54,626 bases of DNA, taken from Sphingomonadaceae bacterium. Its GTDB lineage: Bacteria > Pseudomonadota > Alphaproteobacteria > Sphingomonadales > Sphingomonadaceae. How positions within the stretch are numbered: the stretch's first letter is position 1; every line of letters starts with the position of its first letter. The position numbers and the translations under genes are program-made. The stretch covers positions 1-54,626 of the forward strand of contig JAIOYN010000003.1 of NCBI GenBank assembly GCA_021741065.1, given 5' to 3'. Under the pieces are notes generated by a model, which saw only the letters and a program-made list of their open reading frames with translations, was not told the DNA's origin and ran no database searches. Below are positions 1-54,626 of the stretch, in pieces.

Positions 1-1
1 G

Positions 2-1516
2 GTCGTCGTCTACATTCTCAACTTAATCGACCGACAAATCCTTAGCATCTTAGCGGTCGATATTAAGGCCGATCTTGGCCTGAGCGATGCCGATATGGGC
101 TTTTTGGGCGGGGCGGCTTTTGCAGTATTTTACGCATTGTTCGGCATTCCTCTCGGCCGCCTTGCGGACAATTGGAGCCGGGTGAAGCTCCTATCTATCG
201 GCCTTGCCTTATGGTCTGTCATGACTGCCGTGTCAGGCTTTGCGCGCAATCAAGCCGAATTGACCATCGCACGCATGGGCGTTGGCGTCGGCGAGGCGAC
301 CGCAAGCCCCACAGCTTATTCCCTGATTTCCGATTATTTCCCGAAGCGTCAGCGCGCGACCGCACTCGCAATTTATTCTTCCGGCCTGTATATTGGCGGC
401 GGCGTGTCGTTGTTCATTGGCGCACTCATCGTCCAAGGCTGGAACCAAGCCTATCCGCAAGGTGGACCACTTGGACTGGTGGGCTGGCAAGCGGCGTTTC
501 TCGCCGTTGGTATTCCAGGCGTCTTGGTAGGCTTATGGGTCGCAAGCCTACGCGAACCAAAACGCGGGGCAATGGACGGCCTAAGTACACCCGCCCACCC
601 TGCGCCGTTCCGAGCGTTTGTTGGCGACTTGTCGATGATCGTGCCACCATTCACTTTGTTGGGCGCGTGGCAGCGTGGGCCTGCCGCGCTGGCCATCAAC
701 GTGGCAACGGGCGCAGCCATAGCGGCCTTTGCTTATTGGATGATCCAACTCACTGGCAATTTCCCGCAATGGTCCGCCGTTGGCTTTGGCTATTACGCGG
801 TCTTCTCGTGGGCATCGACGCTCCGCGCCAAGGACCCTGCGACTTTCCGCCTGATTTGGGGCACGCCTGCATTTATCTATACAACAATTGGGTACGGTTT
901 GGTAGCCTTGACATCCTACGCGCTTGCCTTCTGGTCCGCGCCTTATGCTGAAACTGTGCTGGGTTTGCCCAAGCAGCAGCTGGCCTTTATTCTTGGTGCC
1001 AGCGGCGCGCTCAGTGGCTTTTTGGGCGTCATTATCGGCGGAGCGATCGCAGATGGCTTACGGAAGAAAAATCCCGCTGGGCGCATATTGGTCATCATTA
1101 TGGGCGTTGTGGGACCAATCATCCCTATTGCAATCGGCTTCATCACAGATAACGCGGTCTTGTTCTACGTCATGAACTTCTTGGCCGGTATCCTCGGGGC
1201 GACGGCACTTGGTGCGGCCGCAGCTACAACACAAGATCTTGTCCTGCCACGCATGCGTGGCACGGCAACGGCAGCTTTTTTCTTGGGCACTACGCTCGTT
1301 GGCTTGTCGTTCGGTCCTTATATGGTTGGACAGATTTCTGACCTTGCCGGAAATATGGTCGATGGCAAGCTGGTCGGCGATTTGCGCGTTGGTATCTTGT
1401 CACTCATTGCCGTCGCACCGATTGCCTTAGCCTTATTGATTGCTGCCTATCGCAATGTGCCAAAGGCCGAGCAGACAATCGTCGAGCGCGCACGTGACGC
1501 AGGCGAACCTGTTTAA
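2..1516 (+). CDS. MFS transporter, spinster-like (5' truncated by window edge)
   Basis: Integral inner-membrane carrier of the major facilitator superfamily. The frame is open from base 2 and begins with a hydrophobic stretch ending NLIDRQIL, typical of the first helix of spinster-type MFS proteins, so the true start lies before the window. The loop between helices 2 and 3 reads GRLADNWSR, an MFS signature, and VGVGEATASP is the conserved helix 4-5 region. An extra hydrophobic segment of roughly 80 residues sits between the N- and C-terminal halves (GNFPQWSAVGFGYYAV region), which I take as two additional helices. The gene ends 89 bases before an acyl-CoA dehydrogenase on the same strand. Substrate is unknown; relatives in sphingomonads usually accompany catabolic genes. 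Confidence 0.9.
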   Translation, partial: VVVYILNLIDRQILSILAVDIKADLGLSDADMGFLGGAAFAVFYALFGIPLGRLADNWSRVKLLSIGLALWSVMTAVSGFARNQAELTIARMGVGVGEATASPTAYSLISDYFPKRQRATALAIYSSGLYIGGGVSLFIGALIVQGWNQAYPQGGPLGLVGWQAAFLAVGIPGVLVGLWVASLREPKRGAMDGLSTPAHPAPFRAFVGDLSMIVPPFTLLGAWQRGPAALAINVATGAAIAAFAYWMIQLTGNFPQWSAVGFGYYAVFSWASTLRAKDPATFRLIWGTPAFIYTTIGYGLVALTSYALAFWSAPYAETVLGLPKQQLAFILGASGALSGFLGVIIGGAIADGLRKKNPAGRILVIIMGVVGPIIPIAIGFITDNAVLFYVMNFLAGILGATALGAAAATTQDLVLPRMRGTATAAFFLGTTLVGLSFGPYMVGQISDLAGNMVDGKLVGDLRVGILSLIAVAPIALALLIAAYRNVPKAEQTIVERARDAGEPV

Positions 1517-1605
1517 TCGAACGATTAAATTCGTCTTGACGTGTGCGTCAACTTACTGCCATTGATAGAGTTAAGCCACAGAAAAAATTTGCAGGGGATT
1601 CTTCC

Positions 1606-2760
1606 ATGTCACTCGATACCATTCCACGCAGTGCCTATAATGAAGATCATGAGGCGTTTCGCCAGTCAGTGCGTCAGTTCCTTTTGAAGGAAGTCGCGCC
1701 TTACGCGAAGCAGTGGCAGGAAAATGGTATCGTTCCCAAATCCATCTGGCCCAAAGCTGGCGAAATCGGGATGTTGTGCCCAACTGCGCCCGTCGAATAT
1801 GGCGGCCTGGGCCTCGACTTCGGCTACAACGCAATTGTCGACGAAGAATCGGCTTATTATGGCGGCGCGGCGACTGGCTTCTCACTGCAGTCCGATATCG
1901 TCGTAAACTATATCACCAGCTATGGCAGCGAAGAACAGAAGAAGCATTGGTTGCCCAAGATGATCGCTGGCGAAGTAATCACCGCGATTGCGATGACTGA
2001 GCCCGGCACTGGAAGTGATCTTCAAAGCATGAAGACTACTGCCAAGAAGGATGGCAATCATTATGTCATCAATGGCAGCAAAACCTACATCACCAATGGC
2101 CAAAACGCCGACCTGATCCTGGTCTGCGTCAAAACCGATACTGAAATTCAGCCAGCCTATAAGGGCATGTCCATTGTATTGGTCGAAGCGGAGCGTGAAG
2201 GTTTCAAGCGCGGCCGCAACCTTGATAAAATTGGCATGGATGAGGCCGACACGTCGGAATTGTTCTTCGAAGATGTCCGCGTACCCATGACCAACTGCTT
2301 GGGCGAAGAGGGCAAGGGCTTCATCTATCTGATGAGCGAATTGCCGCAAGAGCGTCTGTCGATTGCTGTGTCTTCAATGGCGAGCACTCAAAAAGCGTTT
2401 GATGAAACTGTAGCCTTTTGCCGCGACCGGATGGTTTTCGGCAAGCCATTGCTTGATTTCCAGAACACCCGTTTCATCCTTGCCAACATCAAATCCAAGT
2501 TGCAGGTCGGCTGGGCGCATCTCGATTGGGCATTAAACCGCCACTACAAGAGAGAACTTACCGCGGAGGAAGGTGCCGCTGCAAAATTGTGGCATACCGA
2601 ACTGCAATGGGAAGTTGTCGATGCCTGTCTGCAATTACATGGCGGCGCAGGATATATGAATGAATATCCTATCGCCCGCATGTGGCGCGCGGCGCGCGTA
2701 ACCCGTATTTTCGGCGGCACGAATGAGATCATGAAAGAATTGATCGGTCGGGGCCTTTAG
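1606..2760 (+). CDS. Acyl-CoA dehydrogenase family protein
   Basis: FAD-dependent alpha,beta-dehydrogenation of an acyl-CoA, passing electrons to ETF; cytoplasmic. The length (384 residues) is normal for the family. The FAD/substrate motif AMTEPGTGSDLQ lies in the middle domain and the C-terminal helical domain has QLHGGAGYMNEYPIARMWR, whose Glu before YP is the usual catalytic base position. The frame is open back to 1543, but I chose the ATG at 1606 because AGGGG precedes it at good spacing and the protein then begins where relatives begin. The thioesterase and crotonase downstream suggest a fatty-acid or acyl-CoA degradation role. The chain-length preference cannot be read from the sequence. 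Confidence 0.93.
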   Translation: MSLDTIPRSAYNEDHEAFRQSVRQFLLKEVAPYAKQWQENGIVPKSIWPKAGEIGMLCPTAPVEYGGLGLDFGYNAIVDEESAYYGGAATGFSLQSDIVVNYITSYGSEEQKKHWLPKMIAGEVITAIAMTEPGTGSDLQSMKTTAKKDGNHYVINGSKTYITNGQNADLILVCVKTDTEIQPAYKGMSIVLVEAEREGFKRGRNLDKIGMDEADTSELFFEDVRVPMTNCLGEEGKGFIYLMSELPQERLSIAVSSMASTQKAFDETVAFCRDRMVFGKPLLDFQNTRFILANIKSKLQVGWAHLDWALNRHYKRELTAEEGAAAKLWHTELQWEVVDACLQLHGGAGYMNEYPIARMWRAARVTRIFGGTNEIMKELIGRGL

Positions 2761-2785
2761 TACAATCTATAGTCTCAGAATACTC

Positions 2786-2814
2786 AGTCACCCTGAACTC
2801 GTTTCAGGGTGACT
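2786..2814. repeat. Palindromic intergenic element / hairpin
   Basis: A perfect 12-bp inverted repeat (AGTCACCCTGAA and its complement) with a 5-base loop, in the 76-base gap between the acyl-CoA dehydrogenase and the thioesterase. A short AT-rich TATATTTT run follows on the plus strand, so it may terminate or attenuate transcription. The form CACCCTGAA...TTCAGGGTG also resembles REP-like palindromes dispersed between genes in sphingomonads. Confidence 0.6.
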
Positions 2815-2836
2815 ATATTTTACAAGGTTCCTTTAT

Positions 2837-3271
2837 ATGCCCAAGCCGCAAAGCTGGCAGCTTGATCCTACAAGCTATCCGTTCAAACACAGCACCGAAA
2901 CGCGCTTTGCCGATCTCGACCTTCTGGGCCACATCAACAATGTCTCGATGGCTGGATTATTCGAGCATGGCCGCGGCATGTTCAACCACGCGATTGCGGT
3001 CGAACGCCGTGCGCCTGGCCAACGCTGGCTGATCGTCAGCGTCGCGATTGAGTATATTGCGGAGGCGCATTTCCCCGAGCATGTAGAAATTGCCAGCGGC
3101 ATATTGCGGACAGGAAGCAGCAGTTGGGACATCGCCTCTGCCGCGTTTCAAGGCGGGGAATGCAAGGCAACCTGCATCACAACTATCGTGCTGACCGATG
3201 CGAACGGCCCAACGCCCTTACCGCAAGAATTGCGCGCGGAATTTGAACGGTTGCACGTTAAGCTCCCTTAG
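2837..3271 (+). CDS. Acyl-CoA thioesterase, 4HBT hot-dog family
   Basis: Hydrolyses an acyl-CoA thioester to the free acid and CoA; small cytoplasmic hot-dog-fold enzyme. At 144 residues it is normal for the 4-hydroxybenzoyl-CoA thioesterase/YbgC-like group. The N-terminal motif is RFADLDLLGHINN, in which the Asp of the D-x-x-G-H-x-N pattern is the usual catalytic residue. The start at 2837 (ATGCCCAAG) is preceded by AAGGTTCC, a modest ribosome site. It lies between acyl-CoA dehydrogenase and crotonase genes, consistent with acyl-CoA turnover. Its stop overlaps a short motif shared with a second convergent junction near 40361. Confidence 0.88.
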   Translation: MPKPQSWQLDPTSYPFKHSTETRFADLDLLGHINNVSMAGLFEHGRGMFNHAIAVERRAPGQRWLIVSVAIEYIAEAHFPEHVEIASGILRTGSSSWDIASAAFQGGECKATCITTIVLTDANGPTPLPQELRAEFERLHVKLP

Positions 3272-3280
3272 GGTCAGGCT

Positions 3281-4078
3281 CTAATCGGTAAAAACCCCTG
3301 CCCGCTTTTGCATTCCGGCCATCACGGATTCGATCTGGTTGGGTGTGCGGATAACACGCGCTTGGCGGACGCTTTCCGCCATCAATATCGCGTCTTCGTC
3401 CATGTCGGCATATTCATTGAACAGCGCCTTTGCCTCGCCCATCGCGTGCGGATTGCGGTCGGCAATCTCGCGAGCAATGGCCATGGCGCGGCTGTGCGGG
3501 TTTTCGTCCACGAACGTCGCAAAACCCAAAGTAAGCGCCTCAGCCCCTGAAAATTCACGATTAGTGTATGTTAGTTCACGCAGAATATCTTCGCGCACCA
3601 TCCCGCGCCACAAAGCATAGCCGCCCATATCGGGGATAAGGCCCCATTTCATTTCCATCACCGCAAGTCTTGCATCAGGCGCGATCACGCGGATGTCTGG
3701 GCCGCTCGCAACTTGCAGCCCGCCTCCGAAGCAAACCCCATGCACCGCTGCGATCACTGGCATCGGCAATTTGCGCCAGAGCATGGCGACCTGTTGGAAT
3801 GTATTGGCATTGCCATGCGTCCGGTCGGTCAGGCTACCCATCCCGCTACTCGCGCTTGCGCCACCGCTTGCCATGCTCGCCATGTCGAGGCCTGCGCAGA
3901 AACTGCGTCCTTCGCCCGACAACACCACCGCACGCACGCCGTTCATGCTGGCAAGCTCTTCACCTGCGGCTATGATCCCTTGAAACATCGCCGGATCAAG
4001 CGCGTTCATCTTATCCGCACGCGTCAGGCGGACGTCAGCGACATGATTGTCGATGGAAATGGATACGCGGTCGTTCAT
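3281..4078 (-). CDS. Crotonase / enoyl-CoA hydratase-isomerase family protein
   Basis: Member of the crotonase superfamily, which hydrates or isomerises enoyl-CoA esters. At 265 residues it is typical. The first oxyanion-hole strand is seen as GRSFCAGLDM and the second as HGVCFGGGLQVA, the conserved CoA-ester binding elements. The region EMKWGLIPDMGG follows, where many hydratases have their catalytic acid. Which reaction it performs is not certain. The start codon overlaps the stop of the upstream HCCA-isomerase-like gene by 4 bases (ATGA), so the two are translationally coupled. It converges on the thioesterase with only 9 bases between. Confidence 0.9.
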   Translation of the reverse strand: MNDRVSISIDNHVADVRLTRADKMNALDPAMFQGIIAAGEELASMNGVRAVVLSGEGRSFCAGLDMASMASGGASASSGMGSLTDRTHGNANTFQQVAMLWRKLPMPVIAAVHGVCFGGGLQVASGPDIRVIAPDARLAVMEMKWGLIPDMGGYALWRGMVREDILRELTYTNREFSGAEALTLGFATFVDENPHSRAMAIAREIADRNPHAMGEAKALFNEYADMDEDAILMAESVRQARVIRTPNQIESVMAGMQKRAGVFTD

Positions 4079-4695
4079 GCTTCGCTCCTTTTCAGTGCAA
4101 ATTCCACTAGCGGCAATTGATCATTGCCAAAATACATCTTGTCGGTGCCCACAAATATCGTCGGCGATCCATATCCACCGCGCGCTATGACCTCGTCGGT
4201 ATTCGCGCGCAGCAGGGATTTCACTGCATCGGTCTGTGAAGCGACACGCATCGCTTCTCCGTCAAGACCAGCCTTGTTCGCCACCGCGACCAATACATCG
4301 GAGTCGTCAAGATTTTCCTGAGCCCCAAAATAGCTTTCAAAGGCGGCTTTTGTGAAGGCCTTTAGCGCCAACTGATCGCTTGCGAGTGAACATGCCATGC
4401 GCATCGCGTTGATGCTTTTTGCCGGATGATAAATGCTCGGAAAGTTCACTTCGACGCCCGCCAGCTTTGCCCAATCCCGCATAACCTGCCAACTGTGCTT
4501 GAACTTGGGGTTATCGGCCGCGTCTCGTGCGGCATACACGGACGGATTGACGGCATTGAAAACGCCGCCGACCAATATAGGACGCAAGCACACAGACGCG
4601 CCGGTGCGGGCAGTAAGGGCATCAAGATTATGGAATGCAATGTACGTCCATGGACTTGAAAGATCGTAGAAAAATTCAACCCGTTTGTCGTACAT
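4075..4695 (-). CDS. 2-hydroxychromene-2-carboxylate isomerase family protein (DsbA/GST-kappa fold)
   Basis: Thioredoxin-fold protein of the HCCA isomerase/GST kappa family, 206 residues. The N-terminal motif FFYDLSSPWTY contains the Ser that replaces the DsbA cysteine and contacts glutathione in characterised isomerases. The C-terminal GGYGSPTIFVG is the cis-Pro loop. The family founder acts in naphthalene degradation, but many members lie in fatty-acid clusters with unknown substrates. Coupling by a 4-base overlap to the crotonase gene suggests it works on a CoA- or glutathione-linked intermediate, not on an aromatic; this is inference. About 200 bases separate it from the divergent M23 peptidase gene. 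Confidence 0.88.
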   Translation of the reverse strand: MYDKRVEFFYDLSSPWTYIAFHNLDALTARTGASVCLRPILVGGVFNAVNPSVYAARDAADNPKFKHSWQVMRDWAKLAGVEVNFPSIYHPAKSINAMRMACSLASDQLALKAFTKAAFESYFGAQENLDDSDVLVAVANKAGLDGEAMRVASQTDAVKSLLRANTDEVIARGGYGSPTIFVGTDKMYFGNDQLPLVEFALKRSEA

Positions 4696-4899
4696 GTCCT
4701 GCTCCCCTTGACAGAATAAGTCATAGCATTGCGTTATACATTATGAAGCTGATAAATTTCGATTTGCGCGCTTTTGCCAGAATTCCAACGCTTGTCCGCG
4801 AATTTGCACCGTTTACCGCAGTTCGACAAAGGCAAGGCTTCTGTTAATTTGACTTTAACCATCGTACGCCACAGGAGTGCTCAAAGAGCGCCCGTGGGG

Positions 4900-6519
4900 A
4901 TGGGAAGACGGTCGTGGATTATACGCCTTATGTTTAATGGTAGAGAGGCGCACTTTGTTGCGCCAGGTTGGGTCCAAGAGGCAACTCTACCCGAGGCAGT
5001 GGGTATAGCAACGCGCCATAGTCGCGACACAAAAATTGCTGACGCCAAATGGTTCAGTCGCCTTGCAGAAATAGATTTCGTGAAAGACCTTGGTGAAGAT
5101 GTCGGGTCGGTTAGCTGGTTCCGTGGCCTTGGCACCTTAACCGCATTAAGCGTCGCCGCGCTTGCGCTTCTGCCGGATTACGGACCGATTTTCGGGCTAC
5201 AGCCTTCAATGCCCACGAAGGCAGAGTTTGAAGAGGCGCGCGCACAAATGATCATGCCCATCGGCTATGGCAGCGATAGCGGCAAGCGCATGGCCGCCAC
5301 CGACGCCGTTGTAGCGCTGGCCGACAGCCCGGAACGGCCGCGCATCGAACTCACGGCATCTTTGGGGCGCGGCGACAGTTTTGCCCGAGTGCTCCAACGT
5401 TCGGGGGTTAGCGGCAGTGAGGCAACCGATGTCGTCAATATGGTGTCGAACGTAACCGCTTTGTCGGACATCGAGCCTGGCACTCCCGTTGACATTATCC
5501 TTGGGACGCGACCGTCGAAAAATCAACCAAGACCGCTTGAATCGGTGGCCTTTCGCGCGCGCTTCGACCTCAATCTGGAAATCAATCGTGAAGGCGAAAG
5601 TTTACGGTTGAGCAAAATGCCCATAAACGTCGACAATACGCCGCTGCGTATTCGCGGGACTGTGGGTAGTGCGGGCATTACCCGTTCGGCGCGGGCCGCT
5701 GGCGCTCCGGCGCGGGCTATCCAAGATTATCTGAAAGTCATTTCCGGACGCACATCCTTATCTAGCATCCGGCCGACTGACCAATTTGACATCATCATTG
5801 GTTACAAACGGGCTGAAACCGGCGAAGTCAAAGTGGGCGATCTGTTATATGCTGGCTTGGACCGCGATGGAAAATCCAACATCCAGATGCTGAAATGGAC
5901 GCTGGGCGGCAGCGCCCAATGGTTTGAGGCATCGGGCATCGGTGAATCGAAAGGCGCCCTCAGCCGCCCAGTGAATGGCCCCATGAACTCGGGTTTTGGA
6001 CCCAGACGGCACCCGATTTTGGGCTATATGCGGATGCATGCTGGCCTCGATTTCAAAGCAGCTTATGGCCAGCCCATTTTTGCGGTGACCGACGGCGTCG
6101 TGACTTTTGCTGGACGCAATGGGGGCTACGGCAATTTTGTGCGGCTCAAACACAGTGGCGGTCTTGCGAGTGGCTATGGTCATATGAGCCGGATAGCAGC
6201 GCGCCCCGGCAGCAAGGTCCGGCGGGGACAAATAATCGGCTATGTCGGCTCCACGGGTCTGTCGACAGGACCACATTTGCATTATGAGCTTTATCGCAAC
6301 GGGCGCGCGATCAACCCAATGTCCGTGAAGTTCACGCAGCGCGCGCAACTGTCCGGGCGTGATCTCACCCGCTTCAAGGGCACGCTTCAAAATCTGAAGT
6401 CCGTTACGCCAGGCGCGGCGCTTACGCCATTGCAAACGGCGGCTAAAAAAGACGAAGCACCAAAACGAGAAATTGACCGCCTGACACTTCGTGACAGCCA
6501 GATGCCGACCGGCGGATAA
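4900..6519 (+). CDS. M23 family metallopeptidase, cell-wall hydrolase-like
   Basis: Probable envelope-located zinc endopeptidase acting on peptidoglycan, or a regulator of such hydrolases. A cytoplasmic N-terminal segment is followed by a single membrane segment (GLGTLTALSVAALALLP), a central LysM/OapA-like region, and a C-terminal LytM domain. That domain shows GFGPRRHPIL, HAGLDFKAAYGQPI and GPHLHYELYRNG, which hold the metal-binding His/Asp and H-x-H motif. All catalytic residues look intact. The start is uncertain: ATG at 4900 and 4930 are both in frame, with AGGAG at 4873; the frame stays open back to a TTG at 4774. It is followed 39 bases later by hemB. Confidence 0.88.
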   Translation: MGRRSWIIRLMFNGREAHFVAPGWVQEATLPEAVGIATRHSRDTKIADAKWFSRLAEIDFVKDLGEDVGSVSWFRGLGTLTALSVAALALLPDYGPIFGLQPSMPTKAEFEEARAQMIMPIGYGSDSGKRMAATDAVVALADSPERPRIELTASLGRGDSFARVLQRSGVSGSEATDVVNMVSNVTALSDIEPGTPVDIILGTRPSKNQPRPLESVAFRARFDLNLEINREGESLRLSKMPINVDNTPLRIRGTVGSAGITRSARAAGAPARAIQDYLKVISGRTSLSSIRPTDQFDIIIGYKRAETGEVKVGDLLYAGLDRDGKSNIQMLKWTLGGSAQWFEASGIGESKGALSRPVNGPMNSGFGPRRHPILGYMRMHAGLDFKAAYGQPIFAVTDGVVTFAGRNGGYGNFVRLKHSGGLASGYGHMSRIAARPGSKVRRGQIIGYVGSTGLSTGPHLHYELYRNGRAINPMSVKFTQRAQLSGRDLTRFKGTLQNLKSVTPGAALTPLQTAAKKDEAPKREIDRLTLRDSQMPTGG

Positions 6520-6558
6520 GGCGTTGAGGAAAGAAAGTATCGCCGCTAAGTGTTTTGG

Positions 6559-7560
6559 ATGAGCGATACATCTTCTTTCCCAAACAGCCGCCTGCGTCGC
6601 ACCCGTGTCACGGGCTGGAGCCGCGCGATGGTGCGCGAAAATATGCTGTCCCCTGCCGATCTCATCTGGCCCTTGTTCGTAACCGAAGGCGAAGGTGTGG
6701 AGGAGCCGATTGCGACGCTGCCCGGTGTCTCGCGCTGGTCCGTGGACGAAATTGTCCTGCGCGCGGCTGAAGCCATAGAATTGGGCATACCCTGCATAGC
6801 TTTATTCCCGAACACACCAGCCGATCGCCGAACAGAAGATGGCGCAGAAGCCTTCAATCCCGATAACCTCATGTGCCGGGCCATTCGCGCTATCAAACAA
6901 GCGCATGGGGAAAAGATTGGCGTTTTGACCGATGTCGCGCTCGACCCTTACACTACCCATGGACAAGACGGACTAATCGATGATGACGGCTATGTCGTCA
7001 ATGATGACACCGTCGCTGTGCTTGTTGACCAAGCCATTAACCAAGCCAATGCCGGGGCAGACATTATCGCGCCTAGCGACATGATGGATGGCCGCGTTGG
7101 TGCTATTCGCAAAGCATTGGAAATGAACGGACACCATAATGTCCAGATCATGTCCTATGCCGCCAAATATGCGAGCGCCTTTTACGGGCCGTTCCGTGAT
7201 GCGGTAGGCTCACGCGGCCTGCTAAAAGGTAATAAAAAATGTTACCAAATGGACCCGGCCAACACCGACGAAGCCATGCGCGAAGTGGCCATGGATATTG
7301 CCGAAGGTGCAGATAGCGTCATGGTGAAGCCCGGCCTGCCTTATCTCGATATCGTCCGCCGGGTGCGTGAGCGCTTTGACGTACCTGTGTTCGCGTATCA
7401 GGTATCGGGCGAATATGCCATGATCGAGGCGGCCGCTGCGGCTGGCGTAGGTGACCGTGATGCGCTCGTGCTGGAAACGCTCATGGCGTTCAAACGCGCA
7501 GGATGTTCGGGAATATTGACCTATCATGCTGCGGTGGCCGCGCGTTTGCTTAGGGCTTAA
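6559..7560 (+). CDS. hemB: Delta-aminolevulinic acid dehydratase (porphobilinogen synthase)
   Basis: Condenses two 5-aminolevulinate molecules to porphobilinogen, the second common step of tetrapyrrole synthesis; cytoplasmic. Both Schiff-base lysines are present (MSYAAKYAS near residue 203 and SVMVKPGLPY near 257). The metal-site segment reads DVALDPYTTHGQDG: the cysteines of zinc-dependent enzymes are replaced by Asp/Ala, the pattern of the Mg/K-type enzymes of Pseudomonas and alphaproteobacteria. The length of 333 residues is standard. I chose the ATG at 6559 over the in-frame GTG at 6550 because relatives start there. The C-terminus GCSGILTYHA is complete. Confidence 0.96.
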   Translation: MSDTSSFPNSRLRRTRVTGWSRAMVRENMLSPADLIWPLFVTEGEGVEEPIATLPGVSRWSVDEIVLRAAEAIELGIPCIALFPNTPADRRTEDGAEAFNPDNLMCRAIRAIKQAHGEKIGVLTDVALDPYTTHGQDGLIDDDGYVVNDDTVAVLVDQAINQANAGADIIAPSDMMDGRVGAIRKALEMNGHHNVQIMSYAAKYASAFYGPFRDAVGSRGLLKGNKKCYQMDPANTDEAMREVAMDIAEGADSVMVKPGLPYLDIVRRVRERFDVPVFAYQVSGEYAMIEAAAAAGVGDRDALVLETLMAFKRAGCSGILTYHAAVAARLLRA

Positions 7561-7596
7561 TCCGCTTACCCCAGCATATTCATCTATGGAAACCCA

Positions 7597-8160
7597 ATGA
7601 CACACATGCGCAACGACATCAGCATCATTACCTTGAACGGCAAGACTCCGATGATCCACGAAACCGCCTTTATTGCGCCGGGCTGCCGGATCATTGGAGA
7701 TGTCACCATAGGTGCAGAAGCAAGCATATGGTATAATTGCGTCATCCGCGCAGAAGTAAACCGCGTAGTTATCGGTGCCCGAACGAATATTCAGGACGGC
7801 AGCATCATCCATTGCGATGGCCCGGCACCCGGCGTTGAGGATGGTTTCCCGACCATCATTGGCGACGATGCGTTGGTTGGCCATAATGTCATGCTGCACG
7901 GTTGCGTCTTGCATGATCGCGCATTTGTTGGCCTGTCCTCCACCGTGATGAACGGCGCAGTGATCGAAAGCGATGCTATGCTCGCCGCCGGTGCCATGCT
8001 GACTCAAGGCAAACGGATCGGGACACGGCAATTATGGGCGGGGTCGCCTGCGCGCTTTGTTCGTGACCTTGACGATGCTGCCGTCATGGGCATGCGGCTT
8101 GGCGTTGCGCATTATGTTCACAATGCCAAAGCGCATGCCGCCGCGGTCGTCGCTAGCTAA
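7597..8160 (+). CDS. Gamma-carbonic anhydrase family protein (left-handed beta-helix)
   Basis: Hexapeptide-repeat protein of the gamma-carbonic anhydrase/YrdA/PaaY family, 187 residues. The repeats form a left-handed beta-helix trimer with metal bound between subunits. The three ligand histidines are present: IIHCDG (His72) and GHNVMLHG (His96, His101), with Arg51 in IRAEVN as in the family. True anhydrase activity is not proven for most bacterial members of this branch. A GGAAA site precedes the ATG. The gene follows hemB by 36 bases and its last 4 bases overlap the convergent siderophore receptor gene. Confidence 0.9.
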   Translation: MTHMRNDISIITLNGKTPMIHETAFIAPGCRIIGDVTIGAEASIWYNCVIRAEVNRVVIGARTNIQDGSIIHCDGPAPGVEDGFPTIIGDDALVGHNVMLHGCVLHDRAFVGLSSTVMNGAVIESDAMLAAGAMLTQGKRIGTRQLWAGSPARFVRDLDDAAVMGMRLGVAHYVHNAKAHAAAVVAS

Positions 8161-10259
8161 AACGTTGCCTTAATCGTGAAGCGTCCGTTGATTGGCGCGC
8201 CGGTCGAGATGTTGTTGTTGTTATGCGCGTCTGAAAAATAATTGGTGTCCAGCAGGTTTTCGATGTTTAACTGCAACTGTAACGTATCGCTTAGGTCATA
8301 ATAAAAGGCCGCATCGACGCGCGTAAACGCAGGCAATTTTGTGGTGTTTGCAGCGGTCCGGATCGCAGCAAACTGGCTAGATTGGTGAACGATGCCGAGG
8401 CCGCCAGCAAATCGGTCATTCAAGTCATAACGGTTCCATAGGCTCGCCTGATGCTTGGGAACCTGCCCCAAACGCACGCTGTCATTGCCAGCGAGCTTTG
8501 CATCTTGATAGCTGTAGCCGCCATGGACTTGCCATGATGATGTAATTTTACCCGTAGCCGCCAGCTCAACGCCTTGGGTTCGTGTCATGCCGATATTGAT
8601 GCTGGCAACCGGATTGCTTGGATCAGGCGTCGTCGCGTTGCTGCGTTCCAACTGAAACACAGCCAGCGTCAGGTTCAGATTGGGCTGCACATCCCATTTC
8701 GCCCCAAGCTCGTAATTGGTGAACTTTTCCGGCGCGAGATTTTCCTGCGTCACCGTCAGCGCCAAAAACTGGTCGCCGGAGCGTGGCAGGAAAGACTGGC
8801 TGTAGCTGCTGTACAAAGAGATATTTTCCTGCGGCTTGAAAATCAGGCCAAGGCGCGGACTGACCTTTTCGTCCTTCCGGGCAAAAGGCCAGTCAACCGC
8901 TGGAAACAGGTCAGTACCTCCAATGTCGAAATTGTCATACCGCAGACCAGCCACTACATCGACATGGTCGCCAAGGCTGATCTGGTCCTGAACATAAGCA
9001 GAGAAAAATCTTACGTCGGATGCAGTATCGCGTGACAATGCGTTGAAACTGACCGAGGGGAATATGGGATTGGTAAGACTCAACGTTGAAGTAGAGAGCA
9101 CGCCGTTGAAACGCTGGTTGACCGATTTTTGATCTCCATATTCGGTGCCGACTAGGATTTTATGCATCAGCGCACCCGTTTCCAAATCCCATACCAAATT
9201 GGCTTGCGCGATGAAATTTTCACGTTGAGTTGGATCACTATAACCGGCCAAAGCAACGGTACCATTCTGCGCCGTCGCAGCACCATTGGGATAGACGTTC
9301 AGATAAACTTTATCATAGTCACCATACAATATTGTGCCGCTAAAGCTCAGACTTGAATTTAACGCACCGTCAATCCGCAGTTTAGCGATGTGCGCCTCCA
9401 ACTTGGTATCGTTGACGCCAGGAACGCCAAAAAATTGGTCCCGGTAGCCAGCAATCGGGCGGTTGGGCTGACCGGCACCAGCGGCGATTGACGGGATGCC
9501 TCGGTCGGTTGTGCGATCATCATGCACATATTCATAGGACAGGCCAAGCTTCCATGCGTCATTCAGTTTGAACGCAACATAAGGGTTCCACGCATAACGC
9601 GCACCACCAACAAAATCGCGATGGTTGTTGAAGGTCTCGTAAACTGCGTTGATACGCACGGCGGCAGAACCGCTTAACGGCGCGTTGACATCCGCCGAAA
9701 TATCATATGCGCCCATGCTGTTGATGCTCGCTTGACCGGCATATACAAAATCATCGCTCAACGGTGATTTCTGCACGCGGTTGATGATACCGCCGCCACC
9801 GCCGCGACCGAAGATCAGGGCATAAGGCCCTTTCAATATTTCGACCCGCTCGATGTTGTAAAGCCCGCGATAATATTGGACGTCGTCGCGCACACCATCC
9901 AAGAAAAAGTCAGCGGTGGTGTTTTGCCCGCGCAAAGTAATCTGGTCGCGGTTGCCTTCGCCTTGGCCCACAGTAGTTCCGGGAACATAGCGCAATATGT
10001 CCGCAAGCGAGTGATGCGCCTGATCATCCAACTGGTCGCGGGTAACCACGTTGATCGTCTGAGGAATGTCCATTAGCGGAGTGTCGGTTTTGGTCGCGGT
10101 AACTGAATTGGTCGCAAGATAGCCATCGCTCAGGCCCGTCACAATGATCGTTCGGCTGTCATCATAAGCTTCGACGTCAAACGCTTCTTCGGCGAAGGCG
10201 GGTTGCCCCAATGCCGAAGCGGACAACAAAGCGATAATGGCCGGGGACAGGCGAGGCAT
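8157..10259 (-). CDS. TonB-dependent siderophore receptor
   Basis: Outer-membrane beta-barrel receptor, probably for a ferric siderophore. A signal peptide ends near GQPAFAEE and is followed by a TonB box-like TIIVTG. The plug domain shows DIPQTINVVTRDQL and LRGQNTTADFFLDGVRDD with ERVEILKGPYALIFGRGGGGG, the hallmark of FiuA/FoxA-like siderophore receptors. The barrel ends in Phe (RFTIKATF), as required for outer-membrane insertion. The length of 700 residues is normal. Two Fur-box-like sequences lie just upstream (10277-10295 and 10313-10327), which fits iron repression. The specific siderophore cannot be named. Confidence 0.95.
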   Translation of the reverse strand: MPRLSPAIIALLSASALGQPAFAEEAFDVEAYDDSRTIIVTGLSDGYLATNSVTATKTDTPLMDIPQTINVVTRDQLDDQAHHSLADILRYVPGTTVGQGEGNRDQITLRGQNTTADFFLDGVRDDVQYYRGLYNIERVEILKGPYALIFGRGGGGGIINRVQKSPLSDDFVYAGQASINSMGAYDISADVNAPLSGSAAVRINAVYETFNNHRDFVGGARYAWNPYVAFKLNDAWKLGLSYEYVHDDRTTDRGIPSIAAGAGQPNRPIAGYRDQFFGVPGVNDTKLEAHIAKLRIDGALNSSLSFSGTILYGDYDKVYLNVYPNGAATAQNGTVALAGYSDPTQRENFIAQANLVWDLETGALMHKILVGTEYGDQKSVNQRFNGVLSTSTLSLTNPIFPSVSFNALSRDTASDVRFFSAYVQDQISLGDHVDVVAGLRYDNFDIGGTDLFPAVDWPFARKDEKVSPRLGLIFKPQENISLYSSYSQSFLPRSGDQFLALTVTQENLAPEKFTNYELGAKWDVQPNLNLTLAVFQLERSNATTPDPSNPVASINIGMTRTQGVELAATGKITSSWQVHGGYSYQDAKLAGNDSVRLGQVPKHQASLWNRYDLNDRFAGGLGIVHQSSQFAAIRTAANTTKLPAFTRVDAAFYYDLSDTLQLQLNIENLLDTNYFSDAHNNNNISTGAPINGRFTIKATF

Positions 10260-10276
10260 AGTGAACCTTTTTATTT

Positions 10277-10295
10277 ATTGCGAATGACTCGCAAT
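10277..10295. promoter_or_regulatory. Fur-box-like palindrome (proximal)
   Basis: A perfect 7-5-7 inverted repeat, ATTGCGA ATGAC TCGCAAT, 18 bases before the siderophore receptor start. Its core TGCGAATGACTCGCA matches the 7-1-7 Fur consensus TGATAAT-n-ATTATCA at 10 of 14 positions. The TGCGAAT variant is familiar upstream of TonB receptors in alphaproteobacteria and xanthomonads. Confidence 0.6.
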
Positions 10296-10312
10296 CTTTT
10301 TTGGTTCACTAT

Positions 10313-10327
10313 TGAGAATCGTTATCA
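10313..10327. promoter_or_regulatory. Fur box (distal, near-consensus)
   Basis: TGAGAATCGTTATCA matches the 7-1-7 Fur consensus at 12 of 14 positions. It lies in the 158-base divergent region between the siderophore receptor (minus) and the ArsC-like gene (plus), 17 bases from the proximal palindrome, so two Fur dimers could bind in tandem. Operator function is inferred from sequence only. Confidence 0.65.
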
Positions 10328-10417
10328 TATGCAATTGAAAATTGTAAAAATCGTTGGATGGCTTTTGCATGTGGGCGATTGTTTGCGCTATCAAGATTGG
10401 ACTGAAGGAGTTTTTCA

Positions 10418-10768
10418 ATGATGCAAGCAACCATTTGGCATAATCCGGAGTGCGGAACCTCGTGCAAGACACTAGCAATCCTCCAAAAAACCGAAGGCGT
10501 CGTGGTTTCAGTCATCGAGTATCGCAAGCAACCCTTTACCCGCAAAAAGCTTGAACAACTGTTCCAGGATGCTGGCCTGACGCCGCGCGAAGCATTGCGC
10601 ACGCGCGGATCTCCCGCAGAAGAATTGGGTCTTATCGACGAAGCATCGTTAGACCGGATATTAGATGCGATGGTGGCCCATCCGATTTTGGTAGAACGCC
10701 CTTTTGTCGAAACGGATAAAGGCGTCAGGCTGTGCCGACCTCAGGAAGAGGTCCACGAAATTCTATAA
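10418..10768 (+). CDS. ArsC-family reductase (arsenate reductase-like / Spx-like)
   Basis: Small thioredoxin-fold protein of the ArsC family, 116 residues. The N-terminal motif is HNPECGTSCKT; Cys12 aligns with the catalytic cysteine of glutaredoxin-coupled arsenate reductases, and a second cysteine (Cys16) sits where Arg is common. The later motif HPILVERPFVET contains the arginines used to bind arsenate in the family, and RTRGSPAEELG is also conserved. AAGGAG precedes the ATG at 7 bases. No ars operon genes are nearby, and the gene is divergent from an iron-regulated receptor, so arsenate reduction is possible but unproven. Confidence 0.85.
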   Translation: MMQATIWHNPECGTSCKTLAILQKTEGVVVSVIEYRKQPFTRKKLEQLFQDAGLTPREALRTRGSPAEELGLIDEASLDRILDAMVAHPILVERPFVETDKGVRLCRPQEEVHEIL

Positions 10769-10795
10769 GCCACCCTAGGACGTCCGCCGGACGCC

Positions 10796-12535
10796 TTACG
10801 CCGCGATGGCATAAGGTTGAATTTCACCCGACAGGTAAAGAATGCGCGCCTTGGCCCGGCTCATCTTGCCGGAGCTAGTCCGAGGCAAAGTGCGCGGCGG
10901 GACCAATTCGACAACGCAGTTCATGCCGGTGACTGAACGAACCTTGTCGCGGATCTGCTCACGCAGCTTGACCCGCTCTACCTCATCCGTAGTGCGACAT
11001 TGCACCAGCACGGCAGGCGTTTCTTCGCCGCCCGGTGTTGTCACGGCAAAGGCTGCAATGTCCCCGGCCTTGAAGCCCGGCAATTGCTCCACAGCCCATT
11101 CAATGTCCTGCGGCCAATGGTTTTTGCCATTGATGATGATCATGTCCTTGGCACGGCCAACGATGTAGATATAGCCGTTTGACAGATAGCCCATATCGCC
11201 GGTGTCGAGCCATCCATCGACCAAGCAAGCATCTGTAGATTCCTTGTCGCGGAAATATTCCTTCATCAAGGACGGGCCCGTGCACCACACTTTGCCAATT
11301 ATTCGGTCCGGAACTGATGTGTTGTTTTCGTCGCGGATCTCGATGGTCATGTCTTTTACGGCACGGCCACAGTTTACGATGGCACGATACCGAACCGGGC
11401 GGTCTGTCGCGCCGGGGTGTCCCGTAAGCTCGGTCTCTTCAACCAGCTCAACTTGAATACCCTCACCTGGCGGCATGATGGATACCGCAAGCGTGGTTTC
11501 GGCAAGGCCGTAGCTCGGCAAGAACGCCGATGCCTTGAACCCGGCATCGCCAAAGGCGTCCACAAATGCCTGCATCACATCAGGCCGGATCATGTCCGCA
11601 CCATTGCCCGCAAGCCGCCATTTCGACAGGTCAAAGCGGTCGTTCACGTGGCTCTGGCTTGAAATCCGCCGCGCGCAAATGTCATAGCCGAATGTCGGCG
11701 AGTAACTGATCACCGTGCCATCGGCGGCGCTGATGACGTCAAGCCACGCCAGCGGGCGACGGGCAAAATCCTCCGTCTTCATGTAATCGGTCGACACCTG
11801 GTTCGCCACTGGCGACAGAAAACAACCGACGAGACCCATGTCATGATACCATGGCAACCACGAAACGCAGCGGTCATTTTCGGTCACTTCCATGCCATGC
11901 GAGTGCGCCGAAAGATTGTTTAACAATGCCTTATGCGTCACCGCGACGCCATGCGGAAAACGGGTCGATCCGCTCGAATATTGTAGATAGCAAATTTCGT
12001 CCGTGTCTGCCGCAGGCAGTTCCGCTTCCAACGCAATCCGGTCGCTGAAGCTTTCCCAATCCAAGCCTTCGACCTGACAAGCCCGCGCAGCATCATTGGC
12101 CATGTCGGCTAATTCAGCCGGGAAAAACAATATTTTGGGATCACAGCTTTTCAACTGCACCGACAATTGATCGACATAGCTTTCCTTGCCGCCAAACGAT
12201 GTCGGTAATGGCAGCGGCACCGGCCATGCGCCCGCATAGACACAGCCGAAAAACAACGCCGCAAAATCGGGGCCGGTTTCCGCGACCAAGGCAACGCGAT
12301 CATCCTTAGTTATGCCGTGGCTGATCAACCGATACGCCATTTTCAACGCATCTTCCCGCATTTCGCTGTAGGGATAAGGCCGGGCCAATTGGCCACGCAT
12401 GTCATGGAAGTTCAATCCGCGCTGACCCAAGGCGGCGTAATCAAGGGCCTCACCAAGCGTTGCAAAGTCGGAAAAGCGGCGCTGCAAGCTGTCCTGCGTT
12501 GGCGTGGAGGCGAGTGCGCTCATCATAATTCCCAT
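10796..12535 (-). CDS. Fatty acyl-AMP ligase (FAAL, ANL superfamily)
   Basis: Activates a fatty acid as acyl-adenylate; FAALs normally pass it to an acyl-carrier protein rather than CoA. The AMP-binding P-loop is LQYSSGSTRFPHGVAVTH near residue 190, followed by PSYGLAETTLAVS and the hinge region YLSNGYIYIVGRAKDMIIING. The C-terminal lysine motif is RTSSGKMSRAKARILYLSGEI. The length of 579 residues and the RTSSGKMSR ending are typical of FAALs, not FadD. No polyketide synthase or acyl-carrier gene adjoins it, so its partner is unknown. Three in-frame ATGs lie close together at the start; GGGA is best spaced for the later ones (12526/12523). Confidence 0.88.
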   Translation of the reverse strand: MGIMMSALASTPTQDSLQRRFSDFATLGEALDYAALGQRGLNFHDMRGQLARPYPYSEMREDALKMAYRLISHGITKDDRVALVAETGPDFAALFFGCVYAGAWPVPLPLPTSFGGKESYVDQLSVQLKSCDPKILFFPAELADMANDAARACQVEGLDWESFSDRIALEAELPAADTDEICYLQYSSGSTRFPHGVAVTHKALLNNLSAHSHGMEVTENDRCVSWLPWYHDMGLVGCFLSPVANQVSTDYMKTEDFARRPLAWLDVISAADGTVISYSPTFGYDICARRISSQSHVNDRFDLSKWRLAGNGADMIRPDVMQAFVDAFGDAGFKASAFLPSYGLAETTLAVSIMPPGEGIQVELVEETELTGHPGATDRPVRYRAIVNCGRAVKDMTIEIRDENNTSVPDRIIGKVWCTGPSLMKEYFRDKESTDACLVDGWLDTGDMGYLSNGYIYIVGRAKDMIIINGKNHWPQDIEWAVEQLPGFKAGDIAAFAVTTPGGEETPAVLVQCRTTDEVERVKLREQIRDKVRSVTGMNCVVELVPPRTLPRTSSGKMSRAKARILYLSGEIQPYAIAA

Positions 12536-12633
12536 AATGTGATTGGGCAGCGGCCCGTTTCACCTTTGATAGCTTCTTTCTTTAGCAGAGGATAGCAGTT
12601 CAAATTTCGGCCCGACTGTGGCAAGAATAGGGC

Positions 12634-13167
12634 GTGAACCAACCCCGCCCTGTCAAAAAGCCCGCTCCACCGTTGAATGCGGGAAGCCTGCGTCAATTGG
12701 CGCTGCATTATGTCGGCAAATATGCCACCACACAGTCAAAATTTGCTGTCTATTTAACGCGCAAAATACGCGAACGGGGTTGGGATGATGAACGTTGCGC
12801 CGACCTTGCCGGATTGACAGAGCAATTCACATCATTGGGCTATATCAACGACGCCCAATTTGCCGAGGCCCGCAGCAGGTCCTTTGTCCGCCGGGGCTTT
12901 GGCGGACGACGGCTAAACGAGGATTTGCGGGCCATCGGAATCGGTGACGCCGATGCCATAAATGCCAAAGCACATATGGAAGAGAGCATTTTTACCGCTG
13001 CCGAAAACTTCGCCAAACGAAAACGGCTTGGTCCCTTTGCACAGGAAGCCGCACCACCGGAGAAAAGGATTAAACAATTGAACGCTTTCCTGCGCGCCGG
13101 ACATAGTTTTGAATTGGCGAAACGGTTTGTGTATGCCGAACCCGGTGACGACCTTAGCGACGTTTGA
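12634..13167 (+). CDS. recX: RecX family regulatory protein
   Basis: Three-helix-repeat protein that binds RecA filaments and modulates recombination and the SOS response; cytoplasmic. The conserved helices are visible: LRQLALHYVGKYATTQSKFAVYL, a GYINDAQFAEARSRSFVRRGFGGRRL block, and the C-terminal LNAFLRAGHSFELAKRFV. The start is taken as the GTG at 12634, because no ATG lies upstream in frame before the conserved domain. It is divergent from the FAAL gene and converges on the (p)ppGpp synthetase gene with a 2-base gap. recA is not in the window. Confidence 0.85.
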   Translation: MNQPRPVKKPAPPLNAGSLRQLALHYVGKYATTQSKFAVYLTRKIRERGWDDERCADLAGLTEQFTSLGYINDAQFAEARSRSFVRRGFGGRRLNEDLRAIGIGDADAINAKAHMEESIFTAAENFAKRKRLGPFAQEAAPPEKRIKQLNAFLRAGHSFELAKRFVYAEPGDDLSDV

Positions 13168-13169
13168 TT

Positions 13170-15263
13170 TTAGTCGTAGACGCGGTCTGCTGTCGCCACC
13201 GCCTCTGATGCGCGAAGCGCAGAGATGATGCGCATGAGGTGTTGCAGATCATGCACTTCCAAATCCACCTCAAATGTGTGGAATTCAACATCCCGCGCGG
13301 TCATCCGCAGGTGGATGATATTGGCCTTGTGATAGCCGAATATCCCTGCAATTTCCCCCAATGTGCCGGGTCTGTTGTGAATGATAACGCGCAAGCGCGC
13401 CGACGCGCCGTCGCTGCCCTGCCCCCAGCTTAAGTCAACCCAGTCGGCGTGTGTTCCCGTCGCCAACCGATCACATTCAATGGTATGTACCTCAACTGGT
13501 TGCCCCGTCAGTCGCAGCCCGACAATCCGGTCGCCGGGAATAGGGTGGCAACATTCGCCAAGATGATACCCCACGCCCGGGGTCAATCCACGGATAGAGA
13601 TGGCGCTTTCCTGCCCCGGAAAATCGACATCGATGCCATCGGCGTCGAAACCGGGGACCAACGCCTCCATCAATGTGCGGTCGTTGATTTTACCCAAGCC
13701 AATGCGATGCATAAGCTCGTCCTCATCCTCCAGCTTCAACCGCGCCAACGCCGCCGTAAGGGCCTTTTTGCCGATCTTGCCCGGCATACGCGCGGCGATT
13801 TCTTCATACAGCTTGCGCCCAATCACGACCAGCTCATCACGTTCCCGGTGTCGGACATGGCGACGGATCGCGGCGCGTGCCTTGCCCGTGGTCACGAAAT
13901 TCATCCATGCTTGTTGGGGCTCTTGCGCCTTTGACTTCAGAATTTCGACCATGTCACCATTGCGCAACTGCGTACGTAACGGCACATGACGGCCATTGAC
14001 CTTGCCACCAACGGTTTTGTCTCCAAGGTCGGTATGCACAGCATAAGCGAAATCAACGACCGTTGAACCCTTCGGCAATTGGTGCAGAGCGCCTTTTGGC
14101 GTAAAGGCAAAAATGCGGTCCTGATACATCGCCATCCGCGTGTTTTCGAGCATGTCTTCGGCGTCTTGGCTTGTCTCGAGTATCTCAATCAGATCCCGCA
14201 GCCAGCCCGCTTGTCCATCTGGCTTGTCATCCTGTTTATAAGCCCAATGTGCCGCAAAGCCATGTTCGGAGTTACGATGCATCTCGGCGCTCCGGACCTG
14301 CACCTCTACCCGCATATTTTTAGCGAACATAATCGTCGTATGGATCGATTTATATCCGTTGCGCTTGGGTGTGGAGATAAAGTCTTTGAAACGTCCAGGC
14401 ACCATCTGCCAACGCCGATGCAGTACGCCCAAGGCGCGGTAACAATCCTCAGTGGTTTCCGTAATGACGCGAAAGGCATTGATGTCGGTCAGTTGTTCAA
14501 ACGCGACATGGCGTTCCTGCATCTTTTTCCAGATCGAATAGGGGTGCTTTTCGCGGCCCGAAATTCTGATTTTCAGGCCGGCCTGTTCCATTTCCCAAGC
14601 AATGGTGTGGTTGATCTGGTCAATCTCGATATCCGCCTTCTCGCGGATTTGCTTCAAGCGGCCCGTAATCGTCTGATAGGCGGCAGGTTCCAATTGTTCA
14701 AAGGCGAGCAACTGCATCTCGCGCATATACTCATACATGCCAATCCGTTCAGCCAGCGGGGCATAAATATCCATCGTTTCCCTAGCGATCCGGCGTCGCT
14801 TTTCGGGGCTTTTGATGAAATGCAGCGTCCGCATATTGTGCAGCCGGTCGGCCAATTTGACCAAAAGCACGCGGATATCATCGGAGATTGCGAGCAAGAA
14901 TTTGCGCAAATTTTCCGCCGCGCGCTCATCCTCGGTCTGCGCTTCAATCTTTGACAGCTTAGTAACACCATCAACCAAGCGCGCGACCTCAGGGCCGAAC
15001 CGCTTTTCAATATCTTCAATAGAGGTCAGCGTGTCTTCCACGGTGTCATGGAGCAACGCGGTGATAATCGTGTCCTCATCCATTTTGAGGTCAGTCATCA
15101 GCCCGGCCACCTCTACAGGGTGGCTGAAATATGGGTCGCCAGATGCGCGCTTCTGCGTGCCATGCATTTGTACCGTAAAAACATAGGCTCGGTTCAACCG
15201 ATCTTCATCGACGTCAGGTGTGTATGCCCGCACCCGCTCAACCAGTTCATATTGCCGCATCAT
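13170..15263 (-). CDS. rsh: Bifunctional (p)ppGpp synthetase/hydrolase, RelA/SpoT family
   Basis: Makes and degrades the stringent-response alarmone (p)ppGpp. Domain order over 697 residues: HD hydrolase domain with His48 (GDPYFSHPVEVA) and HDTVEDT at 72-78; RelA/SpoT synthetase domain with RNGYKSIHTT near residue 310; TGS domain (about 385-450, FAFTPKGALHQLPKG); and a C-terminal ACT domain (LRVIIHNRPGTLGEIAG onward). Both catalytic centres look intact, as expected where one Rsh protein does both jobs, the usual alphaproteobacterial arrangement. In many relatives rpoZ lies immediately upstream; here the upstream gene is a CC_3452-family protein behind a terminator, and no rpoZ is visible. Confidence 0.96.
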   Translation of the reverse strand: MMRQYELVERVRAYTPDVDEDRLNRAYVFTVQMHGTQKRASGDPYFSHPVEVAGLMTDLKMDEDTIITALLHDTVEDTLTSIEDIEKRFGPEVARLVDGVTKLSKIEAQTEDERAAENLRKFLLAISDDIRVLLVKLADRLHNMRTLHFIKSPEKRRRIARETMDIYAPLAERIGMYEYMREMQLLAFEQLEPAAYQTITGRLKQIREKADIEIDQINHTIAWEMEQAGLKIRISGREKHPYSIWKKMQERHVAFEQLTDINAFRVITETTEDCYRALGVLHRRWQMVPGRFKDFISTPKRNGYKSIHTTIMFAKNMRVEVQVRSAEMHRNSEHGFAAHWAYKQDDKPDGQAGWLRDLIEILETSQDAEDMLENTRMAMYQDRIFAFTPKGALHQLPKGSTVVDFAYAVHTDLGDKTVGGKVNGRHVPLRTQLRNGDMVEILKSKAQEPQQAWMNFVTTGKARAAIRRHVRHRERDELVVIGRKLYEEIAARMPGKIGKKALTAALARLKLEDEDELMHRIGLGKINDRTLMEALVPGFDADGIDVDFPGQESAISIRGLTPGVGYHLGECCHPIPGDRIVGLRLTGQPVEVHTIECDRLATGTHADWVDLSWGQGSDGASARLRVIIHNRPGTLGEIAGIFGYHKANIIHLRMTARDVEFHTFEVDLEVHDLQHLMRIISALRASEAVATADRVYD

Positions 15264-15365
15264 CGAACCAACTTGGGTCTTTTACGTTGCGATGCAACAG
15301 GAAAATGTTTTTGGGCCAGGGTCAGGATCAATTGGACGGATTGAAGCTTAGCCGCGCGACGATAA

Positions 15366-15401
15366 AAACTGCGCCGAGGGACTATGCCTCCAGCGCAGTT
15401 T
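15366..15401 (-). terminator. Rho-independent terminator after the CC_3452-family gene
   Basis: The 9-bp inverted repeat AAACTGCGC/GCGCAGTTT has an inner GAGG/CCTC extension. Read on the minus strand it is followed by TTTTTATC, so it should end transcripts of the 15482-15841 gene before the (p)ppGpp synthetase gene. Confidence 0.7.
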
Positions 15402-15481
15402 GCATTCGGTTCCTGACGCTGCCCGAAAAAAGCAGCAAGGGGGGGAGGAGATAGCGGAACCAAAAAAACTCCGGTGCCGGC

Positions 15482-15841
15482 TTAGTTCTTGGCAATGGCC
15501 TTTGCATTATCGCCATTGCATGCCGCAATTTCTTCAGCCGTGAACACACGCTCACCGGCGGTGAAGGCAGTAACTGCGCCGAATTCACGCGCTATGCTGA
15601 CGCACATATTCTTTGGCGCAGTCGACGCTATTGGCGCGCGGCAGCTGGTGCCTTCGCACCTTACATATACGCTGCCCAACAGCTCTGGCTTGGCCGTGGT
15701 CGGCTGCGCCAGTTCGGCTTTGTAATAGCTATTGTTGGCGGCGGCATGTGCCTGCGGCGCTGCAAACAAAAGGGTTGCGCTCAAAGCAGCAGCGGTAACA
15801 AGCGCGCCCATACGGGCGGAGATTTGGGAGAGAGTCATCAT
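15482..15841 (-). CDS. CC_3452 family secreted protein of unknown function
   Basis: A 119-residue exported protein. The N-terminus has a hydrophobic segment ending PQAHAAANN, a good Sec signal-peptide cleavage site, so the mature protein should be periplasmic. The mature part starts YYKAELAQP and contains a C-x4-C pair (VRCEGTSC) and two more cysteines (NMCVSIARE and AACNGDN), compatible with two disulfides. This pattern matches the CC_3452 family, conserved in sphingomonads and Caulobacter and without known function. It is monocistronic: a terminator follows, and it is divergent from an HxlR regulator across a 190-base region holding a palindrome. Confidence 0.82.
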   Translation of the reverse strand: MMTLSQISARMGALVTAAALSATLLFAAPQAHAAANNSYYKAELAQPTTAKPELLGSVYVRCEGTSCRAPIASTAPKNMCVSIAREFGAVTAFTAGERVFTAEEIAACNGDNAKAIAKN

Positions 15842-15935
15842 ATATTCCTTTAGCTGTGCTAAAAATCAAAATGCCGACTGGAACTGTGAGCCCTCGCAAG
15901 CATTTTGCGCTTCTGGTAAATCAGTTGCGAATCAC

Positions 15936-15953
15936 AACTTATTGTTATAAGTT
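15936..15953. promoter_or_regulatory. Perfect 7-4-7 palindrome, candidate HxlR operator
   Basis: AACTTAT TGTT ATAAGTT, lying between the CC_3452-family gene (minus) and the HxlR regulator gene (plus). Winged-helix HxlR dimers commonly bind such short AT-rich inverted repeats, so it may be the autoregulatory site. The role is inferred from position and symmetry. Confidence 0.5.
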
Positions 15954-16031
15954 TCTATTTGCAACTTAATTTTGCAATTTGGGTTGATTATTTGGAATAA
16001 GGGTCGCAATCTGCTTCAGAGGGGATGTTTG

Positions 16032-16547
16032 ATGGGCGAATTGCGGGAACCTTTACAACAGCTCGCTGAATGCGGCCTCCCCATGGCGCTAGAGGCAATG
16101 GGTGAACGCTGGTCATTCATGATATTGCGCGCAGCCTTTAATGGCGTTCGGCATTTTGAGGAATTTCTCTCGGAAATCAGCATCGCGCGCAACATATTGG
16201 CCAACCGCCTGACCCGCTTGACCGAAAGCGGCATATTGCACCGCACCCCCTGCCCAGACGACCGGCGCAAGGTTGAATATCGTCTGACGGAAAAAGGGCT
16301 CGACCTGCTGCCGACCATGATCGCTTTGCGCCAATGGGGCGAAAAATGGGGGACAGGTGTTTTGTCCAATCCGGTGCTGGTAGATGATCGTGACCGCCAA
16401 CCCATCCTGCCTGTGACAATCCGCAGCCATGACGAACGGGTTCTTGGCTACATGGATTTAAGCTGGATGAACGCGGCAGACATTACACCGATCAGCGCCG
16501 ACATGCATGACGTCGATGATCGCGTCCGGAAGTTAAGCGCAATTTAA
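16032..16547 (+). CDS. HxlR/MarR-like winged-helix transcriptional regulator
   Basis: DNA-binding protein of the HxlR family, 171 residues. The conserved opening ALEAMGERWSFMILRAAFNGVRHFEEF is followed by the recognition-helix region ISIARNILANRLTRLTESGIL and the wing RRKVEYRLTEKGLDLLP. The C-terminal third has no recognised ligand-binding fold that I can name. The frame is open back to 15972, but I chose the ATG at 16032 because AGAGGGG precedes it at 8 bases and HxlR homology begins soon after. A palindrome upstream may be its operator. Its regulon is unknown; the divergent CC_3452 gene is one candidate. Confidence 0.88.
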   Translation: MGELREPLQQLAECGLPMALEAMGERWSFMILRAAFNGVRHFEEFLSEISIARNILANRLTRLTESGILHRTPCPDDRRKVEYRLTEKGLDLLPTMIALRQWGEKWGTGVLSNPVLVDDRDRQPILPVTIRSHDERVLGYMDLSWMNAADITPISADMHDVDDRVRKLSAI

Positions 16548-16578
16548 TGAGCGCTACTGACATGTTGTAAAGCGGTCA

Positions 16579-16607
16579 TTGAGTTTTTGTTGCGAATCTG
16601 TTACACT
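16579..16607 (+). promoter_or_regulatory. Candidate sigma-70-type promoter for carD
   Basis: TTGAGT (16579-16584) and TACACT (16602-16607) are separated by exactly 17 bases, each matching 4 of 6 consensus positions. It lies in the 212-base gap before carD and would give a 5' untranslated leader of about 145 bases. It is predicted by eye only. Confidence 0.35.
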
Positions 16608-16759
16608 CGTTTGCGACAGGCCAACATTGGTCGAAGACTGCGCATCCAATTCAGGTAGCGGCAGTTTCATGACGTAAGGGACGAACTTAAAAAGTCTGAT
16701 GGGTGACGCTCCGTTGCCTGAACAAGCTACTTCTCCCGAATAATCAGAAAGGTCGTAAT

Positions 16760-17287
16760 ATGACGTCCACCGCGGCGATATTTGATGTAGGCGATTATGT
16801 GGTATATCCCAAGCATGGGGTTGGCCGCGTAATTGAACTTCAGGATTCCGAAATCGCAGGGATGCAGCTTCAGCTTTATGTGCTGCGTTTTGAGAAGGAA
16901 AAAATGACGCTGCGTGTGCCTTTTAACAAGGCTGAGGGCGTTGGTATGCGCAAGCTTTCAAGCGACAAGACGCTGAAAGAAGCGATGCACACCCTGACTG
17001 GCAAGCCCAAGGTGAAACGCACCATGTGGTCTCGTCGTGCGCAAGAATATGAAGCGAAGATCAACTCAGGCGACCTGGTATCGATCGCCGAAGTGACGCG
17101 CGATCTGTTCCGTCCCGATGACCAGCCAGAGCAAAGCTATTCCGAGCGGCAGATTTTTGAAGCCGCATCCAGCCGTCTGGCGCGCGAACTTGCCGCCATG
17201 GAAAAGACCGATGAAAAAGCGGCACTTCAGAAAATTCTCGTCATCTTGAATGAGGCGGCACCGCAATATTACGAAAAAGCGGATTAA
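16760..17287 (+). CDS. carD: CarD family transcriptional regulator
   Basis: RNA-polymerase-binding factor that stabilises promoter open complexes, mainly at rRNA and housekeeping promoters. The N-terminal RNAP-interaction domain starts FDVGDYVVYPKHGVGRVIEL, followed by the C-terminal helical DNA-binding domain (RRAQEYEAKINSGDLVSIAEVTRDLF). The length of 175 residues is typical. I chose the ATG at 16760 over the upstream in-frame GTG at 16703 because homology starts there and AAAGG precedes it. The gene stands alone: a promoter-like element lies upstream and a strong terminator downstream. Confidence 0.94.
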   Translation: MTSTAAIFDVGDYVVYPKHGVGRVIELQDSEIAGMQLQLYVLRFEKEKMTLRVPFNKAEGVGMRKLSSDKTLKEAMHTLTGKPKVKRTMWSRRAQEYEAKINSGDLVSIAEVTRDLFRPDDQPEQSYSERQIFEAASSRLARELAAMEKTDEKAALQKILVILNEAAPQYYEKAD

Positions 17288-17309
17288 ATTCTCCTGATCT
17301 CAAAATCTG

Positions 17310-17333
17310 AAGGGCGCTGGAAACAGCGCCCTT
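17310..17333 (+). terminator. Rho-independent terminator after carD
   Basis: A 10-bp perfect stem AAGGGCGCTG/CAGCGCCCTT closed by a GAAA tetraloop and followed by TTTTTG, 22 bases after the carD stop codon. It is a textbook intrinsic terminator. Confidence 0.9.
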
Positions 17334-17378
17334 TTTTGTGGTGCTAAGCTACCGCCTATTGCCCAGCCTGACAGGTAC

Positions 17379-17747
17379 ATGTCCTATATGATAATCGGCG
17401 ATATGGCCAAAGTGATTGTCTGGTATGACGGAGCATGCCCCATGTGCATGCGCGAGATTGCGTTGATGCGCCGACTCGATGTGCGGCGCTCTATCGACTT
17501 TCTGGATATAGCGCCTGCGGATGCGGTGTGTCCGCTTGACCGTCAATTGATGTTGGCGCGCTTCCATGCCAGCGAAGACGGCGTCATCCTATCGGGCGCC
17601 GCCGCCTTCGCCGCCATGTGGCGGGCCATTCCATTGTTGAAACCCCTTGGCTTCATCGCCCGCAACCGGCTTGTTCTTGAACTATTCGAACGGCTCTACA
17701 CCCGCTTCCTCGTCATCAGGCCGCGCCTGCAAAAGTTACTGGACTAA
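17379..17747 (+). CDS. DUF393 (DCC family) thiol-disulfide oxidoreductase-like protein
   Basis: A 122-residue thioredoxin-like protein. The family signature D-x-x-C-x-x-C is present as YDGACPMCMREIALM, together with the later RxHASEDG and GAAAFAAMWRAIPLLKPLG blocks of DUF393. No signal peptide is evident, so it is probably cytoplasmic. The start is uncertain: in-frame ATGs at 17379, 17388 and 17403 all have weak ribosome sites. Its stop codon is one base before the GTG of the photolyase-like gene (TAATGTG), so the two are almost certainly cotranscribed. A redox function paired with a flavoprotein is possible but unproven. Confidence 0.83.
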   Translation: MSYMIIGDMAKVIVWYDGACPMCMREIALMRRLDVRRSIDFLDIAPADAVCPLDRQLMLARFHASEDGVILSGAAAFAAMWRAIPLLKPLGFIARNRLVLELFERLYTRFLVIRPRLQKLLD

Positions 17748-17748
17748 T

Positions 17749-18948
17749 GTGATCGGCGACACCTTCCCCGCGACACGCAATGCTGCGCTGTTACGCCTCA
17801 CCCAGTTTGCCCCACGGGCTGGCCAGGCTTATGCGTCTGGCCGCAATACCGACGCTGGGCCAGATCAAGTAGGCGCTGTTTCAATGCTTTCGCCCTACCT
17901 ACGCTATCGCATGATAACCAAACAAGAAGTCGTTGGTGCCACGCTTGGCCAACACAGCCTGCTCGCAGCCGAAAAATACGTACAGGAAGTTCTGTGGCGC
18001 ACTTACTGGAAGGGCTGGCTCGAGATGCGGCCGTCGGTATGGAAACAATATCTGCAAGAGCGTGACCGGCAACTTAACAGCTTCCCCAATATCCAGGCAA
18101 TCCGAAGTGCAGAGGCCGGCGAGACGGGCATCGAAGGGTTTGACGACTGGGCGCGCGAATTATTGGAGACCGGTTATCTCCACAACCACGCAAGAATGTG
18201 GTTTGCGTCAATCTGGATATTCACCTTGCGCCTACCGTGGGCTCTGGGCGCAGATTTCTTCCTAAGGCATTTGGTGGACGCCGACACCGCGAGCAATATA
18301 TTGTCCTGGCGTTGGGTGGCAGGCCTACAAACAGTCGGCAAAACCTATCTTGCCTCCGCCGATAACATCGCCCGCTTTACCAATGGCCGATTTGCACCAA
18401 AGGGGCTAGCAACCATTGCAACGATGCCAGCCGAGATGCCGCTATGTGCGGCACAGCCGCTACCCCAAGTTTCCTATTTCGACGCGAAAAAGCCAGCCTT
18501 TTTAATGGTAACGCCAGAGGACTTGCACCCGGAATCCGTCTTTGGCGCAACCGCCCAGATCAACGGCGCAGGTGTTTTATTCGACCCTGACACCTTATGG
18601 GGGGACAATGCACGTTCCTTTGTCGCAGAGGCAGCACGCGACGCCGCCGCACGCGTTGGCAACTATTTCAACTGCCCACCGAAATGGCTCAACAATTTGG
18701 ACGTTGCAAGCTTGCTGGCCCAAGCCCGCGAAGCAGGCGCAGAGCAGATCATCACCGCTTATGCACCGGTTGGCCCCGTTGCGGATGCCTTGGCCCGCAT
18801 CGCGCCCTTATTGGCGTCGGAGGGTGTCCCCCTTGTTCAAGTTCGGCGTGCCTGGGACGCAAATTTCTGGCCCCATGCGACCAAAGGTTTCTTCCCGTTC
18901 AAGGAACGTATTCCGAAAATGCTGAAGGAAATGGGCCTTTCGAGTTAA
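17749..18948 (+). CDS. Photolyase/cryptochrome-like FAD-binding protein with a C-terminal alpha/beta domain
   Basis: Flavoprotein related to DNA photolyases, 399 residues from the GTG at 17749. Residues about 70-235 resemble the photolyase FAD-binding helical domain: KYVQEVLWRTYWKGWLEM, HNHARMWFASIWIFTLR, then LVDADTASNILSWRWVAGLQ. The usual N-terminal alpha/beta antenna domain is missing from its normal place. Instead residues about 245-399 look like an alpha/beta domain ending ITAYAPVGPVADALA and FWPHATKGFFPFKERIP, which recall that antenna domain, so the protein may be circularly permuted. The downstream-of-FAD motif GKTYLASADNIARFTNG differs from classical enzymes. Repair or signalling activity is unknown. 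Confidence 0.78.
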   Translation: MIGDTFPATRNAALLRLTQFAPRAGQAYASGRNTDAGPDQVGAVSMLSPYLRYRMITKQEVVGATLGQHSLLAAEKYVQEVLWRTYWKGWLEMRPSVWKQYLQERDRQLNSFPNIQAIRSAEAGETGIEGFDDWARELLETGYLHNHARMWFASIWIFTLRLPWALGADFFLRHLVDADTASNILSWRWVAGLQTVGKTYLASADNIARFTNGRFAPKGLATIATMPAEMPLCAAQPLPQVSYFDAKKPAFLMVTPEDLHPESVFGATAQINGAGVLFDPDTLWGDNARSFVAEAARDAAARVGNYFNCPPKWLNNLDVASLLAQAREAGAEQIITAYAPVGPVADALARIAPLLASEGVPLVQVRRAWDANFWPHATKGFFPFKERIPKMLKEMGLSS

Positions 18949-19018
18949 GCCGCAAAAATGGGTTGCGCGCAACCAACCCGAGCATATTATTGGGGCAATC
19001 TTCACAAGGGGGCACTTC

Positions 19019-19096
19019 ATGGGTCGGACCGCAAGTTTTCTGGCACAGTTAAGGCAGCATAAATTGCTCCTGAACCACCGAGGCAAATTCGCATGA
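19019..19096 (+). CDS. Possible 25-residue leader ORF coupled to the methyltransferase
   Basis: A small ORF (MGRTASFLAQ..., 25 codons) has a strong ribosome site, AAGGGGG, 6 bases before its ATG. Its TGA overlaps the methyltransferase ATG (ATGA). The arrangement suggests a translational-coupling leader, but the peptide matches nothing I recognise and chance cannot be excluded. Confidence 0.3.
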   Translation: MGRTASFLAQLRQHKLLLNHRGKFA

Positions 19097-19743
19097 GCAA
19101 TTGGTGGGATCGGCATGTCGTGCCGCGATTAATCGGCTGCGCGTGCACGCAAACTGCAGTAATGCATGATAGAGCCAAAGTGGTGCCGCACGCCTCTGGC
19201 GATGTACTTGAACTTGGGTGCGGCGCGCCAAACCTTGATTATTATGACTGGAGCAATGTGCATTCGCTATCTGGCGTTGATCCGTCCGTAGAATTGCTCG
19301 CCAGTGCAACACGTGCGTTGGAACGCAAGGGTCTGACGGCCAATTTTATGCCAGGCGTTGCGGAGGCGCTTCCCTTTGTCGATGCCAGCTTCGATACTGT
19401 TGTGACGACTTTCACGCTCTGTTCGGTACAAGATCCACGCTTGGCATTGTCGGAGGCGAAGCGGGTGCTCCGACCAAATGGACGATTGTTGTTCGTCGAA
19501 CATGGCTGTGCGCCGGATCCGTCGGCCGCCACGTGGCAAAAGCGTATCGAACCGGTCTGGAAACGGGTTGCAGGTGGTTGCCATTTGACCCGGCCAGTAA
19601 CACAGGCGATATCGGACGCTGGATTTGTGTGTCATGCGCTGCAAGGACATTATATGAAACGGACGCCAAAATGGCTTGGCTGGGTGGAATGGGGTGAGGC
19701 ACGGTTGGCAGTGACGGACGCTGGTTCACCACACAGACCATAG
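19093..19743 (+). CDS. Class I SAM-dependent methyltransferase
   Basis: Transfers a methyl group from S-adenosylmethionine; cytoplasmic or membrane-associated. Motif I is VLELGCGAPNLDYYD, with the acidic residue of motif II in SGVDPSVELL and motif III/IV in FDTVVTTFTLCSVQDP, followed by LRPNGRLLFVEHG. At 216 residues, the pattern matches the UbiE/PmtA-like group (phospholipid N-methylases, FkbM-unrelated), and the C-terminal HYMKRTPKWLGW fits a lipid-linked substrate. The acceptor is not determined. GAGG precedes the ATG at 9 bases; a short ORF with its own ribosome site overlaps the start. A DUF192 lipoprotein gene follows 44 bases later. Confidence 0.88.
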   Translation: MSNWWDRHVVPRLIGCACTQTAVMHDRAKVVPHASGDVLELGCGAPNLDYYDWSNVHSLSGVDPSVELLASATRALERKGLTANFMPGVAEALPFVDASFDTVVTTFTLCSVQDPRLALSEAKRVLRPNGRLLFVEHGCAPDPSAATWQKRIEPVWKRVAGGCHLTRPVTQAISDAGFVCHALQGHYMKRTPKWLGWVEWGEARLAVTDAGSPHRP

Positions 19744-19787
19744 ACACTGCCATCCATATTGCCGGGATCAAAAGAGGAATATCGTCA

Positions 19788-20300
19788 ATGAGTTTTAGCC
19801 AGTTCAGCCGTTGCAGCGCCTTTGCCATAGCCTTGTCGCTCACCGCCTGTAACATGCCAGCCAATGGCGAAAGCCCGGCAGCGGGTTGCACGCCAGGCGC
19901 GGCTGCAGGCCAGTCACCGGCGGGGTTGCAACAGATAAGCTTATGCGTGACCAGCGCCACCAAAACGCATAGCTTCACCGTTGAGGCTGCAAGAACATCA
20001 GCAGAGCAAGCCAAGGGGCTTATGTTCCGGACGGAACTCGCCGACAATGCGGGCATGATTTTTCCCTTTCCAGATTCGCGCATTGCAAGTTTCTGGATGA
20101 AAAACACAGTGATTCCCTTGGACATCATCTTCGTGCGCGCCGATGGCACGATTGAGAGTATCGCAGACAAAACCGTCCCTTATTCCATGACCCCCGTTGT
20201 GTCGGGCGAGCCAGTTGCCGCTGTACTCGAATTGCGTGGCGGTCTCGCGGCTGAACTGGGAATCGTGTCCGGCGACAAGGTGCAATGGACAACCAAATAA
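19788..20300 (+). CDS. DUF192 domain lipoprotein
   Basis: A 170-residue exported protein with a DUF192 domain. The N-terminus ends in the lipobox LSLTAC, so it should be lipidated at Cys21 and anchored to a membrane. A Pro/Ala/Gly-rich linker follows. The DUF192 domain shows the signature QAKGLMFRTELADNAGMIFPF and FWMKNTVIPLDIIFV and ends with ELRGGLAAELGIVSGDKV. The fold is known but the function is not. NDUFA12 follows after 40 bases on the same strand, an arrangement I associate with sphingomonad genomes. Confidence 0.87.
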   Translation: MSFSQFSRCSAFAIALSLTACNMPANGESPAAGCTPGAAAGQSPAGLQQISLCVTSATKTHSFTVEAARTSAEQAKGLMFRTELADNAGMIFPFPDSRIASFWMKNTVIPLDIIFVRADGTIESIADKTVPYSMTPVVSGEPVAAVLELRGGLAAELGIVSGDKVQWTTK

Positions 20301-20340
20301 GGATTGCGCGGAATCATGCTTAGTCCTAATCGCGTGAGCC

Positions 20341-20727
20341 ATGGGTATTCTAAGTAAAATCTTCACTTGGTGGGAAGGCGCGACGATTGGCACGTCCATC
20401 TACAGCTGGCGCAAAGGCAAAGCTGTGGGCGCTGACGCCTTAGGCAACCGATATTATCAATCATCTGACGGCAAACGACGTTGGGTAATCTATAACGGTC
20501 CCAATGATGCAAGCCGCGTCTCGCCCGATTGGCATGGCTGGCTGCATGGCACACATGACGGAGATCCGGAGAGCTATTTGCCACCACATCGTGGCTATGA
20601 AACTGCGGCCGTACCCAATCTGACTGGAACAGACGCTGCCTATCGTCCGGCGGGTTCGATTGAACGTGGCGGCCACCGTGCACGCGCAACGGGTGATTAC
20701 GAGGCGTGGAGTCCCGACGCATCATGA
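20341..20727 (+). CDS. NADH:ubiquinone oxidoreductase subunit, NDUFA12 family
   Basis: Accessory subunit of respiratory complex I, homologous to mitochondrial NDUFA12/B17.2, present in alphaproteobacteria outside the nuo operon. The 128-residue protein opens IFTWWEGATIGTSIYSWRKG, continues with GNRYYQSSDGKRRWVIYNG and the hallmark SPDWHGWLHGTHD. The C-terminal tail is a Gly/Ala/Arg-rich extension (SIERGGHRARATGDYEAWSP), as in other bacterial members. It is encoded just before, and overlaps by 4 bases (ATGA), the DUF2155 lipoprotein gene. Confidence 0.93.
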   Translation: MGILSKIFTWWEGATIGTSIYSWRKGKAVGADALGNRYYQSSDGKRRWVIYNGPNDASRVSPDWHGWLHGTHDGDPESYLPPHRGYETAAVPNLTGTDAAYRPAGSIERGGHRARATGDYEAWSPDAS

Positions 20728-21344
20728 TCCGCGCGCGCGGTTTGATATGGTTGCCTTTATTGGCAACGCTTGTCGCATGCGGTTCTTCAGAGGATGCAAC
20801 GCTTGCGCCAGCGAAATCCGGCGAGGCGATCTCCACAAAAGACAAAATTGTGGCCATGTCCGGCGCAAATATTGGTACCCCTATGGCGGAACGCGTTGCC
20901 GTGCTGGGTCTGTTGAACAAGCGGAATGGCCAAACCCGCGACGTTGAACTCAAACCCGGCCAAGCTATTCGCTTTGATAAAGTGGTGATCCGACTAAGAG
21001 CTTGCGAGAAAACCGCACCTTGGGAGAACCAGCCTGACGAAGGTGCATTTGTTCAATTACTGGTGAATGAGCGCCCCCCCGGCACGACTGAGGCGGAAAG
21101 ATGGCGTAATGTTTTTTCGGGTTGGCTGTTCAAGGAAAATCCTGCCGCCAATGTTGTCGAGCACCCAATTTACGATGTTTGGGTCAAGGCTTGCAAAATG
21201 CGCTTCCCGGGCGAGGAAGCTCCTGTAGAAAACAAATCTTCAGATGAGCCTCCCGCAGCTGACGCTGAGGATAAAGCGCCATCAAGCACGCCCCAATCCC
21301 CCCCCGAACCTGCGCCTGCGGAAACCAGTCCCGACGAAATCTGA
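20724..21344 (+). CDS. DUF2155 domain lipoprotein
   Basis: Exported 206-residue protein. The start at 20724 overlaps the NDUFA12 stop (ATGA), preferred over an upstream GTG at 20706 because the signal sequence then begins properly: a hydrophobic core followed by LATLVAC, a lipobox. The DUF2155 domain includes [35 protein letters not shown] and [19 protein letters not shown] ending IYDVWVKAC. The tail is Pro/Glu/Ala-rich. The last 175 bases lie antisense to the 3' end of aat, including the conserved IYDVW. Function unknown. Confidence 0.9.
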
Positions 21345-21922
21345 ACGGCTTTTGTCAACGCGGCTTTAAGCAACTTGAGATACGCTCTTTGAGTTATTTC
21401 AATTGCCCCTAAGCTGGCCAAATGGTCAGTCATGAACTGGCAATCGAGCAATTCGAACCCGCCCATCTTCAACCTTGCGACGAGCCACGCCAAAGCAACC
21501 TTCGATGCGTCGGTTTCACGCGAAAACATGCTTTCGCCGAAAAACGCGCGTCCCAAGCCCAGCCCGTACAACCCGCCTACCAGGCGACCTCCCGACCAGC
21601 ATTCGATGCTGTGGGCATGCCCTTCTTCATGCAAGCGGCAGAATGCCTCTTCAATATCCGAATTAATCCAAGTGTCCCGTCTGCCCGCTTGCGATTCGGC
21701 ACAAGTGGCAATGACCTGCGCAAACGCGGTATCGGCGGTAACCACAAACCGGTCCTGCCGGATGGTTTTGGCAAGCGACTTTGACAAACGAAAGCCATTC
21801 AGCGGCATGATCGCCCGAAACTCCGGTTCAATCCAAAAAGTATCAGGGTCATCGCGGGCGTCAGACATCGGGAATATGCCATTGGCGTAGGCCTGAAGCA
21901 GTAAATCCAGATCGATGGCCAA
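21170..21922 (-). CDS. aat: Leucyl/phenylalanyl-tRNA--protein transferase
   Basis: Adds Leu or Phe from aminoacyl-tRNA to proteins with N-terminal Lys or Arg, marking them for ClpAP degradation; cytoplasmic. Characteristic motifs are [52 protein letters not shown] and [19 protein letters not shown]. The C-terminus [12 protein letters not shown] is the family-typical ending. Before it is an unusually Ser/Ala/Gly-rich stretch (about residues 199-235) that is antisense to the DUF2155 tail, so this linker is probably constrained by the overlapping gene. The length of 250 residues is normal. It is divergent from purC. Confidence 0.94.
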
Positions 21923-22075
21923 ATGATGTCCTTTCGTGTCCGTCCTATTTGCCTATCTCGAATTGCGCCGACGCATGCAATGGATTATAGCGTTGAAATC
22001 GCCCCGGCAGAGTTAGTCTCATCAACGGCCAACTCCACCGGGGCGCATCATTTCAAGCAAAGTCAGGGACCGCAT

Positions 22076-22855
22076 ATGACCCGCCGCCGCAAAATATACG
22101 AAGGCAAGGCCAAAATTCTTTATGAAGGTCCTGAACCTGGCACGTTGATTCAATATTTCAAGGATGATGCAACCGCGTTCAATGCCCAGAAAAAGGGTAC
22201 AATTGCTGGCAAAGGCGTCATCAACAACCGCGTGTCGGAACATGTCTTTACGCGGCTGAGCCATATTGGCATTCCGACGCACTTCATTCGCCGCCTCAAT
22301 ATGCGCGAACAATTGATCCGTCAGGTTGAGATTGTTCCGATCGAGGTCATCGTGCGTAACGTGGCCGCGGGCACCTTGTCGAAACGCCTCGGTATCGAAG
22401 AAGGCACACCGCTTCCGCATACCTTGCTAGAATATTGTTATAAGGACGATAGCCTTGGCGATCCTTTGGTTGCAGAGGAGCATATCGCGTGCTTTGGTTG
22501 GGCAACGCAGGAGGAAATGCAGGATATTTCGTCCATGGCGATCCGCATCAATGACTTCATGTGCGGCATGTTTGCGGCCATCGGCATACGGCTAGTAGAC
22601 TTCAAACTTGAGTTTGGACGCTTGTTCGATGGCGATTTTTCGCGGATCATCTTGGCCGACGAAATCAGCCCCGATGGTTGCCGATTGTGGGACATTGAAA
22701 CCGGCGAGAAGCTGGACAAAGATCGGTTCCGCCGAGACCTTGGTGGCGAAGCAGAAGCCTATCAAGAAGTCGCTCGCCGCCTTGGCCTGATGCCGGACGA
22801 AAGCGAAGGGGCCGTCCTCGATATGGTTAGCCACCGATTACGCAAAGGCAAGTAA
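22076..22855 (+). CDS. purC: Phosphoribosylaminoimidazole-succinocarboxamide synthase (SAICAR synthase)
   Basis: Catalyses ATP-dependent ligation of aspartate to CAIR in purine synthesis. The start ATG at 22076 ([18 protein letters not shown]) is preceded by AGGGA; the frame is open to 21923, but that extension lacks homology. The motifs are [35 protein letters not shown], and [15 protein letters not shown] with [15 protein letters not shown], all conserved ATP/CAIR-binding blocks. The length of 259 residues is standard. Other pur genes are not in this window. Confidence 0.96.
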
Positions 22856-22883
22856 ATCAATAATTTACACAGAAAGATATTGC

Positions 22884-22910
22884 AGTTTCTAAACTTCTGC
22901 GGAAGAAACT
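22884..22910 (+). promoter_or_regulatory. Hairpin just upstream of the M16 peptidase start
   Basis: AGTTTCT and AGAAACT form a 7-bp stem with a 13-base loop that contains a smaller CTTC/GAAG stem. It ends 6 bases before the ATG at 22917 and overlaps the only plausible ribosome site (GGAAGAAAC), so it could limit translation. Predicted by eye. Confidence 0.3.
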
Positions 22911-22916
22911 AAGCGT

Positions 22917-25793
22917 ATGAAAAATGCGCTTCGCTTCATTTTTGGACTCGCGATAGTCTTTGGCGGATCCGCCGACGCCTTTGCGGGGCCTTCCGCCGCG
23001 CCTGTGGGTACAGAGCGGACGCAACCTTGGAATGCCGAGACATCTGATCTCGAACCTGATGCCAGTATCATTTACGGGCGTCTACCCAATGGTTTGCGTT
23101 ACGCCATTCGCCCCAATCACCGTCCGCAAAATCAGGTGCTGGTCCGCATGACCATCGACTTCGGCTCTGCAGCCGAAGCGCAGGATGAGCAGGGTCTGGC
23201 CCATTTCATCGAACATATGGCCTTTAACGGCAGCGCTAATGTCCCTGAGGGTGAGATGGTCAAAATGCTTGAACGGCTTGGCCTGTCCTTTGGTGCTGAT
23301 ACCAATGCCTCAACGGGCTATACGCAAACACAGTATAAGCTTGATCTGCCTAAAGCCGACTCGCGTCTGATTGAACGTGCGCTGTTTTTGATGCGTGAGA
23401 CGGCGCGGGAGATATCGTTTAATCCGGCAGCAGTTGACCGTGAGCGCGGGGTTATTCTGGCGGAAAAAAGCGCGCGGGAGAATTTTGGCTTTCAAAGTGC
23501 GCGTGCTGCAAACAACCTTTTTTACCCGAATAGCTTTTACGCAACGCGCTACCCTATTGGCACAGCCGAGGTCATACAAACCGCGTCGGCCGAGCGGATG
23601 CGCGCACTGTATCGCACATATTATCGCCCAGACCGCATCAAAATCATTGTCGTCGGCCCGGTAGACCCGATTGCCATTGAACGCGAATTGGTTGTAAAAT
23701 TTGGCGACTGGCGCGTGGACCCGCCGCCATTAGGCGCAATTGACCAATGCCGCTTGGACACCAAACGCGGTGTATCGGCGCAAAGCTTTGTACATCCAGA
23801 GATTAGCGAGAGCATTAGTGTTCAGCAATTTTTGCAGGATAAAAAGCGGCCTGACACATTAGGGCGCGCGATGATAGAACTCAAAATGAGTATCGCAAAC
23901 GCGATCATATCACGCCGCATGGCGCGCCGATCCCACGAAGAAGACATGCCGTTTTTAGGTGGCGGCGTGACTTTTAACTTCGGCCTTTGCGACCAATATG
24001 CAACCATCGGCTATGGCGTCGCGGGCAAAGACGGCAGCTGGCGGTCATTGCTCACCTTTACCGAGCAAACTGTTCGCCAAGCCGTGGAATATGGGTTTGA
24101 AGAGTCCGAAATTGCCGAACAGGTAAAGCGTCTGGATGCCCAATATGAAAATGCCGCCAAGGATGAAGGCACAGAATCAAGCGCAGCAATTGCGAACGCC
24201 CTGGTCAGTCTGGATGAGGACGTTTACAACTCGGACCGTTATCGCCAGATATTGTGGCGTCAGATACGTCCATTTATAACAAAGGCGGCCATCACTTCCG
24301 AATTTGCATTTTGGTTCCGCCAAATGGAGCGACCGCAAATTTTCCTTACAACAAAGCGGAGTGCGGCTGTTTTCGAGGATGACATATTGGCCGCTTATGT
24401 TGCCAGCCGCAATACGCCCGTTACTGCGCCAATGGCGCGCGCGGCGACAAGCTTCGCTTATACTGACTTTGGTCCCGCTGGCTCTGTCGTGTCTGACAAG
24501 AGTATTGCAGACTTGGGCATTCGCACCATCCGCTTTACCAATGGCGTATTGCTGAACCTCAAAAAAACCGATTTTGAAGATAATCGAATCCGCTATTCCT
24601 TACGCATTGATGGGGGCCAGCTACATTTTGGTAAGGAAAATGCGGTTTTGGCCTCCCTAATGTCGGCAACTTATGTTTCTGGCGGCCTAGAGGCGCATGA
24701 TATCGAAGATTTGCGATCCATTTTGGCCGGAACAACGGTGTCGCCTGCATTCGGTGTTGCTGACAGATATTTTGGCGCAGCCGGTGCCATCGCACCCGCC
24801 GATTTGGAACGGCAGTTGCAAGTCATGGCCGCGTACACCACCCATCCGGGCTATTCAGAAAATGCGCTTCGCCTGTTTCGCCGGCCGCTACCCGAATTAT
24901 ATGCCCGGTTGAATGCTACCCCCGCCTCTGCGCTTGCGGTCGCGATGTCGAAAATCATGACCGATGATGATCCACGCTTTTCGCTAGCGCCTCTTGAAAC
25001 TATTCAGAGTGCCGATTTCGCGATGCTAAAAGCAACATTGGGCGACGCTTTACGGCAAAATCGTTTGGAAATCGCATTGGTCGGCGACTTGGATGAGGAC
25101 GCAGCCATTGCCGCCGTTGCGCGCAGTTTTGGAGCCCTCCCGACGCGCGCAGATGACGGGAAGGACCATAACGCGCAACTTCAACCAAGCTGGAGCGCAA
25201 AGCGCGGAAGTTTCGACATACCCCATAATGGCGAGGCCAACCAGTTGGCATGGCACCGTGTATGGACCACCACAGGCGATAAGGACCAAAAAACCACCCA
25301 ATCCATGGATCTTCTTGCCCGCGTTGCGACGCTGCGCTTGACTGATGAATTGCGCGAAAAATGGGGGGCGACTTATGGCGTCTCCGCGAATTCAGATATG
25401 TCCAACTTGTATCTTCAGCGGGGTGCATTTTCCGTATCCACCGCAGGCGACCCCAAAGATATTGCAACCATAGGAGCGACTGTCGACCAAGTCATATCGG
25501 CGTTGGTAAAGTCACCCGTTGATCCTGACTTGTTCGAACGTGCCCGCAAGCCCGTTCTTGAAAGCTATGCCGATTGGAAAAAGCAAAACAACACTTGGCT
25601 CGGCGTCGTGGCAGAGACGCAGACAAACCCAGATAGGCTCAACCGCTTTCGAAACAGTGAAACCAATTTTACATCGATCACAGCGGACGACCTGTGGCAA
25701 TTGGCCAAGCAATATTTGGACAAGCCAGCAGAATTCACATTCCGCGCACTACCAGGTGAAATGGTCAGCGCTGGCGCAAAATCCGCCGAATAA
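22917..25793 (+). CDS. M16 family metallopeptidase (two-repeat pitrilysin-like, exported)
   Basis: A 958-residue zinc peptidase of the inverzincin clan. The N-terminal signal peptide ends near GGSADAFAGP, so it should act in the periplasm or outside. The active N-terminal half carries the inverted zinc motif HFIEH at 96-100 with the distal Glu in ERGVILAEKSA. The C-terminal half has the second M16 domain, which lacks the HxxEH motif and probably only clamps the peptide. Relatives degrade peptides and signal sequences. It follows purC by 61 bases but is probably a separate unit. Homology ends near FTFRALPGEM. Confidence 0.92.
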   Translation: MKNALRFIFGLAIVFGGSADAFAGPSAAPVGTERTQPWNAETSDLEPDASIIYGRLPNGLRYAIRPNHRPQNQVLVRMTIDFGSAAEAQDEQGLAHFIEHMAFNGSANVPEGEMVKMLERLGLSFGADTNASTGYTQTQYKLDLPKADSRLIERALFLMRETAREISFNPAAVDRERGVILAEKSARENFGFQSARAANNLFYPNSFYATRYPIGTAEVIQTASAERMRALYRTYYRPDRIKIIVVGPVDPIAIERELVVKFGDWRVDPPPLGAIDQCRLDTKRGVSAQSFVHPEISESISVQQFLQDKKRPDTLGRAMIELKMSIANAIISRRMARRSHEEDMPFLGGGVTFNFGLCDQYATIGYGVAGKDGSWRSLLTFTEQTVRQAVEYGFEESEIAEQVKRLDAQYENAAKDEGTESSAAIANALVSLDEDVYNSDRYRQILWRQIRPFITKAAITSEFAFWFRQMERPQIFLTTKRSAAVFEDDILAAYVASRNTPVTAPMARAATSFAYTDFGPAGSVVSDKSIADLGIRTIRFTNGVLLNLKKTDFEDNRIRYSLRIDGGQLHFGKENAVLASLMSATYVSGGLEAHDIEDLRSILAGTTVSPAFGVADRYFGAAGAIAPADLERQLQVMAAYTTHPGYSENALRLFRRPLPELYARLNATPASALAVAMSKIMTDDDPRFSLAPLETIQSADFAMLKATLGDALRQNRLEIALVGDLDEDAAIAAVARSFGALPTRADDGKDHNAQLQPSWSAKRGSFDIPHNGEANQLAWHRVWTTTGDKDQKTTQSMDLLARVATLRLTDELREKWGATYGVSANSDMSNLYLQRGAFSVSTAGDPKDIATIGATVDQVISALVKSPVDPDLFERARKPVLESYADWKKQNNTWLGVVAETQTNPDRLNRFRNSETNFTSITADDLWQLAKQYLDKPAEFTFRALPGEMVSAGAKSAE

Positions 25794-25826
25794 ACCTTGT
25801 CTCAATTTTGTCTGAATTTCGCTGGC

Positions 25827-28169
25827 TCACCTTTTTAAAAACAGCTCGGCCATGGCATCAATAATCGCGGCAGCATCAAGGCGATATGTACCGTATAAAT
25901 CTGGCAAGTCCCCTGTCTGACCGAAACGATCCATGCCAAGCGGACTGACACGCATACCATGCACGCCGCCCAACCAAGACAAAGCGCCGGGCGAACCGTC
26001 AATCACCGTCACAATGCCTGCATTGGGCGCCAATATGGATAGCAAATCTTCTGCATGACAAGTTTGCGCGTCCCGGTCTGTCCAGCGTGCGGCCTTGCTT
26101 GCCGACCATTCACGATGCAGCACATCGGGCGAGGTGACATTCAAAACGCCTAAACCGGGAATATCATCCAGCATTTGTTCGTACGCTGCCAACACCTCAG
26201 GCGCGATGGCCCCTGTAAAAATAATGGCCGCTTCAGCCCCTGCTGCTGGTCGCCGCAACCAATATCCGCCCTTCAGGGCATCTGCCTCCCAATCTGTATC
26301 CGCGCGCTCGACTTGCGGAACCTGACGCGTACTCAGCCGCAGATAGACAGAGCTTCCCTCAGGCTTTTGCAGATATTCAAACGACCACCGCATGAATAAG
26401 GCGACTTCATCGGCATAAGCAGGTTCAAAATAGGCAAGACCTGGTTGTCCCATGCCAATCAACGGTGTGTTGATGGACTGATGCGCGCCGCCCTCTGGTC
26501 CTAAGGTCAAACCGGACGGGGTTCCGACCAGCAGAAAACGCGCATCTGAATAGCAACCATAATTCAACGCATCGAGGCCACGGGCGATGAACGGATCGTA
26601 CACCGTTCCAACCGGAATAAGGCGTGTACCGAAATGCGGTGCAGCCAGCCCAAGCGACGCCAGCAGCAAGAAGAAATTGTTTTCGGCAATCCCCAGTTCA
26701 ATATGCTGCCCGGCCGCATGTGCCGCCCATTTCTGGGCGGATGGAATTTTCGCTTCGCGAAATATGTCGGCCACGTCGGACCGGCGAAACAACCCACGCT
26801 GGTTCACAAATCCGCCGAGATTGGTTGTCTGCGTGACATCGGGCGCAGTGGTCACGATCCGGTCGGCTAGCTCTTCGGATGATTTGGCAAGATCGAGAAG
26901 TACGTTGCCGAATGCCGCCTGCGTTGATTGTACATCCCCCGACGGAACTGCGAAGCGGGCGGGTACATGTATCTGCGGCGCTACGGGCTCCAATGGTTTG
27001 GCGGCAAGAACGCTGTCTCCGATGAAATTTTTGAGCCGAGCCGCCATATTGCCGCCGAGGCCAGCAAATGGCTCCCACTCCTCGCCGGCTTCAATGCCCA
27101 TTGAGATACGAAGCTGATCAATCTGACCGGGGTTCATCATCCCCGAATGATTGTCCTTATGCCCCGCCAGCGGAAGGCCATAACCCTTGACTGTATAGGC
27201 AATGAACAAGGTGGGCCGTTCATCATCGGCACTGTCAAAGGCATCCATCAATGTTTCGATGCAATGCCCACCCAAATTGGTCATCAGCGCAGCCAGACCG
27301 TCGTCATCAAAGCTATCGATCAGTTTCTTCACATGCGGTTTGCCGCCAATATCTGCCGTCAGGCGCGCTCGCCAAGCGGCACCGCCCTGATAAGTGAGAA
27401 CCGCAAATTCCGCATTGGGGCAATTTTCGATCCAGTCCTCCAGCGATTTCCCACCGGGCCGTGCGAAAGCTGCACGTTGTAACTTGCCATGCTTTAAGGT
27501 GATGACCCGCCATCCCGTGGTCTCGAAAATATCGTCAAAGCGCCGAAACATCCGGTCCGCCGTCGTGCTATCGAGCGATTGCCGGTTATAGTCGACCACC
27601 CACCAGCAGTTCCGAATGTCATGCTTATAGCCTTCAATAAGGCATTCGTAGATATTGCCTTCATCCAGCTCCGCATCGCCCATCAGCGAAATCATCCGGC
27701 CCACATTGCCCTCGTCTATCGAACCATGCGCGATCAAATAGTCCTGAACCAGACTTGAAAAGGCGGTAATCGCCACACCCAAACCGACCGAGCCGGTAGA
27801 AAAATCCACTGGGATTTTATCCTTTGTCCGCGATGGATAGCTTTGCGCTCCGCCAAGGGCACGAAACTGCTGCAATTGTTCCAGCGATTGATTGCCCAAA
27901 AGATAATGGATGGCTTGCAGCACTGGCCCTGCATGTGGCTTGACGGAAACCTTATCATTTGGGCGGAGCGCATGAAAGTACAGTGCCGCCATAATCGCCG
28001 TCATCGACGCGCAGCTTGCCTGATGCCCCCCGACCTTCAACCCATCACGCTTTGGCCGGATATGGTTGGCGTTGTGCACGGTCCACGAGGCCAGCCAACG
28101 CAGCCGCGCGTCGAGCGTTTCGATTGTTGCTATTTTTTCTTCACGCTTGTCAGCGACAATATTGGCCAT
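25827..28169 (-). CDS. Transketolase-like / E1-type 2-oxoacid dehydrogenase (homodimeric, AceE/MdeB-like)
   Basis: Thiamine diphosphate enzyme, 780 residues, whose domain order matches homodimeric pyruvate dehydrogenase E1. Residues 40-230 carry the TPP-binding core with GGHQASCAS, SYPSRTKDKIPVDFSTGSVGLG and GDAELDEGNIYE followed about 30 residues later by VDYNRQSLD. The pyrimidine domain and the C-terminal transketolase domain follow. Pseudomonas mdeB, an alpha-ketobutyrate dehydrogenase E1, lies beside methionine lyase and an Lrp-type regulator. Here an Lrp gene is also divergent. No E2 or E3 gene adjoins it, so it may share them or act alone. Substrate undetermined. Confidence 0.82.
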   Translation of the reverse strand: MANIVADKREEKIATIETLDARLRWLASWTVHNANHIRPKRDGLKVGGHQASCASMTAIMAALYFHALRPNDKVSVKPHAGPVLQAIHYLLGNQSLEQLQQFRALGGAQSYPSRTKDKIPVDFSTGSVGLGVAITAFSSLVQDYLIAHGSIDEGNVGRMISLMGDAELDEGNIYECLIEGYKHDIRNCWWVVDYNRQSLDSTTADRMFRRFDDIFETTGWRVITLKHGKLQRAAFARPGGKSLEDWIENCPNAEFAVLTYQGGAAWRARLTADIGGKPHVKKLIDSFDDDGLAALMTNLGGHCIETLMDAFDSADDERPTLFIAYTVKGYGLPLAGHKDNHSGMMNPGQIDQLRISMGIEAGEEWEPFAGLGGNMAARLKNFIGDSVLAAKPLEPVAPQIHVPARFAVPSGDVQSTQAAFGNVLLDLAKSSEELADRIVTTAPDVTQTTNLGGFVNQRGLFRRSDVADIFREAKIPSAQKWAAHAAGQHIELGIAENNFFLLLASLGLAAPHFGTRLIPVGTVYDPFIARGLDALNYGCYSDARFLLVGTPSGLTLGPEGGAHQSINTPLIGMGQPGLAYFEPAYADEVALFMRWSFEYLQKPEGSSVYLRLSTRQVPQVERADTDWEADALKGGYWLRRPAAGAEAAIIFTGAIAPEVLAAYEQMLDDIPGLGVLNVTSPDVLHREWSASKAARWTDRDAQTCHAEDLLSILAPNAGIVTVIDGSPGALSWLGGVHGMRVSPLGMDRFGQTGDLPDLYGTYRLDAAAIIDAMAELFLKR

Positions 28170-28297
28170 GGCTGTTTTCCGCTTAAATCAAGGCAAGATT
28201 TTAGCCAGCACATCCCAGCATGTCCTTGCGTATGTTATCGGTATTTGCCATATTATTTGATAGATCATGCTTAAATTATGAAAATTAGGTTTAAGAT

Positions 28298-28780
28298 ATG
28301 CCAAAAAATGTACTAGATGCAATTGACCGTAAGATTATCGACTGCCTTCAATCAGATGGCCGAATGTCCAATCAGGAGCTGTCCGAACGGGTGGGCTTAT
28401 CGCCCAGTCCCTGTCTGCGCCGAGTACGCCAGTTGGAAGCGGATGGCACTATCACACATTATGTTGCTTTGGTTGATCCTGATAAGGTCGGCCTCGCCGT
28501 CACAGCATTTGTCCGCGTGCGCCTTGATCAACAGGATGATCGTCATTTGGAAGATTTTGAGACAGCCGTGGCCGGCTTTCCAGAGGTCATGGAATGTTAT
28601 CTGATGACAGGTGAGGCAGATTATCAATTGCGCATATTGGTCGCATCCTTGACACAATTTGAGGATTTTCTGCGCCATCGGCTGACTCGAGTGAAGGGCG
28701 TTGCCAATGTGACCACCAGCTTTGCGCTTCGGCCTGTCATTTACAAAACGTCCGTTCCCACGTTGGAGCCGCGCACATGA
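28298..28780 (+). CDS. Lrp/AsnC family transcriptional regulator
   Basis: Feast/famine-type regulator, 160 residues. The N-terminal HTH shows LDAIDRKIIDCLQSDGRMSNQELSERVGLSPSPCLRRVRQLE, with the usual spacing and recognition helix. The RAM effector domain runs from VRVRLD to the C-terminus, with the octamer-forming signature ECYLMTGEADYQLRILV. It is divergent from the E1-like gene (128 bases between) and upstream of an aminotransferase gene, so amino-acid or 2-oxoacid control of these neighbours is the obvious guess; the effector is unknown. The intergenic region is AT-rich with no clean palindrome that I can point to. Confidence 0.93.
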   Translation: MPKNVLDAIDRKIIDCLQSDGRMSNQELSERVGLSPSPCLRRVRQLEADGTITHYVALVDPDKVGLAVTAFVRVRLDQQDDRHLEDFETAVAGFPEVMECYLMTGEADYQLRILVASLTQFEDFLRHRLTRVKGVANVTTSFALRPVIYKTSVPTLEPRT

Positions 28781-28900
28781 CCGCGTGGCGGTCGACATGT
28801 GAGACCCAACTAAAATTTTCCGGACACAACAATCTTTTCAATCGAGAATGACGGTAATACGGTCGCATAAGGGCTAAAGACCTGTTGGTGGAGTGACGTG

Positions 28901-30217
28901 ATGAAACTGGAAAATGACCCCCTTGCTGCATTTTGGATGCCGTTTACGGCGAACCGCGCGTTCAAGACGACGCCGCGGCAGCTGAAATCTGCGAAGGACA
29001 TGCATTATACCAGCGATGATGGACGGCAGATCCTTGATGGCACCGCAGGGCTTTGGGCAGTCAATGCAGGCCATTGCCGCCCCACTATTGTCGAAGCGAT
29101 TCAGAAATGCGCCGCAGAGCTTGATTATGCGCCGCCCTTCCAACTGGGCCATCCACTGGCGTTTGAACTGGCTTCGCGCCTCGCAACATTGATGCCAGAA
29201 GGTCTGGACCGCATATTCTTTACCAATTCGGGTTCAGAATCGGTCGATACGGCTCTTAAAATTGCGCTCGCTTATCAACGTGCGATTGGCCAAGGTACGC
29301 GTACTCGCTTAATCGGACGCGAGCGCGGCTATAATGGCGTTGGCTTTGGCGGTATTTCGGTTGGCGGCATCGTCAATAACCGGCGGCAATTTGGCGCATT
29401 GCTGACGGGCGTTGACCATCTGCCGCACACCCATAATCTGGAACATAACGCCTTTACGATGGGCCGTCCTGAATGGGGCGCGCATTTGGCCGATAATCTG
29501 GAATCCATAATCGCGCTGCATGGCGCGGAGACAATTGCTACGGTTATTGTTGAGCCCATGGCTGGCTCAACCGGCGTGCTGGTGCCGCCCATTGGCTATC
29601 TCGAAAAATTGCGCGAGATTACGCGCAAACATGGCATCGTACTTATCTTTGACGAAGTTATCACGGCTTTTGGCCGTGTCGGTGGTACGACAGCATCCGA
29701 AACTTTGGGCGTCACCCCCGACATCATTACGATGGCAAAGGGCCTTACAAACGCCGCAGTACCGATGGGCGCTGTCGCCGTTAGCCGCCACATCCATGAC
29801 GGCGTTGTCGAAGGCGGGCCTGACGGTATCGAATTGTTCCACGGCTACACTTATTCCGGTCACCCCTTGGCCGCGGCTGCTGCTCTGGCAACGTTGGACC
29901 TTTACAAGTCGGAAGCCATTTTTGAACATGCAAGCTCGCTCCATGGCTATTGGCAGGATGCGGTGCACAGCCTGAAGGGCAAAAAACATGTCATCGACAT
30001 CCGCAACATGGGCATCGTTGCGGCTATTGAACTTGCGCCACATGCCGCAGGCGTTGGCAAGCGCGGCATGCAATTGTTCCACAAATGCTTCGACAATGGT
30101 GTGCTCGTACGCGCGACAGGCGACATTATTGCGCTGTCACCGCCGCTCATCCTGCAAAAATCCCATATCGATGAAATTGTCGGACGGATCAGTGAATTGA
30201 TCGAAACGGTCGACTAG
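28901..30217 (+). CDS. Class III aminotransferase, beta-alanine:pyruvate transaminase-like
   Basis: PLP enzyme transferring an amino group from an omega-amino acid or amine to pyruvate. The opening AAFWMPFTANRAFKTTP and the LDGTAGLWAVNAGHCRP block match beta-alanine:pyruvate transaminases. PLP contacts include SVDTALKIALAY and LIFDEVITAFGRVGG, and the catalytic lysine is in ITMAKGLTNAAVPMGAV. The length of 438 residues is standard. The start is the ATG at 28901, with GGAG 7 bases ahead; a GTG directly precedes it. It lies beside the Lrp regulator, and the E1-like enzyme across the divergent promoter could oxidise a 2-oxoacid product. Confidence 0.9.
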   Translation: MKLENDPLAAFWMPFTANRAFKTTPRQLKSAKDMHYTSDDGRQILDGTAGLWAVNAGHCRPTIVEAIQKCAAELDYAPPFQLGHPLAFELASRLATLMPEGLDRIFFTNSGSESVDTALKIALAYQRAIGQGTRTRLIGRERGYNGVGFGGISVGGIVNNRRQFGALLTGVDHLPHTHNLEHNAFTMGRPEWGAHLADNLESIIALHGAETIATVIVEPMAGSTGVLVPPIGYLEKLREITRKHGIVLIFDEVITAFGRVGGTTASETLGVTPDIITMAKGLTNAAVPMGAVAVSRHIHDGVVEGGPDGIELFHGYTYSGHPLAAAAALATLDLYKSEAIFEHASSLHGYWQDAVHSLKGKKHVIDIRNMGIVAAIELAPHAAGVGKRGMQLFHKCFDNGVLVRATGDIIALSPPLILQKSHIDEIVGRISELIETVD

Positions 30218-30228
30218 GCTGTGCGCGC

Positions 30229-31281
30229 CTAAAGCGACAGGACAATCTTCCCGACATGCTGCTTCGTCAAAAACGCTTCCTGCGCTTTTACGATGTCAGA
30301 TAGGTCATATGTCGCTGCCACCACTGGCACGATTTCGTCGCGCTCGATATATGACACAAGGTTAGGAAACACGCCAGGTTCCAGAACGGTGCAGCCAATC
30401 AGGCGCAAATCCTTAAGGTACAAAGTCCGCAGATCAAGATCGACAATGGGCCCCGATATCGCACCTGAAACGCCATAGCGACCGCCGCGTTTCAGGACGT
30501 TTAGAATGGCGCCGAACTGCAGGCCGCCAACAATATCTACCGCAGCGTCAAAATATTCCAGCCCAAACAAAGCTTCAAGATTGGTATCGCGCGGTTCCAC
30601 CCGAGATGCGCCCAGTGACTGAACCATTTCTGCCTTTGTATCGGCGGCCATGGCGATCACTTCCGCACCACGCCTTTTTGCCAGTTGTACCGCGGCGGAG
30701 CCAACACCACCCGACGCGCCAGTGATCAGCACGCGCTCGCCCGCCTGCAAATCAATCCGCGTCAGGATGTTTTCAGCTGTCCCATAAGCACAGGGGAAGC
30801 TCGCCAGTTCAACGTCAGATAACGCAGAATGAACGCGATGCGCATGCATGGACGGGACGCACGTATAATCCGCAAAGCCGCCATCGACTTCAGAACCAAA
30901 ATAGAGAATGTCGAAGCGGCCCGCGCCGCGAAAGACAGGTTCAACCAATACGCGTTCACCTATGCGTGCTGGGTCAACATTATCGCCCACCGCGACAATC
31001 CGGCCGCAGGCATCAGCGCCTTGAATACGCGGAAATTGGAAGGCAGCACCTGACCAGCCATCATCGCCAGCGCCGTCTATTCCAGATACCGCGCCAGCGC
31101 CTGTGGCTTCTGCCACCGACTTTGAATACCAACCGATGCGGGTGTTAATGTCGGTATTGTTGACACCCGCCGCCGCAACGCGGATCAAAACATCATTCGG
31201 CCCTGGCGTAGGCACCGGAACGTCGTCCCGAACATCAAGCTTGTCATAGCCACCATGGCCGGTCAGCAGAACCGCGCGCAT
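30229..31281 (-). CDS. Medium-chain dehydrogenase/reductase, quinone-oxidoreductase-like (no zinc motif)
   Basis: NAD(P)H-dependent oxidoreductase, 350 residues. The N-terminal GroES-like domain (MRAVLLTGHGGYDKLDVRDDVPVPTPGPNDVLIRV, with VNNTDINTRIGWY) precedes a Rossmann domain with GASGGVGSAAVQLAK. The four-cysteine structural zinc site and the catalytic Cys/His pair of alcohol dehydrogenases are not seen, so it belongs to the zinc-independent quinone oxidoreductase/acyl-CoA-reductase branch. The start at 31281 lies 15 bases after the Rieske gene stop; an upstream in-frame ATG (31335) would lie inside that gene and lacks homology. It is the last gene of the minus-strand operon. Confidence 0.85.
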   Translation of the reverse strand: MRAVLLTGHGGYDKLDVRDDVPVPTPGPNDVLIRVAAAGVNNTDINTRIGWYSKSVAEATGAGAVSGIDGAGDDGWSGAAFQFPRIQGADACGRIVAVGDNVDPARIGERVLVEPVFRGAGRFDILYFGSEVDGGFADYTCVPSMHAHRVHSALSDVELASFPCAYGTAENILTRIDLQAGERVLITGASGGVGSAAVQLAKRRGAEVIAMAADTKAEMVQSLGASRVEPRDTNLEALFGLEYFDAAVDIVGGLQFGAILNVLKRGGRYGVSGAISGPIVDLDLRTLYLKDLRLIGCTVLEPGVFPNLVSYIERDEIVPVVAATYDLSDIVKAQEAFLTKQHVGKIVLSL

Positions 31282-31295
31282 GTTGGCGGCTATTG

Positions 31296-32546
31296 TCACT
31301 CGGCGCGTTCCAGCCCGAATTGGTTGAGATACCATTTTTGGAAGCTAAGCACGCTGCCTTCCTGATCAGAATAGCGACCTGGACGATAGCGGCTGGACAT
31401 GATACCTTCCTGATTGTTTTCGGTTATGACTTTGTCCTGCGTCGTTGTGGCGTGATAACCCCAGATCATTTTTTCAATATCAACTTCCGCCTCATTAGCG
31501 CGTCCATCCACCAGCCAAATCATCTCGACATCGGTTGCCAATGCGCCACGCGGGGTGAATTGGAACAGGATGGCAAAATGATCATCTGCAACAATTTGGC
31601 TAAACGGACTGAAGCTTAAGTGCATCCGTCCGCCATCCGCTTTCGTGCGCTTGCCCATCAGCGGCGCTGGCGCAGAACCATCTTGCGTTTCCGAGGCCCA
31701 GCCGTCTTTGTTCATGCGTTGCATCAGCAGGCGGAGATGGCTGCTATCGGGTGCATCATCAATAGTGCCGATGGGTCGGCCTGCGGCAGCAGCGCTTTCT
31801 TCCCAAGCCTGTAACTTTGGCGCAAAGTCGGCGATTGCGTCCGCTGGACCCGAACTTGGACCAGCACCTACGGCCACGATAGATTCAGATGCATGCATTG
31901 AGCAGAATTCTGGATGCGATGGCACACAATGATAGCATTCAAAGAAATTCTCGACGACCAGTTTCCAGTTGGCGGTCGTGGGGTAGCTGCCTGCATGCGC
32001 GATCCGCGCGTCGGCAAAGCCGTGATAATCGAGAATGGCTCCCATATCGCCGAAGGTGGCTTCAAAATCGACTGGCTCATCCTCGCTCATATTGATGAAG
32101 ATCAGGCCGTGGAACACACGGATATGGCATGCAAAAAGGCTGTTTTCTGCCTTATCGAAATCTTCGGGCATCAGCCGCGCCGAAATCAGCCGCCCATCAA
32201 GGCCAAAGGTCCACGCGTGATAGGGGCACACCAAACGCGGTGCATTGCCACTTTCGGATTGGCAGATCGTCGATCCACGGTGGCGGCACACGTTAAAGAA
32301 AGCACGGACGCTGTCGGCATTTTCACGAATGACAATGATCTGTTCATTGCCAACCCGAAACAGGAAATAGTCGCCCTTGTCGGGGATACGCGACACATGG
32401 CCGGCTAGGAGCCATTTCTGGCTAATGACTTGCTCGAAATCCGCCTTGAACACCGCGTCGCTAGTATAGAATTCCTGATCAAAGCTGTAACCCATCCGCG
32501 TTTGTGCGGCCAGCCGTTGCATGGTTCCATGTGATGTTTCGGTCAT
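31296..32546 (-). CDS. Rieske-type oxygenase alpha subunit, quaternary-amine demethylase-like
   Basis: Iron oxygenase, 416 residues, of the group including glycine betaine, carnitine and stachydrine monooxygenases. The Rieske cluster ligands are Cys87, His89, Cys107 and His110 (CRHRG and CPYHAW). The catalytic iron site is NFFECYHCVPSHPEF, with His206 and His211, and Glu203 in the bridging position. The product of such enzymes is a demethylated amine plus formaldehyde. No reductase subunit gene adjoins it. Its ATG overlaps the stop of the FAD dehydrogenase upstream (TAATG), so it is coupled to GcvT-fused dehydrogenases. The substrate is inferred as a methylated amine from the neighbours, not proven. 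Confidence 0.9.
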   Translation of the reverse strand: MTETSHGTMQRLAAQTRMGYSFDQEFYTSDAVFKADFEQVISQKWLLAGHVSRIPDKGDYFLFRVGNEQIIVIRENADSVRAFFNVCRHRGSTICQSESGNAPRLVCPYHAWTFGLDGRLISARLMPEDFDKAENSLFACHIRVFHGLIFINMSEDEPVDFEATFGDMGAILDYHGFADARIAHAGSYPTTANWKLVVENFFECYHCVPSHPEFCSMHASESIVAVGAGPSSGPADAIADFAPKLQAWEESAAAAGRPIGTIDDAPDSSHLRLLMQRMNKDGWASETQDGSAPAPLMGKRTKADGGRMHLSFSPFSQIVADDHFAILFQFTPRGALATDVEMIWLVDGRANEAEVDIEKMIWGYHATTTQDKVITENNQEGIMSSRYRPGRYSDQEGSVLSFQKWYLNQFGLERAE

Positions 32547-34990
32547 TAGATTTTGATCCGTGCATTTGAAGGGTCATAAAGGGGCTTGAGCGACGCGGTT
32601 ACTGGGTAACGCACACCCGCAATTTCGATTTCGTAATCATCTGCCCCAATCGGGCCGACCACGTCGCCATCTGCCGCGGTCACATAGCCAAGGCCACAGG
32701 ACGCGCCGAGCGTATGGGCGTACATGCCAGAGCGGATATAGCCAGCGATACGATCCCCCTGCCAAATCGGCTCATTATGATAGAGCATCGGCTCGGGCGA
32801 TTTCAGCAGGAACTGAACGAGCTTTTGCTTCAGCCCTTCTTCCTTCTGCTTCGCCAGCGCCTCTCGGCCGATGAAGCCGCCGGGCTTGTCCATCTTCACG
32901 GCAAAGCCGAGGCCAGCTTCCAAGGGCGTATCTTCATCGGTGATGTCATGGCCCCAATGGCGATAGGCCTTTTCCATGCGCAGCGCGTTGAGCGCGTGAT
33001 AACCGCAATGCTTGAGGCCAAAGGCCGTTCCTGCTGCGACAATCTCATCATAGACACCCGTCATGAATTCGGTCGGGATATAGAGTTCCCAGCCCAATTC
33101 GCCGACATAGGTGATGCGCGAAGCACGCACGATGGCATAGCCCAGCTCAATTTCTTGGCTCGTCGCAAAGGGAAAGGCCTCATGCGACAAATCATTGGGA
33201 CAAATCGATTGGAGCAGCGCACGCGCATTTGGCCCCATGATCGAGATCACGCCCATGGCGGAGGACACATTGGTCAAAATGGCATGGGCACCCTCTGGGA
33301 TATGCCGCGACAGCCAGTTGAAATCCTTCGTTTCTGTCTCGGCCCCAGTGACGATGAGATAAGCTGTCTGCGACAGTCGGGTGACCGTCAAATCCGCCTC
33401 AATACCACCCTTGTCGTTCAACCATTGGGTATAGATTAGCTTGCCCGGTGCCACATCAACATCATTGGCGCACACGCGGTTCAGAACAGCGCAGGCATCG
33501 CGCCCTTCCAGCCGGAATTTGGCAAAGGAGCTTTGGTCAAACAAGCCGACGGCCTCACGCACCGCTTTGCACTCTTCGGCATTGGCCTCAAACCAGTTTT
33601 GGCGACCATAGCTATATTCATATTTGGGCGTGCTGCCCGGTGCGCCATACCAATTGGGACGTTCCCAGCCAAAAGCCTCGCCATGGCAGGCCCCGGCTGC
33701 AACCAATCGATCATGAATGGCGGAACGACGGACGCCGCGCGCGGTTTCATACTGCTTGAAGGGATAATGCGTCGCGTAGAGCAGCCCAAGGCTCTCCGTC
33801 ACGCGTTCGCGCAGATATTTGCGGTTGATCTGGAACGGCATGTTGCGCCGAATATCGACCGTCCACAGGTCCGCGGGCGGAATGCCGTCACGGATCCAAT
33901 CGGCCATAACCTTGCCAACACCGCCTGCGGATTGCAGGCCGATGGAGTTGAGGCCCGCGGCGACAAAGCAGCCCTTCAGCTCGGCACTTTCGCCCAGATG
34001 GTAACGCACATCAGGCGTGAAGCTTTCCGGCCCGCAGAAGAATTTCTGGATGCCCGCTTTTTCAAGCGCAGGCACGCGGCGCATGGCATCCATCAACAAG
34101 GGCTCGAAATGTTCAAAGCTGCCTGCAATTTCATCAAAGCAGAAGTCTTCGGAAATGCCGTCCATGCCCCAGGGCCGCGCATTGGGTTCAAAAGCCCCAA
34201 CCAACAACTTGCCCGCATCATATTTATAATAGCCGCAATAATCATAGTCGCGCAGCACGGGGAGCGTTTTGTCGATCCCCTCCACACCTTCGAACAGAAC
34301 ATAATAATGCTCGCACGCATGCAAGGGTGCGGCCACGCCGATGCTCGCCGCCAGATCGCGTGTCCACATGCCGCCGCAGATCACGACATAATCGGCATCA
34401 ATCGATCCATCATCGGTATCAACACCCGTCACGCGCTCCACATTGTGGCGAATTTTCGTGACCTTGGTATTTTCAAATATTTTAGCGCCGCCCGTGCGTG
34501 CGCCCTTTGCAAGCGCCTGCGTGATATCCACGGCATTGGCATAGCCATCGCTGGGGATATGTATGCCGCCGACCACATCATCAACATTGACGATGTTCGC
34601 GAGCTCTTTGATTTCCTGAGGCGTCACGACATTGACGGGCAGATCAAACACCTTTGCCATCGAAGCGCTGCGTTTCAGTTCTTCAAACCGCTCCGCATTG
34701 GTCGCCATCGAAATGGAGCCGCACTGCCGATAGCCTGTGGCTTGGCCTGTTTCTGCTTCCAGCCCGCGATAAAGCTCGCCCGTATATTTGGCGAGCTTAG
34801 TCATGTTGATGGAGGGGCGCAGCTGCCCCACCAGGCCAGCCGCGTGCCAGGTCGTGCCGCTGGTGAGCTGCTTGCGTTCCAGCAAAACAACGTCGTCCCA
34901 GCCAATCTTGGTCAAGTGATAGGCAATCGAGCAGCCAATAACGCCGCCGCCAACGATGACGACTTTCGCCTTTTTGGGAAGTTCAGCCAC
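32546..34990 (-). CDS. FAD-dependent dehydrogenase fused to GcvT domain (dimethylglycine/sarcosine dehydrogenase-like) A
   Basis: An 814-residue flavoprotein. The N-terminal FAD domain shows VIVGGGVIGCSIAYHL and SGTTWHAAGL, where His49 is in the position covalently linked to FAD in dimethylglycine dehydrogenase. From about residue 430 a GcvT-like tetrahydrofolate-binding half follows (WERPNWYGAPG, then EVGLF-like EAVGLFDQSSFAKF and the C-terminal EKAYRHWGHDITDEDTPLEAGLGF block). The reaction in the family is oxidative removal of a methyl group captured as methylene-tetrahydrofolate. It follows the paralogue B by 4 bases. Which amine is used is not determined. Confidence 0.92.
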   Translation of the reverse strand: MAELPKKAKVVIVGGGVIGCSIAYHLTKIGWDDVVLLERKQLTSGTTWHAAGLVGQLRPSINMTKLAKYTGELYRGLEAETGQATGYRQCGSISMATNAERFEELKRSASMAKVFDLPVNVVTPQEIKELANIVNVDDVVGGIHIPSDGYANAVDITQALAKGARTGGAKIFENTKVTKIRHNVERVTGVDTDDGSIDADYVVICGGMWTRDLAASIGVAAPLHACEHYYVLFEGVEGIDKTLPVLRDYDYCGYYKYDAGKLLVGAFEPNARPWGMDGISEDFCFDEIAGSFEHFEPLLMDAMRRVPALEKAGIQKFFCGPESFTPDVRYHLGESAELKGCFVAAGLNSIGLQSAGGVGKVMADWIRDGIPPADLWTVDIRRNMPFQINRKYLRERVTESLGLLYATHYPFKQYETARGVRRSAIHDRLVAAGACHGEAFGWERPNWYGAPGSTPKYEYSYGRQNWFEANAEECKAVREAVGLFDQSSFAKFRLEGRDACAVLNRVCANDVDVAPGKLIYTQWLNDKGGIEADLTVTRLSQTAYLIVTGAETETKDFNWLSRHIPEGAHAILTNVSSAMGVISIMGPNARALLQSICPNDLSHEAFPFATSQEIELGYAIVRASRITYVGELGWELYIPTEFMTGVYDEIVAAGTAFGLKHCGYHALNALRMEKAYRHWGHDITDEDTPLEAGLGFAVKMDKPGGFIGREALAKQKEEGLKQKLVQFLLKSPEPMLYHNEPIWQGDRIAGYIRSGMYAHTLGASCGLGYVTAADGDVVGPIGADDYEIEIAGVRYPVTASLKPLYDPSNARIKI

Positions 34991-34994
34991 TATA

Positions 34995-37412
34995 TCACAC
35001 CTTCATTTTTGCGTTATCGGCATCATATGCCGGATGCTCCAGCACCGTTCCAACCCGCCGTTCACCCTGCAGCATGATATCAAAACGGGATCCGGGCGCG
35101 GCATTTTCAAGCGGTACGCAGGCAAAGAAAAGGCTCTTACCCACACGATGCCCATAACCACCTGACGTTGTCAGACCGATGCATTGGTCTCCGACCAAAC
35201 ATGGCTCCGCGCCGCGCACGTCGACATTGGAGGCATCCACCTCACCATAGACAATGCGGAAACGGTCCGGCGCATCCAGCGTTGCCTGCTTGCCAACAAA
35301 GTCATCCTTGTTGAAATTGATGAAGCGCGGCATGTCCGCCTCAATCATCGTCAATTCATTGGTGAGTTCCGACCCCCAGGCCTTATAGCCTTTTTCCACC
35401 CGCATCGTGTTTGCAGCGTAAAGGCCGTAATTGACGATGCCATATTCCTGCCCAGCATCCCAAACGGCATCATACAACGCCGCAAGATCGTCCATAGCTG
35501 GATGCAGCTCCCACCCAAGCTCCCCCGCATATGACACACGAAGCGCGCGCATTTTTATGCCTGCGATTGAGATTTCCTGACCACTTAACCAGCGGAAACC
35601 GTCATTCGTTAAGTCCGCATCGGTCAGCTTTGCTAGCACATCGCGCGAACGCGGGCCGTTCATCACCAAAACGCCCAAGTCCATCGTCAAATTGCGGATG
35701 GTGACATCCTCATGCGGCAATTTGCTTTGGATCAGCAAATCCCAATCGCGTTGCTCTGCAGCAGCCGCCGACAGGCAGTAAAAATGATCATCGGCAAAGC
35801 GCGTGACCGTCATTTCGCCGTAAATACGACCTTGAATTGACAAGGGGTGCACCAAGCCGATACCGCCCAATTTTTTGGGCATGCGGTTGGCGCAAATACG
35901 GTTGAGGAATGCCTCCGCATCGGGTCCGCTTACGTCATATTTGGCAAAGCCGGACAGATCGAGCACGCCAACGCCTTCGGCCACAGCCTTCACTTCGGCG
36001 GCGACCGCTTCGAAGCTATTGGTGCGTTGGTAGCCACCTTGTTCCTCAGCGCCGTCAAGCGCGAAATATTTGGGCCGTTCCCAGCCATAGGTTTCGCCAT
36101 AGACAGCGCCTGCCGCCTTCAGCTTTTCATAAAGCGCGCTCGTCTTTTGCGGGCGGCCATCCGGCTCTTCTTCGCCGGGAAGCCGGGTGGTGAACGTCAT
36201 CCGATAATCCAGGAACACCTTGTCGCGGCTATAATCTTCATCGGCATACGGGCCATAACGACGCGGGTCGAATTCGGTCATGTTGATGTCGGCATCACCA
36301 AACACCATCCATTGCGCCATATATTTGCCGGCACCGCCGCCTTGCGCGATGCCAAAGCTGGTGCCGCAGCAATGCCAGAAATTCTTGAGGCCCACCGCTG
36401 GCCCCAATAATGGTCCGCCATCTGGGGTATGCGGAATAGCGCCATTGACGAAGCGCCTTAGGCCAACCTCACCAAATATCGGCATCCGCTCAATCGCGCG
36501 CTCAAGCCATGGAGCAATCCGCTCCAAATCTTCAGGGAACAGCTCGCTGGTCGAATCCCATTCGGGGTGCCCACCGCGCGGTGCCCACGCCTCGACCAAA
36601 CCTGTGTTTTCGTACACGCCTATCAGGCCGCTTTTCTGTTCCTGCCGAAAATAGCCCGATACATGCGGACAGCGCATCACGGGGATTTCTTCTTCGCGAT
36701 CCTTAAACGCAGGAATAGGATCGGTGACAACATAATGATGTTCCATATTGGTCACCGGAATATCGATACCCGCCATCTGGGCGATCTGCCGCGCGTAGCA
36801 GCCTGCCGCGTTCACTACGATTTCGGCGCGGATCGTACCTTTCTCGGTCTCAACATCCCATTCGCCGGACGGCAATTGGGTCAGTCCAGTCACGCGGTTT
36901 TTGCGGACAATCTTTGCGCCCATATTTTTTGCACCAATGGCAAGCGCATTACAGATACCCGATGGATCAGCATGTCCGTCCTGGGTGGTACGTGCGCCGG
37001 CAATAACCCCATCCAGCGTCATAAACGGATTATGGCGCAGGATTTCCTCTGGCGGGATGATTTCCATATCAAAGCCAATGATTTTGGAAAAACCTTCGAT
37101 ATAGCGCATCCACGCCAACTCGCGCTCGTTCGTGGCAAGGCGAATGCCGCCCGAGGTATGCCAGCTTACATATTGCCCCGTCAGCCCTTCAAGCTTGGGA
37201 TAGAGCTGATTGCTGTAAGCATGCATTTTGGCGAGGTTGTAGCTGCCGGTAATGTTCGGGCATTGCCCGGCGGCGTGCCAAGTCGAGCCGGAAGTCAGCT
37301 CATCCTTTTCAATCAACAAACAATCTGTCCAGCCAAGCTCAGCAAGATGGTAAAGCAACGAAGCTCCCATTATGCCGCCGCCAATGATGACAACCCGCGC
37401 CGATGTTTGCAT
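34995..37412 (-). CDS. FAD-dependent dehydrogenase fused to GcvT domain (dimethylglycine/sarcosine dehydrogenase-like) B
   Basis: An 805-residue paralogue of the preceding gene and the first gene of the operon. The FAD loop is VVIIGGGIMGASLLYHL and the covalent-FAD histidine is in GSTWHAAGQCPNITG (His46). The GcvT half runs from about residue 425, with GETYGWERPKYFALDGAEEQGGYQRTNSF near its beginning and VEKGYKAWGSELTNELTMIEADM near the C-terminus. I chose the ATG at 37412 because AAGGAG lies 10 bases upstream and the FAD motif then starts properly; the frame is open to 37475. Two paralogues in tandem suggest successive demethylations, for example dimethyl- then monomethyl-amine intermediates. 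Confidence 0.92.
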   Translation of the reverse strand: MQTSARVVIIGGGIMGASLLYHLAELGWTDCLLIEKDELTSGSTWHAAGQCPNITGSYNLAKMHAYSNQLYPKLEGLTGQYVSWHTSGGIRLATNERELAWMRYIEGFSKIIGFDMEIIPPEEILRHNPFMTLDGVIAGARTTQDGHADPSGICNALAIGAKNMGAKIVRKNRVTGLTQLPSGEWDVETEKGTIRAEIVVNAAGCYARQIAQMAGIDIPVTNMEHHYVVTDPIPAFKDREEEIPVMRCPHVSGYFRQEQKSGLIGVYENTGLVEAWAPRGGHPEWDSTSELFPEDLERIAPWLERAIERMPIFGEVGLRRFVNGAIPHTPDGGPLLGPAVGLKNFWHCCGTSFGIAQGGGAGKYMAQWMVFGDADINMTEFDPRRYGPYADEDYSRDKVFLDYRMTFTTRLPGEEEPDGRPQKTSALYEKLKAAGAVYGETYGWERPKYFALDGAEEQGGYQRTNSFEAVAAEVKAVAEGVGVLDLSGFAKYDVSGPDAEAFLNRICANRMPKKLGGIGLVHPLSIQGRIYGEMTVTRFADDHFYCLSAAAAEQRDWDLLIQSKLPHEDVTIRNLTMDLGVLVMNGPRSRDVLAKLTDADLTNDGFRWLSGQEISIAGIKMRALRVSYAGELGWELHPAMDDLAALYDAVWDAGQEYGIVNYGLYAANTMRVEKGYKAWGSELTNELTMIEADMPRFINFNKDDFVGKQATLDAPDRFRIVYGEVDASNVDVRGAEPCLVGDQCIGLTTSGGYGHRVGKSLFFACVPLENAAPGSRFDIMLQGERRVGTVLEHPAYDADNAKMKV

Positions 37413-37574
37413 GACAGCCGTGCTCCTTAAGGCATTAACTCCGACGAACCTTAGGGCGGGTTTAAGGTCAGGCACAAATGGGGAATATGACGGGATCGGT
37501 TAAAAAAATTTTTGGATCATAGCTGTCGCTGTCTGTAAGGACAGTGGTGTGAAACTATGATGTAAAGGTAAGTT

Positions 37575-38339
37575 ATGCGGGTTGCGTTGATTACAGGTGC
37601 GGCACAAGGGGTTGGCTTTGCCACCGCGAAGATGTTTGCTGGGATGGGATATCATGTCGTTCTGACAGATGTGCAGCCGCTTGATACGCAAATAGCAAAG
37701 CTATCGGCACCTGGGGGTAGCGTGTCCGCTTTGTCGGGTGACATTTCCTCAGAAGCTTTCGTGACCGAACTGGCCGAAAAAGTGGCGTGCGATCACACGG
37801 CATTAGATGTCCTTGTTAACAACGCAGGTATCAGTATGATATGCCCTGCCGAAGACACAAGCCTCGACCAATGGCAACGCGTCATAAACATTAATCTGAC
37901 CGGACCGTTTTTGTTGTGCCGGGAATTTGGTAAGAAAATGCTAGCGCGTGGGCAGGGCAATATTGTCAACGTCGCCTCGATTGCCGGCTTGCACGGCGTT
38001 ATCGATCGTTCGGCCTATAACGCCTCCAAACATGGTTTGATCGGATTAACACGCACGCTTGCCGCCGAATGGGGCAATCGCGGCGTGCGTGTAAACGCTG
38101 TATGTCCCGGCTGGATAAAAACCGAAATGGACGAGGCGGACCAAGGTTCGGGCGCCTATTCGGACGCAGACATTATCAACCGCGTGCCCATGGGGCGTTT
38201 TGCAAAACCCGAGGATGTTGCGCGCGCCATAGCGTTTCTGGCACGTGAAGACAGCTTTATAAACGGCGTTAGCCTGCCTGTGGACGGTGGATGGGTCGCG
38301 GATGCCAGCTGGGATGCACTTCGGTTAAAAAAACGGTGA
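37575..38339 (+). CDS. SDR family NAD(P)-dependent oxidoreductase
   Basis: Short-chain dehydrogenase, 254 residues. The cofactor motif TGAAQGVGFAT is at the N-terminus, NNAGIS follows in the middle, and the catalytic Ser, Tyr and Lys occur as VASIAGLHG then SAYNASKHG. The C-terminal VCPGWIKTEM and GVSLPVDGGWVAD are standard. The substrate is unknown. It is divergent from the GcvT-fused dehydrogenase operon, across a 162-base region with an AT-rich tract and a small CTGTC/GACAG hairpin. AAAGG precedes the start. It may act on a related carbonyl intermediate, but this is inference. Confidence 0.9.
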   Translation: MRVALITGAAQGVGFATAKMFAGMGYHVVLTDVQPLDTQIAKLSAPGGSVSALSGDISSEAFVTELAEKVACDHTALDVLVNNAGISMICPAEDTSLDQWQRVININLTGPFLLCREFGKKMLARGQGNIVNVASIAGLHGVIDRSAYNASKHGLIGLTRTLAAEWGNRGVRVNAVCPGWIKTEMDEADQGSGAYSDADIINRVPMGRFAKPEDVARAIAFLAREDSFINGVSLPVDGGWVADASWDALRLKKR

Positions 38340-38468
38340 AGGAATTTGCATGGCTTTTGATGACCACATGAGGCAAATAGCGATCTCCTGGACCGTCATA
38401 GCATAGTCATAGTTGTCATCTATCGCCCATTTATCTGAGATGTTGTCTTAACAGCAAAGCGAAGCCTA

Positions 38469-39251
38469 ATGACGACAATTTCCATTGCGATCCGGAAGTT
38501 AGATATACAGGCCTATGTCCTGTGTGCAGTCCGTGTGCTTTGGATCGCTTTACCATTGGCGATATTGTTACCGCTTCACCTTGTATGGCATGTGCTGAAA
38601 ATACCATCGCCATGGGCCATGCTGTTCCTGCGCATCTGCGCGCGCGCACTGGGCGCACGCGTAACGGTTTACGGAAATCCATTGCGCAGAGATGTATTCT
38701 TTGTCGCCAATCATATCTCGTGGCACGATATTCCGATTTTAGCGGGGATTACCGGCTCCTCTTTTGTGGCGCAGGACGGCGTTAGGGATTGGCCAATCAT
38801 TGGCTGGCTGGCAAAGCTGAACCGCACGATTTTCATCAGCCGTACAGAAAAGCAAAATGTCGCCCAGCAAGTGGCCGAATTGCGCGAAGCGATTGCAGAA
38901 AACTGGTCAGTGACGCTGTTTCCGGAAGGCACAACCTCCGATGGCCTTGGGCTTTTGCCGTTCAAACAGTCACTGTTTGCGACATTGGCTCCACCGCCCA
39001 AACCAATGATGATCCAACCTGTTTTGCTCGATTTTGGTGATGACGGCCCAGAGATAGCTTGGCTCGGTGAAGAAACGGGCTGGGAAAGTGCCTGGCGCGC
39101 GTTTACGCGGCCCGGCACCTACGATGTTGGTGTGCATTTCCTCGAACCGTTCGACCCCGGCGTGCTTGCTGACCGTAAACTTGTGTGCGCGCTTGCACGC
39201 TCAAAACTGGCCGAGGCCTTGTCTGCAAAGCTGGGTTACGACGTGCGCTAA
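38469..39251 (+). CDS. 1-acyl-sn-glycerol-3-phosphate acyltransferase family (PlsC-like)
   Basis: Membrane-bound acyltransferase of glycerolipid synthesis, 260 residues. A hydrophobic segment near residues 20-40 precedes the catalytic HX4D motif (NHISWHDIPIL, His82, Asp87). The acyl-acceptor motif FPEGTTSDG follows about 65 residues later. The family transfers an acyl chain to lysophosphatidate or related lipids. It sits between an SDR gene and a 3-hydroxyisobutyrate-dehydrogenase-like gene with no obvious metabolic link. Its start at 38469 has only a weak ribosome site. An alternative role in ornithine-lipid or other lipid acylation cannot be excluded. Confidence 0.9.
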   Translation: MTTISIAIRKLDIQAYVLCAVRVLWIALPLAILLPLHLVWHVLKIPSPWAMLFLRICARALGARVTVYGNPLRRDVFFVANHISWHDIPILAGITGSSFVAQDGVRDWPIIGWLAKLNRTIFISRTEKQNVAQQVAELREAIAENWSVTLFPEGTTSDGLGLLPFKQSLFATLAPPPKPMMIQPVLLDFGDDGPEIAWLGEETGWESAWRAFTRPGTYDVGVHFLEPFDPGVLADRKLVCALARSKLAEALSAKLGYDVR

Positions 39252-39396
39252 AGCAGCCAGCCAAGCTTTCACACGCTTAAAAATAGCAAAATAATTCACC
39301 CAATCGGCCAAATTTTTCAATTGTGGCCGCGCATCGACGGCGCTCTACCTTTTCAATCGGCGGGCAACGCTTCTTGAAAAACAATTGGGTGTAATC

Positions 39397-40350
39397 ATGA
39401 AAATCGGATTTATTGGGCTTGGCAATGTCGGCGGAAAACTGGCGGGAAGCCTGATCCGTAACGGACATGATGTGACTGTCCGTGATCTTGATGACACTTT
39501 AGTCACCGAATATGTTGCACGCGGCGCGAAGGCCGCTGCATCGCCCAAGGAATTGGGAGAGAATGTTGACCTGATCGTCACCTGCCTGCCCTCCCCTGCG
39601 GCCAGCGCAGCCGTCGCCGAAGGCCCAGATGGCTTTTTGCAAATCATGCGCCCCGGCCAAGTCTGGCTGGAAATGAGCACGACCGACTACAGCGAAATCA
39701 TCCGCTTGGGTGCGCTGGTCGAAGCGCGCGGCGCCATGTTTATGGAGTGCCCGGTTTCGGGTGGATGCCATCGTGCCGATACCGGCAATATCGCGATTTT
39801 CGCTGGTGGCCCGCGCGCGGCCTTTGAATTTGTTCTGCCTGTTCTGACCACAATGGGCCGTCGCATCTTGCACACGGGTGATCTTGGCACAGCCTCTCAG
39901 TTGAAGGTCATGACCAATTATCTGTGCACGGTGCATCTGGTTGCGCTCGCCGAGGCCTTGACCACGTGCAAGGCCATCGGGCTGGATATGAACACCACTT
40001 ATGAGGCGATCAAAATCTCATCGGGCAACAGCTTTGTCCATGAAACGGAAAGCCAAGTCATCCTCAACGGCAGCCGGGATATCAATTTTACCATGGATCT
40101 AGTGTCGAAGGATATTGGCTTGTTTGACAAGATTGCACAGGAAGCCGGTGTTCCGGTGGAAATGTCCCCGCTGATCGTGCGTCTCTTCAAAGAAGCAGAG
40201 GCCAATTACGGGTCGCGCGAATTTTCGCCGAACATCATCCGTCGTTATGAAGAGCCCCTGGGCCTGAAGGTTCTTGGCACGGGCTTTCCCGACCAAATGG
40301 TCGATGATGAGCCCGAAGAGCGCGGGTACGAAGTCGTTCCCAAACGCTAA
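39397..40350 (+). CDS. NAD(P)-dependent oxidoreductase, 3-hydroxyisobutyrate dehydrogenase family
   Basis: Beta-hydroxyacid dehydrogenase superfamily, 317 residues. The N-terminal Rossmann motif is GFIGLGNVGGKLAGSL; the substrate-binding loop is CPVSGGCHRADTGNIAIFAGG; the catalytic lysine is in SQLKVMTNYL. Members oxidise 3-hydroxyisobutyrate, tartronate semialdehyde or related acids, and some reduce imines. The start ATG at 39397 is preferred over a TTG at 39385. It is divergent in function from the neighbours but convergent with the LysR gene, with which it shares the TTAGGGTCAGG junction motif. The substrate cannot be assigned. Confidence 0.88.
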   Translation: MKIGFIGLGNVGGKLAGSLIRNGHDVTVRDLDDTLVTEYVARGAKAAASPKELGENVDLIVTCLPSPAASAAVAEGPDGFLQIMRPGQVWLEMSTTDYSEIIRLGALVEARGAMFMECPVSGGCHRADTGNIAIFAGGPRAAFEFVLPVLTTMGRRILHTGDLGTASQLKVMTNYLCTVHLVALAEALTTCKAIGLDMNTTYEAIKISSGNSFVHETESQVILNGSRDINFTMDLVSKDIGLFDKIAQEAGVPVEMSPLIVRLFKEAEANYGSREFSPNIIRRYEEPLGLKVLGTGFPDQMVDDEPEERGYEVVPKR

Positions 40351-40373
40351 GGGTCAGGCCTTAGGGTCAGGGT

Positions 40374-41309
40374 CTAGCTATCGGCATCCTTCGACGACTG
40401 GCTATCGGCGACATTTTTGGCAACCCAATCCATGAACGTCCGGATTCGTGGGTTTTCGCGCATATCCTTGCGGCAGATTAATCCCCATGCGCCGGGACAT
40501 ACGGCTTTATGGGCGATAGGCTGCACCAGCCGTCCTGCCGCCATATCCTGATCCACAAACGGGCCGTTAACCAAGGCAATTCCTTCGCCATTCAGCGCCA
40601 TTTCAAGTGCAACCGCCAAGGTATCCACCATCAGATACGGTACAGATGGTTCGAACTCGGCACCCACAGAAGCAAACCAGGTCTCCCAATTTTGTACCTC
40701 CGTGTAAATGGCCACAAGAGGTTTGGTCATCAATTGTTGGGGAGCGGGATACTGTCCCATGGCTTCTGCCACCTCAGGACTGCATACCGGGAACAGCGCA
40801 TATTCATACAGCGGCACCCAATGAAATTTGGCCGGGTCCGGCTCGATAGCGCAATAGACCAGTCCGACATCAGCATGCACATCATCAAATTCCCATTCAA
40901 CCGCGCACGTATTGAGCGTCAGTTTGATTTCGGGATGGTCAGCCAGAAATTGGGGCACGCGCCTTGCAAGCCAGCGGATGGACGCGGTCACATAGGTTTG
41001 TACCCGAAGCGGCTTATCAAGCGCATTGCGATGCACTTCTTCGACGCCCTCGAGCAAGGATTCAAAAGCGGCCCGCACATAAGGGTACAGCACTTTGCCT
41101 TCTTCGGTCGAGACGATGTGGCGTCCTTCTTGGACGAACAAAGTGACGCCAAGTGCATCTTCGATGAGTTGAACTTGATGGCTGACCGCAGGATGCGTCA
41201 GACAAAGCTCATCGGCGGCATCGCGGATACTTTGGTGACGCGTCGCTGCTTCAAAGCCTTTAAGTGCTTTCAGAGGCGGCAATTGCTTAAGATCAATCTT
41301 CGGATGCAT
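40374..41309 (-). CDS. LysR family transcriptional regulator (GcvA-like)
   Basis: DNA-binding regulator, 311 residues. The N-terminal winged HTH shows LKALKGFEAATRHQSIRDAADELCLTHPAVSHQVQLIEDALG, typical of the GcvA branch. The C-terminal effector-binding domain follows. The ATG at 41309 has GGAGG 8 bases upstream; a GTG two codons earlier is less likely. It lies 69 bases downstream of the GMC oxidoreductase on the same strand, so it may be cotranscribed with, and regulate, the GMC-enolase-ALDH-MFS operon. The effector is unknown. GcvA-type proteins often sense amino acids, but no glycine-cleavage genes are adjacent. Confidence 0.9.
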   Translation of the reverse strand: MHPKIDLKQLPPLKALKGFEAATRHQSIRDAADELCLTHPAVSHQVQLIEDALGVTLFVQEGRHIVSTEEGKVLYPYVRAAFESLLEGVEEVHRNALDKPLRVQTYVTASIRWLARRVPQFLADHPEIKLTLNTCAVEWEFDDVHADVGLVYCAIEPDPAKFHWVPLYEYALFPVCSPEVAEAMGQYPAPQQLMTKPLVAIYTEVQNWETWFASVGAEFEPSVPYLMVDTLAVALEMALNGEGIALVNGPFVDQDMAAGRLVQPIAHKAVCPGAWGLICRKDMRENPRIRTFMDWVAKNVADSQSSKDADS

Positions 41310-41378
41310 GGCCACTCCCTCCCCGGATTCGCGCAGATCTGATGGAATAGCACAGCAAAAAAGGACTGGTAAATAAAA

Positions 41379-43004
41379 TTAACGCATCAAATTCGCATCT
41401 TCCAAAATCATCGCCGCACCCTTTTCTGCGACCATGACGGTTGGCGCGTTGGTATTCCCCGACGTGATAGTCGGGAAAACTGACGCATCGACAACCCGCA
41501 ATCCCTCAATGCCATGCACGCGTAAGCGGGCATCAACGACCGAAGTGGCCGGGTCTGTCCCCATCACACAAGTGCTGGTGGGATGATACACCGTGTCAGC
41601 ACGCGCCCGGAAATCAGCCAGCAGGGCTTCATCACCATCCACATCGCTACCGGGAATAAGCTCCTCGGTAATGATATCGGCAAGCGGCTTTGTAGCCGCA
41701 AGCTGACGGAGAATGCGGTTGCCAGCCAAGACGTCGTCAATGTCTGCCTGCGTCGCCAGATAGTTTGGGTGGATGGAAGGATCTCCGGAAGGGTCCGAAC
41801 CGTTAAGTTCAATATGTCCCCGACTGGTCGGACGGCAGGGGTTGTGCGACAGCAAAAATGCCGAAAATGGATCAGGATTCAGCAGTTTGCGTTCCGACAA
41901 GGGCGTCTTAGTGTAACTCACTGGGCTAAAATAAAGCTGCAAATTGGGGTGCTCTTTGGTCGCATCACTGCGCACGAAACCGCCACTTTGATTAACGCTC
42001 AACGACAATGGGCCTGCGCGGTCGGCGACATAACGCAAGCCCGCACGCAACTTGCCAAAAAACGGGTGAAGCACATCGTTCAGCGTTGCCGTGCGGACCT
42101 TATAGAAATAGGACACGGCAATATGGTCCTGCAAATTGCGGCCCACCGCTTTTGCATCCACCAATGGCGTAATGCCGACATTCTTCAAATGGTCTGCGGG
42201 TCCGACGCCCGACAGCATTAACAATTGGGGCGAGTTGATCGCGCCACCCGAAAGGATGACTTCGCGCCGTGCCTTCGCCTCTTTGCGCACGCCTTTGCAG
42301 GTGTAAGCCACCCCTACCGCGCGCTGCCCATCAAATAATATCTGCGACACATGCGCTAAGGTCTGAAGCTTCAATGTCTTGCGCTTTCGCGCAGGATGCA
42401 AAAACGCATTCGCCGTCGAGGCACGCCAACCGCCGCGCGTGTTGATTTGATAATAGCCCACGCCCTCTGGCCGGCCGCCATTAAAGTCATTGCTGGCGGG
42501 AAAGCCCAATGCCTGCGCGGACTCGATAAAGCTGCGACAGATCGGGTGCGCAAATGGCGATATATCGGTGACATGCTGCGGTCCGCCTTTGCCGTGATGC
42601 GCGCTGTGCCAGTCGAAATCCTCTGACTTTTTGAAATAGGGCAGTACATCGTCCCAGCCCCAGCCTTGGTTGCCCAAGGCTTCCCAGTCATCAAAGTCAC
42701 GCGGCTGCCCGCGCACATAGACCATCGCATTGATTGAACCCGAACCGCCAATCACCTTGCCGCGCGGCCAATAGCTTCGCCTACCGCCAAGCGCCTCAAC
42801 GGGCTCGGTATCATACATCCAATTAATCCGCTTATCAAAAAAAGTGCGGCCATAACCGATGGGCATCTGAATCCAGATGGACCGGTCGCTGCCGCCCGCT
42901 TCGAGCAACAAGACGCTATATTTGCCGTCTTCGGTTAAGCGATTGGCCAGCACACAACCCGCCGTGCCTGCGCCGACGATGATATAGTCGAATTCTTCCG
43001 TCAC
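41379..43004 (-). CDS. GMC family oxidoreductase (choline dehydrogenase-like)
   Basis: FAD-dependent oxidation of a primary or secondary alcohol, 541 residues. The FAD motif is [16 protein letters not shown], with [20 protein letters not shown] as the GMC signature 1 and [16 protein letters not shown] as signature 2. The catalytic His474 (VYHPTSTC) and Asn at about 519 (NTNAPTVM) are present. It is close to BetA in form but the substrate is not determined: BetA itself is usually beside betB and betI, which are absent. The start overlaps the enolase-superfamily gene stop by 4 bases (ATGA). It may oxidise the alcohol of an imported compound. Confidence 0.92.
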
Positions 43005-44188
43005 TGAACGGGGTGCTGTGTCATCTCGAGATGGAGCATGTTACCCGTATATGGGTTGGCGCGTGCCACATCTTCGTTCAATTCGACCCCTAAGCCCGGT
43101 GCAGTCGATGGAATGACATGCCCCTCTTCAAACCGGATCGGCGATTTCAAAATTTCGGTATGGAACCCGCCCCAAGTTTCAATGCTCTCAAGGATGAGGA
43201 AGTTGGGTGAGCAGGTCGCAATTTGGATATTGGCCGCACCCACAATTGGTCCGCAGTATAAATGTGGCGCGATCTGCACATGATCGATCTCCGCCATGGC
43301 GGCTATCTTCTTTGCTTCTAATATGCCGCCGACCCGACCAAGATTCATTTGCAAAATCGCCGCTGCGCCTGCGCGTAACAACCGCGCGAAATCATATTTG
43401 GTGGTCAATCGTTCACCCGTTGCAACGGGTATCGATGTTGCCCTTGCAACCTTCGCCATTTCTTCAGGCGCATCGGGTGGTACGGGTTCTTCCAACCACA
43501 AAGGATCATAAGGCTCCAGCCGCTTCGCAAGACGAATGGCGCCCGCCGCCGTCATTTGTCCGTGCGTGCCAAACAACAGGTCTGCCTTCATGCCGACCGC
43601 TTCGCGCAAAGATTTTGCAAAGCGTTCGCACAGATCAAGCGCTTCCAACGACAATTGCCGTCCGTCAAACGCCGAATAAGGCCCTGCTGGATCAAATTTC
43701 AAAGCGGTGAAGCCTTGCGCTAAATATTCCGCCGAACGCTCCGCCGCCAGATCGGGGTCGTGATACACGTCTGTTTTGTCGCCGGGTCGCGGATAGATAT
43801 AGGTGTAAGCGCGCAGCCGTTCATGGACTTGCCCGCCCAGCAACTTGTACACAGGCTTATTGGCCTCTTTGCCGATGATGTCCCAACAGGCCATTTCGAG
43901 CGCCGACAAAACCCCCATCAATGTCAAATCGGGATGCTGGGTAAAGCCGCTGGAATACACTCTGCGCCACATATTCTCTATGTCGTGCGGGTCATTGCCC
44001 GCAACATAACGCGCGAACACATCCTCTATCATTTTGGCGACGAGATGTGGTTCGAACGGCACGCAATAGGCCTCACCAATGCCCGACACACCGCTGTCGG
44101 TCGTTATCTTAACGAAGACAAAATAGCGTCCGCCAAAATGTGGCGGCGGATTGCCTACGACGAAGGTTTCAATGTCAGTCAGCTTCAT
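43001..44188 (-). CDS. Mandelate racemase/muconate lactonizing enzyme family protein with GTHG motif
   Basis: Enolase-superfamily protein, 395 residues, related to acid-sugar dehydratases. The N-terminal capping domain and TIM barrel look complete. Lys164 (ALKFDPAGP), Glu234 (WLEEPVPPD), Glu259 (ATGERL) and His309 (APHLYCGP) align with catalytic or metal-binding positions. The first metal ligand is unusual: galactonate dehydratases have DFHG, but here the sequence is FGTHGQ, with Gly207 in the Asp position and His209 retained. This GTHGQ pattern also occurs in other sequences I recognise as an uncharacterised subgroup. It overlaps the ALDH gene by 4 bases. Substrate unknown. Confidence 0.87.
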   Translation of the reverse strand: MKLTDIETFVVGNPPPHFGGRYFVFVKITTDSGVSGIGEAYCVPFEPHLVAKMIEDVFARYVAGNDPHDIENMWRRVYSSGFTQHPDLTLMGVLSALEMACWDIIGKEANKPVYKLLGGQVHERLRAYTYIYPRPGDKTDVYHDPDLAAERSAEYLAQGFTALKFDPAGPYSAFDGRQLSLEALDLCERFAKSLREAVGMKADLLFGTHGQMTAAGAIRLAKRLEPYDPLWLEEPVPPDAPEEMAKVARATSIPVATGERLTTKYDFARLLRAGAAAILQMNLGRVGGILEAKKIAAMAEIDHVQIAPHLYCGPIVGAANIQIATCSPNFLILESIETWGGFHTEILKSPIRFEEGHVIPSTAPGLGVELNEDVARANPYTGNMLHLEMTQHPVQ

Positions 44189-45624
44189 GCGGTGCGGAAC
44201 CCGCTAATAGATTTAATTTCCAGAAAATCGCGGACGCCAAATTCGCCATATTCGCGACCATTGCCCGATTGTTTATAGCCGCCAAATGGCGCCATATAAT
44301 CCTGGCTCGTGCCATTAATGCTCACACCACCCGCGCGCATCAACCGCGCCACGCGGCGCGCACGATCCATGTCGCTGGTTTGCACATATGCATAAAGGCC
44401 ATATGGGGAGTCATTAGCTATCGCGATGGCGTCCACTTCATCCCTAAAAGGGATCAACACGAGCACAGGCCCGAACACTTCTTCTTGCGCAATACGCATT
44501 TTGTTATGGACGCCGGCAAAGACCGTAGGCTTCACATAATAGCCGCGATCAAAACCCTCTGCCCGGCCAGTGCCTCCGGCGACAAGCTGTGCACCTTCAT
44601 CAATCCCGACCTGAATAAGTCCCTGTATCTTGTCATAATGTGCCTTGCTGACAACTGGGCCATAATGTGGCCCTTTAGCCATCGGGTCGCCAAGCACTGC
44701 GGCTTTCGCAACACGGGCGGCAATGGCCACGGCTTCGTCATAGACCGATTGCTCCACAAGCATACGCGTCGGTGCGTTGCAAGATTGGCCGGTATTGCCA
44801 TAGCAATGCAGAACGCCGCGCGTGACCGCCGCCTCCAAATCGCTGTCAGCAAAGACGATATTGGCCGATTTACCACCCAGTTCCTGGGCAACACGCTTCA
44901 CGGTATCAGCGGCATTTTTCGCAATTTGAATACCCGCCCGTGTCGATCCGGTGAAGGAGATCATGTCGACTTCGGGGTGGCTGGTCAGCGTATCGCCGAC
45001 CGACGCGCCCGTGCCGTGGATCATGTTGAACACGCCTTTTGGAAATCCTGCCTCTTCCACCATTTCGGCAAAGAGTTGTGCTGACAATGGTGCCATTTCG
45101 CTGGGTTTCAACACCATCGTACAGCCGGTAATGAGCGCAGGCCCCACCTTGCACACAATCTGATTTATTGGCCAGTTCCAAGGCGTGATGAGCACGCAGA
45201 CACCGATTGGTTCATGCGTGACAATGCCATCTGTGCCGACATCATAGTCCCACGCCATTTCACGCACGGCCTTAACCGTCGCTTTCAAATGGCCGGGGCC
45301 ACTTTCCGCCTGCGCATCATAAGACAGGTCATAAGGCGCGCCCATTTCGGTCGATATGGCGGTTACCATTTCGTCATAGCGTCGCTCAAAAATAGTGATC
45401 AGCTTTTCCACCAACGCAATCCGGTGTTCCAGCGTGGTCGCGGCATAGCCATCAAATGCCGCCCGTGCCGCATGCACCGCCCTGTCAGCATCGTCATGCC
45501 CGCAAACCGCGACAACGGCGCAGACTTCTTCGGTAGCAGGATTTACCGCGTCCACCGTTGCCATGGATGTCGCAGGCAAGACCCATGCGCCATTGATATA
45601 AGACTTCAGTGGCGAATTAGACAT
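44185..45624 (-). CDS. Aldehyde dehydrogenase (NAD-dependent, class 1-like)
   Basis: Oxidises an aldehyde to a carboxylate, 479 residues. Asn150 (ITPWNWP), Glu248 (AQELGGKSANIV) and the catalytic Cys282 (NTGQSCNAPTR) are all present; the GSTRAG cofactor loop is intact. The ATG at 45624 (MSNSPLKSYINGAW) overlaps the MFS carrier gene by 8 bases; the open frame extends to 45762, but that segment lies inside the carrier gene. Placed between carrier, enolase-superfamily and GMC genes, it would suit the second oxidation of an alcohol to an acid. The natural aldehyde is unknown. Confidence 0.94.
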   Translation of the reverse strand: MSNSPLKSYINGAWVLPATSMATVDAVNPATEEVCAVVAVCGHDDADRAVHAARAAFDGYAATTLEHRIALVEKLITIFERRYDEMVTAISTEMGAPYDLSYDAQAESGPGHLKATVKAVREMAWDYDVGTDGIVTHEPIGVCVLITPWNWPINQIVCKVGPALITGCTMVLKPSEMAPLSAQLFAEMVEEAGFPKGVFNMIHGTGASVGDTLTSHPEVDMISFTGSTRAGIQIAKNAADTVKRVAQELGGKSANIVFADSDLEAAVTRGVLHCYGNTGQSCNAPTRMLVEQSVYDEAVAIAARVAKAAVLGDPMAKGPHYGPVVSKAHYDKIQGLIQVGIDEGAQLVAGGTGRAEGFDRGYYVKPTVFAGVHNKMRIAQEEVFGPVLVLIPFRDEVDAIAIANDSPYGLYAYVQTSDMDRARRVARLMRAGGVSINGTSQDYMAPFGGYKQSGNGREYGEFGVRDFLEIKSISGFRTA

Positions 45625-46924
45625 ATCCAATGGCTCTCTTTTGATCTTCAATAATGTATTTTTCGGCCCGCCAATAATGCCAGGCTGCCCAGAAACCGGT
45701 TGGCGCGAGAATGAGCTGCGCAAGACGCAGAGAATCTGCATTGCCACCACCTGCAGCGTCAAAAAAGTCGCTTAGGCCACCAACAATTGCAGGTGCTATT
45801 ATCAGGTTCAGCACATTGGCAACAAGCAAGGATATCGCCACGGCCATAGACCGCATTTTCGGTGCAGCCAAGTTCTGACACAGTGCAAATGCCGGTCCGA
45901 TGTAGAAATAGATTGCTGGAATAAACAACCACCACATGACCTGCGCCAGCCCCAGATCCCGTGTATAATATGCGAGGAATGACGGGATAGTGGCCAATGC
46001 CGTAACCAGCGCCAAAAGACGGGCTATTTTACGTGGATCGGTATAAGCAGGGCGCGCCACCACCCATGCTGTCAATAAAGACGCACCAATACCGCCGATA
46101 AGATAAATCCAGCCCAACATGCCGCCAGCTTCGCCTTCATCCATGCCATAAGTGCGCTGCAAGAATAACGGTGTGAACCACATCAAACCCCAACCCCAAA
46201 GCGCCGACAGGCCGCTGCCCGTCATCGCATGCACAGCCGATTTTTGCGACCAGAGGAATTTTAGCGTTTCCATGACGGTTGGCGCTTTATCTTCCTGCAC
46301 TAGGTCAAGGCGTCCGCGCTTGGGTTCCTTAATCGTTACCATGATGATCAGCGCCAAAATGATACCGGGCACACCCAGCACCAAGAAAGCCGCGCGCCAC
46401 CCATGCAATGTAGAGACAAGGCCCGCAATGTCCGAACCGAGCCACGCCCCGATGGGCGCGCCAAGTGCGAACACTGTCATCGCCATGGAGCGTCGGTCGG
46501 CGGGGAAATAGTCAGCAATGATCGAATTGCACGCAGGCGTGCCGCCAGCCTCCCCGATGCCAACGCCCACACGGGCCAGCAGCAAGTCGAAATAACCACG
46601 CGTATAGCCTGTAATCGCCGTCATAAATGACCAAACGGCAACCGAGGCCGCCAGCAAGTTGCGGCGGTTGGTCCGGTCACACAGCCATGACAAGGGGATG
46701 CCCATTATCACATAGAAAAGCGCAAGCGGCAGGCCAAGCCATGCCGTTTCCGTATCGCTCAGTTTCAATTCTTCGCTAATCGGTCCAAGCAATGTGGACA
46801 AAACATAACGGTCCGCGATGCTGATCGTGTACACCAGCATCATGATGATGAGGACATACCAACGCTGCCCCAGTGAGGACACTTCATCGTCACTAACTGG
46901 TGCGGTCTGCTTGTTGTTCGCCAT
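45617..46924 (-). CDS. MFS transporter, spinster-like
   Basis: Inner-membrane carrier, about 435 residues. Twelve hydrophobic segments can be recognised, beginning RWYVLIIMMLVYTISIADRYVL. The helix 2-3 loop CDRTNRRNLLAAS and helix 4-5 VGVGIGEAGGTPACNS match spinster-like carriers such as the one at the window start. Two ATGs are possible (46930 and 46924); AGGGG lies 7 bases before the second, so I chose 46924. That ribosome site overlaps the stop of the TPR-sulfotransferase gene, showing tight coupling. It probably imports the operon's substrate across the inner membrane, but the compound is unknown. Confidence 0.92.
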   Translation of the reverse strand: MANNKQTAPVSDDEVSSLGQRWYVLIIMMLVYTISIADRYVLSTLLGPISEELKLSDTETAWLGLPLALFYVIMGIPLSWLCDRTNRRNLLAASVAVWSFMTAITGYTRGYFDLLLARVGVGIGEAGGTPACNSIIADYFPADRRSMAMTVFALGAPIGAWLGSDIAGLVSTLHGWRAAFLVLGVPGIILALIIMVTIKEPKRGRLDLVQEDKAPTVMETLKFLWSQKSAVHAMTGSGLSALWGWGLMWFTPLFLQRTYGMDEGEAGGMLGWIYLIGGIGASLLTAWVVARPAYTDPRKIARLLALVTALATIPSFLAYYTRDLGLAQVMWWLFIPAIYFYIGPAFALCQNLAAPKMRSMAVAISLLVANVLNLIIAPAIVGGLSDFFDAAGGGNADSLRLAQLILAPTGFWAAWHYWRAEKYIIEDQKRAIGYV

Positions 46925-46935
46925 CGTCATTCCCC

Positions 46936-48936
46936 TCAGGTTGCGGCCAGTTCTGGCCCTAGTTTAGTGCGCAGCGGATCAAGGAAATCACTGAAATTTT
47001 CCCACTGATCGACGCCGCTTTTGAAAATCGGTTGTCGCACCTGTTCCGAGCTCGCGGTCCGCACCGCACGCTCGGTCTGGTGGAAATTGAGGCAGGCCTC
47101 TTCAAAAGGAAGCCCGCAATAATCGAGTAAACGCCGGACCTGGGTTTCCAGATCGGCAACGACTTCCTCGTAACGGACGCGCAGTATTTTCCCGGGCAGC
47201 ACATTGTCCCAATGATCCATGAGCTGCACATAGTCGGCATAATATTGACCGATTTCCTCTAGCCCGTAGGTGAATTCCTGACCTTCCGCGAAGAGTTGCT
47301 TAAACCCGCTGAAGCAACACCCCATGGCCCCGCGCCGCGCATCGATAATCTTAGCGTTCGGCAAAATCATGTTGATCAGGCCAATGTGACGGAAATTGTT
47401 CGGCATTTTATCGATGAAGAAGGGCGTGCCGCCTTTGCGATAGACCTGCGTGTCGCGGATAAACTCTTCGCCGAAACGGGTTACATCTTCATGCGTCAAA
47501 TCCACCAAATTCGCGGGATACTCGGGCTCCTCCCCCACAACTCTTTGCCGGTCAAGGCGGAACGCCAAAGCAAAGATATTCGGGAGCTCCATCGTCCCTT
47601 CCACTTGGCTGTGCGAGGCGAGGATTTGTTCCAGCAAGGTGGAGCCCGCACGCGGCAGCCCGACGATGAAAATCGGGTCAGCGGCAGTACAGCCTGCCCC
47701 TGAAAATTTCTCAAGCAGTTCAGGCGTTACCAGCTCGCGTTGCAGCCGCATTTCGTTCGTCAACCTGCTTGGATTATATTTCAACTCCTCGCGTTTCAAT
47801 CGATTACCCAGCTCATAATATTCGAACGACGCGTCATAATCGCGGCGATCTTCCAGCGCCTTGCCGAGCGCAAAACACAAATGATACCGGTCATCCAGCG
47901 CCGTTATGGGCGAAGCCTGCCGATCGCGCATCTGCGCGATTTCAATGTCATCGAACTGGTAAGTCTTCAGATTGGCGAGGCTCCAATAGGCATCGCCGCA
48001 GTCCGGCCGCACTTGATAGGCTCGGCGATAGGCGGAAATTGCCTCATTTTGTCGCCCAACGGTTTTCAGCGCATGGCCGTAGGTCAGATTAATGCCCGGG
48101 TTATTGGGCATAGACCCGAGAAGCGCCTCATAAATCAGCATCGCTTCATCAAAATTGCCGACGGCCAAATTTTCATTGGCGTACAGCATTTCAAACTCGG
48201 GATTACCTGGTTCTTTTGCGCGCAGTTCCGACGCTTCGCTCAGCGCTAGTTCAAATTTTTGGCGCTTTCGCAAAACTTTCACATAGTCAAAATGTGCGCT
48301 GACATTTTCTGGCTCCAGAATCTTGCAGGATTCGAGTAGAAACTCTGCCTCGTCATAAGCATTAAACTTCATGCCAATATCAGCAAGTAAGCGCATCGCC
48401 TCCACATGGTGGCCGTTGCGCTGAAGGAAGGCGCGACACAATTGCTCGGCCTTGTAAATGCGCCCTTCTTGAATAAAGCTCGCGACGCTCAGCAACTCGG
48501 GCGGAAGCGCAGAAAGATGTGTATATTGCGCATGGGCAAAGTTAGCGGGCCCTTCGCGTCCTGCCTTATCATGTAATTCGGAAAGAATGCGCCAGCTCGC
48601 GACAAGCGCACCATTATGCGTCACGGCGCGTTGATAGGCAGCGACAGCTTCTTCGACACGACCGGTATCACGAAAGCAGTGCCCACGCTCTTGCCACGCA
48701 CGGCCATAACCTGAATCAACGGCAATCAATTTATCCAGCGTCGCGAGTGCCGCTGGCACTTGCCGCTGCATCCGCTGTGCTACGGCCAAAGTGTATAGGG
48801 CATCAATGTTATCGGATGCGTTTTTGAGTATACCAACGCACACGGCCTCTGCTTCAGCTAATCGGGCATTTTGCAAATGCGACCGCGCTTCACGCAAGTT
48901 GGCGTCAATATTATCCGACGAGGCCTCGGCCAGCAT
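46936..48936 (-). CDS. TPR-repeat sulfotransferase family protein
   Basis: A 666-residue protein. The N-terminal two thirds are tetratricopeptide repeats (for example ARLAEAEAVCVGILK, then repeated A-x-x-AY-x-RA units to about residue 330). The C-terminal third is a sulfotransferase domain whose PAPS phosphate-binding loop is IVGLPRAGSTLLEQILASH near residue 425, with a later RRGAMGCCFSGFKQLF. TPR-sulfotransferases are common beside TonB receptors in sphingomonads; their acceptors are unknown. It is the first gene of the operon with the carrier and oxidases. I prefer the ATG at 48936 to a GTG two codons upstream. Confidence 0.9.
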   Translation of the reverse strand: MLAEASSDNIDANLREARSHLQNARLAEAEAVCVGILKNASDNIDALYTLAVAQRMQRQVPAALATLDKLIAVDSGYGRAWQERGHCFRDTGRVEEAVAAYQRAVTHNGALVASWRILSELHDKAGREGPANFAHAQYTHLSALPPELLSVASFIQEGRIYKAEQLCRAFLQRNGHHVEAMRLLADIGMKFNAYDEAEFLLESCKILEPENVSAHFDYVKVLRKRQKFELALSEASELRAKEPGNPEFEMLYANENLAVGNFDEAMLIYEALLGSMPNNPGINLTYGHALKTVGRQNEAISAYRRAYQVRPDCGDAYWSLANLKTYQFDDIEIAQMRDRQASPITALDDRYHLCFALGKALEDRRDYDASFEYYELGNRLKREELKYNPSRLTNEMRLQRELVTPELLEKFSGAGCTAADPIFIVGLPRAGSTLLEQILASHSQVEGTMELPNIFALAFRLDRQRVVGEEPEYPANLVDLTHEDVTRFGEEFIRDTQVYRKGGTPFFIDKMPNNFRHIGLINMILPNAKIIDARRGAMGCCFSGFKQLFAEGQEFTYGLEEIGQYYADYVQLMDHWDNVLPGKILRVRYEEVVADLETQVRRLLDYCGLPFEEACLNFHQTERAVRTASSEQVRQPIFKSGVDQWENFSDFLDPLRTKLGPELAAT

Positions 48937-49029
48937 TGTCACCTACTCTCCCATATTGTGACGAACGATTGCACGAACCCTGCAGCAATTCGCACGCGTA
49001 ACGCAATGCAGAAATGCAGATATGGCAAA

Positions 49030-49053
49030 GCGCCCCTAGTTTCCTAGGGGCGC
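49030..49053 (-). terminator. Strong hairpin terminator after the TonB receptor gene
   Basis: A perfect 10-bp GC-rich stem, GCGCCCCTAG/CTAGGGGCGC, with a 4-base loop (GAAA on the minus strand). It is followed on the minus strand by a short TTTG. It separates the TonB receptor from the sulfotransferase operon; the weak U-run means it may be partly readthrough-competent. Confidence 0.75.
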
Positions 49054-49065
49054 CCACCTTGTTGC

Positions 49066-51777
49066 TTAAATCTTGTACGAGAAACGCAGTCCGATTGTGC
49101 GAGGACGCGATGTCGTCGTCCGCAGCTCACCATCGTTCCCGCTCTTGTAAAGCTCGGGACGCTCGTCGGTCAGGTTGTCACCAAACAACTCCAGACGCCA
49201 CTCGTCTTTCGAGACACCGATTGCTGCGCCGGCCGTGGTGTAGGAACCAAGGTTCTGTGCAGCCTTTACCGGCGCAATCACGTCACCGGGACGGACAGTT
49301 ACGCCGTTATAGGTGACAGGAATCGATGCCGCATAGCCCAGCGTAGGGTTCGACGATTGATAGCGAATGTCGACATTGTCGATGACGTCAGAGATGCTCT
49401 TGCCGACATAATGAATGCCAATTTGCGCGAACGGAGCAAGACCCGAGGACAGTTCCTTTTCCCAATGCAAACGCGCATTGAACTGGAATTTGGGGCTCAA
49501 AGCAAGCGGGCCACCAAGTGGACGGAGCACCTTCGAGCTTTTCCGGTACTTCGTCATTTCAGAGTCATTGTACGAAAATGCGCTGTTAAACGTCAATTCT
49601 GGGGTGGTACGCCACGTTACGTCGCCTTCCAGACCTCTGATCCGCGCATCAAGCAAGTTCGTGGTAAATGTTTGGTTCGAGATATTCTGATCGAAAACAG
49701 TAATTTGGATATTGCTCCAGTCGATCTGATACGCAGCGAAGTTTACCTGCAAACGGCGATCAAGTAGCGAGAATTTACCACCAACTTCATAGTTTTGAAC
49801 CTTGTCAGGTACATATGTACCCAAGCGCACAAAGTCAGCATTGGTCGGACAAATCGCACTTGGTACGCGGCACGGACGACGGTTGAAACCACCTGGACGG
49901 AAACCATCTGAGTAAGTCGCGTACACTAAGGAAGTGTCGTTCAGTCGATAGGTCAAATTGGCTTTGTACAAAGTGCCGCTATACTTCGCTGGAGATGCGT
50001 CAGCATAAAGCACGTTGAGGTTGGCGCTTACATTATACGTCGTGGGTGGCGTAGCTGCGGACGAATATGTTCCGGTAGTAGCGTTATATACGCCCCGCGA
50101 TCCACCAAAGCTGCCGTTCGACGAACCGTTGATCGAGGCCTCTTCGTCATAATAACGAAGACCACCGGTGAAAATCAGCTTTTCTGGAACGATATCAAAT
50201 GAAGCCTCGCCATAAACCGCTAACTGCTTATCTTGGCGTTGGATGTCATTGAAAAAGCCAACCTTGCCCGGACGGATGCTGGTATCATTCGCGTTTACCG
50301 AAGCATTTGGTGCCCGACGATAGATAAAGCCAGCGGCCTCTTGCAGATAGGACCAGTCGGTATTGTCGAACAATTTGTTATCATCGTAGAACAGACCAAA
50401 GGTACCGCGAAGACGCTTGTCAGCAGGCGTTGTTACGCGGAATTCGTGCGTCATGCGCTCAGTCCGGTTACGAACCTGATAGCTTTTGCTCGGCGCATAG
50501 CAAGTATTGCCGATATTGCCATTGTACGCTGCGGTATAATACACGCCGCGGTCGCATTCATAATATGGCAGATAAAGCCCGATGTTTGAATATCCGGCAT
50601 AATCGGCAACCTGCGTCGCACGATGCTTCAGGAAAGAACCAGTGTAGATCAAATCAAGCGCACCGAGACGACCGTTAACACCCCAAGTCGAGAGAGTTAC
50701 GCGATCGCGCAGTGAGTTATCATTGAACTTCGTTACCTGGAGGTCACCAACAGAGGGTTCAAAATCAAAGACACCATCGGTATCCAGTTCCTGACGCACA
50801 TGCATTAGATCGACAGACCAATCGTCTGTAACCTTCCAAGTCAGCGCGATACGGCCACCACGATAGGTTGCGTCGTTATAATTGTCTTCGACAAAGGCAT
50901 CATTGCGGATGGTTTGACGCGTCGGCGCACGATATAGGCTTCCGGTGCAGTTTGGCACTGCAGTAGTAGCCGTTGCTTGGCAAGACTGGATCGCACGCAT
51001 CACGAGTAAGGGGTTGCCCGTGGGCAACTTACCAGCAACGCCCACATTGCCGTTGAAAGGCATTTGGTATGTTGCTGCGACATTGTCGATGTAGCCGCCC
51101 TGCTGGTCGGTGTAAAACACAGCGCGAACAGCCAGCTTATCCTGAACGACGGGAATGTTGATGAACGCGTCGCCGGCAACACTTTCTTCACCACCCTTGG
51201 TGAAGGCATAGCTGGAGTTGAAACCAGCGCTGAACGCGCTCGTGTCTGGCTTATTCGTGATGTAGCGGACTGCACCGCCCATCGCGCTTGCGCCGAAGAG
51301 CGTACCTTGCGGGCCTGCCAAAACTTCAACGCGCTGAAGATCAACAGCATATAGGTCGAGGTTACGACCAACGAGTGATGCAGGTGCGTCGTTAATGTAA
51401 AGCGCGACCGTTGGCTGTGCTCCAGCAGTACCAGCGATTTGCAAGCCCGGCGAGTCTGTCGAAAGACCACGGATGAAGATGGAAGAAGCGCCTGGGCCAC
51501 GCGAAGCAGCGCGAACATTAGGCAAATACTCGATCAATTTTTCGAATTTGGTTACGTTGAGGTCGCTCAGCGCCTCACCGCCCAAAGCCGTAATGGCAAG
51601 CGGCACCCGATTAGACGACTCTTCACGGCGCGTTGCGGTAACAACGATGTCGGCAATGCCACGGTCCTGCTGTTCAGCAGCTTGCTGCGCAAATGCAGGA
51701 TTGATGCCGATACCGGCACTCGCCGACGCAATAACAAGCGCCGCTGTCGAAATTTTCAAATAACTTTTCAATTTCAT
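49066..51777 (-). CDS. TonB-dependent receptor
   Basis: Outer-membrane active-transport receptor, 903 residues. The ATG at 51777 begins a signal peptide ending near INPAFAQQAAE; the frame is open further upstream without homology. The TonB box-like ADIVVTATRREES is followed by the plug motifs PLAITALGGEAL and IFIRGLSTDSPGLQIAG, and VEVLAGPQGTLFGASAMGGAVRYITNKP. The barrel ends in IGLRFSYKI. The receptor type is of the broad substrate group of Sphingomonadales (not a siderophore type). It is upstream of the sulfotransferase-MFS-ALDH-enolase-GMC operon and probably imports its substrate across the outer membrane. Confidence 0.95.
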   Translation of the reverse strand: MKLKSYLKISTAALVIASASAGIGINPAFAQQAAEQQDRGIADIVVTATRREESSNRVPLAITALGGEALSDLNVTKFEKLIEYLPNVRAASRGPGASSIFIRGLSTDSPGLQIAGTAGAQPTVALYINDAPASLVGRNLDLYAVDLQRVEVLAGPQGTLFGASAMGGAVRYITNKPDTSAFSAGFNSSYAFTKGGEESVAGDAFINIPVVQDKLAVRAVFYTDQQGGYIDNVAATYQMPFNGNVGVAGKLPTGNPLLVMRAIQSCQATATTAVPNCTGSLYRAPTRQTIRNDAFVEDNYNDATYRGGRIALTWKVTDDWSVDLMHVRQELDTDGVFDFEPSVGDLQVTKFNDNSLRDRVTLSTWGVNGRLGALDLIYTGSFLKHRATQVADYAGYSNIGLYLPYYECDRGVYYTAAYNGNIGNTCYAPSKSYQVRNRTERMTHEFRVTTPADKRLRGTFGLFYDDNKLFDNTDWSYLQEAAGFIYRRAPNASVNANDTSIRPGKVGFFNDIQRQDKQLAVYGEASFDIVPEKLIFTGGLRYYDEEASINGSSNGSFGGSRGVYNATTGTYSSAATPPTTYNVSANLNVLYADASPAKYSGTLYKANLTYRLNDTSLVYATYSDGFRPGGFNRRPCRVPSAICPTNADFVRLGTYVPDKVQNYEVGGKFSLLDRRLQVNFAAYQIDWSNIQITVFDQNISNQTFTTNLLDARIRGLEGDVTWRTTPELTFNSAFSYNDSEMTKYRKSSKVLRPLGGPLALSPKFQFNARLHWEKELSSGLAPFAQIGIHYVGKSISDVIDNVDIRYQSSNPTLGYAASIPVTYNGVTVRPGDVIAPVKAAQNLGSYTTAGAAIGVSKDEWRLELFGDNLTDERPELYKSGNDGELRTTTSRPRTIGLRFSYKI

Positions 51778-51823
51778 TCCCCTCAACCATCCCCCCGACT
51801 TTGCGAGGGCTTTTAAACTCCAC

Positions 51824-51853
51824 GCTATAGACTGAAACTGGAGCCCTATGCAA
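51824..51853 (-). promoter_or_regulatory. Candidate promoter of the TonB receptor gene
   Basis: On the minus strand TTGCAT (51853-51848) and TATAGC (51829-51824) are 18 bases apart, about 45 bases before the start codon. This gives sigma-70-like spacing with partial consensus matches. Predicted by eye. Confidence 0.35.
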
Positions 51854-52012
51854 GCAACTGACCAAATTTTCGCGATTGGTAAAATAAATTCTTTAATCAA
51901 TTACATCATCTTCATATCGCGATTAGAAGACCTAATATATATCGGAACGAGTTGGTGAGTGCGGAGTTGGGCGGCTACGCGGTGCCGAATTTCTACAGGA
52001 GTGGGATATAAG

Positions 52013-52870
52013 ATGAAAACCGGCGCCGACTTTGTTTTACTGATCATGTGCGAGGACCGAAAAGGCATCGTCGCCGCTGTCGCCAACTCGATCGCCAGCC
52101 AGGATTGCAACATCGTCGAAAGCTCGCAGTATAGCGACGAAAATACCGGTCGGTTTTTTATGCGTATTGCCGTTTCGTGCACGGCCGAAACAACGATTAA
52201 GAGCTTTAGCGCCGCATTTATGCCCGTTGCGACCGCATTCCGGTTGGAATGGCGCATCCACGACCTGCGCAAAAAACTCCGCGCCATGATCATGGTGAGC
52301 CAAGGCGGTCATTGTTTGAACGACCTACTGTACCGCACCTCCACCAACCGGCTGCCGCTGGAAGTTACCAGCATCGTATCCAACCACTTGAATTGGCAGC
52401 GCCGCGCAGAGCATGAAGGCATAGCTTTTCAATATTTGCCGATCACGCCAGAAAACAAGCTGGAACAAGAAGCCAAATTGCTAGCGATGGTGGAGGAGCA
52501 GCAAGTCGATCTCATCATCCTCGCGCGCTACATGCAAGTCCTATCGGATCAGCTTTGCCGTAAACTGGATGGCCGTGTGATTAACATTCACCACAGCTTC
52601 TTGCCGGGTTTCAAGGGCGCGAAGCCTTATCACCGTGCGCATGAACGGGGCGTCAAAATGGTCGGTGCTACAGCGCATTATGTAACCGCTGACCTCGACG
52701 AAGGGCCCATCATCACGCAAGACGTGTCCATCGTTGATCATGCCGACACCGTCGACGATTTAATCGCGCAGGGCCAAGACACCGAAAGCCGGGTACTGGC
52801 GCGTGCGGTCAAGCTGCATTTAGAACATCGCGTGATGCTGAATGGCAACCGCACTATTGTGTTCAAGTAA
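52013..52870 (+). CDS. purU: Formyltetrahydrofolate deformylase
   Basis: Hydrolyses 10-formyl-tetrahydrofolate to formate and tetrahydrofolate, 285 residues. The N-terminal ACT domain (MCEDRKGIVAAVANSIAS) is followed by the formyltransferase domain with IVSNHLNWQRRAEHEGI and the catalytic triad Asn191, His193 and Asp229 (NIHHSFLPGF and LDEGPIITQD). The ATG at 52013 starts homology; the frame is open to 51959. It precedes glutathione-dependent formaldehyde dehydrogenase and formate dehydrogenase genes, so here PurU most likely releases C1 units as formate for oxidation rather than serving purine synthesis. Confidence 0.95.
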   Translation: MKTGADFVLLIMCEDRKGIVAAVANSIASQDCNIVESSQYSDENTGRFFMRIAVSCTAETTIKSFSAAFMPVATAFRLEWRIHDLRKKLRAMIMVSQGGHCLNDLLYRTSTNRLPLEVTSIVSNHLNWQRRAEHEGIAFQYLPITPENKLEQEAKLLAMVEEQQVDLIILARYMQVLSDQLCRKLDGRVINIHHSFLPGFKGAKPYHRAHERGVKMVGATAHYVTADLDEGPIITQDVSIVDHADTVDDLIAQGQDTESRVLARAVKLHLEHRVMLNGNRTIVFK

Positions 52871-52908
52871 GTTTCGCACAAATCAGACAATAATTGAGGA
52901 ATCCTAAT

Positions 52909-54021
52909 ATGAAGACCCGCGCAGCTGTTGCATTTGAAGCCAAGAAGCCTTTGGAGATTGTTGAGTTGGACTTGGAAGGTCCTAAGGCTGGCGAAGTGTT
53001 GGTGGAGATTATGGCGACGGGGATTTGCCATACCGATGCGTATACGCTGGATGGTTTTGACAGCGAGGGTATTTTTCCAAGCGTTTTGGGCCATGAAGGC
53101 GCAGGGATTGTGCGTGAGGTTGGCGCAGGCGTGACCAGCGTCAAGGCGGGCGACCATGTGATACCATTGTATACGCCCGAATGTCGCCAATGTAAGTCCT
53201 GCCTGTCGGGCAAGACCAACCTGTGCACCGCGATCCGCGCGACGCAGGGCAAGGGGCTGATGCCCGATGGCACCACGCGCTTTTCGTATAAGGGCCAGCC
53301 GATTTTCCATTATATGGGCTGCTCGACCTTTTCGAACTTCACGGTGTTGCCGGAGATTGCGGTTGCGAAGATCCGTGAAGACGCGCCGTTCCAGTCGAGC
53401 TGCTATATCGGCTGCGGCGTGACCACAGGCGTGGGCGCGGTGGTTAACACGGCCAAGGTGCAGGTTGGCGACAATGTTGTGGTGTTCGGCCTTGGCGGTA
53501 TTGGCCTCAACGTCATTCAAGGCGCGCGTCTGGCAGGGGCTGGCATGATTATCGGCGTCGATATCAATCCGGACCGTGAAGAATGGGGCCGCAAGTTCGG
53601 GATGACGGCGTTCCTCAATTCGAAGGGTATGAGCCGTGAGGATGTTGTCGCCGCAATCGTTCAAATGACCGATGGTGGTGCAGATTATACCTTTGACGCC
53701 ACCGGCAATACCGAAGTCATGCGCACCGCGTTGGAGGCCTGCCATCGCGGCTGGGGCACCAGCATCATCATTGGTGTGGCTGAAGCGGGCAAGGAAATCG
53801 CCACGCGTCCGTTCCAGTTGGTAACGGGCCGCAACTGGCGCGGTACCGCCTTTGGCGGCGCTAAGGGCCGGACCGATGTGCCCAAGATTGTCGACATGTA
53901 TATGACCGGCAAGATCGAGATTGATCCGATGATCACCCATGTCATGGGCCTCGAAGAAATCAACAAAGCGTTCGAATTAATGCATGCGGGCCAAAGCATC
54001 CGCAGCGTGGTGGTTTTCTGA
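52909..54021 (+). CDS. frmA: S-(hydroxymethyl)glutathione dehydrogenase / class III alcohol dehydrogenase
   Basis: Oxidises the formaldehyde-glutathione adduct with NAD to S-formylglutathione, 370 residues. The catalytic zinc ligands are Cys40 and His62 (GICHTD, GHEGAG) with Cys near 170 (YIGCGVTTG). The structural zinc cysteines are Cys92, 95, 98 and 106 ([16 protein letters not shown]). Glutathione-pathway specificity is supported by the class III pattern [15 protein letters not shown]. The ATG at 52909 has GAGGA 7 bases upstream. The formate dehydrogenase gamma gene begins immediately after its stop. No S-formylglutathione hydrolase is seen in the window. Confidence 0.95.
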
Positions 54022-54432
54022 ATGAAGTCCATCGCTGACATTTTGGTCGAGCATAAGGACAGGGAAGGTCCGCTCCTGCCCATTTTGCATGATGTGCAAA
54101 AGGGATTTGGCCATGTCAGCGAGGATGCCATGCGTGAGATTGCCAGCGCACTGAACCTGACCCGCGCCGAAGTGTACGGTGTCGTCAGTTTCTATCATGA
54201 TTTCCGCAAAGAAGCGGAAGCCCGCCCTGTTTTAAAATTGTGCCGTGCCGAAGCCTGTAAAGCGCGCGGCGTCGAGGCGTTAGTGCCCATCGCCGATAAC
54301 CAAAACCGCGTAAAGGTGGAGGCAATTTATTGCCTTGGATTATGCGCGGTCGGCCCATCGGCGATGGTGGGCGACACAGTCCATGCCCGTTTGGACGGTG
54401 CTAAGTTCAAAAGCTTATTGGAGGCCATGTGA
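54022..54432 (+). CDS. fdsG: NAD-dependent formate dehydrogenase gamma subunit (NuoE-like)
   Basis: A 136-residue 2Fe-2S thioredoxin-like protein of the NuoE family, carrying electrons to the NAD-reducing subunit. The four cluster cysteines are in LCRAEACKARG and YCLGLCAVGP, with EVYGVVSFYHDF before them as in the family. The start is directly after the frmA stop codon (TGA ATG, no gap). Placement next to frmA and before an FdsB-like gene identifies the formate-oxidation type rather than respiratory complex I. Confidence 0.9.
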   Translation: MKSIADILVEHKDREGPLLPILHDVQKGFGHVSEDAMREIASALNLTRAEVYGVVSFYHDFRKEAEARPVLKLCRAEACKARGVEALVPIADNQNRVKVEAIYCLGLCAVGPSAMVGDTVHARLDGAKFKSLLEAM

Positions 54433-54626
54433 CCGTCCGGATATCCGATGATGCGGTGGCCATCGCGTGCGGGGCCGACGAAGTTGCGGCCGCATTTATC
54501 GCAGCGGGCGTTACCGTCGAGCGCGTTTCAAGCTGGGGTATGCAATGGCTTGAGCCGTTGGTGGATATCGACGGCATCGGCTATGGTCCGGTGTCGGTCG
54601 ATCAGGTTGCGGACATTATGAACGGC
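54429..54626 (+). CDS. fdsB: Formate dehydrogenase beta subunit (NuoF-like), N-terminus (truncated by window end)
   Basis: The GTG at 54429 overlaps the fdsG stop by 4 bases (GTGA). The first 66 residues read MTVRISDDAVAIACGADEVA and WLEPLVDIDG, which resembles the N-terminal thioredoxin-like region of FdsB. The NAD/FMN-binding domain and iron-sulfur cysteines lie beyond the window, as should the catalytic molybdenum subunit gene fdsA. Confidence 0.8.
   Translation, partial: MTVRISDDAVAIACGADEVAAAFIAAGVTVERVSSWGMQWLEPLVDIDGIGYGPVSVDQVADIMNG

Follow-up and report, generated by a model that had tools for sequence, protein, structure and literature searches.

The window, which is the whole 54,626-nucleotide stretch of Sphingomonadaceae DNA that was analysed, carries a gene of predicted NewPHL photolyase type at 17749..18948 (+). 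The gene runs from a GTG start codon (17749-17751) to a TAA stop codon (18946-18948) and encodes a product of 399 aa, exactly as the initial annotation had placed it. Among 32 loci, 29 carry ATG or GTG at the corresponding codon, a count that includes the window's own locus and some near-duplicates, and therefore the GTG start is supported. Directly upstream is a gene for a DUF393/DCC1-like thiol-disulfide protein (17379..17747, +; PF04134, E 2.8e-18), whose end at 17747 confirms the one-base gap that had been described between its stop and the GTG. Such a gap suggests that the two genes are probably translationally coupled. A CarD-type transcription regulator gene (16703-17287, +; PF21095, PF02559) also lies upstream.

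Domain order and fold

The N-terminal FAD-binding/catalytic domain comprises residues 1-229 (17749..18435, +), as judged from PF03441 and from VIA-align to 1iqr. PF03441 (FAD_binding_7; residues 78-200, E 1.9e-20) was the sole Pfam match of the 399-aa protein, and at E values up to 1 nothing was matched before or after it. Five NCBIfam photolyase/cryptochrome models matched inside residues 4-220, every one under its cut-off. A phmmer search of PDB sequences found photolyases from E 4.8e-15, aligned through their C-terminal FAD half. In that search no chain of a solved structure was matched over full length, and therefore the two-domain arrangement rests on the model. VIA-align of the whole model gave Z 16.1 to 1iqr, pairing model residues 1-226 with chain residues 170-411, and structural matches of the FAD half span residue 1 to about 229. 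Of the 50 Foldseek rows listed for the whole model, nearly all are photolyases or cryptochromes, aligned over about 210-250 columns. The photolyase FAD-domain pattern previously recognised at residues of about 70-235 is real, and the domain is larger than had been noted. It had also been observed that no alpha/beta domain precedes the FAD domain; in agreement, neither Pfam nor the AlphaFold model revealed a classical-type N-terminal alpha/beta domain (PF00875) at that position.

AlphaFold modelled the full-length protein with a mean pLDDT of 96.0 and a pTM of 0.92, and a second domain occupies about residues 245-399 (18481..18945, +). Residues 236-399 by themselves were folded by AF2 with a pLDDT of 91.5. 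In the full-length model, residues 250-365 form strand-strand-helix-strand-helix-strand-helix-strand, bearing out the C-terminal domain of about 150 residues with strand-helix alternation that had been described from the sequence. AF2, VIA-align and Foldseek all point to the photolyase antenna-domain fold. When the C-terminal half was used alone, the best VIA-align match was the N-terminal domain of 1iqr, a Thermus photolyase (Z 10.8, rmsd 3.2, 145/164 residues, chain from residue 2), and rows 1-15 were photolyases or cryptochromes throughout, with 145-152 residues aligned. In Foldseek, class II photolyases and plant cryptochromes, two of each, took the top four ranks, the first row being 2xrz_B at E 1.2e-3, and nothing in the PDB was matched below E 1e-3. 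Both searches match residues 245-399 to photolyase N-terminal domains, the resemblance on which the initial annotation had staked its proposal.

The sequential Foldseek alignments cover 124-177 columns in the photolyase/cryptochrome rows listed, and in 14 of the first 15 VIA-align rows the aligned range opens at residue 11-14 of the model and 1-6 of the chain. Chain ranges in some rows end at 230-284, inside the FAD half, where the last few aligned residues may be misplaced. Alignment of the alpha/beta domain begins close to residue 1 of classical photolyases, so its internal order is unchanged, and the alignments give no sign of the altered strand order of a circularly permuted alpha/beta domain. 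The circular permutation that had been suggested therefore holds for the whole-domain order, which is inverted, and fails within the alpha/beta domain, which is internally unpermuted by AlphaFold, Foldseek and VIA-align. Taken together, sequence and model show a protein that begins with a complete helical domain for FAD binding and ends with a predicted antenna-fold alpha/beta domain in its normal internal order. The modelled domain order, FAD half and then alpha/beta half, is inverted with respect to textbook photolyases. In the parts of the literature available to us, 'circular permutation' in connection with photolyase or cryptochrome concerned optogenetic or synthetic-biology tools only.

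Relationship of the C-terminal domain to antenna domains

The C-terminal domain could instead be an independently recruited HUP/USP-like Rossmann domain that has only its fold in common with antenna domains. This explanation is compatible with NewPHL membership, and we regard it as unlikely, albeit deserving some weight. Universal stress proteins, which have a similar fold, reached up to Z 9.1 against the C-terminal half in VIA-align, where rows within 1 Z count as tied; just 1iqr (10.8) lies more than 1 above them. The remaining photolyase rows tie with them on Z and are set apart by aligned length, since most universal stress protein rows align about 110 residues whereas the first 15 photolyase rows align 145-152. 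TcdA and phosphopantetheine adenylyltransferase took Foldseek ranks 5 and 6, and in Pfam searches with single members BLH_phosphatase was the commonest match (10/94, best E 7.9e-5), DNA_photolyase (PF00875) being found in 4/94 (best E 0.0024). Moreover, when the C-terminal domain was compared by hhalign with class I antenna domains (30, taken from related genomes), no signal emerged: 16 of 200 shuffled-column controls did at least as well as the score of 16.8, and the reversed alignment reached 17.2. The best PDB profile hits, BdcA/YjgI-like proteins (E 3.3e-4 and 3.7e-4, about 65 residues), were read as a shared Rossmann element and not as relatives.

Independent recruitment is opposed both by the longer photolyase alignments and by a bridge through a third set of sequences. 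In the phylum of the genome that holds locus L024, apparently cyanobacterial, FAD-only ORFs of about 280 aa have a small antenna-like ORF downstream at 11 of 20 loci (L143-L162). The term cyanobacterial rests on the title of the L024 record, 'uncultured cyanobacterium', and on a likeness to the Phr4/Phr5 pair of PMC9426592. These ORFs resemble that pair as it is described in the part of the paper available, the identification being our own. The 11 Phr5-like ORFs were chosen by eye and trimmed at a motif, and in L159 the small ORF is some 830 bases downstream of the point where the FAD ORF ends. Their profile scored 29.1 against the window's C-terminal family (HH probability 33.8%, 58 columns) and 36.5 against the class I antenna domains (HH probability 74.3%, 133 columns), beating all 200 column shuffles at each step (top scores 22.6 and 30.1, respectively). 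This modest bridge, of which the first link is short, suggests that the C-terminal domain is homologous to the antenna domain via the Phr5-like ORFs and not by direct comparison. What is added to NewPHL here is a confident structural prediction of the antenna fold at 245-399, together with modest bridging evidence of homology.

Class and predicted role

The architecture is kept across 95 aligned homologues, and residues E80, W83, R84, N146, R149, M150, W164, D177, D179, N183 and W187 are invariant in 95/95 rows. Together with the 45 positions that are invariant in the 89-row alignment A1, this conservation argues against chance. The 95-row set was drawn from 111 loci and omits L053 and L099 (partial), L094 (one in-frame TAG), seven FAD-half-only loci (L002, L106-L111) and six near-duplicates (L083, L084, L086, L093, L097, L101); alignment A1 holds 89 of the 95 rows and A2 holds 94. 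We take the FAD, CPD and Trp-chain roles of the invariant residues to be those of classical photolyases, as read off the phmmer alignment. A family-wide absence of flavin-binding residues had been named as the weak point of the original proposal, and the FAD-domain residues proved invariant.

W164 and W187 are present in 95/95 rows and the third Trp of the triad is not conserved, which points to a Trp dyad by alignment. In a visual alignment, F112 occupies the place of the distal Trp in Anacystis photolyase, and L, F, V, M or A stands there in at least 82/95 rows. N183 (95/95 rows) aligns with the classical Asn at the FAD N5 position. No column contains Cys in more than 45/95 rows, and hence there is no conserved four-Cys set. 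These features agree with the literature on NewPHL, for which PMC8948257, PMC12083526, PMC9426592 and PMC13274461 are cited from the parts available to us: a 'mere Trp dyad' is given for the D. shibae NewPHL (PMC8948257), the Asn is conserved in NewPHL (PMC12083526), and Phr7/NewPHL is stated to be without the four-Cys set (PMC9426592).

NewPHL was described by Emmerich et al. (2020, NAR 48:12845; via PMC9426592, PMC13274461, PMC8948257 and PMC12083526), and proteins with reversed domain order are described as NewPHL/SPL (PMC9426592, PMC13274461). Named NewPHLs include A8LJA9, M7YZC8, Q2N8F4 and B6IPR5, and an Erythrobacter litoralis protein is listed among NewPHLs (PMC13274461). We assign the window protein to the NewPHL class with a probability of about 0.93, the placement being made against published descriptions of the class. 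As far as those descriptions go, the shared features are a N-terminal FAD domain, a C-terminal atypical photolyase domain ('Z-domain'), a bacterial origin, the lack of a FeS Cys set, the Trp dyad and the conserved Asn. No difference was found; the window gene directly follows a DUF393 gene, as is likewise the case in some close relatives. The novelty implied for the domain order did not survive this comparison, as NewPHL had already been described, and the finding is thus a correct reading of a known class. The single protein is ordinary, being one more NewPHL.

Other photolyases share some of these features. The FAD domain and the CPD-site residues are common to class I/III CPD photolyases, whose antenna domain is at the opposite end. 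The cyanobacterial Phr4/Phr5 and Phr6 share the reversed order but differ, in the available text of PMC9426592, in that FeS Cys are reported, that Phr4/Phr5 are two ORFs and that Phr5 is recognisably antenna-like. Separately, L162 (G091:C38), from the phylum of L024's genome, encodes a fused reversed-order protein, identified by eye, with 2 Cys in its 451-aa frame; FeS Cys are reported for Phr4/5/6 in the same part of PMC9426592. The short photolyase-like (SPL) proteins also lack a N-terminal alpha/beta domain, and SPL and NewPHL are treated as one in a 2026 paper, in the part available (PMC13274461). SPL has been linked to a FeS cluster (PMC9649867), whereas the window protein's family has no conserved Cys set, and a FeS-type short photolyase was rejected on this basis. 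A DASH cryptochrome was also rejected, with TIGR02765 scoring 57.5 bits against a cut-off of 317.05 bits. The SPL proteins are reportedly those of Xu et al. (2021, Mol Biol Evol 38:4505).

In the proposed mechanism, FAD would be seated in the N-terminal domain and photoreduced through a short Trp chain, W187 and W164. A CPD would bind at the conserved putative E80/W83/N146/M150 site, where an electron passed on by reduced, light-excited FAD would split it. Analogy with the characterised NewPHLs would make CPDs in single-stranded DNA the substrate of the window protein. Instead of carrying an antenna pigment, the C-terminal domain probably packs against the FAD domain and closes it, as Emmerich et al. 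2020 are said to have proposed. The likely role, by the same analogy, is light-driven CPD repair in single-stranded DNA, beside the class I-type photolyase (PF00875 at C90) and the DPRP protein (C62) found elsewhere in the genome. A DASH protein above the model cut-off was found in 0/61 genomes (the window's own and 60 related genomes), and therefore NewPHL could fill the single-strand role. The broad suggestion of 'light sensing, RNA/DNA repair or redox' would thus narrow to CPD repair in single-stranded DNA, as reported for NewPHL in the available parts of PMC9426592 and PMC13274461.

Distribution, gene neighbourhood and origin of the reversed order

From genome contigs, at least 592 candidate stretches were retrieved, of which at least 589 were confirmed as relatives at E up to 1e-3; these may include other photolyase classes. 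The best 80 of these are 45-88% identical, with record titles naming alpha- and gammaproteobacteria, Actinomycetota, an acidobacterium, Eremiobacterota and others; among the titled matches listed, a Sphingorhabdus sp. MAG comes closest (88%). Within the 61 genomes, 55 have some match and 24 have a NewPHL-type match, namely 22 of the genus (L001, L083-L103; L099 partial) and two that belong to other families within the order (L104, L105). The remaining matches cover the FAD half only, at E 1e-24 or weaker. In the phylum to which L024's genome belongs, a match occurs in 49 of 98 genomes; it covers the full model in L024's own genome (G061) only, and L024 may be a misbinned contig. Similarly, 63 of 98 genomes from the class of L042's genome have a match, which is full-model in L042's own genome (G062) only and part of the FAD half in the others. 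On plasmids, a relative at E up to 1e-30 occurs in 8 of 72,556 records, 6 of which are annotated 'FAD-binding domain-containing protein' under the match.

Gene neighbourhoods were counted in 79 of the best 80 loci (L053 was dropped), using the longest non-overlapping open frames and not annotated genes; flanks are short in several loci, so the counts are lower bounds. For each cluster the family was checked on a single representative, with a second one for DUF393. The DUF393-cluster protein is directly upstream in at least 10/79 loci, and in at least 15/79 an open frame of a PF00875+PF03441 cluster begins before the end of the NewPHL-type gene. A DPRP-cluster (PF04244) protein and a flavin amine oxidoreductase-like cluster each occur within the locus in at least 9/79. 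NewPHL-type genes thus adjoin other photolyase-family genes. At L018:6703-7959 (+), in the same neighbourhood, is a 419-aa ORF that ends in a DUF393 domain (306-413) and has no Pfam match ahead of that domain at E up to 0.01. Three consecutive photolyase-family genes, NewPHL-type, PF00875+PF03441-cluster and DPRP-cluster, are found in L014, L022, L026 and L035 (L022 and L026 being cut by the locus end).

The DUF393 gene ending one base before the start codon, its cluster at 10/79 loci and the further DUF393-containing ORF of L018 would all suit a cryptochrome, that is, a light or redox signalling protein that has lost repair and is the partner of the thiol-disulfide protein. Such a signalling role is nonetheless very improbable, given that the FAD- and CPD-site residues are invariant, that characterised relatives repair CPDs (in the available parts of PMC9426592 and PMC13274461) and that, in at least 15/79 loci, the open frame that follows is from another cluster of the photolyase family.

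For the FAD-domain tree, 61 rows were used: 24 of 95 NewPHL-type, 12 of 20 Phr4-like, 10 of 30 class I, 10 of 19 cluster-0 and 5 of 9 DPRP. The NewPHL-type rows group together with support 99/97, and the Phr4-like rows do so with 97/89. The two groups join at 80/5; the midpoint root is for drawing only, the bootstrap was unsettled and the tool gave a long-branch warning, and therefore the tree does not establish that the reversed order arose once. That the window protein is a FeS-containing SPL or Phr4/5/6-type protein is hardly credible, for although it has the same reversed order and the FAD domains group weakly (80/5), four conserved Cys were not found in the 95 rows and the NewPHL-type rows stand as one group apart from the Phr4-like rows.

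For the NewPHL-class photolyases, the order could have arisen if the FAD and alpha/beta halves were once separate genes and two or more fusions joined them, as antenna-FAD in classical photolyases and, the other way round, as FAD-antenna in NewPHL/Phr6. On this view the order found here would go back to an ancient fusion of its own and not to a rearranged classical photolyase; we consider this doubtful, with the odds clearly against it. In some genomes that are apparently cyanobacterial, a FAD-only ORF and a small antenna-like ORF are still separate. How the reversed order arose becomes a testable question.

The second photolyase-family protein (PF00875 + PF03441), seen at L033:5164-6711 (+) and directly after the NewPHL-type gene in at least 15/79 loci, has a very long branch in the tree. 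In L033 it carries the motif FVDYEPGIHWPQVQMQSG where the window protein has LVDADTASNILSWRWVAG, and by eye the conserved Asn and the proximal Trp are replaced.
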